IMG/VR virus record: IMGVR_UViG_3300022748_000038
Span: 1-30,378 of that record
DNA from: a virus
Reading direction: 5' to 3' (one strand)
Length of the DNA stretch: 30,378 bases
In this document: piece after piece, positions 1 to 30,378 of the stretch
Layout of the letters: each line of letters begins with the position of its first letter
How positions within the stretch are numbered: the stretch's first letter is position 1
Position numbers and translations under genes: made by a program
The notes under the pieces: model-generated
What the model was told of the DNA's origin: nothing
What the model saw: only the letters and a program-made list of their open reading frames with translations
The model's database searches: none

Positions 1-95
1 GCGAGCAGGTCCGCCACTGCATCCAAGACTGCAACGCCGTGAGCCGCGCAGTGTCGCAGCGTGAGCAAGCCGCGATCATGAAGGAGGCAGCATGA
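1..95 (+). CDS. C-terminal fragment of an unknown small phage protein
   Basis: Reading from base 3, an open frame runs to a TGA at 93-95 and gives a charged helical-looking tail (EQVRHCIQDC... ending IMKEAA). The stop overlaps the ATG of the next gene (ATGA, 92-95), the same junction used throughout this cassette, which supports it as the end of a real gene whose start lies left of the window. No family is recognised from about 30 residues. Confidence 0.6.
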   Translation, partial: EQVRHCIQDCNAVSRAVSQREQAAIMKEAA

Positions 96-295
96 AGATC
101 ACCAAGGAGCGCACCGACAAGCGCGGCAAGCGCATCGTGACCGTGGAGCTTGACGCAGGCGAGCACATCGTCGCCTTCAACCCAAACGCCCACTATCGCA
201 CGGGCTACCCGCTCGAGGATGTGGTCGGCGGCCACATCATTCTGGACAGCGAGCACGTAACTTGGTGCTCCATTGAGCAGAGGTGGGTGTCATGA
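92..295 (+). CDS. Small hypothetical phage protein (67 aa)
   Basis: The ATG is preceded by AAGGAGG (81-87) and overlaps the previous stop by four bases. The N-terminus is very basic (MKITKERTDKRGKR), followed by short beta-like segments (IVTVELDAGEHIV) and an aromatic C-terminus (VTWCSIEQRWVS). No family or catalytic motif is recognised. It is the first complete member of a chain of overlapping small genes, so it is probably translated coupled to its neighbours. Function unknown; small accessory proteins of this kind often act on host processes, but nothing here shows that. Confidence 0.75.
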   Translation: MKITKERTDKRGKRIVTVELDAGEHIVAFNPNAHYRTGYPLEDVVGGHIILDSEHVTWCSIEQRWVS

Positions 296-381
296 CGTGG
301 CCCTTCCCAGCTCAGCCAATTCCAGCCGGCGGTAAGCCGCCCCGTTTCAACCCAAACAATTTCGAGGACGCACCGCTATGA
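292..381 (+). CDS. Very small proline-rich peptide gene (29 aa)
   Basis: This frame starts at the ATG inside the ATGA junction at 292-295 and stops at a TGA (379-381) that forms another ATGA with the next gene, so it fills exactly the gap between two clear genes. The product (MTWPFPAQPIPAGGKPPRFN...) is rich in proline and asparagine, with no membrane segment or known motif. The two perfect coupling junctions are the main support; the peptide is too short for family assignment, and the region could instead be a spacer whose translation merely carries ribosomes forward. Confidence 0.5.
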   Translation: MTWPFPAQPIPAGGKPPRFNPNNFEDAPL

Positions 382-722
382 AAGACAATCTGAGGAATAT
401 CCATCGTCAGGCCCTCGAGCTGGTCAATCAGGCATGTGAGCTGGGCTACGTCATCACCATCGACACCGTGCCAGAGCAGCCGTTGGCTATGGGCAATCAC
501 ACCATGGTGGTGAACGTGCGCCCTGCCCGCCAGCTCGACCCCGTGACCATCGCCATGATCGAGGACGAAGCGCAGGCGCTCGCCGATCTGGATGACAAAG
601 ACGAGGACGAGGACTGGTCTTGCAGCCATTGTGGCGGCCCCATGCACCGCACCCAGATCGGCTACCACAACCAGTGCGGCGACTGCGGACGCATGGAGCG
701 CGTCGAGCGGGAGGCGCCATGA
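378..722 (+). CDS. Phage protein with C-terminal zinc ribbon (114 aa)
   Basis: The N-terminal 60 residues form a helix-strand unit (MKDNLRNIHRQALELVNQ, then YVITIDTVPEQPLAMGNH) of a type common in phage accessory regions. After an acidic linker (about residues 72-82, rich in D and E) comes CSHCGG near residue 84 and CGDCG near residue 101, a Cys4 zinc-ribbon pattern. Such ribbons bind nucleic acid or protein partners, but the specific role is unknown. ATG overlaps the preceding short gene and the stop overlaps the next gene by four bases. Confidence 0.75.
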   Translation: MKDNLRNIHRQALELVNQACELGYVITIDTVPEQPLAMGNHTMVVNVRPARQLDPVTIAMIEDEAQALADLDDKDEDEDWSCSHCGGPMHRTQIGYHNQCGDCGRMERVEREAP

Positions 723-835
723 AAGCCCTCGCCACTGTCATCATCACCATCGCCGTGGTGCTGGGCCTTCTGGTCCTTGGCGCCTACCTAGACGGCTATG
801 CCGAAACCCACCAAACGAAAGAGCAACAGCAATGA
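719..835 (+). CDS. Single-span membrane peptide (38 aa)
   Basis: Starts at the ATG of the ATGA junction at 719-722 and ends at an ATGA with the following gene. After a lysine at position 2, residues 3 to about 24 (LATVIITIAVVLGLLVLGAY) form one strongly hydrophobic helix, followed by a polar tail (DGYAETHQTKEQQQ). It is therefore predicted to be an inner-membrane peptide. Phage peptides of this shape can be holin-like or superinfection-related; there is no lysis gene beside it, so I do not assign a role. Confidence 0.65.
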   Translation: MKALATVIITIAVVLGLLVLGAYLDGYAETHQTKEQQQ

Positions 836-1035
836 CGAAACAACCACAAATGAAATACAACCCAGCGAACGGGCTGCGCTTCATCGCGGAGAGCTGGACG
901 GCAACGAGCTGGCGAAAATACTGGCCAGAGCGCGAGTGGATTTACAACCCGTACAACGGGAAGACGCGCCATCCCGAGGATGTGATCGCCGATCCCTTCG
1001 GTGAATTCGTGGCCCTGCCAGCGGAGGCCGCATGA
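832..1035 (+). CDS. Small hypothetical protein rich in aromatic residues (67 aa)
   Basis: Start chosen at the ATG within ATGA at 832-835, since an earlier in-frame start would overlap two neighbours deeply. The product is aromatic (five Trp/Tyr pairs such as SWRKYWPEREWIYNPYNG) and carries HPEDVIADPFGEFVALP at the end. No family recognised. Coupled at both ends by four-base overlaps to its neighbours. Confidence 0.7.
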   Translation: MTKQPQMKYNPANGLRFIAESWTATSWRKYWPEREWIYNPYNGKTRHPEDVIADPFGEFVALPAEAA

Positions 1036-1280
1036 GCTCAAAAGATACCGGCGGCCCAGCGTTTCCAGTTACATCTGAGAATTTCAGAAACTCTCAATCT
1101 GGCGTAGGCATGACCCTGCGCGACTACTTCGCTGCCAAAACGATGCAGGGAATGCTCTCCGACGCGAATGCCATCATTGAAGAGACTGGCGAGAAACTAA
1201 CGCTTCCAGACGATGCCGAGTCAATCGCCGAAGCTTCATACATCATGGCCGACGCCATGTTGAAAGCGAGGGCGGCATGA
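1032..1280 (+). CDS. Conserved phage protein of the DTGGPAFP / LRDYFAAKAMQG type (82 aa)
   Basis: The sequence begins SSKDTGGPAFPV and carries GMTLRDYFAAKTMQGML, a pairing I recognise from many small conserved proteins of proteobacterial phages and prophages. These have no established activity. The C-terminal half is helical (AESIAEASYIMADAMLKARAA). Four-base overlaps at both ends (1032-1035 and 1277-1280) place it in the coupled accessory cassette. Confidence 0.8.
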   Translation: MSSKDTGGPAFPVTSENFRNSQSGVGMTLRDYFAAKTMQGMLSDANAIIEETGEKLTLPDDAESIAEASYIMADAMLKARAA

Positions 1281-1396
1281 TCCTCGACTGTCTCCCCAGC
1301 GTGCTCCTCATGGTCGGGCTCATGCTTACCGGCATTGGCGTGTTCATCGGCTTCATGGGCTGGTGGCTGCGCCGAGAATTCAGGGGTGAGCTATGA
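1277..1396 (+). CDS. Second single-span membrane peptide (39 aa)
   Basis: The frame starts in ATGA at 1277-1280 and stops in ATGA at 1393-1396, filling the interval exactly. Residues 4 to 30 are hydrophobic (CLPSVLLMVGLMLTGIGVF, then IGFMGWW) followed by basic residues (LRRE), so the protein should be an inner-membrane peptide with the charged tail likely cytoplasmic. It resembles the 38-residue peptide upstream only in architecture. Role unknown. Confidence 0.6.
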   Translation: MILDCLPSVLLMVGLMLTGIGVFIGFMGWWLRREFRGEL

Positions 1397-1866
1397 AGCC
1401 CAAAAACACCAAGGCGGACCGCATCCGTACCATGCTGCGCGGCAGAACCAAGGGAATGTCGGCGCAAATGATCGCGGACCACTTCGATCTCGAATCCGGC
1501 TATGTGCGCGTGCTTTTGACCCAGATGCCCGACACGTACATCGAGAGCTGGGATCGCACGAAGTCAGGCCGAGGCTACCTTGCGATATGGAACGTCGCCT
1601 ATCTCCCGCCAGACGCCTTACGCCCAAAATCCGCACCCGTGGAGCGCCGTGTCTACGATGCCAAATACCGCCAGAGGATGCGCAGGATCAAGGTGCCTGA
1701 CGTCATTGAGCCAGTGAAGGACATCGAGCCCATCGAGCCTGTCCAGATCGTCGAGCCCGTCGAAATCATTGAGCCCGTTAAGCTGGAAGTTGCCGTCGAG
1801 GCGCCCGCGATCCAGAGCACAGGACCAAAGACACGCTGGGTTACACCGCCCCCATGGGCAAACTGA
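1393..1866 (+). CDS. Probable winged-helix DNA-binding protein with Glu-Pro repeat tail (157 aa)
   Basis: The first 70 residues look like a small helix-turn-helix/winged fold: TKADRIRTMLRGRTKGMSAQ, MIADHFDLESGYVRVLLTQM, then a strand pair ending RGYLAIWNV. Residues about 103-135 are an unusual tract of repeated Glu-Pro-(Val/Ile) units (IEPVKDIEPIEPVQIVEPVE...), probably an extended linker, before a short conserved-looking tail (TRWVTPPPWAN). It could regulate phage genes, but that rests on fold appearance only. Spaced nine bases from the next gene with AAAGGA before it. Confidence 0.65.
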   Translation: MKPKNTKADRIRTMLRGRTKGMSAQMIADHFDLESGYVRVLLTQMPDTYIESWDRTKSGRGYLAIWNVAYLPPDALRPKSAPVERRVYDAKYRQRMRRIKVPDVIEPVKDIEPIEPVQIVEPVEIIEPVKLEVAVEAPAIQSTGPKTRWVTPPPWAN

Positions 1867-1875
1867 AAGGACCGT

Positions 1876-2076
1876 ATGACTACTAAACTCGATAGCACCG
1901 GCACAGCAGCCGTAGACCACAACTATTTCTGGCAGCCCATGTCGACCTGCCCACGCGGCGTCAAGGTGCAGCTACTCGGCAAAGGTGGCGTGGCTCTCTA
2001 CGGCCAGTACCACGGCAAAGACAATTTCTACACCCATTGGGCACCCCTGCCCAAGCTACGCAAGGAGCAGCCATGA
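1876..2076 (+). CDS. Small DUF551-like phage protein (66 aa)
   Basis: The core runs FWQPMSTCPRGVKVQLL, GVALYGQYHGKDNF and YTHWAPLPK. The combination of an early W-x-P-M motif and a terminal THWxPLP motif is that of the DUF551 group of short phage proteins, whose function is unknown. The start has AAAGGA eight bases upstream. The stop overlaps the next ATG (2073-2076). Confidence 0.65.
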   Translation: MTTKLDSTGTAAVDHNYFWQPMSTCPRGVKVQLLGKGGVALYGQYHGKDNFYTHWAPLPKLRKEQP

Positions 2077-2246
2077 CCAACGCCTTCACCATCGACCGCA
2101 GCAAGCCGAGCATCGCCATCGAGCTCGACAAGAACAACCGCCACCGCCAAAAAATGACCAAGTGGGTGAGCGAGCAGCGCGAGAAGGGCAAGGAGCCCAT
2201 GCGCATCGCGTTGCCCAACACACCAGAGCCAAAGAAGGTAAGATAA
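2073..2246 (+). CDS. Small basic hypothetical protein (57 aa)
   Basis: The ATG at 2073 is chosen over an earlier one at 2037 because it has AAGGAG (2062-2067) at good spacing and makes the standard ATGA overlap. The product is basic and helical (ELDKNNRHRQKMTKWVSEQR, then EKGKEPMRIALP). The gene stops at 2246, directly before the first helix of the structured RNA region, so this is the last gene of the left cassette. Confidence 0.7.
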   Translation: MTNAFTIDRSKPSIAIELDKNNRHRQKMTKWVSEQREKGKEPMRIALPNTPEPKKVR

Positions 2247-2247
2247 C

Positions 2248-2831
2248 GGTCCGGCCCGTGAAAGCGGGGGCCATGAAGTCAAGCCCTGACCATCTACCGA
2301 TGGAGCTACAGACGGGGCTTGTCTTGATGGTGGTAAGGCAGCGACGGGTCAGCGCCGTCGCACGTGCAAGAAATTCAGCCGCTGCTTTATGCGAGTGCCT
2401 TGCCATCATCGACATCACGCATGGGGATTGCGGACGCTGCGAATGGAGACGCAGCGCTGAGCATCTGTGTAGCAGCAAAACCCAATCCCCAGCCGTGATG
2501 GTCAAGCAAGAAGCACAGGTACTTAGTGGACCGAACGGCCTTGTCGGATTGCGGGATCGCGGTCGCCATCAACATTTTGGGGAAAGCGGATGCTGTGCGG
2601 AAAGGAGCCTCAAGGCGACCGAGCAATTGCCACAGATGCAGCGAGTACCCGACCCTTCGCATACAATCGCCCCCAATGCGCGGGGCTCGACCACTCTTCA
2701 ATCTCGGAATCGTCCACCGGGCAAAAAGCCCATGATGTCTAAGCGATGCGGCCCGCCAGTGTTTTCAACGCATCGACAGGGAAAGTCGCGGTCAGCCGCA
2801 AGTAAGGAGCGGCAAATCATGGGAACGGACC
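2248..2831 (+). ncRNA. Candidate large structured phage RNA (about 585 nt)
   Basis: No believable protein is coded here, but long complementary segments nest in order. Closing helix 2248-2253/2826-2831 (GGTCCG/CGGACC). 2280-2286/2315-2321 around hairpin 2290-2294/2299-2303. A 15-bp helix 2326-2340/2396-2410, capped by 2341-2347/2355-2361. 2413-2419/2494-2500 and 2423-2430/2483-2490, enclosing 2435-2441/2450-2456. 2525-2529/2691-2695. 2560-2567/2614-2621 continuing into 2577-2582/2608-2613. 2669-2673/2682-2686. 2729-2736/2816-2823, enclosing 2744-2750/2769-2775 and 2795-2799/2809-2813. A 9-bp pair, 2461-2469/2631-2639 (GCATCTGTG/CACAGATGC), crosses the 2423-2490 helix as a pseudoknot. The 15-bp helix holds two G-U pairs (2330-2406 and 2334-2402) that would be A-C mismatches on the other strand, so the + strand is the RNA. 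Size and complexity recall GOLLD and ROOL phage RNAs; I cannot assign it to either. Confidence 0.75.
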
Positions 2832-2855
2832 AAAAGGGCGGGGGAATACCCTCGA

Positions 2856-3164
2856 TCACCAGATGAAAAACTCGGTGATGTTATCCGTCAGGGCTCGCAT
2901 GTAGCCCCCGACGTACTCTCGGCTGGGATCAAGGTCGAGCGAAGCCGACGCAATCTCCAGCGCGTCCGACACCCGATCAATCAGGGGCATGCAGACCTCG
3001 GCAGGGCGAAACATGGCAAAGAACTCTGGGGGCGGCACTTCACCCATCTGGGCCGCATGCAGCACCCGCGTGACCCCATTGCCCATATCTTTCAGCACCA
3101 ACGACACGGCACAGGGTGATTGATCCGGTGGCCGATCCGGTAGCTCAGTCGATGCGTTTACCAT
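2856..3164 (-). CDS. Only minus-strand gene: hypothetical protein (102 aa)
   Basis: The codon pattern is regular and the product reads as a folded helical protein (VLHAAQMGEVPPPEFFAMF, PLIDRVSDALEIASASLDLD, YVGGYMRALTDNITEFF), whereas the + strand here offers no frame. An AGAGGA lies just before the ATG on the minus strand. It converges on the structured RNA and diverges from the terminase operon, a position typical of a separately controlled phage gene. It has no visible DNA-binding motif or known family, so calling it a regulator would be speculation. Confidence 0.7.
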   Translation of the reverse strand: MVNASTELPDRPPDQSPCAVSLVLKDMGNGVTRVLHAAQMGEVPPPEFFAMFRPAEVCMPLIDRVSDALEIASASLDLDPSREYVGGYMRALTDNITEFFIW

Positions 3165-3253
3165 TGTCCTCTCGTGGTTCGGTTATGCTACCATCTGGTT
3201 AGGTTAACGAATCAACCGACCGCTACCGGACAAACCATCGGGGCTAAATCGGT
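3165..3253. promoter_or_regulatory. Divergent control region between the minus-strand gene and terS
   Basis: This 89-base gap separates two divergent genes and must hold their starts of transcription. It contains the direct repeat described separately (3175-3206). A possible minus-strand promoter is TTGATT with TAGCAT at 19 bases (weak). On the + strand TACCAT (3189-3194) lies 19 bases after TTGTCC (3164-3169), also weak. Neither is convincing alone. Confidence 0.4.
3175..3206 (+). repeat. Direct repeat TGGTTNGGTTA, possible operator
   Basis: TGGTTCGGTTA at 3175-3185 and TGGTTAGGTTA at 3196-3206 match at 10 of 11 bases and are offset by 21 bp, two helical turns, so a protein bound at both would sit on one face of the DNA. 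A related inverted copy (CAACCGACC) follows near 3213. The position between divergent genes suits an operator. No regulator can be named. Confidence 0.5.
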
Positions 3254-3973
3254 TTGAAGTCAACAAAACTTGACACTCCAAAAACGCAGATGGCACCCCC
3301 TAAAAAGACAACACCTCGACCCAAAAAAGCCTCAGCTCCAGTCGCTAGCGGCAAAGTGCCGCGCAAAGGAGGGAGCTGGAAGGTGATCGGCACGGAAGGA
3401 GCACCACCTCCCGCCAAGGCCAAGCCTGCCCCAAAGGCCGCAAAGAAGCCTGCGCCGAAGAAGGCCACCCCACCAAAGGATAAGACGAAGCCAGCGCCCA
3501 AAGAGCGCGGACGCCCGAGCATCTACACGCCCGAGCTGGCCCGTTCGATCTGCCTTCGCATTGCCGCAGGAGAATCGGTCCGCTCTATTTCCCGCGACGA
3601 AAACATGCCAGCCGAATCGACGATCCGGTCTTGGGCAGTGGACGACATTGAAGGTTTTAATGCGCAATACACGCGTGCGATCCAAATTCGCGCCGTCGGT
3701 TGGGCCGAAGAAATCATCGAGATCAGCGACGACGGCTCGCAGGACACCTACATTGACCCCGCCACAGGCCAAGAGCGAACCAACCACGAGATCGTGGCTC
3801 GCTCGCGCTTGCGCACCGATAACCGCAAGTGGATGCTTTCCAAGGTGTTGCCAAAGGTTTACGGCGACAAACTTGACGTGAACCATGGTGTTCAGCCAGA
3901 AAATCCGCTATCGTCTTTGCTCCAGCGTATTGCTGGAAGTGGACTTCCCGTGATTAAGGACGAACCGACGTGA
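3254..3973 (+). CDS. terS: Terminase small subunit with histone-like N-terminal tail (239 aa)
   Basis: Small terminase subunits recognise phage DNA and hand it to the large subunit for packaging. Residues about 80-239 match the family: GRPSIYTPELARSICLRIAAG, SVRSISRDENMPAESTIRSW (helix-turn-helix), then WAEEIIEISDDG and LRTDNRKWMLSKVLPKVYGD. Residues 1-80 are an unusual Lys/Pro/Ala-rich tail with repeated PAPKAAKKPAPKK-like units, resembling histone H1/AlgP tails, presumably a flexible nonspecific DNA-binding arm. An in-frame stop at 3245 limits the start to TTG 3254 (GGGG about 10 bases upstream) or ATG 3290, which lacks a ribosome site; I prefer TTG with moderate certainty. The stop overlaps the next gene's GTG (GTGA). 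Confidence 0.85.
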   Translation: MKSTKLDTPKTQMAPPKKTTPRPKKASAPVASGKVPRKGGSWKVIGTEGAPPPAKAKPAPKAAKKPAPKKATPPKDKTKPAPKERGRPSIYTPELARSICLRIAAGESVRSISRDENMPAESTIRSWAVDDIEGFNAQYTRAIQIRAVGWAEEIIEISDDGSQDTYIDPATGQERTNHEIVARSRLRTDNRKWMLSKVLPKVYGDKLDVNHGVQPENPLSSLLQRIAGSGLPVIKDEPT

Positions 3974-4629
3974 CGCAAGCTGGCATTTACATGCTCGTCA
4001 ACAAAGTGAACGGCAAGCGATACGTGGGATCGAGCCGGAATTGCCTGCGTCGCAAGGGCGAGCACATTAGCCGACTGCGTCGTGGTGCGCACATCAATAC
4101 CAAACTCCAAGCAGCTTGGAATAAGTACGGCGAGCACAACTTCGAGTTCGTAGTGGCCTTCTCAGTTTTAAGCCACGACGACATTGAGAGCGTCGAGCAG
4201 CAGTTTCTCGATGAAATGCAGGCTGTGCAGACTGGCTACAACCTAGCGCCAGTCGCGGGCAACACTGCCGGATGGAAAGCACCGCCAGAGACGCGCAAGC
4301 GAATGTCAGAGGCGGCCAAGAGGCGCGACAACTCTATCCAAGTTGCCATCATGGCTGAGGCCACGCGCGGCAAGAAGCGCCCGCAATACGTGATCGACGC
4401 CATGCAGGCAGGGCGAAAGGCCAATCCGATCACCGTGGAGACGCGCAGCCAGATGGCAAAATCGGCCAGAGCGCGGAGCCGCTACTCGGATGCAGACAGG
4501 GAGGAAATGGCACGACTGAGGGATAGCGGCATCGGGCTGCGCGAGATCGCCCGCAGGTTCAACACCACGAGCCACGCTGCCATCGCGATTTACATACGGG
4601 ACTGGAAGAATGGCCTCAGAAGTCAGTGA
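3970..4629 (+). CDS. GIY-YIG homing endonuclease between terS and terL (219 aa)
   Basis: The N-terminus has the full GIY-YIG nuclease signature: G5-I-Y, Y18-V-G, R28-x3-H32, then HINTKLQAAWNKYGEHNFEF and the catalytic-glutamate helix ESVEQQFLDEM. Residues about 98-116 (GWKAPPETRKRMSEAAKRR) are a NUMOD3-type DNA-binding motif, and the C-terminus holds a helix-turn-helix (YSDADREEMARLRDSGIGLR, EIARRFNTTSHAAI). This order is that of phage homing endonucleases, which cut related genomes lacking the insertion. The start is GTG at 3970, overlapping the terS stop (GTGA); the 3' end overlaps terL by 20 bases. No intron or intein is visible, so it is free-standing. Confidence 0.9.
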   Translation: MTQAGIYMLVNKVNGKRYVGSSRNCLRRKGEHISRLRRGAHINTKLQAAWNKYGEHNFEFVVAFSVLSHDDIESVEQQFLDEMQAVQTGYNLAPVAGNTAGWKAPPETRKRMSEAAKRRDNSIQVAIMAEATRGKKRPQYVIDAMQAGRKANPITVETRSQMAKSARARSRYSDADREEMARLRDSGIGLREIARRFNTTSHAAIAIYIRDWKNGLRSQ

Positions 4630-6157
4630 CCCAATGAAGGAGCTTGAGGCGATCCTGTCCGACCCGATCAAGAGGATCAATTCGCTCTACAAAATTATCA
4701 TCAAAGGTGATGATGGTGAGGACGATCTCGTCGTCCAATTCAAGATGAACCGAGCACAGCGCCGGTTCGTGGAGCGTTTGCACAACAGAAATGTGATCTT
4801 GAAGGCACGGCAATTAGGCTTCACGACGCTCGTGTGCATCGTCTGGCTCGACCACGCGCTGTTCAACAACAACGTGCGCTGCGGCATCATCGCTCAGGAC
4901 CGCGAGGCGGCCGAGGTGATCTTCCGCGACAAGGTGAAGTTCGCCTACGACAACCTGCCGCCCGAGCTCAGAGAGCAATTCCCGCTCGCCAAGGACAGCG
5001 CCACCGAACTGCTCTTCGCCCACAACAACAGCTCGATCCGCGTGGCCACGTCCATGCGCTCGGGCACGATCCACCGCCTGCACATCTCCGAGTTCGGCAA
5101 AATCTGCGCGAAGTACCCGCAGAAGGCCGCCGAGGTGATGACCGGCTCGATCCCCGCCGTGCCCAAGACCGGCATCATCATCGTGGAATCCACCGCCGAA
5201 GGGCAGGAGGGCGAGTTCTACGACATGACGCAGCGCTCCATGGCCCTGCACGACATGAAGCGTGAGCTCACCTTCCGCGACTATCGCTTCCACTTCTTCC
5301 CATGGTGGCAGGCGGCTGAGTACACGATGGACGCCAAAGACCTCGTGCTCGGGCGCAAGGACGAAGAGTATTTCACCCAGCTCGAGGCCACCGAAGGCAC
5401 AGAGATCACGCCAGAGCAGCGCGCATGGTACGTAGCGACCCGCGACGCCGACTTCGCCAGCAACCCCGAGCGGATGTGGCAGGAGTACCCATCCACCCCG
5501 CAAGAGGCCTTCCAGCGCTCGACCGAGGGTTGCTACTACGTGCAGGAGATGGCCGCCGCTCGCAAGACGGGCCGCATTACGCAGGTGCCGTGGGAGAAGG
5601 CGCACCCCGTCAACACCTTCTGGGACATCGGCCTGAACGACGAGATGGCGATCTGGTTTCACCAGCGCATCGGCATCCAAGACCGCTGGATCAGGTATTA
5701 CGAGAATTCAGGCGAGACGTTTGCCCACTACGTCGCCGAGATGCAAAAGCACGGCTACATCTGGGGCCGCCACTACCTGCCGCACGACGGCGACACGCAG
5801 CGCCTCGGCATGGAGAAGAACTGGACGCCGCGCCAGATGCTCGAAGAGCTCGGCCTGCGCAACGTCGAGATCGTGCCGCGCATCGACCGCGTGCAGACCG
5901 GCATCCAGATGACCCGCGATGCCTTCTCGACCTCGTGGTTTGACGAGCATGGCTGCGCTCAAGGCCTTCGCCACCTCGATATGTATCGCAAGGAGTGGGA
6001 CCCCCAACGTGGCGTGTGGAAGGACGAACCCCGGCACGACAAGGCATCCAACGGCGCCGACGCCTTCCGCCAGTTCGGCCAGATTCGGTCAGAGCTCACC
6101 GCAAACGCGTCTACTTCGGTAAAACGCAGCAAACCGCGCAGTTGGCGCACGGCATAA
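4610..6157 (+). CDS. terL: Terminase large subunit (ATPase-nuclease packaging motor, 515 aa)
   Basis: The protein pumps DNA into the prohead and cuts it. The ATPase half shows an adenine-side motif (QFKMNRAQRRF), a Walker A variant KARQLGFTT (65-73), a Walker B-like strand LHISEF with Glu161, and the coupling motif IIIVESTAEG (189-198). The nuclease half shows the three acidic positions: D339 in NTFWDIGLND, D393 in LPHDGD, and D484 in NGADAFRQF. Length is normal for the family. ATG 4610 overlaps the homing endonuclease end; an alternative ATG at 4634 would remove the overlap. Neither has a strong ribosome site, suggesting translational coupling. Confidence 0.95.
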   Translation: MASEVSDPMKELEAILSDPIKRINSLYKIIIKGDDGEDDLVVQFKMNRAQRRFVERLHNRNVILKARQLGFTTLVCIVWLDHALFNNNVRCGIIAQDREAAEVIFRDKVKFAYDNLPPELREQFPLAKDSATELLFAHNNSSIRVATSMRSGTIHRLHISEFGKICAKYPQKAAEVMTGSIPAVPKTGIIIVESTAEGQEGEFYDMTQRSMALHDMKRELTFRDYRFHFFPWWQAAEYTMDAKDLVLGRKDEEYFTQLEATEGTEITPEQRAWYVATRDADFASNPERMWQEYPSTPQEAFQRSTEGCYYVQEMAAARKTGRITQVPWEKAHPVNTFWDIGLNDEMAIWFHQRIGIQDRWIRYYENSGETFAHYVAEMQKHGYIWGRHYLPHDGDTQRLGMEKNWTPRQMLEELGLRNVEIVPRIDRVQTGIQMTRDAFSTSWFDEHGCAQGLRHLDMYRKEWDPQRGVWKDEPRHDKASNGADAFRQFGQIRSELTANASTSVKRSKPRSWRTA

Positions 6158-6170
6158 TTGAATACGGCAA

Positions 6171-6192
6171 CCCGCTGGCCGTTTTCAGCGGG
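6171..6192 (+). other. Hairpin between terL and the next gene
   Basis: CCCGCTG (6171-6177) and CAGCGGG (6186-6192) are perfectly complementary around an 8-base loop (GCCGTTTT). No T run follows, so it is not a typical intrinsic terminator. It ends eight bases before AGGAGA, the ribosome site of the next gene, so mRNA processing or protection is more likely. Confidence 0.55.
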
Positions 6193-6208
6193 ATTACAGG
6201 AGAGAACC

Positions 6209-6577
6209 ATGAATGATTTACAACAAGAGATTGACGCCAAGGCCGTAGCGCCCCGCATCAAGCCCACCGACATCGAGGACAACATCGTCAGCGAGACGTA
6301 CTTCACCGCAGCCGACGGCTTCGCGTGGGCCAACCAGTGCACGCTCGAGGACGAACACCCCCTGCACCTGTTGACCTTCTGCGTGCTCACGCTGCGCAAC
6401 GGCTTCACGGTGACGGGTGAGAGCGCCTGCGCCAGCCCTGAGAACTTCGACGCCGAGATCGGCCAAAAGGTCGCCCGCGAAAACGCGATCAACAAGATGT
6501 GGCCGCTCATGGGCTACGAGCTCAAAGGCCGCCTGTACCGCATCGAGCAGCTTCGCAAGGAGGTAGGTGCAGCATGA
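6209..6577 (+). CDS. Gp49-like phage protein (N4 gp49 / Sf6 gp66 family, 122 aa)
   Basis: The core matches the conserved N4 Gp49/Sf6 Gp66 family: IVSETYFTAADG, LTFCVLTLRNGFTVTGESA, CASPENFDAEIGQKVARENA, INKMWPLMGYELKGRLY. The family is widespread in phages and has no demonstrated function. The start is the ATG at 6209, preceded by AGGAGA (6199-6204); a longer frame to 6158 begins with a TTG without a ribosome site. The stop overlaps the next start by four bases. Confidence 0.85.
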   Translation: MNDLQQEIDAKAVAPRIKPTDIEDNIVSETYFTAADGFAWANQCTLEDEHPLHLLTFCVLTLRNGFTVTGESACASPENFDAEIGQKVARENAINKMWPLMGYELKGRLYRIEQLRKEVGAA

Positions 6578-7089
6578 AGACCTACATCGGAACCAAGATG
6601 ATCCGCGCCATCGCCATGACGCGCCAGAAATACAACGACTTCCGTGGCTGGGTGCTGCCGGCGGACGAGAACGGCGACGACGCCGGCTATCTGGTCGAGT
6701 ACCTCGACGGCGGCAAGCCCAACACCTCGCAGTATGCGGGTTATGTGAGCTGGAGCCCTGCCGAACAGTTCGACGCGGCCTACCACCCCACGACCGGACT
6801 GACATTCGGCTTCGCCCTCGAAGCCCTCAAGCTGGGCAAGAAGGTCGCCCGCGAGGGCTGGAACGGCAAAGGCATGTGGCTCTCACTGTCCGGCGTCGTG
6901 GCCATGCCCGCCGAAGTGGCCGCCGAGAAGTTCTGGTCGAGCAACAATCGCCAGTACGCCCTCGACAATGGCGGCTACGCCAAGGTGCTGCCCTGCATCA
7001 CCATGAAGACCGCCACCGGCGAAATCCTCATGGGCTGGCTCGCCTCCCAGACCGACATGCTCGCCGACGACTGGCAAGTGGTCGCCTAA
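6574..7089 (+). CDS. Two-domain protein with DUF2829/Tad2-type anti-Thoeris domain (171 aa)
   Basis: Residues 1-72 are a conserved phage domain (YIGTKMIRAIAMTRQKYNDF, RGWVLPADENGDDAGYLVEY, YVSWSPAEQFDAAY). Residues 75-171 match DUF2829: LTFGFALEALKLGKKVAREG, GWNGKGMWL (95-103), an ITMKTATGEILMGW strand pair, and WLASQTDMLADDWQVV. Some DUF2829 members are the Tad2 proteins, which bind and sequester the cyclic ADP-ribose signal made by bacterial Thoeris defence. I infer a similar ligand-sponge role; the N-terminal fusion is common in phages and not explained. The ATG (6574) overlaps the previous stop. Confidence 0.8.
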   Translation: MKTYIGTKMIRAIAMTRQKYNDFRGWVLPADENGDDAGYLVEYLDGGKPNTSQYAGYVSWSPAEQFDAAYHPTTGLTFGFALEALKLGKKVAREGWNGKGMWLSLSGVVAMPAEVAAEKFWSSNNRQYALDNGGYAKVLPCITMKTATGEILMGWLASQTDMLADDWQVVA

Positions 7090-7112
7090 TTTCATCACCA
7101 AGGAGTATCCCC

Positions 7113-7283
7113 ATGGACATCACAATGATCTTCCCCCTGCGCATCGGCTCGTTCAATCGCTTGATGCCGACTGCCGTGCTGCAACGCTTCTACAAGGCCG
7201 CGCCCAGCAAGAGCCCCAGCTACACCAAGAGCGGGCCGGGCCGTAAGCACCGCCAAGGCAAGCCCGTTGGCGTGTGGGCCTGA
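7113..7283 (+). CDS. Small basic hypothetical protein (56 aa)
   Basis: ATG 7113 is preceded by AAGGAG (7100-7105). The N-terminus is mildly hydrophobic (MDITMIFPLRIGSFNRLMPT), and the second half is strongly basic (KSPSYTKSGPGRKHRQGKP). No family recognised; it could bind nucleic acid by charge alone. The stop shares a base with the next start (TGATG at 7281-7285). Confidence 0.65.
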   Translation: MDITMIFPLRIGSFNRLMPTAVLQRFYKAAPSKSPSYTKSGPGRKHRQGKPVGVWA

Positions 7284-7435
7284 TGGGTCAAACCCTCATC
7301 ACGTGGTGGGTGTGGACGGCTCGCCCGTTCATGCTCCACCCCATCCAGACCATCAAAGACCAGTTTCGGCGCGAGCCCGTGACCGAGGACGACCTCGCCG
7401 CGCTGACGCCCGAAGAACGAAAGGCATTGAAATGA
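7283..7435 (+). CDS. Small hypothetical protein (50 aa)
   Basis: The frame begins at the ATG in TGATG (7281-7285) and ends in ATGA at 7432-7435, joining its two neighbours exactly. The product has an aromatic N-terminus (TLITWWVWTARPFMLHP) that could touch a membrane, then a charged half (REPVTEDDLAALTPEERKAL). Support comes from the junctions and protein-like composition, not homology. Confidence 0.6.
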   Translation: MGQTLITWWVWTARPFMLHPIQTIKDQFRREPVTEDDLAALTPEERKALK

Positions 7436-7623
7436 ATATCGAACAGCGCCGCCTCACAAAGCGCCTGACCGATCCGCACATCGGTCGAACCGTCGGCTTC
7501 CTCGATCAGCACGACCGCTTCGTGAGCATCGAAGAGAGCAAGGCCATCATCAAAGACGTGCTGGCCATGCCGGAAGCCAAGCGGGTCGCACAGTGCGACA
7601 CCATCCAAGGAACCATCCAATGA
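7432..7623 (+). CDS. Small hypothetical protein (63 aa)
   Basis: ATG 7432 overlaps the previous stop and the TGA at 7621-7623 overlaps the next ATG. The sequence is charged and helical (MNIEQRRLTKRLTDPHIGRT, then SIEESKAIIKDVLAMPEAKR). No family or motif recognised. An earlier in-frame start at 7267 would run through the previous gene and is rejected. Confidence 0.65.
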   Translation: MNIEQRRLTKRLTDPHIGRTVGFLDQHDRFVSIEESKAIIKDVLAMPEAKRVAQCDTIQGTIQ

Positions 7624-8063
7624 AAATCTTTGACGAAAAACCAGCCATCGACCTCACCCGTCACCACTTCATGCGCGAGCTGGGCGACCTCGTGGTGTTC
7701 GGCACGTGGGTGATGAACGACGATCAGGAGGACACCGAGCCCGCCCTCGTGCTCCTGCCGCGCTATCGTCCGCCGAGCAGTGTGGTGCCTTGTGTGGTAG
7801 CACTTTCAGCGGCTTATCTCTATAATGACCCCAAATATTGCGTCAGAGCCGCAAAGGGCATGGCCAAGGCATTAGGGTTCGAAGACAGTATGAACACGAC
7901 GCATCGCATCGCGGACATTCTGCACTCGCACCTGCCGGACCTTATCAGCATGCCCGTCGATCCATCGCAGGCCGTGGTGGTGGGAACGGCGGACGTGAAT
8001 TTCGGTGACGGTCAGAAGAAGACCGTCGAATTCTTGGATTACGAGCAGACCAAGCAGATTTAA
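7620..8063 (+). CDS. Hypothetical protein upstream of the portal (147 aa)
   Basis: ATG 7620 lies in an ATGA overlap. The protein is predicted to fold into strands and helices (GDLVVFGTWVMNDDQEDTEP, ALVLLPRYRPPSS, VVPCVVALSAAYLYNDPKYC, RAAKGMAKALGF). The C-terminal third (AVVVGTADVNFGDGQKKTVE) may be a small beta sheet. I do not recognise the family. Its place just before the portal suggests a late gene, though similar small genes here are accessory. Confidence 0.7.
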   Translation: MKIFDEKPAIDLTRHHFMRELGDLVVFGTWVMNDDQEDTEPALVLLPRYRPPSSVVPCVVALSAAYLYNDPKYCVRAAKGMAKALGFEDSMNTTHRIADILHSHLPDLISMPVDPSQAVVVGTADVNFGDGQKKTVEFLDYEQTKQI

Positions 8064-8072
8064 GGGGCAGCA

Positions 8073-10379
8073 ATGTTCGACATCAACGACGCGAATCTCA
8101 CCCGCGTAGACAAATTCGCGACGCCAGTGGACCGTTTACCGCACCATAGTTCGTCGGTCGAACCAACGCCCCCCAAGAGCGAGCTCGATAGCGACGACAA
8201 GCAGGGGCTTCACCGCCGCCTCTTGTCGTACTATCGCCAAGAGCTCGACCGCCAGAGCGAGAACCGCTTTCAGATGGCGATTGACGAGGACTACTACGAC
8301 AACATCCAGTGGTCCGAAGAGGAAGCCGCCCAGCTCAAAGAGCGCGGCCAAGCCCCCATCGTCTACAACGTCACCTCACAAACGATCAATTGGGTGATCG
8401 GCTCCGAGAAGCGTGGCCGCACGGATTTCAAAATCCTGCCGCGTGAAGAGGAAGACACCCGCCCCGCCGAGATCAAGACCAAGCTCTTGAAGTACCTCAG
8501 CGACGTGAACCGCCTGCCATTCAGCCGCAGCCGCGCCTTTGAAGATGCGATCAAGGTCGGCTTGGGCTGGCTCGAAGACGGCGCACAGGACGAGGACGAC
8601 GGCGAGCCGATCTATTCCCGCTATGAGAGCTGGCGCAACATCCTGCACGACAGCGCCTCGACCGAACTCGACTTCTCCGATGGCCGTTACATCTTCCGCT
8701 CCAAGTGGGTGGACGTGGACGTCGCCAAGGCTCTTTTCCCCGGACGTGAGGCACAGATCGACGATGCAGTTGTGGACGCCAGCCTTTATGGCTCATTTGA
8801 CATGGTGGATGGTGACGTCCCCATGGACTACATGGAGTTCGACCGCTCCAATTACGCCGTCGCTCGAACCCTCGTCACCCACAAGCGCCGACGCGTTCGA
8901 CTGATCGAATGTGAATACCGCGTGCCTGAGAAGGTCGAGCGCCTCAAGGGCGGCGTGTTCAAGGGTGAGATTTACGACAAGACCGATCCCCGCCACGTCA
9001 AGGCCGTACAGTCCGGCGCCTCCGCCGTCGCCAACAAGGTGATGATGCGCGTGCGCTTGGCTCACATGACGGTCAAAGACCTGTTGTGGGAAGGCCCGAG
9101 CCCATACCGCCACAACCGATTCCGCTTCACGCCCGTGTGGTGCTACCGCCGTGGCCGCGACAACCTGCCTTACGGCATGATCCGCTCGATCCGCGACATT
9201 CAGGACGACGTGAACAAGCGCGCCTCCAAGGCGCTGCACATCCTGAGCTCCAACAAGGTCATCATGGACGAAGGCGCCCTGCCCGACACCATGACCATGG
9301 ACGAGTTCGCCGAAGAGATCGCCCGCCCCGACGCCATCATCGTGAAGCGCGCCGGCAAGGAGATGACGATCAACGCCGAGCGCGACCTGGCTGCACCCCA
9401 CCTCGACCTGATGAGCCGTGGCATCAACATGATCCAGCAGGTCGGTGGCGTCACCGATGAGCTCTTGGGCCGCACGACCAACGCCGTCTCAGGCATCGCC
9501 GTGCAGAAGCGTCAGGAGCAGGGATCGCTCGCGACCAACAAGCCCTTCGACAATTTGCGCCTCGCCGCCCAGATGCAGGGCGAGCTCCAGCTCAGCCTGC
9601 TCGAGCAATTCTGCGACGCGCAAAAGACCTTCCGCATCACCAACGAGCGCGGCACGCCCGAATTCATCCAGATCAACAACGGCATGCCCGAGAACGAGAT
9701 CACGCTCACCAAGGCCGATTTCATCATCTCCGAAGCCGACTGGCGCAACACCATGCGTCAGGCCGCAGCCGAGCAGCTCATGGACATGATCGCCAAGATG
9801 CCTCCGCAAGTGGGCCTCATGTTGCTCGACCTCGCCGTGGAGAGCATGGACCTGCCCAACCGCGAAGAGATCGCCAAGCGCATCCGTGCACAGAGCGGCA
9901 TGAAAGACCCCGACCAGAAGGAGCCAACCCCCGAAGAGATGCAGCAGGCCGAGGCGCAAGCCAAGCAGGGACAGGCTCAAGAAGCCATGTTCATGGCCGA
10001 GCTCGATGGCAAGGTGGCCGACGCCGACAAGAAGAAGGCCGACGCCCAGCGCGCCATGGCCGCCGCCGAGCGCGAGCTGGGACTGGCGATCAAGGATCGC
10101 GTGGACGCCACGGCAACAGCCATGACGGCTGCGCAGATGGTCATCACCATGCCCACGACCGCCAAGGTGGCCGATGGCATCCTGCAAGAAGCAGGCTGGC
10201 GCGACTTCACAGCCTCCGCCGTATCGGGTGGCCTGCCACCCATGCCGCCACAGCCACCCCAGCCAGAGCCGCAGCCGGCGCCTGAGCAGGCCATGCCACC
10301 AGAAGCCATGCCACCGGAGGCAATGCCTCCCGAAGCAGCGCCACAGGGCATGCCGCCACAGGACATGCCGACAGCATAG
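8073..10379 (+). CDS. Portal protein, P22-like family (768 aa)
   Basis: Portal proteins form the dodecameric ring at one head vertex through which DNA is packaged and ejected. Family marks include the N-terminal ENRFQMAIDEDYYDNIQWSE, QTINWVIGSEKRGRTDFKI and SRYESWRNILHDSAS segments, NRFRFTPVWCYRRGRDNLPY, GMIRSIRDIQDDVNKRASKA, GGVTDELLGR and AVSGIAVQKRQEQGS. Length fits P22-type portals. Residues about 620-680 form an Ala/Glu/Lys coiled coil, and the last 45 residues are a disordered Pro/Gln/Met tail with MPPEA repeats. The start has GGGG before ATG 8073. It begins the head operon. Confidence 0.9.
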   Translation: MFDINDANLTRVDKFATPVDRLPHHSSSVEPTPPKSELDSDDKQGLHRRLLSYYRQELDRQSENRFQMAIDEDYYDNIQWSEEEAAQLKERGQAPIVYNVTSQTINWVIGSEKRGRTDFKILPREEEDTRPAEIKTKLLKYLSDVNRLPFSRSRAFEDAIKVGLGWLEDGAQDEDDGEPIYSRYESWRNILHDSASTELDFSDGRYIFRSKWVDVDVAKALFPGREAQIDDAVVDASLYGSFDMVDGDVPMDYMEFDRSNYAVARTLVTHKRRRVRLIECEYRVPEKVERLKGGVFKGEIYDKTDPRHVKAVQSGASAVANKVMMRVRLAHMTVKDLLWEGPSPYRHNRFRFTPVWCYRRGRDNLPYGMIRSIRDIQDDVNKRASKALHILSSNKVIMDEGALPDTMTMDEFAEEIARPDAIIVKRAGKEMTINAERDLAAPHLDLMSRGINMIQQVGGVTDELLGRTTNAVSGIAVQKRQEQGSLATNKPFDNLRLAAQMQGELQLSLLEQFCDAQKTFRITNERGTPEFIQINNGMPENEITLTKADFIISEADWRNTMRQAAAEQLMDMIAKMPPQVGLMLLDLAVESMDLPNREEIAKRIRAQSGMKDPDQKEPTPEEMQQAEAQAKQGQAQEAMFMAELDGKVADADKKKADAQRAMAAAERELGLAIKDRVDATATAMTAAQMVITMPTTAKVADGILQEAGWRDFTASAVSGGLPPMPPQPPQPEPQPAPEQAMPPEAMPPEAMPPEAAPQGMPPQDMPTA

Positions 10380-10400
10380 AATTGGGCCTGACCCAGAAAC

Positions 10401-10414
10401 GGGGCGAAAGCCCC
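10401..10414 (+). other. GNRA-capped hairpin between portal and scaffold
   Basis: GGGGC (10401-10405), loop GAAA, GCCCC (10410-10414). The GAAA loop makes a very stable RNA hairpin. It lacks a T run and sits 16 bases before the scaffold ribosome site (AAAGGAG), so an mRNA stability or processing element is likelier than a terminator. Confidence 0.5.
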
Positions 10415-10439
10415 ACCAACCACTCCAAAGGAGCTTTTG

Positions 10440-11327
10440 ATGACGATGGAACACGACATTGACGATGGCCTGACCGACGAAGAGCGCTTGGCTCTCGTTG
10501 ATGATGAAGGCGACGCGACCGATAACGTCGCAGACCCCAAGGCCGACGACGCCGAAGCCGCTGCCGAAGCAGCCGCCACCGATGGCGCCGAGGCTGACGC
10601 AGCCAAGGCCGCAGCCGATGCAGCCGCCGCAGCCACAGCCGCAGCCGCGACCACCGAAGAGGCGGACCAAGCAGCAGCCACGGCAGAAGCCACACAGGCC
10701 GCGCCCATCCTGATCGCCCCCGTGGTGGAGGATGCAGCCGCCAAGCTGGCCGAGATCGACACCAAGAAAGAGGCTTTGCTCAACCAGTTCGATGATGGCG
10801 ACATCACGATGCGCGAGTACCAGAAGCAGGTCGCCGAGCTCGACAAGGACATGCGCCTGATCGAGCGTGCTCAGGACCGCGCCGAGCTGGCCGGTCAGAT
10901 GGAGCAGCAGCGCCTCCAGAACGATTGGAACGCGACGTGCGCCGCCTTCGTGTCGACGCATGCCGTCTACAAGGACAACGCCCGCCTCTACAAAGCGCTC
11001 GACGCCGAGGTGCGTGAGCTGGCCACCAAGCCCGAGACGGCTCAGTGGACCGGTCAGCAGTTCCTCGACGAGGCTCACAAGAACCTCAAGACCGCGTTTG
11101 GCTTTGCCGAGACACCCGGCGCAAAGCCCGGCGAAGCTCCGCAGCGCCAGCAGCGCGGCGAACTCCCTCCCAATCTGGCCAAGGTGCCCGCTGCCGACGT
11201 GCAGGACACCAACGGCGGACGCTTTGCCGTGCTGGACCGCATGGCGAACACGGACCCAGAGGGCTACGAGGAAACTCTCAACAAGATGTCGCAATCTGAA
11301 CGCGACGCATATTTGGCCGCAGGCTAA
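10440..11327 (+). CDS. Probable capsid scaffolding protein (295 aa)
   Basis: The gene lies between portal and major capsid, the standard scaffold position. The product is acidic at the start (HDIDDGLTDEERLALVDDEG), then has a long Ala/Asp/Glu tract (about residues 35-90), a coiled-coil helix (KKEALLNQFDDGDITMREYQ, KQVAELDKDMRLIERAQDRA) and a Gln/Arg-rich helix, with no folded enzyme motif. This composition is typical of scaffolds, which direct prohead assembly and then leave. ATG 10440 follows AAAGGAG (10427-10433). Identification rests on position and composition. Confidence 0.75.
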   Translation: MTMEHDIDDGLTDEERLALVDDEGDATDNVADPKADDAEAAAEAAATDGAEADAAKAAADAAAAATAAAATTEEADQAAATAEATQAAPILIAPVVEDAAAKLAEIDTKKEALLNQFDDGDITMREYQKQVAELDKDMRLIERAQDRAELAGQMEQQRLQNDWNATCAAFVSTHAVYKDNARLYKALDAEVRELATKPETAQWTGQQFLDEAHKNLKTAFGFAETPGAKPGEAPQRQQRGELPPNLAKVPAADVQDTNGGRFAVLDRMANTDPEGYEETLNKMSQSERDAYLAAG

Positions 11328-11344
11328 TTTTTAAGGGGACTGAA

Positions 11345-11533
11345 TTGTTGAAACTCGAGCTTCGTGTAGGCGAAAGCGTCAAGATCGGCGATGCCATCGT
11401 GACGCTGGAAGATAAGTCCGGTCGCATTGCGCGTCTTGCCATCGAGGCAGACAAGTCAGTCCCCATTCAGCGCGTGCAGGCGAACACCGCCGCGCACTTC
11501 GCCAAGAATGGCCTTGCTGCCATGCCGGCCTGA
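11345..11533 (+). CDS. csrA-like: CsrA/RsmA-family translational regulator homologue (62 aa)
   Basis: CsrA is a small dimeric protein that binds GGA motifs in mRNA leaders and blocks or aids translation. This product aligns with E. coli CsrA without gaps for the first 16 residues: L2, L4, R7-V-G-E10, I14-G-D16 are kept. The helix-proximal strand (RIARLAIEADKSVPIQRV) puts R43 where CsrA has its key RNA-binding R44, with one residue less in the mid-loop. Length is also that of CsrA. The start is TTG at 11345 (next codon also TTG), with AAGGGG (11333-11338) six bases before. Its own ribosome site includes a GGA, so self-control is possible. It sits directly before the capsid leader. Confidence 0.8.
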   Translation: MLKLELRVGESVKIGDAIVTLEDKSGRIARLAIEADKSVPIQRVQANTAAHFAKNGLAAMPA

Positions 11534-11553
11534 CACTCTTTTTTCCCACGTGG

Positions 11554-11582
11554 TTGCAAAATCGAACCATTGGCGTGATAAT
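11554..11582 (+). promoter_or_regulatory. Sigma-70-like promoter for the major capsid gene
   Basis: TTGCAA (11554-11559), 17 bases, GATAAT (11577-11582). The -35 matches consensus at 4 of 6 and the -10 at 5 of 6 with ideal spacing. Transcription would start near 11589, producing a leader of about 56 bases that contains the hairpin at 11602-11644. A T-rich stretch (CTCTTTTTT, 11537-11545) just upstream may end the csrA-like transcript, though no good stem precedes it. Confidence 0.6.
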
Positions 11583-11601
11583 GCGCGTATCAGCGTGCGC
11601 A

Positions 11602-11644
11602 GGAAGTGCTCTCTGACACTTGTTCAACCTTTAGGAGCACTTCC
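11602..11644 (+). promoter_or_regulatory. Capsid mRNA leader hairpin enclosing the ribosome site, with two GGA motifs
   Basis: GGAAGTGCTC (11602-11611) is perfectly complementary to GAGCACTTCC (11635-11644), 10 bp with a 23-base loop. The 3' arm ends at the base before the capsid ATG (11645), and the Shine-Dalgarno AGGAG (11633-11637) is half buried in the stem. A GGA lies at the 5' base of the stem (11602-11604) and another within the Shine-Dalgarno (11634-11636), 32 bases apart, a spacing a CsrA dimer can bridge. This looks like a translational switch; the effector is inferred. Confidence 0.65.
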
Positions 11645-12745
11645 ATGTCTCAGACCGTAATTGCTTTCGGCGATCCGAAAGCCCAGAAAAAGTGGAGCGC
11701 GAACCTTGCTGTGGATACACGCAAGAAGTCGTACTTCGAAAACCGTTTCATCGGCACCGATGACAACAACATCATTCAGCGCAAGACCGAACTCGAAACC
11801 GACGCTGGCGACAGCATCAGCTTCGACCTGTGCGTCCAGATGCGTGCCAAGCCTACTTACGGCGACGCACGTTTGGAAGGCAAAGAGGAAAGCCTGAAGT
11901 TCTACACCGATCAGGTCATCATCGACCAAGTTCGCCACGCAGCTTCTGCCGGCGGCAAGATGAGCCGTAAGCGTACCGCTCACGACATGCGCATGATCGC
12001 CAAGAACCGCTTGGGTGATTACTTCGCACGTTTGGTCGACGAGTTGTTCTTCATGTACCTCTCTGGTGCACGTGGTATCAACCAAGACTTCATCGAGAGC
12101 TTGGACTACACCGGTTTCGCCGGCAACGCGTTCACTGCTCCCGACGCAGGCCACATCTTGTTCGGCGGCGCAGCCACCAGCAAGGCCACCTTGGCATCGA
12201 CCGACAAGATGAACGTCACCGTCATCGAGAAGGCCGTGAACAAGGCTGAGATGATGCAGGCTCTCGATCCGAAGACCGCCAACATGGTGCCTGTCACCAA
12301 CGGCGCCGACGATCAGTACGTCATGTTGATGTCTCCCTTCCAAGAGTACGACCTGCGCACCAGCACTACGACTGGTCAGTGGTTGGACATCCAGAAGGCA
12401 GCCTCCGCAGCCGAAGGCCGCAAGAACCCCATCTTCATGGGTGGCTTGGGCATGATTAATAACACCGTGCTGCACAAGCACCGTAACGTGGTTCGTTTCG
12501 ACGACTACGGTTCAGGCTCCAACGTCAAGGCCGCTCGCGCCTTGTTCATGGGCCGTCAGGCTGCCGTGGTGGCCTACGGTACAGCCGGTGGTTTGCGTTA
12601 TTCTTGGGAAGAGAACACCAAGGACTACGGCAACGAGCCAACAGTGGCGTCCGGTTTTATCGGCGGCATCAAGAAGACTGTGTTCAACGGCAAAGACTTC
12701 GGTGTCTTGTCGATCGACACGGCTGCGACTGATCCCAACGCCTAA
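11645..12745 (+). CDS. Major capsid protein, N4-gp56 / P22-coat type (366 aa)
   Basis: The protein forms the icosahedral head. It shows the features of the N4-gp56 capsid family: DTRKKSYFENRFIGTDDNNI, GDSISFDLCVQM, LEGKEESLKFYTDQVIIDQV, RHAASAGGKMSRKRTAHDMR, and the C-terminal KNPIFMGGLGMINNTVLHKH and FMGRQAAVVAYGTAGG segments. ATG 11645 follows AGGAG (11633-11637). Codon choice differs from neighbouring genes (more CGT, TTG, TCT and GGT), typical of very highly expressed genes. Preceded by its own promoter and a hairpin over the ribosome site. Confidence 0.92.
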   Translation: MSQTVIAFGDPKAQKKWSANLAVDTRKKSYFENRFIGTDDNNIIQRKTELETDAGDSISFDLCVQMRAKPTYGDARLEGKEESLKFYTDQVIIDQVRHAASAGGKMSRKRTAHDMRMIAKNRLGDYFARLVDELFFMYLSGARGINQDFIESLDYTGFAGNAFTAPDAGHILFGGAATSKATLASTDKMNVTVIEKAVNKAEMMQALDPKTANMVPVTNGADDQYVMLMSPFQEYDLRTSTTTGQWLDIQKAASAAEGRKNPIFMGGLGMINNTVLHKHRNVVRFDDYGSGSNVKAARALFMGRQAAVVAYGTAGGLRYSWEENTKDYGNEPTVASGFIGGIKKTVFNGKDFGVLSIDTAATDPNA

Positions 12746-12755
12746 TTGAGTGAAT

Positions 12756-12778
12756 GGGCTGCCTCACAAGGGTGGCCC
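12756..12778 (+). other. Hairpin downstream of the capsid gene
   Basis: GGGCTGCC (12756-12763) pairs with GGTGGCCC (12771-12778), 8 bp including two G-U pairs around a 7-base loop. The downstream sequence is not a T run, so this is more likely a 3'-end protector of capsid mRNA or a partial terminator than a full stop. Confidence 0.5.
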
Positions 12779-12809
12779 GTCCTCAACTTCCCAATTTTAG
12801 GAGAATGAC

Positions 12810-13292
12810 ATGACTATTTATGTAATGCCCGCAGCCGAAGCTGGCGGCAATGTTTCCGTAGCGTACCCAGATTGCGCCGGTGACGTCGTAGTGAACCGCT
12901 ACGAAATCGACTTGGCCTCTGGCCCGCTCAAGGGCGTGACCTTGGCCATCGGTGACATCATCGACTTGGGCCTGATCCCTGCATTGACCGAAGTGGTTGA
13001 TCTGGTGATTGATTCCGACGACCTCGACAGCAACGCGACACCCACGATTGCTTTCAACGTCGGCGTGATGACCGGCACTCCCGGCGTGAACACTGGCCGC
13101 ACTTGCGGTACTCAGTTCGCAGCCGCATCCACAGTGGCTCAGGCAGGCGGCGTTGCTCGCATGTCGAAGGCTGCTGGCTTCCGCGTGGCCCGCGCCAATA
13201 CCGACGTGTCGGTTGGCTTGGAGATCACGGCTGCTGCCGCCACTCAGGCTGCCAGCGGTAAACTCGGCGTCAGCGTGTTCGTCAAGGGTTAA
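12810..13292 (+). CDS. Probable head decoration or capsid accessory protein (160 aa)
   Basis: Follows the capsid gene with TAGGAGA before ATG 12810 and shares its highly expressed codon style. The sequence is beta-rich and low in charge (YEIDLASGPLKGVTLAIGD, TEVVDLVIDSDDLDSNATPT, GFRVARANTDVSVGLEITAA), with small residues, as in virion surface proteins. A strong terminator follows, so it closes the capsid transcription unit and should be made in large amounts. No specific family is recognised; the decoration role is inferred from position. Confidence 0.65.
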   Translation: MTIYVMPAAEAGGNVSVAYPDCAGDVVVNRYEIDLASGPLKGVTLAIGDIIDLGLIPALTEVVDLVIDSDDLDSNATPTIAFNVGVMTGTPGVNTGRTCGTQFAAASTVAQAGGVARMSKAAGFRVARANTDVSVGLEITAAAATQAASGKLGVSVFVKG

Positions 13293-13311
13293 TCCTCGGA
13301 TTGCCCCGAAC

Positions 13312-13341
13312 AGGGGAGGGCTCGCGTCCTCCCCTTTTTTT
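13312..13341 (+). terminator. Strong intrinsic terminator after the head genes
   Basis: GGGGAGG (13313-13319), loop GCTCGCGT, CCTCCCC (13328-13334), followed by seven T (13335-13341). An additional A-T pair extends the stem at 13312/13335. It begins 20 bases after the stop at 13292. This is the clearest factor-independent terminator in the window. Confidence 0.92.
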
Positions 13342-13364
13342 AAACCTTTTTCGGAGAACCCACC

Positions 13365-13868
13365 ATGAAGATCGAATGTATTTTGAAACGTGAAGGCGGC
13401 TCAGTCGTCGACCTCGGCGGCATCGAGTACCACTTTGAACCCGTCGCGGATGGCGCCCATGTGGCTGACGTCGCTGACGAAGCCCACATCGACCGCTTCC
13501 TGAGCATCTCGGAAGGTTACAAGCTGTATCACGGCAAGGGCACGCCCAAGGGCACACCCAAGCAGATCGGTGAGCTGGAGCCGGTGAACGTGCCCGCACC
13601 CGCAGGCACCAAGCCTGTTGGCGCACTGTCGGGTAGCGACGAGCTGCCCCCACAGTTTGAGATCAACGGCCAGACCATCACCCAGCTCGAGGCCGTGCAA
13701 GCCGCCTTCGCAGCGTCCGGCATGACCTCCGACGAGTGGAACGAGCTCGACAGCTCTGAGCGCACCGCAAAGATCGAGATCGCCTTGGACACCATGGAAG
13801 AGGCCGACGAACCCGAAGAAGTCAAAGCTCCGGTCGCCGCCAAGAAAACCACCGCGAAGAAAAAATAA
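13365..13868 (+). CDS. Hypothetical head-region protein with Lys-rich tail (167 aa)
   Basis: ATG 13365 follows CGGAGA. The N-terminal 50 residues are a small beta unit (KIECILKREGGSVVDLGGIE, YHFEPVADGAHVADVADEAH) ending at SEGYKLYHG, a type of short protein found beside capsid genes in many phages. Residues about 95-145 are helical and acidic (ITQLEAVQAAFAASGMTSDE), and the tail is AAKKTTAKKK. No activity known. It lies just after the terminator, so it begins the next transcription unit, but I see no convincing promoter in the 23 bases between. Confidence 0.7.
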   Translation: MKIECILKREGGSVVDLGGIEYHFEPVADGAHVADVADEAHIDRFLSISEGYKLYHGKGTPKGTPKQIGELEPVNVPAPAGTKPVGALSGSDELPPQFEINGQTITQLEAVQAAFAASGMTSDEWNELDSSERTAKIEIALDTMEEADEPEEVKAPVAAKKTTAKKK

Positions 13869-13871
13869 GCC

Positions 13872-14537
13872 ATGAGCATCCCCGTTCAGGACATCCTCGA
13901 CCGCGTAACCGACCTCTTGCTCGACAAGGACAGGGGGGCGGATGAAGCACGCTGGGTCGATGAGGAACTGCTGCGGTGGATCAACGACAGCCGCATGGCG
14001 ATCATCACGCGCAAGCCCTCGGCCTGCTCGAAGGTCGCCGTGGTGGCTCTCGTGGCTGGCAGCCACCAGACGATCCCGTCGAATGGCGTCCAGCTTCTCG
14101 ACATCGTTTGCAACATGGGCATGGACGGCGCCACACCGGGCCGCTCCATCCGTCGCACGGACCGTCAGAACCTCGATGACGACGACCTCTACTGGCAGAG
14201 CGCAACGCAGAAGGTCGAGATCAGCCAGTTCACCTATGACGACCGCACGCCCAAAGACTACTTCGTGTCGCCGCCTGCCAAGGCTGGCACACAGATCAAG
14301 ATTTCCCACGCGGCCATCCCCGCCCAAGTGAACAGCACGAGCGACACGCTCGACGTTGGCCTCGAGGTGATGGATGCCGTCGTGAACTACGTCGCCTTCC
14401 GCGCCAAGTCCAAGGACACCGAGTACGCCAACGCCGCCGAGGCCGCAGGCTTCTACGGTGCGTTTGGTGACGCCCTCGGCGTGCAGACCCAGACACAGGC
14501 TGCCGCTTCGCCCAACCAACCCGGTAACAGCGTATGA
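13872..14537 (+). CDS. Head-tail adaptor, DUF6682-like (221 aa)
   Basis: The sequence follows the DUF6682 adaptor pattern: VQDILDRVTDLLLDKD, WVDEELLRWINDSRMAIITR, KPSACSKVAVVALVAGSHQT, IPSNGVQLLDIVCNMGMDG, IRRTDRQNLDDDDLYW, and YVAFRAKSKDTEYANAAEAA. Such proteins form the ring joining portal to tail in podoviruses. It begins three bases after the previous stop, and its own stop overlaps the next start (14534-14537), matching a head-completion operon. Confidence 0.8.
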   Translation: MSIPVQDILDRVTDLLLDKDRGADEARWVDEELLRWINDSRMAIITRKPSACSKVAVVALVAGSHQTIPSNGVQLLDIVCNMGMDGATPGRSIRRTDRQNLDDDDLYWQSATQKVEISQFTYDDRTPKDYFVSPPAKAGTQIKISHAAIPAQVNSTSDTLDVGLEVMDAVVNYVAFRAKSKDTEYANAAEAAGFYGAFGDALGVQTQTQAAASPNQPGNSV

Positions 14538-15160
14538 GCTCGCTCGATTCCTTCCTCGGCTATGTTCGCCCATGGGCACCGGGCGTGCCCGACCCGACCG
14601 CCTACAAGGCGATCCGAGGTGCGGCCATCGAGTTCTGCGAGCGCACGCGCTTGTGGAAATACGAAGACGACTTTGACGTCACCGTCGAGGACTGCAATTC
14701 CGGCATCTTCACGCCCAACGGCTCCGTGGTGCACGACATCGAGGTGGTGCTGCACAACGGCCATGAGCTCTTCCCCAAGGCGACCCGCGACCTCGACACG
14801 CTCGAAAAGGGCTGGCGCACCGGCGAAACCTCGGGCGGCATCCCCAAATATTTCACCCAGATCGACCAGTCCACGCTGCGCATCGTGCCCGCGCTGGAAG
14901 GCCATCTGTATCTCTGCCTGCGCCTCAAGCCGTCACAGGACACCACCGACATCCCTGACTTCATCTCACGCGAATACAACGAGGTGATCGGCTGGGGTGC
15001 GCTGGGCCGCATCCTGACCATTCCCGGCCAGTCCTACTCGAACCCCGAGCTGGCCACGTACTACTCACAAAAATTCACCGACAAGCTCAATGGCTTGTCG
15101 AACAAAGGCACGACGGGGCAGCAAAACGCGCCCAAGCGCAGCCGTGGCCGTTATTTCTAA
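14534..15160 (+). CDS. Tail/connector accessory protein (208 aa)
   Basis: The N-terminus (SSLDSFLGYVRPWAPGVPDP, AIRGAAIEFCERTRLWKYED) and the repeated beta segments (IEVVLHNGHELFPKATRDLD, YFTQIDQSTLRIVPALEGHL) match a protein that regularly follows the DUF6682 adaptor in phage late operons and is probably a second connector or tail-tube component. The C-terminus is basic (KRSRGRYF). ATGA overlap with the adaptor indicates coupled synthesis. The precise role is inferred from gene order. Confidence 0.65.
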   Translation: MSSLDSFLGYVRPWAPGVPDPTAYKAIRGAAIEFCERTRLWKYEDDFDVTVEDCNSGIFTPNGSVVHDIEVVLHNGHELFPKATRDLDTLEKGWRTGETSGGIPKYFTQIDQSTLRIVPALEGHLYLCLRLKPSQDTTDIPDFISREYNEVIGWGALGRILTIPGQSYSNPELATYYSQKFTDKLNGLSNKGTTGQQNAPKRSRGRYF

Positions 15161-15169
15161 GGAGCCTTC

Positions 15170-15598
15170 ATGTCGTCTTCATTTGTAAAATACCAATGCT
15201 TCGTTGAGAACTTGGCCGAGAAGGTGCATAACCTTGCGTCCGATACCTTAAAGGTAGCGCTGACCAACACCGCACCCAACGCGGCCACACACGCTTTGCT
15301 GGGTGACATCACCGAGATCAGCGGCGGCAACGGCTACACCGCAGGAGGCAACCAGACCGTGCAGAGCTCGTCGGCTCAGTCGGGCGGCGTCTACACGCTG
15401 GCCTCTGCCGATCCGGCCACATGGACCGCCTCGGGTGGCTCCATCGGTCCCTTCCGCTACGCCGTGCTCTACAACGCCACGCCGTCGAGCCCCTTGAAGC
15501 CACTGATCGGCTATTGGGACTACGGCTCCAGCATCACGCTCAACGAGGGTGAGACATTCACCGTCGATCTCGGCGCGTCCACACTGACACTCACCTAA
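15170..15598 (+). CDS. Phage structural protein, beta-rich (142 aa)
   Basis: ATG 15170 has AAGGAG (15160-15165) upstream. The protein begins VKYQCFVENLAEKVHNLASD and continues TLKVALTNTAPNAATHALLG, DITEISGGNGYTAGG, a pattern I recognise from small virion proteins coded between adaptor and fibre genes. The remainder is strand-rich (FRYAVLYNATPSSPLKPLIG, SITLNEGETFTVDL). No enzymatic motif. Probably a tail or decoration subunit. Confidence 0.7.
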   Translation: MSSSFVKYQCFVENLAEKVHNLASDTLKVALTNTAPNAATHALLGDITEISGGNGYTAGGNQTVQSSSAQSGGVYTLASADPATWTASGGSIGPFRYAVLYNATPSSPLKPLIGYWDYGSSITLNEGETFTVDLGASTLTLT

Positions 15599-15615
15599 GC
15601 ATCGCAGGGTAGACC

Positions 15616-16698
15616 ATGCCCGGAGCGTTAAACGCGTTTGCGCTCAACGGCGCGGCCATCAACGGAGACGGTAGCCAAAGCTACTTCGTCTCCGCTGACG
15701 CTGGCGCTGTTGCGCTGGCAGGCTCAAGCGCCGCGCTCCTGCAAGGCAAGAAGGTCTACGCCGACGCGGGTAGCGTCACGCTCACCGGCCAAGCGGCCAC
15801 CATCCTCAAGACCTACCGCCAGCCCGCCGACGCGGGTGACGTTGCGCTGGCAGGGCAAGCCGCCACGCTGCTCAAAGGCTACAAAGCAGCCGTCACGGCT
15901 GGGGCCTTCACCTTCGCGGGGCAGAGCGCATCGCTGTTGGCCACGCGCTATCAGGCCGTCGGCGCAGGCAGCTACGCGCTTGCCGGATCAAACGCAGCGC
16001 TGCTCCATGCTCACCTCGTCGCCGCTCAGGCCGGTGCCTACACGCTCACCGGCCAAGCCAGCACAGGACGCCACACCTACGTCATCAAGGCTGACGCCGG
16101 TGCTGTGGCCGAGGCAGGCAGCAACGCCGCGCTCAAGTCCACCCGCATCGCCCGCGCTGGGGCCGGAAGCTATGCCCTTGCAGACCAGACCGCCCGCACG
16201 CTCTGCGGACGCGTGGTGCTCACGCAGGCAGGCGCATACGACTTCACCGGCTTCGACGTTGATCTGCGCAAGGGCATCGCCCTCGTGGTCGGCAGCGGCT
16301 CGTTTGAAGTGGCAGGCAGCGACGCGATCACCGCGTATGGCCGCCGCTTCCCCGTCGATTCCACCGCGTACAGCGTCAGCTTTGACGACGCTGGCTTCAT
16401 CCGAAATTACCGCATCACACTGGATCGCGGGCAGTTTGCAAGCTATGGCGAAGTCGCGGAGCTGTTTACAGGCATCTTCGCGATTGTCTTGGATCGTACT
16501 TTCAAGGTAAAATTCGAGGCAAGGCAGTTCGCATCGCTCGAACGCGACAAATCAATGTCCGTGCCCGCAGATGTGCGCGAGAGCGTTTCCCTTGCGGACA
16601 ACCGGAATATGTCGGTGAGCGACGAAACCCGCATGTTTTTTGTGCCGAGAGACAATCGCACGCTTGTGGCTTCTTCCGGTGAAAGGGATTTCCAATGA
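15616..16698 (+). CDS. Structural protein with ten 22-residue repeats (360 aa)
   Basis: After a 26-residue head, residues 27-246 consist of ten consecutive units of exactly 22 residues with consensus ADAG(A/S)(V/Y)xLxGQxAxLLxxxxxx. Examples are ADAGAVALAGSSAALLQGKK, ADAGSVTLTGQAATILKTYR and VGAGSYALAGSNAALLHAHL. The regular small-residue pattern suggests a beta solenoid or stacked beta turns. Residues 290-360 carry a second, looser repeat (DKSMSVPADVRESVS, DNRNMSVSDETRMFF, DNRTLVASSGERDF). It lies between adaptor and fibre genes and is probably part of the tail or a fibre stalk. The stop overlaps the next start. Confidence 0.8.
   Translation: MPGALNAFALNGAAINGDGSQSYFVSADAGAVALAGSSAALLQGKKVYADAGSVTLTGQAATILKTYRQPADAGDVALAGQAATLLKGYKAAVTAGAFTFAGQSASLLATRYQAVGAGSYALAGSNAALLHAHLVAAQAGAYTLTGQASTGRHTYVIKADAGAVAEAGSNAALKSTRIARAGAGSYALADQTARTLCGRVVLTQAGAYDFTGFDVDLRKGIALVVGSGSFEVAGSDAITAYGRRFPVDSTAYSVSFDDAGFIRNYRITLDRGQFASYGEVAELFTGIFAIVLDRTFKVKFEARQFASLERDKSMSVPADVRESVSLADNRNMSVSDETRMFFVPRDNRTLVASSGERDFQ
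15694..16353 (+). repeat. Ten tandem 66-base coding repeats
   Basis: The DNA encodes ten units of 22 codons without a single insertion or deletion between units. Units differ markedly in nucleotide sequence, so the array is old and kept in length by protein structure rather than freshly amplified. The last two units (from about 16222) are the most diverged. Confidence 0.75.
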
Positions 16699-16976
16699 TT
16701 ATCGGCATGGCCCAAAAGCAGCCCGCTGAGTACCTCGACTACAACGTGGACTTCACGGAGTGGATGCCCGAGGACGACGAGATCGCAGAAGCGACCGTCA
16801 CCGTCTTACCCGATGGCGAGCTCACCGCAGACACCATTTCCATTATGACGCCCATCGTCAAATTCTGGGCCGCCGGTGGCGTCACCGGAAAAACCTACAA
16901 GCTCACCGTCAAGATCACGACCGCCAATGGCCGGATCAAAGAGGACGAGCTCAAAATTCGCGTAAGGGAATATTGA
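16695..16976 (+). CDS. Fibre-tail adaptor-like protein (93 aa)
   Basis: The protein is one immunoglobulin-like unit: YLDYNVDFTEWMPEDDEIAE, ATVTVLPDGELTADT, VKFWAAGGVTGKTYKLTVKI, TTANGRIKEDELKIRV. This Asp-Trp start and the WxxGGxxGxTYxLTxxITTAxGR core match phage fibre-tail adaptors. It sits immediately before the tail fibre gene and overlaps the repeat-protein stop by four bases, consistent with linking fibre to tail. Confidence 0.75.
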   Translation: MIIGMAQKQPAEYLDYNVDFTEWMPEDDEIAEATVTVLPDGELTADTISIMTPIVKFWAAGGVTGKTYKLTVKITTANGRIKEDELKIRVREY

Positions 16977-16977
16977 T

Positions 16978-18717
16978 ATGACCAGACTGGTTCGATTTTC
17001 AAACAATGCGGTTTCAAACCTCGCCGCCAACCTGACAAACGTAGCCACGAGCTTGTCCGTCACATCCGGCGACGGCGCGAAGTTTCCAGCGCTGTCGGCA
17101 GGTCAGTATTTCATGGCCACCATCGTGAAGGCGGACGGTTCGACAGAGGTTGTGAAAGTCACGGCCCGCTCGACCGACACCCTCACCATTGCTCGCGCCG
17201 CTGAACCCGTCGCTGGCGCATCGACCGCTTACGCCTTCTCGGCAGGCGACCGCATCGAGGCGCGTTTGACCGCTGGCGTGCTCGGCACTGAGATCGACCG
17301 CCTCGACGCAGCCGCGATCATCGGCACGCTCAACAAGAACGCCGACTACACCGTGTTGGAGGCCGACGTCACCTCGCTGATCCGCGTCGATACGAGCGGC
17401 GGCACACGCACGATCACGCTGCCGCAGATTTCCGCGCTGACTGCGGACTTCGACATCATTATCGACAAGGTGACGAGCGATGTGAACGCCGTCACCATTG
17501 CCCGTCAAAGCACGGACACAATTAACGGCGGTACGCTCTACACCTTGACCGCTCAGTACCAGAGCGCGTGGGTGGTGGCCGACCGCTCGACAAACACATG
17601 GTCCGTCATTCAATCCAACTCGAACGGCGTCGGCGTGAACGCCATCGTCGATGAGGGCACCGGCTCTGGCGCTTCCACCATCACGCTTTCTGTCGATCCC
17701 GGTAGCATCAACAACGTCGATGTCGTCATCGGTGGCGTGCCTCAACTCAAATCCACCATGAGCCTCAGCGGCACCACGTTGACCGTCGGTGGCGCTATCG
17801 CGTCGGGCGTGAAGTGGATGGCCAAATACTGCGTGCCGCTCTCGATTGGCACGCCTGCCGACGGAACGGTGACGACGATCAAGTTGGTCGACAATGCGGT
17901 AACGACCGTCAAGATCGCCGACGCCAACGTCACGACCGTCAAGATTGCGGACCTGAATGTCACGACGGCAAAACTGGCCGCCAACGCCGTGACCTATGCA
18001 AAAATGCAGAGCGTCACCGCAGGCAAGGTGCTTGGCCGCGACACGTCTGGTGCCGGTGTGGTTCAGGAGTTGCCGATTGCTGTCACTTCTGGCGGAAACG
18101 TTGGCTTTGGTACATCGACCCCAGCTCGCAAGCTAACCGCGTATGACACGGGAATTTTCCCAATTTCTGTTGAATCAAACAATGCCGATGCTGTTGCTAT
18201 CGAACTTAAACACAGTAATTCACGAGCATGGGCAATTGCCGTAGCTGGACAAACCAGTGCCGTTGGTCAGACCGCAGGTAACTTGTATTACTATGATATG
18301 CAAGCGGGCGTGGTTAGGTGCATTATTGACACAAATGGCGACTTCAAATTCAACTCAGGCTACGGTTCAGCCGCCACCGCCTATGGTTGCCGCGCTTGGG
18401 TGAATTGGAACGGTACTGGAACTACTGGGGCCAACCAAACTATTCGTGGCAGCGGAAACGTCAGTAGCGTTTTTAAAAACAGTACTGGCGATTACACCAT
18501 TAACTTTGCTTCCGCCATGCCTGATGGCAATTACGGCGCTGTAGGTCAAGGCATTGGAAGGGTCACAACAGATTTGTCATGGGGTACAACAATCAAAGGC
18601 ACAGCAAGTACAGGGCCAGCGCTACAGTCAACCACGCAACTTCAAGTTGTTACTGGAAGTATGTCAAACGGAGGCTCATCTGATATGGCCGAAGTTAATT
18701 ATGCAATCTTCCGATAA
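16978..18717 (+). CDS. Tail fibre / receptor-binding protein (579 aa)
   Basis: The N-terminus (MTRLVRFSNNAVSNLAANLT, DGAKFPALSAGQYFMATIVK) is a common virion-anchoring domain. Residues about 298-345 are trimerising repeats (TTIKLVDNAVTTVKIADAN, VTTVKIADLNVTTAKLAANA). The C-terminal 110 residues, ACRAWVNWNGTG-like then NVSSVFKNSTGDYTINFASA, MPDGNYGAVGQG, form a receptor-facing tip seen in many fibres. From about 18100 base composition turns AT-rich while the first two thirds are GC-rich, so the tip was probably acquired separately. AAGGGA precedes ATG 16978. Confidence 0.85.
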   Translation: MTRLVRFSNNAVSNLAANLTNVATSLSVTSGDGAKFPALSAGQYFMATIVKADGSTEVVKVTARSTDTLTIARAAEPVAGASTAYAFSAGDRIEARLTAGVLGTEIDRLDAAAIIGTLNKNADYTVLEADVTSLIRVDTSGGTRTITLPQISALTADFDIIIDKVTSDVNAVTIARQSTDTINGGTLYTLTAQYQSAWVVADRSTNTWSVIQSNSNGVGVNAIVDEGTGSGASTITLSVDPGSINNVDVVIGGVPQLKSTMSLSGTTLTVGGAIASGVKWMAKYCVPLSIGTPADGTVTTIKLVDNAVTTVKIADANVTTVKIADLNVTTAKLAANAVTYAKMQSVTAGKVLGRDTSGAGVVQELPIAVTSGGNVGFGTSTPARKLTAYDTGIFPISVESNNADAVAIELKHSNSRAWAIAVAGQTSAVGQTAGNLYYYDMQAGVVRCIIDTNGDFKFNSGYGSAATAYGCRAWVNWNGTGTTGANQTIRGSGNVSSVFKNSTGDYTINFASAMPDGNYGAVGQGIGRVTTDLSWGTTIKGTASTGPALQSTTQLQVVTGSMSNGGSSDMAEVNYAIFR

Positions 18718-18731
18718 GCAAGGGCAACCAA

Positions 18732-19247
18732 ATGAACTCAATTATCATTTTTTCAAACGATAACGGCGCACTGGTTTTTGTGTATCCGTGCGAATGTGGC
18801 CTATCAATCGAGAATATTGCTCGTAAGGATGTTCCAGCTAATAAGCCTTTTCTGATTGTGCCCGACAATCAAACGCCAAAAGATCATTTATTCTTTGATG
18901 CGTTTGAAGCCGACTTCTCAAATCCGCACGGCTACGGAATCGGCCCACAAGCATGGTTCATCGAGCAGTACGAAGCCGAGATCGCTGCGATCAACGCCGA
19001 GACTGGCCCCGCTGAACCGCAGGCCTTGGTGGCCGCCAGCATCGACGAGGCAGAGCTGCCCGAAGAGCTGACGCCAGAAGAGCGCGAGGCCGCGTATGCC
19101 GAGCTCGTGGCCTTCGTTGATGCCACCAATGAGCAAAACGCAGCCCAGCACGCCGTGGCTGTAGCTCAGTGGGACGCCAACAAGGCTGCCCGCATCGCCC
19201 AGCTCAACACCCAGATCGCAACCCAACAAGCGGAGATGGCAGCATGA
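18732..19247 (+). CDS. Tail fibre assembly-like protein of mosaic origin (171 aa)
   Basis: Residues 1-70 (IIIFSNDNGALVFVYPCECG, LSIENIARKDVPANKPFLIV, FFDAFEADFSNPHGYG) resemble the short proteins coded after phage fibres that help fibre folding or assembly. Residues 75-171 are Ala/Glu-rich coiled coil (ELTPEEREAAYAELVAFVDA). The DNA coding the first half is AT-rich like the fibre tip, and the second half is GC-rich like the rest of the genome, with the change near 18930-18960. Function as an assembly partner is inferred. Confidence 0.7.
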   Translation: MNSIIIFSNDNGALVFVYPCECGLSIENIARKDVPANKPFLIVPDNQTPKDHLFFDAFEADFSNPHGYGIGPQAWFIEQYEAEIAAINAETGPAEPQALVAASIDEAELPEELTPEEREAAYAELVAFVDATNEQNAAQHAVAVAQWDANKAARIAQLNTQIATQQAEMAA

Positions 19248-19474
19248 TTACCGTGAACATCGACAAGGCCAAGGGCATCGCGCACGACATGCGCCGTGCC
19301 GCCCGCGCCGAGGAATTCAAACCCTTCGACGACATCATCGCCAAGCAAATCCCCGGCACGACTGCACAGGACGCCGAGGCCGCCCGTCAGGCGATCCGCG
19401 TCAAATACGAAGTGGTCCAAGCCGCCATCGAGGCGGCTGGCACAGTGGACGAAATCAAAGCGGCACTGCCGTAA
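19244..19474 (+). CDS. Small conserved fibre-cluster protein (76 aa)
   Basis: Starts at ATG 19244 in ATGA. The sequence MITVNIDKAKGIAHDMRRAA, RAEEFKPFDDIIAKQIPGTT, IEAAGTVDEIKAALP is a conserved all-helical protein regularly found next to tail-fibre genes in proteobacterial phages. Function unproven; location suggests fibre assembly or virion association. Confidence 0.75.
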   Translation: MITVNIDKAKGIAHDMRRAARAEEFKPFDDIIAKQIPGTTAQDAEAARQAIRVKYEVVQAAIEAAGTVDEIKAALP

Positions 19475-19486
19475 TCAGGGAGGCGT

Positions 19487-20092
19487 ATGCCGTTAACACA
19501 AATTGATCCAAGCATGATCCCAACAGACGCAATCAACGCGTCGCATATCGCCGCTGGCGCAGTCGGGGCCTCTGAAATTGCCGACGGCGCGGTGGGCAAT
19601 GCAGAGCTCGCTGCGGACGCCGTGACGCAAGACAAGGTGGCGACGGGTGTGGGTGGCGAAGGTCCGACTTTCTCGGCCTTCCGAAACACAAGCACCCAGA
19701 CCGTCACCAGCGGAGTGGCTACCAAAGTTCAGCTCAACGGCGAAGACTTCGATACGGCCAATGCTTTTGACAGCGCGACCAACTTCCGCTTCCAGCCAAG
19801 CGTGGCAGGCTACTACCTTGTTACGGGGCGTATCGCCGCAAGTGCATCAAGCGGAGGCACGGTTTCAAACCCCCTGATCTACAAAAACGGTTCGTTCTTG
19901 CTGAATGGTCAGCCCTACATTCCGCCGTCGGGTTCAAGCAGCATGACGACGACCGTCGTAGGCCTTGTGTACCTCAACGGCTCTACGGACTACGCGGAGT
20001 TGTGGGCCAACATCACGGGTGCTGGAACGATCACGATCTCCAACGGAACTGGCGTAACCTTCTTGCAAGGCACATTGGTGCGAGCCGGTTGA
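19487..20092 (+). CDS. Second fibre with C1q-like head (201 aa)
   Basis: The N-terminal 50 residues are heptad-like trimerising repeats (INASHIAAGAVGASEIADGA, VGNAELAADAVTQDKVATG), the same class as in the main fibre. Residues 58-201 fit a C1q/TNF jelly roll: FSAFRNTSTQTV, VQLNGEDFDTANAFDSATN, FRFQPSVAGYYLVTGRI, VVGLVYLNGSTDYAELWANI, FLQGTLVRAG. Such domains form trimeric knobs on phage head fibres or tail tips and bind surface ligands. AGGGAGG lies before ATG 19487. Confidence 0.78.
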   Translation: MPLTQIDPSMIPTDAINASHIAAGAVGASEIADGAVGNAELAADAVTQDKVATGVGGEGPTFSAFRNTSTQTVTSGVATKVQLNGEDFDTANAFDSATNFRFQPSVAGYYLVTGRIAASASSGGTVSNPLIYKNGSFLLNGQPYIPPSGSSSMTTTVVGLVYLNGSTDYAELWANITGAGTITISNGTGVTFLQGTLVRAG

Positions 20093-20118
20093 TAGACCAC
20101 ATTCAGGATTGACGCACC

Positions 20119-21861
20119 ATGACCGCTCTTCGCTTCGGCCAGTTCTCGGGGGAAGTCCCCAAGCTCATTGCACGCTTGCTGCCCGACAGCGGAGCGCAGC
20201 AGGCTGAGAACGTGCGTCTCGACGATGGCGGCCTTACGCCCATCCGAAAGTCGCGCCAAGAGCACGTCTTCACTGGCATGACGGACATTCAGACCGTCAC
20301 CAAATTTGGAGACACGTGGCTGGCGTGGGACACCGTGGTCAATGCCGTGCCCGGCCCCGTGGCCGAGGACCGCCTGTACTACACGGGCGACGGAGCGCCC
20401 AAGATGCGTGTCGGCACCACCGTCTACGATCTGGCCGTGCCCTACCCATCGACTGCGCTCACCGCAGCCGTCACCGGCATCGGCACAGGCGACGTCACGA
20501 CACGCCTCTACGTCTACACGTGGGTGACAAGTTTTGGCGAAGAGAGCGAGCCCTGCCCCATCTCCAACGAGGTCAACTGGCAGGCAGGGCAAACCCTCAC
20601 ACTGTCGGGCTTTGCCTCGACACCCACTGGACGCGGCATCACCAAGCAGCGCATCTACCGCTCGCAGAGCTCGAACCAGTCCGGCACTGATCTCTTTTTC
20701 ATCGCCGAGCGCAACGCCTCGACATCCAACTTCGTGGACACCTATGCGCCCGACCAGTTCGGTGAGGTGCTGCCGTCACGCGACTGGAACGCCCCGCCTG
20801 ACGACCTGCAAGGCTTGATCGCCCTGCCCAACGGCATGATGGCCGCTTTCCGTGGCAAGGAGCTGTGCTTCTGCGAACCGTACCGCCCGCACGCTTGGCC
20901 CGAGAAATACCGCCTGACGTCCGCCTTCGAGATCGTGGGCCTTGGCGCTTACGGAACGACCGTGGTGGCTGGCACCAAGGGTTATCCCTATGTCGCCTCG
21001 GGCAACGCGCCCGAAGCCATGATCGAAGAGAAGATCGAGGTCAACCTGCCCTGCATCAATGGGCGCGGCCTCGTCGATCTCGGCTACTCCGTCGCCTACC
21101 CATCGAATGACGGCCTCGTGGTGGTGAGTAATGGCGGCGCGACCGTGGCCACCGACAACCTCTTCACACGCCCGCTTTGGCAGCGTCTATCGCCCTCGAC
21201 CATCGTGTCGGCTCAGTTCACGGGCCGCTATTTCACGAGCTATTGGTATCTCGATACCGACGGCGTGACGGTCAACGAGGGTACATTGGCCATCGACCTG
21301 ACAGGCCAACAGCCTTTCGTGCTGCGCTATCCGTTCAAGGCCGACGCCTTCTATTACGACCTGCCAACTGGCCAGCTTTACTACGTCATGGGCAACACCC
21401 TGTACGAGTTCGACGCGCTCGGTCAGCAAAACGAGATCATCACGTGGAAGTCCAAGCGCGTCGTGCTGCCAGCACCGGCCAGCATGGGCGCGATCCTCGT
21501 CGAAAGCGGCACGCTGGAATCACCTGAACAAAAGCAGGCCCGCCTCGACGCCATCGCCGCCATCGAGGCCTACAACGCTGGCTTGCTCGCATCCGACAGC
21601 ATGGGCAGCGAGATCGACGGCGCAGCCATCGACACCTTCTCCATGAACGGCGACCCGCTCAAGCCGTTGCCTGCGCCGCCCTTCGTGTCGGTGAAGGTCT
21701 ACGCCGACGGCGCTTTGGTTCGCACCGTTTCGACCATGGACAAGGTGCAGCGCATCGCGGGCAACCGCCGTGCCCGTATCTGGGAAATCCAAGTCAACGG
21801 CACGGCCCAGATCGAGCAGATCACCATGGCTGCCACCGTCCGCGAATTGAACGAGGTCTAA
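20119..21861 (+). CDS. Large virion protein, probable tail component (580 aa)
   Basis: The protein is strand-rich along its length: MTALRFGQFSGEVPKLIARL, VRLDDGGLTPIRKSR, RLYVYTWVTSFGEESEP, RLTSAFEIVGLGAYG, TTVVAGTKGYPYVASG, then VYADGALVRTVSTM near the end. The repeated short beta segments look like a propeller or tail-tube/needle-hub protein of podoviruses (comparable in place to P22 gp10). A helix (residues about 472-495) interrupts the C-terminal third. I am confident of a structural role, not of the exact part. Confidence 0.65.
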   Translation: MTALRFGQFSGEVPKLIARLLPDSGAQQAENVRLDDGGLTPIRKSRQEHVFTGMTDIQTVTKFGDTWLAWDTVVNAVPGPVAEDRLYYTGDGAPKMRVGTTVYDLAVPYPSTALTAAVTGIGTGDVTTRLYVYTWVTSFGEESEPCPISNEVNWQAGQTLTLSGFASTPTGRGITKQRIYRSQSSNQSGTDLFFIAERNASTSNFVDTYAPDQFGEVLPSRDWNAPPDDLQGLIALPNGMMAAFRGKELCFCEPYRPHAWPEKYRLTSAFEIVGLGAYGTTVVAGTKGYPYVASGNAPEAMIEEKIEVNLPCINGRGLVDLGYSVAYPSNDGLVVVSNGGATVATDNLFTRPLWQRLSPSTIVSAQFTGRYFTSYWYLDTDGVTVNEGTLAIDLTGQQPFVLRYPFKADAFYYDLPTGQLYYVMGNTLYEFDALGQQNEIITWKSKRVVLPAPASMGAILVESGTLESPEQKQARLDAIAAIEAYNAGLLASDSMGSEIDGAAIDTFSMNGDPLKPLPAPPFVSVKVYADGALVRTVSTMDKVQRIAGNRRARIWEIQVNGTAQIEQITMAATVRELNEV

Positions 21862-21862
21862 G

Positions 21863-22177
21863 ATGTCACGCGGAGAAGCCATCCCCCAGCGCGGCACTGG
21901 AGCTGCTCAGGCCGCTCAACTGCTTAGAGACTTCAACCGCATCCGCGAGAAGGTGGAGAAGTTCACCGGCGAACGTGGCGACGACTCCAAGACCCTCAGC
22001 GCGGTCCGTCGTGGCGAGTTCACGGCTCTGGCCAGCCTGACCATGCAGTCGGCTCCGGTGTCCACCACGCCGACGGCTGCCGAGTTCAACGCCCTGCAAG
22101 CCGACGTGAAGACGCTTTTCGAGCTCTTGCAGCGCATCTCCAACGCACGCGGCACCGCCGTGATCCCGAAGGTCTAG
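21863..22177 (+). CDS. Small coiled-coil protein (104 aa)
   Basis: Starts one base after the preceding stop. The sequence is largely helical (QAAQLLRDFNRIREKVEKFT, then EFNALQADVKTLFELLQRIS). It is likely a virion or assembly helper given its position after a tail gene. No family recognised. It ends before the GNAT gene after a 64-base gap that may hold a promoter. Confidence 0.7.
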   Translation: MSRGEAIPQRGTGAAQAAQLLRDFNRIREKVEKFTGERGDDSKTLSAVRRGEFTALASLTMQSAPVSTTPTAAEFNALQADVKTLFELLQRISNARGTAVIPKV

Positions 22178-22204
22178 GCATGGTGGTGTTTTACCCCTTG
22201 CACG

Positions 22205-22233
22205 GCTACAATGGTGCTAATTTCGAACCAACC
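22205..22233 (+). promoter_or_regulatory. Possible promoter/regulatory motif before the GNAT gene
   Basis: TACAAT (22207-22212) is a good -10 hexamer, but no convincing -35 lies 16-18 bases upstream. GCTACAAT is followed by CGAACCAACC (22224-22233). A similar pair, GCTACCAT (3187-3194) then CGAATCAACC (3208-3217 region), occurs before terS, suggesting a shared regulatory element. The GNAT gene lacks a ribosome site, so its transcript may start close to its ATG. Confidence 0.35.
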
Positions 22234-22241
22234 GCACAAAC

Positions 22242-22667
22242 ATGGCGTCTCATCTGATCTACGGCCAAGAGGATCGCTTGCTCCCGTGGGCGCAGGAGCG
22301 GATCGGTGTCGCCTTTCGCCGTGACGCCTACACCATCGGGCTTGAGAAAGCCGGCGAGCTCGTGGCCGTAGTGGTGTACGACAACTTCTCGGACGTGGAC
22401 TGCAACATGCACATCGCCTCCGACGGCACCTCGGCATGGATGAACAAGTCGCTTCTGGTGAGCGCCTTCTCCTACCCTTTCCTCCAACTCAACATGCGAC
22501 GTGTCACCGGTATGGTGCCCGCAAAAAACGAGATCGCTTTGAAATTTGACGAGCACCTTGGCTTCGTGCGCGAGGGCTATCACTCCCACGGCTGCAAGGA
22601 CGACGACCTGATCTCGCTTGGGATGCTCAAAGAGAATTGCCGATTTATCCCGAAGGGGGACACCTAA
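22242..22667 (+). CDS. GNAT-family N-acetyltransferase-like protein (141 aa)
   Basis: The fold order matches a short GNAT: a helix (LPWAQERIGVAFRRD), strands (YTIGLEKAGELVAVVVYDNF, DCNMHIASDG), then LQLNMRRVTGMVPAKNEIAL and FDEHLGFVREGYHSHG, the usual acceptor-side LGF segment. The classical acetyl-CoA loop (Q/RxxGxG/A) is not clear. Such genes occur beside ejection-protein genes in several podophages and might modify virion or host proteins. The ATG at 22242 lacks a clear ribosome site. Confidence 0.75.
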   Translation: MASHLIYGQEDRLLPWAQERIGVAFRRDAYTIGLEKAGELVAVVVYDNFSDVDCNMHIASDGTSAWMNKSLLVSAFSYPFLQLNMRRVTGMVPAKNEIALKFDEHLGFVREGYHSHGCKDDDLISLGMLKENCRFIPKGDT

Positions 22668-23635
22668 TGTTCGAACGAAACACTTTTTGGGGCGACGACG
22701 CCCTCGACGACCTCCATTTCAGCGAGCGCAAGAGCAAGGGTGCGAAAGCCGCTGCCACACGCCTGAGCGTGATGGGCATTGGCCGCAATATCTGCTTCGG
22801 TGGCAAAGGTGGCGGAGGCGCTGCACCTGCCGCTGATCCGGCCATCGGTCAGGCCGCCATGGCCAACGTCGAGCTCGGCAAGGACTGGCTGAGCTTTGCC
22901 AAGGATCAGTTCGCCGCCGGCAACGAGCGCCAAGCCGTCACCGACGATCTGAACACCACCGTCATTAAGCAGCAGCTTGCGACGCAGGATCAGGCGAACA
23001 CGTGGGGGCAGGAAGATCGCGCCCGCACGAAAGAGGTGTTCCAGCCGGTCGAAGACAGCTTCGTCAAGACGGCCAACGAATTCGACACGCCTGAGAAGCA
23101 GGCCGCCGCAGCGGCAGCCGCCAAGGCCGACGTCATGGCCGGCTCGGCCACGACCAATCAGGCGAACCAGCGCAGCATGGCCTCGATGGGCATCTCGCCC
23201 ACGTCAGGCCGCTTTGCCGGCATCACCCGTGCAGCAGACACCAACACCGCTTTGGCCGCAGCCGGCGCCCAGAACAACGCCCGCACCTTGATCCGCGACA
23301 AGGGCTTGGCCCTCAAAGCCGACGCCGTGAACATGGGCAAGGGCTTGGCCTCATCGACCGCAGCCGCTTACGGCATCGGCACCAACGCCGGCAACTCCGC
23401 CGTGGCCAACAACGCCAGCGCCAACCAGTCCTTCAACGCCAACGGCAACGTCATGGCGCAGGGTTTCAGCGGCGCCGTGGGTGCCAACAACAGCGCCGGC
23501 TCGATGCTCAACAACCTGTACGGCAACCAGCTCAACGCATGGTCGACCCAGCAGCAGGCCAACGCGACCAGCTCGGCAGGCGTGGGCTCGATGATCGGTT
23601 CACTCGCCGGCACCGGCGCAACCCTGTACCTGTGA
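22667..23635 (+). CDS. Internal virion (ejection) protein candidate (322 aa)
   Basis: Start chosen at ATG 22667, overlapping the GNAT stop by one base with AAGGGGG (22653-22659) upstream; an earlier in-frame start at 22637 would sit inside GNAT. The first part is GIGRNICFGGKGGGGAAP, then a helical stretch (NVELGKDWLSFAKDQFAAGN, EVFQPVEDSFVKTANEFDTP) and an Ala/Asn/Gly-rich C-terminus (NNASANQSFNANGNVMAQGF). This composition and position match podophage pilot/ejection proteins. No enzymatic motif. Confidence 0.7.
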   Translation: MFERNTFWGDDALDDLHFSERKSKGAKAAATRLSVMGIGRNICFGGKGGGGAAPAADPAIGQAAMANVELGKDWLSFAKDQFAAGNERQAVTDDLNTTVIKQQLATQDQANTWGQEDRARTKEVFQPVEDSFVKTANEFDTPEKQAAAAAAAKADVMAGSATTNQANQRSMASMGISPTSGRFAGITRAADTNTALAAAGAQNNARTLIRDKGLALKADAVNMGKGLASSTAAAYGIGTNAGNSAVANNASANQSFNANGNVMAQGFSGAVGANNSAGSMLNNLYGNQLNAWSTQQQANATSSAGVGSMIGSLAGTGATLYL

Positions 23636-23637
23636 CC

Positions 23638-24360
23638 ATGAACGCCATCCTCGACCGCCACGACCGGATCGCCCTGCAAATCTCAGGCGGGCGCGATTCA
23701 TTGGCGTGCCTGTACCTGATGCGACCCTTCTGGGATCGCCTGACGGTCTATTGGTGCGACACCGGCGCGGCTTACCCCGAGACGCTGGCGATCATGGCCC
23801 ACATTCAGGACATGGTGCCCAACTTCGCCGTCATCCAAGGCAATCAGCCGCAGGTGATCGAACAGTTCGGCATCCCGTCCGACATCGTGCCCGTAAGCGC
23901 GACGCACATTGGCCGCATGGTCGGTGGCGATGCGCCGCTCATGCAGGACCGCTACTCGTGCTGCATCCGCACCATGATGCAGCCCACGGCAGAGCGCATG
24001 GTCGCCGACGGCATCACGCTCGTGATCCGTGGCCAGAAGACCAAGGACCGCTTGAAGTCGCCCGTTCGCTCGGGCGAGGTGCACGACGGCATTGAGTACC
24101 TGTTCCCCATCGAGGATTGGGACGCCCGCAAGGTGATGCGCTACCTCTCCGACGAGGGCGCACCGATCCCGCGCTTCTACGAGATGCTCACCGGCATGCC
24201 TGACTGCATGACCTGCTCGGCATGGTGGGAAGAAGGCGCGGCCAAGTATCTCAAGCGCTATCACCACGCACAGTATTTAGAGAACCAGAAGCGTCTCGAC
24301 ATCATCAACAAAGCCGTCGGCGAGCACATCGCCGCATTTAATACAGAGGTGGCACCATGA
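23638..24360 (+). CDS. PP-loop (PAPS-reductase-like) protein with Fe-S-type cysteines (240 aa)
   Basis: PP-loop enzymes use ATP to activate a substrate or reduce APS/PAPS. Residues 16-21 are SGGRDS, the PP-loop; YWCDTGAAYPET (38-49) is the family's second motif; R131-GQKTKDR carries the basic segment. Four cysteines occur as C108-C109 and C190-x2-C193, the CC...CxxC arrangement that holds a [4Fe-4S] cluster in bacterial APS reductases. The usual C-terminal ECGLH catalytic tail is absent. It therefore more likely acts like DndC/TtcA-type ATP pyrophosphatases than as a sulfate-pathway reductase. It begins two bases after one virion gene and overlaps the next by four bases. Confidence 0.8.
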   Translation: MNAILDRHDRIALQISGGRDSLACLYLMRPFWDRLTVYWCDTGAAYPETLAIMAHIQDMVPNFAVIQGNQPQVIEQFGIPSDIVPVSATHIGRMVGGDAPLMQDRYSCCIRTMMQPTAERMVADGITLVIRGQKTKDRLKSPVRSGEVHDGIEYLFPIEDWDARKVMRYLSDEGAPIPRFYEMLTGMPDCMTCSAWWEEGAAKYLKRYHHAQYLENQKRLDIINKAVGEHIAAFNTEVAP

Positions 24361-25889
24361 ATTTCGGAGCTTTTGCAGGCGGTTTCTCGCATGGCCTTGA
24401 ACAAGGCATGAAGAACGGCAAGAACATTCGCGAACTCATCAAAGAGGGCAAGTTGCAAGACCTGCGCGAGAAGGGCATGGCCGAGGCCGAGGCCCAGCGC
24501 GCCAGCGCCGTGCAGGGCATGATCCAAGAGGGTGGCGTCACAGGCGCACCGACATCCGGCCCCGTGGACACCAGCACCCCCAAGGTGGAGACGCCTCAGC
24601 CGGCCAACGCCGAAGCCGTCAGCGCTGCAAGCCCGACGGCCAGCCCCGACGCGGCTGGCGCCAAGACTGCCGCCTCTGCCATGGCTCCGGTTTCCCCCGC
24701 CGCCGTGTCCGCAGCATCGCCCACGGCCAACCCTGACGCAGCCGCCGCGAACGCCGCGACCGCAGCACAAGGCACAGCGCCCTCCGTTTCGACGCAGGCG
24801 CCCGCCGCACCTTCTCCCGTGCAGGCCACACCGCAGCAAGGCGTGGCCGCTACCGGCGTCACGCAGGCAACTCCCGCACCCGCACCCGCACCCGCACCCG
24901 CAGCAGCGGCGCCAGCCCCAGCCACGCCCGTGCAGAAGCCCAACGGCAAGTTCTCCGTGAACGGCCAGAGCTACGACACCCGCGAGCAGGCCTTGGCCGC
25001 TGCCGAGAAGGCCGCACCATCGGCCAACGACTACTTCATGAAGAACGCCGTGCCCAAGCTGGCCGAGCAGTACCTCGCCAATGGTGAGCCTGAGAAGGCG
25101 AAGGCATGGACCGACTACGCCGACAGCCACAACGGCAAGCGCGCCATCAAGGATTGGGCCGCAGCCTACACGGCACCGGACTTCGACACCGCCGCCACCA
25201 AGTTCGGAAAATACTACACCGAGCACATCAACGACGGCGTGGACTACACCGGCCACAAGATGCTGACCAAAGAGGACGGCTCGCAGGTCGCCGTGGTGTC
25301 GTTGAAGGACAAGGCCACCGGCAAGAGCATCGAGATGGAGATGACCCGCGAGAAGATGCTCGCCATGGGCGCTGCCAACAACCCGCAAAAGCTGTTCGAG
25401 ACAGAGCAGGCCAAGCAGACCCTCGCCGAGAAGCTGAAATATGAGGCCCGCCTCAAGGCTCAGCAGCGCAAGGAGGACTACTCGGACAAGAGCAAGCTCG
25501 AGAACGAGAAGCAGGACCGCATCGACGAGCGCGAAGCCGGCAAGGTCAGCACCAAGAAGACGACCGACCCGACCGAGCGCCGCGCCCTGATCCGCAGCGA
25601 CGAGATGAAGAACAACCCCAAGTTCGCTCGCATGTCCAAGGACGAGCAGAACAAGGCCATCGACGCGGCCATGGAGACGGTCTACGGCACCGGCTCGAGC
25701 AAGGCAGACGCCAGCGAGAAGCCCGCCGTGGTGATCGCCGACAAGCCGATGGCCTTCAACAAGGACTTGCCGGTCAAGTACCGCAAGAGCGACGGCAAAG
25801 CCTTCCACGTGGTCGACGGCAAATTTGTGCCGATTGACGGCGCCGTGCCCACCAGCCCAGCGGCAGGCGGCATGCCTCAGAAAAAGTAA
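24357..25889 (+). CDS. Internal virion protein with Ala/Pro-rich linker (510 aa)
   Basis: The N-terminus is a short helical unit (NFGAFAGGFSHGLEQGMKNG, KNIRELIKEGKLQDLREKG). Residues about 70-195 are low-complexity, with AVSAASPTASPDAAGAK nearly repeated as AVSAASPTANPDAAAAN and a run of Pro-Ala. Residues 200-510 are helical and charged (VPKLAEQYLANGEPEKAKAW, then LKAQQRKEDYSDKSKLENEK). This is typical of podophage ejection proteins made to thread through the portal. It overlaps the PP-loop gene and is followed by a terminator. Confidence 0.75.
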   Translation: MNFGAFAGGFSHGLEQGMKNGKNIRELIKEGKLQDLREKGMAEAEAQRASAVQGMIQEGGVTGAPTSGPVDTSTPKVETPQPANAEAVSAASPTASPDAAGAKTAASAMAPVSPAAVSAASPTANPDAAAANAATAAQGTAPSVSTQAPAAPSPVQATPQQGVAATGVTQATPAPAPAPAPAAAAPAPATPVQKPNGKFSVNGQSYDTREQALAAAEKAAPSANDYFMKNAVPKLAEQYLANGEPEKAKAWTDYADSHNGKRAIKDWAAAYTAPDFDTAATKFGKYYTEHINDGVDYTGHKMLTKEDGSQVAVVSLKDKATGKSIEMEMTREKMLAMGAANNPQKLFETEQAKQTLAEKLKYEARLKAQQRKEDYSDKSKLENEKQDRIDEREAGKVSTKKTTDPTERRALIRSDEMKNNPKFARMSKDEQNKAIDAAMETVYGTGSSKADASEKPAVVIADKPMAFNKDLPVKYRKSDGKAFHVVDGKFVPIDGAVPTSPAAGGMPQKK

Positions 25890-25893
25890 GCAG

Positions 25894-25920
25894 CGGGAGC
25901 TTCGGCTCCCGTTTGTCGTT
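25894..25920 (+). terminator. Intrinsic terminator with UUCG loop
   Basis: CGGGAGC (25894-25900), loop TTCG, GCTCCCG (25905-25911), followed by TTTGTCGTTT. The 7-bp stem with a UUCG tetraloop is exceptionally stable. The T tract is broken by G and C, so readthrough into the giant gene is possible. It starts four bases after the stop at 25889. Confidence 0.8.
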
Positions 25921-25951
25921 TCGGGTGGTTCTATTTTCGGACCGGCCACGG

Positions 25952-25957
25952 TAGAAT
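25952..25957 (+). promoter_or_regulatory. Weak -10 candidate before the giant gene
   Basis: TAGAAT matches the -10 consensus at 5 of 6 and lies 28 bases before the GTG start, downstream of the terminator. No -35 hexamer better than TTCTAT (25929-25934) is found at 17 bases. A new transcript is plausible because a strong terminator precedes this gene. Confidence 0.3.
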
Positions 25958-25984
25958 CTGGCCAATTGTTTCAAGAGGCATCCT

Positions 25985-28900
25985 GTGGCGCAAAACCCCT
26001 TCCAGTCTTCCCCGTACAGCGAATCCGATTTCGAGAGCGCACCGTCATCTGCACCCGCTCGAGGCATGGCGCCCAGCACGCAGGACGTGGCCAAGCGAGC
26101 CGAGCAGCTCGGCATCGACCCCAAGTTGGCGCTGTCGTTCTTCTCGCAGGAGAGCTCGGGCAACTGGAATTCAAACGACAGCAACAAGGGCGCCCGTGGC
26201 GGCATGCAAGTCATGCCCGGCACCTATCGCTCGATGATGGGCACCGAAGCCGGCCAGCGCGATCCATGGAACAACATGGAAGCCGGCCTGCGTTACATCG
26301 CCTACGGCCAGAAGACCCTTGGCACCAAAGACCCTGAGCTCTTGGCCGCTGGCTATCATGCCGGCTATGACCGCTCGGACCTGAAAGCTGGCCGCATCCC
26401 CAACACCTCCGACGGCTCGATCTCGACCGCCGACTACGCACGTTCCGTGGCCGCCCGCGCCCGTGGTGAGCGCCCCACGCACTTCGAGAGCGCCAAGGCC
26501 CGCTATGAGCAAAAGCAGCAGCCCAAAGCCGCTGCCGACGAGTTCTCGGACACGCCTGTCACGCCTTCATTCTCCGACAACGACTTCTCCGACACGCCCG
26601 TCGCGGCCATGCCCGACATGGTGGACACCAAGATCGCCAACACCGATGCACCCGAGAAGGGCTACATCGACCGTCTGGTGGACGATACCTCGTCAGGCTA
26701 CGGCGACACCAAGCGCTCGCTGACCGCCTCGGCATGGGCCTTTGGCCTTGCTGACGAGAAGGCGCTCGCCGAAGACATGGCCAAGGCCTTCAAGGAGCAG
26801 GCCGCCAAGCCCAAGAACGCCGCTCAGCAAGAGATCGACGCCGCCTACCAAGGCGTGACCGACGCCAAGGGCGTGGTGGATACGACCATCGCCGGCGCCA
26901 AGGCGCTGGGCACGTCGATCATGAACCCCAAAGAGACATCGCTCGAGATCGCCCGCAACGCGGCCAACTCCCTGCCCACCATGGCCGGTGGTGCTGCCGG
27001 CGCTGGCGCAGGCGCAGGCGTTGGTGCTGGCGTCGGTGCTCTCGGTGCTGGCGTGGGTGCGATCCCCGGCGCCGTAGCAGGCGCCATCATCGGTGGCCGC
27101 ACTGGCATGGCCGCAGGCACGACCGCGACCGAGCTGGGTGGCGAAGTGACCGACATGGTGCAAAAGCGCCTTGCCGAGAACAAGCAGGAGCCCACCGCAC
27201 AAAACATCCTCGCCATTCTGGGCGACAAGGAATTCAAGAACAGCGCGCTCAAGCAGGGCTTGGCCAAGGGTTTGACCGTGGCCGCCGTCGATCAGGTGTT
27301 CATGGGCTTTGGCGGCAAGATCGCCACCGCACCTGCGCGCAAGATCGCTTCTGAGGCGCTGGCCGAACAGGGCGCCGACATGACGACCCGTGCCGCTCGC
27401 AATGCCGCACTGGCATCGCCTGCCGGCAAGGCCGCCCTCGAGGCCGCCAAGCCTTCCGTGGGTGCCAAGGTCGGCGCCGGCGCAGCAGCCGTGGCCGTGG
27501 ACGCCGCAGGTGAGAGCATCGGCGAAGGCGCCAGCCAGAAGGTCGCCCGAGGCGAAGTGGACTACGGCGATGCGTTGCGCGAAGGCGTGGCCTCGCTTGG
27601 CCAGTCCGTCGCACAGACAGCCGCAGGCGCCACCATCGAATCCGCCAAGCTGGCCGCCGCACAAGCCAAGGCCGCGATCCAGCCCACACAATCCGCACCC
27701 TCGATCGCATCCGGCCCGTTGGCCCGTGCCACCGAGAACGCCTCCGTAGGCGAAGAGCGCGTCACCGTGACCGCTCCTGACGGTCAGGTGTCGGGCAAAG
27801 TCACAGGTCAATCAGCAGACGGCAGCGCCGTACAGATCGTGGGCGACGATGGGCAGGTCTACACGTTCGCCACAGGCGCCGAAGGCATCAAGATCACGCC
27901 GGAAGCACCCAACACGCCGCTCAGCAATGCGCTCGAGGTGGCAGCAACGGATGAGGCCGCGACCGAAGCCGCCCCAGCCGAGGCCGTAGCGCCAGCGCCC
28001 GAAGTGGCAGCACCAGCACCGGCTCCAGCAGCCGTGGTGCCTGCGCCAGAGGGCAAGACTGAGCCAGCCCCCGAGCCCGTCAAGACGCCCACGCTCACCG
28101 AGATGAGCGAGGATGAGCTGCGCGCACGCCTGAAATACATCGCCGACCAAGCCCGTGCGAGCGGCGGCTGGAACAAAATGTTCGTCGAGCAGCGCCGCGC
28201 CATTGAGAGCGAGATCAACGCTCGCGCTCCCAAGGTGGAAACACCCAAGGTCGAGACGCTCAAGGACACAGACTTCACCTCCGTGGCCCCCAAGGCTGCC
28301 GAGCCTGTCGCGCAGGTGACACCCGCACAAGAGGCCGCGGCATCCCTGCCGAAAGACCTCGCCGGTGCCAAGCCGCGCTACAACTACGGCAACAAGGCCT
28401 TTGAGCTGAAATTCGCCAGCGACGTGGACCGCTCCGCCTACATCGCAGCGCAGGACAAGCCCTCCAAGCGCGACGCCGAGTACCTCAAGCACGCGATGGA
28501 CGCCACCGGCATGAGCGAGGCCGAGGTCCGCGCGCATGGTGCGCAGGTCCGTGAAGCCATCAAGGCCATGGCCAAGGACGGCAAACCCGGCACGTTGAAG
28601 GTGCCCGAGGTGGCCCGTGGTGTGACCGTGGAGACAACGCCAGCGCCGGACGAAAAGGCTCGCTGGCTCAAAGCCATCAACGACCAGAACCGCCTCGCTG
28701 GCAACACTGGCGTGCAGCTCTCAGTGACAGATGACGGCAAGCTGAGTTTTCTCGGCGACCCCAACTCAAGCAAGCCAGCACGCGCCTTGAAGGCGACATT
28801 GGACGAAGCTCGCAAGGCTGGCGCGACAGTCCCCGAGATCGTCGCTTCCATTCGTGCAGCTCAACCTAGCAAGGCCGAGCCCACCACATCCGATCTGATG

Positions 28901-30378
28901 CAGGCCGCCAAGGACAGCGGCAAGCTGGAGATCATCAACGTCACCAGCAAGGTCGAGCCAAAGCCAACCAAAGCCACCAAGGAAGACTTGGAGCACCTGT
29001 TCGGCACGGACAAGAAACGCGCCGCCGCGATGGACCGCATCGCCAAGGGCACGGCCTACTTCGGCACGCCCGAGAAGGCCAAGGACTTCATCACCAAGAA
29101 CGGCCTCAAGGACACCCACACCGTCGAGCAGACGGGCAAGGTGCGCTTCGAGGTCAAACCGAAAGCAGCAAATGTCACAGACGAACGTACCAGCGGGCAG
29201 CCCGCAAGCGCAGAAGCAGTGGTCCAAAAAGCCGATGGAAATGAAGCCACGGCCACCCCTGTTCAATCCGATGCAGCGCCCGCCCAAGAAAAAGTAAGCG
29301 ACCAGTTCAAGAGCTACGAGAAGGCGATCCGCGAAGGCAAGGCCAGCGCGGGAATGGTCGAGCAGATCAACTCCGACGAGCGCCTGAATGACGGCGAGGC
29401 CGAGCGCCTGACCGCCATGGCAAAAGGCGAGACGCCAGCCGCGACAGAAGACACAAAGCCGACCACGCTGGCCGAGCGCCGCGCCAAGTCCAAAGCCGAG
29501 GCCGCCCCAGCCGAAGCCGAGCCCGCCGCCCGTCGCATCCAGCCGGGTGAGCAAGGCTACACGCTGGAGATGGCCCGCGAGGACTTGGCCGCGCTCAACG
29601 ACCAAGACGACAACCGCATCGAAGACGCCCGCCTGAACGAGCGCATCAAGCGCCAGACGGCCCTCATCAAAGAGATGCAGGCCGAGCCAAAGGCCGACCC
29701 CTTCGCAGGCAACAAGCTGTTCACATCGGACGCCGTGGAAAAAGCCCGCGCCCGCATGAAGTCCAAGCTCACGCAATTCAACTCAGGGATCGACCCTGAG
29801 ATGGTGATGGACGGCATGACTATTGCCGGTGCCTACATCGAGAGCGGCGTGCGCACCTTCTCGGCCTACTCCAAGGCCATGATCGACGACTTCGGCCCCA
29901 AGATTAAGCCGTACCTGCTTTCGTTCTACGAGGCAGCCCGCAACTACCCCGGCCTCGATGCCACCGGCCTCACGCCAGTCACCGAAGCCAAAGCAGAATT
30001 TGACGCCCTGAGCGCCACCACCGAGGATGCAGCCAACACGGAAGCCAAAGGAAATGACAATGGACCTCAAAAACTGGATCAGTCTGGCTCGGGAGAGCTG
30101 GAAGGAAAACAACCCGACGCTCTACAAGGAGCTGAACCGCTCGGGCAAGCTGGGGACAGCGCTCAAGGAAGCGGCGGAACGGACCTATTCGGAGGTGAGC
30201 GATCTGGAAGCCAGCGGTCACATCCCGCAGGAAGCGTGGGAAATGACGCGGGAGAAGTATCTGCTCCTGCCAGCCGAGAGCGAGCCGGACGAGGTGGTGA
30301 GCAAGGGCGCAAGCCTGTTCAACGAGGCGAACGCGCTGCAAAGCCAAATACTCCAGAGCGAGACACCGGAAACCAGCC
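25985..30378 (+). CDS. Giant transglycosylase virion protein, N-terminal 1,464 codons (open at window end)
   Basis: The frame is open from GTG 25985 (AAGAGG six bases upstream) to the window edge. Residues 30-130 form a lytic transglycosylase (SLT) domain: catalytic E56 in SQESSGN, GGMQVMPGTY (72-81) and AAGYHAGYD (121-129). It would cut peptidoglycan as DNA enters. Residues about 330-380 are Gly/Ala-rich and hydrophobic (GAGVGALGAGVGAIPGAVAG), able to insert in a membrane. Later parts alternate long Pro/Ala/Lys linkers with small domains, e.g. RYNYGNKAFELKFASDVDRS near residue 800. This layout is that of very large podophage ejection (PLxRFG/polyvalent) proteins. After about 30050 its product turns Gly/Ser/Gln/Arg-rich while another frame becomes protein-like. 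Confidence 0.88.
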   Translation, partial: MAQNPFQSSPYSESDFESAPSSAPARGMAPSTQDVAKRAEQLGIDPKLALSFFSQESSGNWNSNDSNKGARGGMQVMPGTYRSMMGTEAGQRDPWNNMEAGLRYIAYGQKTLGTKDPELLAAGYHAGYDRSDLKAGRIPNTSDGSISTADYARSVAARARGERPTHFESAKARYEQKQQPKAAADEFSDTPVTPSFSDNDFSDTPVAAMPDMVDTKIANTDAPEKGYIDRLVDDTSSGYGDTKRSLTASAWAFGLADEKALAEDMAKAFKEQAAKPKNAAQQEIDAAYQGVTDAKGVVDTTIAGAKALGTSIMNPKETSLEIARNAANSLPTMAGGAAGAGAGAGVGAGVGALGAGVGAIPGAVAGAIIGGRTGMAAGTTATELGGEVTDMVQKRLAENKQEPTAQNILAILGDKEFKNSALKQGLAKGLTVAAVDQVFMGFGGKIATAPARKIASEALAEQGADMTTRAARNAALASPAGKAALEAAKPSVGAKVGAGAAAVAVDAAGESIGEGASQKVARGEVDYGDALREGVASLGQSVAQTAAGATIESAKLAAAQAKAAIQPTQSAPSIASGPLARATENASVGEERVTVTAPDGQVSGKVTGQSADGSAVQIVGDDGQVYTFATGAEGIKITPEAPNTPLSNALEVAATDEAATEAAPAEAVAPAPEVAAPAPAPAAVVPAPEGKTEPAPEPVKTPTLTEMSEDELRARLKYIADQARASGGWNKMFVEQRRAIESEINARAPKVETPKVETLKDTDFTSVAPKAAEPVAQVTPAQEAAASLPKDLAGAKPRYNYGNKAFELKFASDVDRSAYIAAQDKPSKRDAEYLKHAMDATGMSEAEVRAHGAQVREAIKAMAKDGKPGTLKVPEVARGVTVETTPAPDEKARWLKAINDQNRLAGNTGVQLSVTDDGKLSFLGDPNSSKPARALKATLDEARKAGATVPEIVASIRAAQPSKAEPTTSDLMQAAKDSGKLEIINVTSKVEPKPTKATKEDLEHLFGTDKKRAAAMDRIAKGTAYFGTPEKAKDFITKNGLKDTHTVEQTGKVRFEVKPKAANVTDERTSGQPASAEAVVQKADGNEATATPVQSDAAPAQEKVSDQFKSYEKAIREGKASAGMVEQINSDERLNDGEAERLTAMAKGETPAATEDTKPTTLAERRAKSKAEAAPAEAEPAARRIQPGEQGYTLEMAREDLAALNDQDDNRIEDARLNERIKRQTALIKEMQAEPKADPFAGNKLFTSDAVEKARARMKSKLTQFNSGIDPEMVMDGMTIAGAYIESGVRTFSAYSKAMIDDFGPKIKPYLLSFYEAARNYPGLDATGLTPVTEAKAEFDALSATTEDAANTEAKGNDNGPQKLDQSGSGELEGKQPDALQGAEPLGQAGDSAQGSGGTDLFGGERSGSQRSHPAGSVGNDAGEVSAPASRERAGRGGEQGRKPVQRGERAAKPNTPERDTGNQ
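30060..30378 (+). CDS. Overprinted gene inside the giant protein frame (partial, 106+ aa)
   Basis: In the frame one base ahead of the giant gene, ATG 30060 has AAAGGA (30047-30052) seven bases before it and no stop to the window edge. The product is a well-formed helical protein: MDLKNWISLARESWKENNPT, LYKELNRSGKLGTALKEAAE, RTYSEVSDLEASGHIPQEAW, EMTREKYLLLP. I recognise this as a small conserved protein often coded within or beside giant polyvalent phage proteins; its function is unknown. The ATG at 30054 is an alternative start. Confidence 0.72.
   Translation, partial: MDLKNWISLARESWKENNPTLYKELNRSGKLGTALKEAAERTYSEVSDLEASGHIPQEAWEMTREKYLLLPAESEPDEVVSKGASLFNEANALQSQILQSETPETS

Follow-up and report, generated by a model that had tools for sequence, protein, structure and literature searches.

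What fills the gap of some 600 bases beside the packaging genes of this viral genome, if it is not a protein? The DNA in question, referred to here as the window, is a 30.4-kb (30,378 nt) piece of a podophage-type genome, and its gap begins after the stop codon that closes ORF 2073-2246 and extends to ORF 2856-3164 on the minus strand, with the terminase genes lying downstream. A sequence-only reading had placed in positions 2248-2831 a large, highly ordered noncoding RNA with nested helices and a long-range pseudoknot, possibly of a new class. As set out below, part of this proposal stood, namely the helices, the folding, the gap and the noncoding character, and the long-range pseudoknot did not. 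The first packaging gene past the segment is that for the terminase small subunit (terS, 3290-3973, plus strand; phrog_1482, E 1.1e-37; Pfam Sf6_terminase), followed on the same strand by that for the large subunit (terL, 4610-6157; phrog_2, E 3.4e-33, and the context census below). The window TerL shares about 55-82% identity with the TerL proteins of a group of environmental contigs, and about 60% with those of Bcep22/BcepIL02-type Burkholderia phages. Two neighboring genes were noted in passing: a homing endonuclease gene between terS and terL (3970-4629, plus strand; phrog_314, GIY-YIG type match), and the small ORF 2856-3164 itself, which gave no match in a PHROG search and whose relatives share the motif (V/L)(R/K)DMGNGV and precede terS on the minus strand in L009, L010, L011, L012 and L013.

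Folding and coding potential of the segment

The plus strand of the segment folds to an MFE of -240.8, compared with -215.0 +/- 7.3 for shuffled sequences (z -3.55), with none of 100 shuffles reaching an equal value. The minus strand gave only z -1.70 in the shuffle test, and eight control stretches of the window ranged from z +0.87 to -2.19, in support of a large structured RNA encoded on the plus strand over 2248-2831. The helices that had been claimed are present, and include inverted repeats of 18 nt (2413-2430/2483-2500), 16 nt (2271-2286/2315-2330, 88% complementary) and 15 nt (2326-2340/2396-2410). The claimed long-range contacts fared differently. The 9-bp match between 2461-2469 and 2631-2639 that had been read as a pseudoknot is real, but shuffled sequences average 0.94 such pairs and 2 were observed, so that it falls within chance and was rejected. 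Its 3' arm sits in the module called B2 below, whose homologues pair that strand locally (CTGTG/CACAG in the window, CCTTG/CAAGG in L108 and L147). The outermost pair, GGTCCG/CGGACC (2248-2253/2826-2831), also exists, but comparison with other loci lent it no support as the closing helix.

We then considered the possibility that the segment is simply part of a protein-coding gene, given that a single frame, ORF 1985-2866, stays open across all of it. This ORF overlaps two other ORFs, however, and the frame is not conserved: the lengths of 200 homologous A modules (described below) are spread evenly over the three residues modulo 3, about 65% of these homologues have stops in each frame, and no protein frame conserved among them was found. 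The earlier view that no frame here looks real is thus upheld, with the qualification that the gap is not devoid of an open frame, and we give a coding gene practically no weight. Known RNAs did not account for the segment either. An Rfam cmscan of the whole window returned no family at E<=1, with GOLLD, ROOL, group I/II introns, HEARO and phage pRNA included, and a scan of 2200-2880 alone yielded chance-level matches only (best E 0.96). The window record had no match to RF02076 (STnc100; cutoff 47 bits), a tRNA search of the window found none, and the stretch 1800-3400 showed no consensus promoter or terminator.

Recurring modules and their covariation

Sequence comparison of the intact segment was uninformative: BLAST against phages and plasmids gave nothing useful, and blastn and nhmmer searches against 80 loci from TerL relatives gave no significant match. 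At the corresponding genomic position of one TerL relative (L005), however, there were two sub-threshold 19-nt matches, and it was by inspecting these that the motif of module A was recognised: CATCACGCATGSGGATT ... RATCCSCAGYCGTG is present twice in L005, and this motif also brackets 2413-2500 in the window. We scanned IMG/VR with a gapped A pattern in which a free helix position was given as N, and found the module in at least 120 viral contigs, several of which have two or three modules in tandem. With a pattern of this type, 257 Gb of prokaryote genomes yielded only 24 matches; most of these are without flanking conservation in the arms and look like chance, and were not accepted as true A modules. 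The consensus, CCAACACGCATGGGGATTG-insert-CAGTCCCCAGCCGTGTTGGT, consists of an outer stem, an invariant CAT/AGC internal loop, an inner stem and a hypervariable insert, mostly of 40-100 nt. When scored with a matrix whose training set left out both the window and L005, the window copy reached 30.2+30.1 bits, and every other place in the window scored negative.

The stems of module A covary. At the stem N/N pair that was left free in the search we counted GC 114, CG 32, AU 13 and GU 11, and the two positions are paired in 94% of cases versus 59% after shuffling, a difference that is understated because most of the 24 chance-like prokaryote matches stayed in the training set. Covariation counted on the alignment was 0.361, compared with 0.128 for shuffled alignments (0/500 as high) and 0.03-0.09 for slid versions. 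Covariation among homologues, which the sequence-only reading had named as a check on its helices, is therefore present in the A-module stems.

Directly 3' of A lies a B domain, whose 5' stem is formed by the 3' strand of A (GTTGG, GATGG or TTGTGG) and whose 3' end is the complement of this joint (CCAAC, CCATC or CCACAA). In full, the joint strand between A and B reads GTGATGG in the window and GTGTTGG or GTTGTGG in others. Several B types recur and were told apart by their first bases. The type B1, GGTGAATGCGYAGGCTGATRCGC ... GCCGGAGATCAGYRCCGGCCACC, combines two covarying hairpins with an outer stem in which Watson-Crick pairs of four kinds occur; its covariation score was 0.395 versus 0.131 for shuffled alignments (0/500), and position -5 of the outer stem, the most variable position and unfiltered, has GC 67, UA 28 and AU 21 and is paired in 96% of cases versus 50% when shuffled. 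The two hairpin loops are complementary (CUGA/UCAG) in 108/108 relaxed matches, although the relaxed search itself required these bases, which hardly vary, and a fifth U-A pair extends them to CUGAU/AUCAG in 91/108. This complementarity, as distinct from covariation, suggests that the loops may form a kissing interaction.

With these types at hand, the window can be divided into modules, all on the plus strand. It begins with what may be a degenerate A-like module (2271-2330; CCATGAAGTCAAGCCC ... GGGCTTGTCTTGATGG), which consists of the 16-nt inverted repeat and is tentatively placed in type A by its position and joint sequence. The first B position (2324-2410) shares its 5' strand with that module and contains the 15-bp helix GATGGTGGTAAGGCA/TGCCTTGCCATCATC, found as an inverted repeat and in the MFE fold, around a two-hairpin insert for which no homologue was found. 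The canonical A module follows (2413-2500; CATCACG-CAT-GGGGATTG ... CAATCCCC-AGC-CGTGATG), identified by motif recurrence, bit score and covariation, with the outer stem CATCACG/CGTGATG, the CAT/AGC internal loop, the inner stem GGGGATTG/CAATCCCC and an insert (2431-2482) that again had no homologue that we could find. Adjoining it through the joint strand is a module that we call Bx (2495-2573; GTGATGG-TCAAGC ... CGGTCG-CCATCAAC), the same bracket occurring in L192, L258 and L264. Next comes B2 (2579-2650; GGGGAAAGCGGATGCTGTG ... CACAGATGCAGCGAGTACCC), the ends of which are conserved in at least a dozen contigs, among them L103, L104, L108, L114, L125, L128, L135, L140, L147, L151, L180 and L192. 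A 3' domain (2729-2823), closed by the 8-bp perfect inverted repeat CCCATGAT/ATCATGGG (2729-2736/2816-2823), had no homologue among the loci found. Canonical B1 with its complementary loops is absent from the window, although L021, a syntenic TerL relative of the window, has one; B1 is common in arrays but not required. The window thus has A arms with the CAT/AGC loop and a B-type module joined to A, on the same strand as and upstream of a terminase, and three of its modules, A, Bx and B2, were each matched independently in unrelated contigs. We regard the modules as well supported, both as real elements and as homologues. In place of the single nested multi-domain architecture that had been proposed, the segment is a string of interchangeable modules that recur in unrelated phages.

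Two kinds of element outside this scheme were observed. Single B2 modules occur away from any A in L125, L140, L151, L180 and L192 (minus strand) and end 20-29 nt before the start codons of a variety of genes, which suggests that B2 may in addition serve by itself as a 5' UTR element. In the TerL relative L006, a structured stretch at the same position (5790-6150; z -3.41) has a near-perfect long hairpin and no canonical A arm, and is possibly a further module type.

The inserts are far more diverse than the arms. The 279 unique inserts from A and B positions fall into 18 families of at least three members, 23 pairs and 158 singletons, and some inserts were found in A as well as B positions. 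A hairpin resembling the T-arm of tRNAs occurs in 12/179 A inserts and in none of the shuffled ones, a proportion at odds with a tRNA ancestry for all A inserts, which we discarded. As a separate observation, the A insert of L118 (GGAACTGCTATCGGCTCACCG...) is found elsewhere on its own, as an RNA-like element flanked by tRNA genes (L451 1201-1247, Serratia phage 4S; also in Aeromonas and Enterobacter T4-like phages). Conserved arms flanking hypervariable, shuffled inserts, some of them shared between A and B positions, are reminiscent of integron-like recombination sites with their cargo, and the arrays might accordingly be cassettes at the DNA level, their RNA fold being incidental. Against this, the arms show compensatory changes including G-U pairs, the loops are complementary, the strand bias with respect to tRNAs and TerL is strict, one relative (STnc100) is expressed, and the census of array neighbors showed no recombinase association; we regard DNA cassettes as very improbable.

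Genomic context and distribution of the arrays

We next looked at the genes around the arrays. Within 1.5 kb downstream of an array, the longest ORF on its strand is most often a TerL, from several families (phrog_2 in 55/137, phrog_38 in 44/137; Terminase_6N 45, Terminase_3 12), while the upstream side showed only a handful of large terminases. In a census using profiles built from the terminases found downstream of arrays, TerL lay downstream on the same strand in 108 of the 123 array loci with a TerL match (median distance 918 nt), upstream on the same strand in 12 and on the opposite strand in 3; about half of the array loci have no TerL nearby. This very strong adjacency, which extends over several unrelated TerL families, raises the idea that the segment is a packaging RNA or a pac/cos recognition region, and like the phi29 pRNA it would be an RNA beside packaging genes. 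Unlike the phi29 pRNA, however, the arrays had no match to the Rfam phage pRNA models, and their modules also occur away from terminase genes, in P1, ZC03, Klebsiella phage Magnus and PAJU2, in addition to the half of the loci without a TerL nearby. Furthermore, RNA-type covariation that includes G-U pairs is not expected for a DNA site. A role in packaging is, in our estimation, highly unlikely.

The second frequent neighbors are tRNA genes. Although the window has no adjoining tRNA, as had been remarked, arrays in many other phages do adjoin tRNA genes, and all of these are on the strand of the array (42/42 for A within 1 kb, 29/29 for B1 within 800 nt). In L244 (6661-6936), a tRNA-Asn lies exactly between two A modules with zero spacer, as if it were itself a module. 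Transcription signals are enriched: promoter-like sites (at least 10/12 matches) were found upstream of 13% of arrays versus 2.3% at random, and intrinsic terminators downstream of 12% versus 4% at random and 2% on the antisense strand. In L021, at the place that the array occupies in the window, a promoter (5279), the array (approximately 5380-5790) and a terminator (5805) follow one another. In L105, L148, L179 and L200, the last A module runs into an intrinsic terminator (GGGGGTTCGCCCCCTTTTTTT), after which there is a promoter-like TATAGT, and in L090, L149, L177 and L192 a fresh TTGACA-type promoter lies between the array and the next gene. Some arrays or single B2 modules end about 20-30 nt from a start codon.

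The class is widely distributed in cultured phages and E. coli prophages, a spread that the sequence-only reading had underestimated. B1 was found in 233 of 50,697 GenBank phage records, including P1, HK620 and D3-type phages; the A-arm PSSM missed the GenBank phage matches because enteric A arms differ in sequence. In HK620 (L449 1690-1895), A and B1 lie in the late leader, with the annotated pR' and qut on their upstream side and the annotated tQ terminator downstream, and HK633 has B1 at an HK620-like place relative to its annotated pR'. A match resembling the HK620 leader is present in 636 of 5,426 complete E. coli genomes, 97 of which cover at least 80% of the query. P1 has an unannotated array of about 0.9 kb after tRNA-Asn and tRNA-Thr and before tciA. 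It comprises about four A+B units (L448 1715-2640; OP279344.1, approximately 65.5-66.5 kb), the first A insert having a T-arm-like hairpin and the last B being STnc100-like; in the older P1 record AF234173, a protein (plp) was called at this site. The array of phi_D3 lies among tRNAs. That of PY54 is flanked by a DNA methylase gene and a lysis gene and has a terminator after it. The array of Klebsiella phage Magnus appears to occupy about 3 kb, over which short annotated ORFs are scattered, and the A position in Pseudomonas phage ZC03 is taken by an annotated tRNA-Arg. We also observed B1 beyond the repressor gene region, in the leader of the early operon, in L456 (2110-2230; PAJU2), L457, L450 and L327.

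These positions bear on whether the array works in cis, as an antiterminator, attenuator or 5' stabiliser within the transcript of a late or early operon, comparable to the HK022 put RNA or a Q-type leader. Same-strand arrays ahead of terminase or lysis operons, arrays and B2 modules abutting ribosome-binding sites, B1 of HK620 between qut and tQ, and B1 of PAJU2 in a leader beyond the repressor gene would all fit such a role. On the other hand, several arrays have a terminator of their own behind them (L021, HK620, PY54 and the L105 type), others a fresh promoter before the next gene (the four loci with a TTGACA-type promoter), and some lie within tRNA clusters that do not lead directly into a late operon (ZC03, P1). 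An array can reach about 3 kb, as in Klebsiella phage Magnus, far more than a put-like element needs, and the identity of the inserts is hypervariable. Because some arrays abut start codons, we keep a cis-acting leader as a serious, if rather unlikely, alternative.

Proposed function and comparison with known systems

We consider it reasonably probable, though well short of certain, that the segment belongs to a widespread superfamily of modular phage RNA arrays and acts as a stable trans-acting noncoding RNA derived from a late-region transcript. A stable trans-acting RNA is favored because arrays are mixed with tRNA genes on one strand, because a tRNA abuts A in L244, and because STnc100 is expressed. 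In this model, an array would consist of tandem modules, each about 60-120 nt long and folding on its own, in which A and B positions alternate, the former with a two-part stem, an internal loop that is conserved and an insert that is hypervariable, the latter filled by one of several recurring domains (B1, B2, Bx or STnc100-like), and the joint strand common to neighboring A and B modules could close either stem. Placed at the start of the late region, before the terminase or lysis genes, or inside tRNA clusters, and nearly always on the same strand, the array would be transcribed from a phage promoter. The transcript would often end at an intrinsic terminator, or the array would be excised from a longer transcript, like the adjoining tRNAs. 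It would then persist as a stable structured RNA and act in trans, its targets being RNA or protein of the host or the phage; the constant arms would presumably serve folding, stability and processing, and the variable inserts would provide specificity. The steps of processing, trans action and target are those that we infer from arrangement and conservation.

A more far-reaching possibility, which we put forward tentatively and hold to be less likely than not to be correct, is that the arrays form a combinatorial RNA system of tailed phages, built from a shared, shuffling pool of structured cassettes and yielding effectors directed at the host. Dozens to hundreds of cassettes, including real tRNAs and tRNA-like ones, would be plugged into common joint helices, and arrays made at the onset of the late program would each be a custom set of effectors. 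Whichever way they act, covarying modular RNAs are present in hundreds of cultured phages, mostly where no feature is annotated, and as P1 and HK620 carry arrays, the function of such late-region RNAs is directly testable in laboratory E. coli.

How new is this class? The A, B1, B2 and Bx modules and the arrays are not in Rfam 15, and we found no description of modular arrays in the open literature, most subscription journals and preprints being outside the scope of that search. The suggestion of a new class probably holds in that the arrays fall outside Rfam, but STnc100, which is one of the module types, already has an Rfam entry as an sRNA; apart from it, the module types fall outside Rfam families, and would represent a large phage RNA class that has gone nearly unnoticed.

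Among large phage RNAs, GOLLD and ROOL are ornate RNAs of phages and prophages that often lie close to tRNA genes (PMC12286853). The arrays are likewise large, ornate and phage-borne, with some close to tRNAs, and the window segment, at about 600 nt, is of comparable character, which would make a divergent GOLLD or ROOL conceivable. Neither the window nor 16 related array loci matched the GOLLD, ROOL or phage pRNA covariance models, however, and the arrays have conserved modules of their own that differ. That the segment could not be placed in either class on first reading is borne out, and we assign a divergent member of either a minimal probability.

Late-leader RNAs offer a second comparison. 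The 6S RNA of lambda is a late-leader RNA of lambdoid phages. StxS is a stable sRNA derived from the constitutively transcribed pR'-tR' leader (PMC7873438), and the HK620 array lies between pR' and the late terminator, in the position from which StxS arises. StxS is short, Hfq-dependent and acts by base pairing, whereas the arrays are strings of conserved folded domains.

The closest known relatives are STnc100 and PasD. STnc100 is prophage-encoded and related to PasD, with a structure common to both (PMC13192938), and its copies were seen by RNA-seq in E. coli O157:H7 EDL933 (EHEC), one of them verified by Northern blot (PMC5331693). The Klebsiella phage Magnus array contains a full-length match to STnc100 (RF02076) that scores 52.9 bits against a cutoff of 47, and matches below the cutoff occur in P1 and Aeromonas phage ST4, so that an STnc100-type RNA, prophage-borne and expressed (PMC5331693), lies within the arrays of all three. 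As STnc100 is an array module type and an expressed RNA, the class in general is likely to be expressed. The likeness has its limits, since STnc100 was described as one individual sRNA, about 206 nt long, and the window has A, Bx and B2 but no STnc100; the window array is tied to STnc100-bearing arrays via shared A and B1 modules, without a direct match. The arrays nevertheless offer one frame for the STnc100/PasD sRNAs, for uncharacterised late leaders, and for noncoding gaps in tRNA clusters or before terminase genes, and if the combinatorial interpretation is true, STnc100 and PasD would be single cassettes that have escaped from such arrays.
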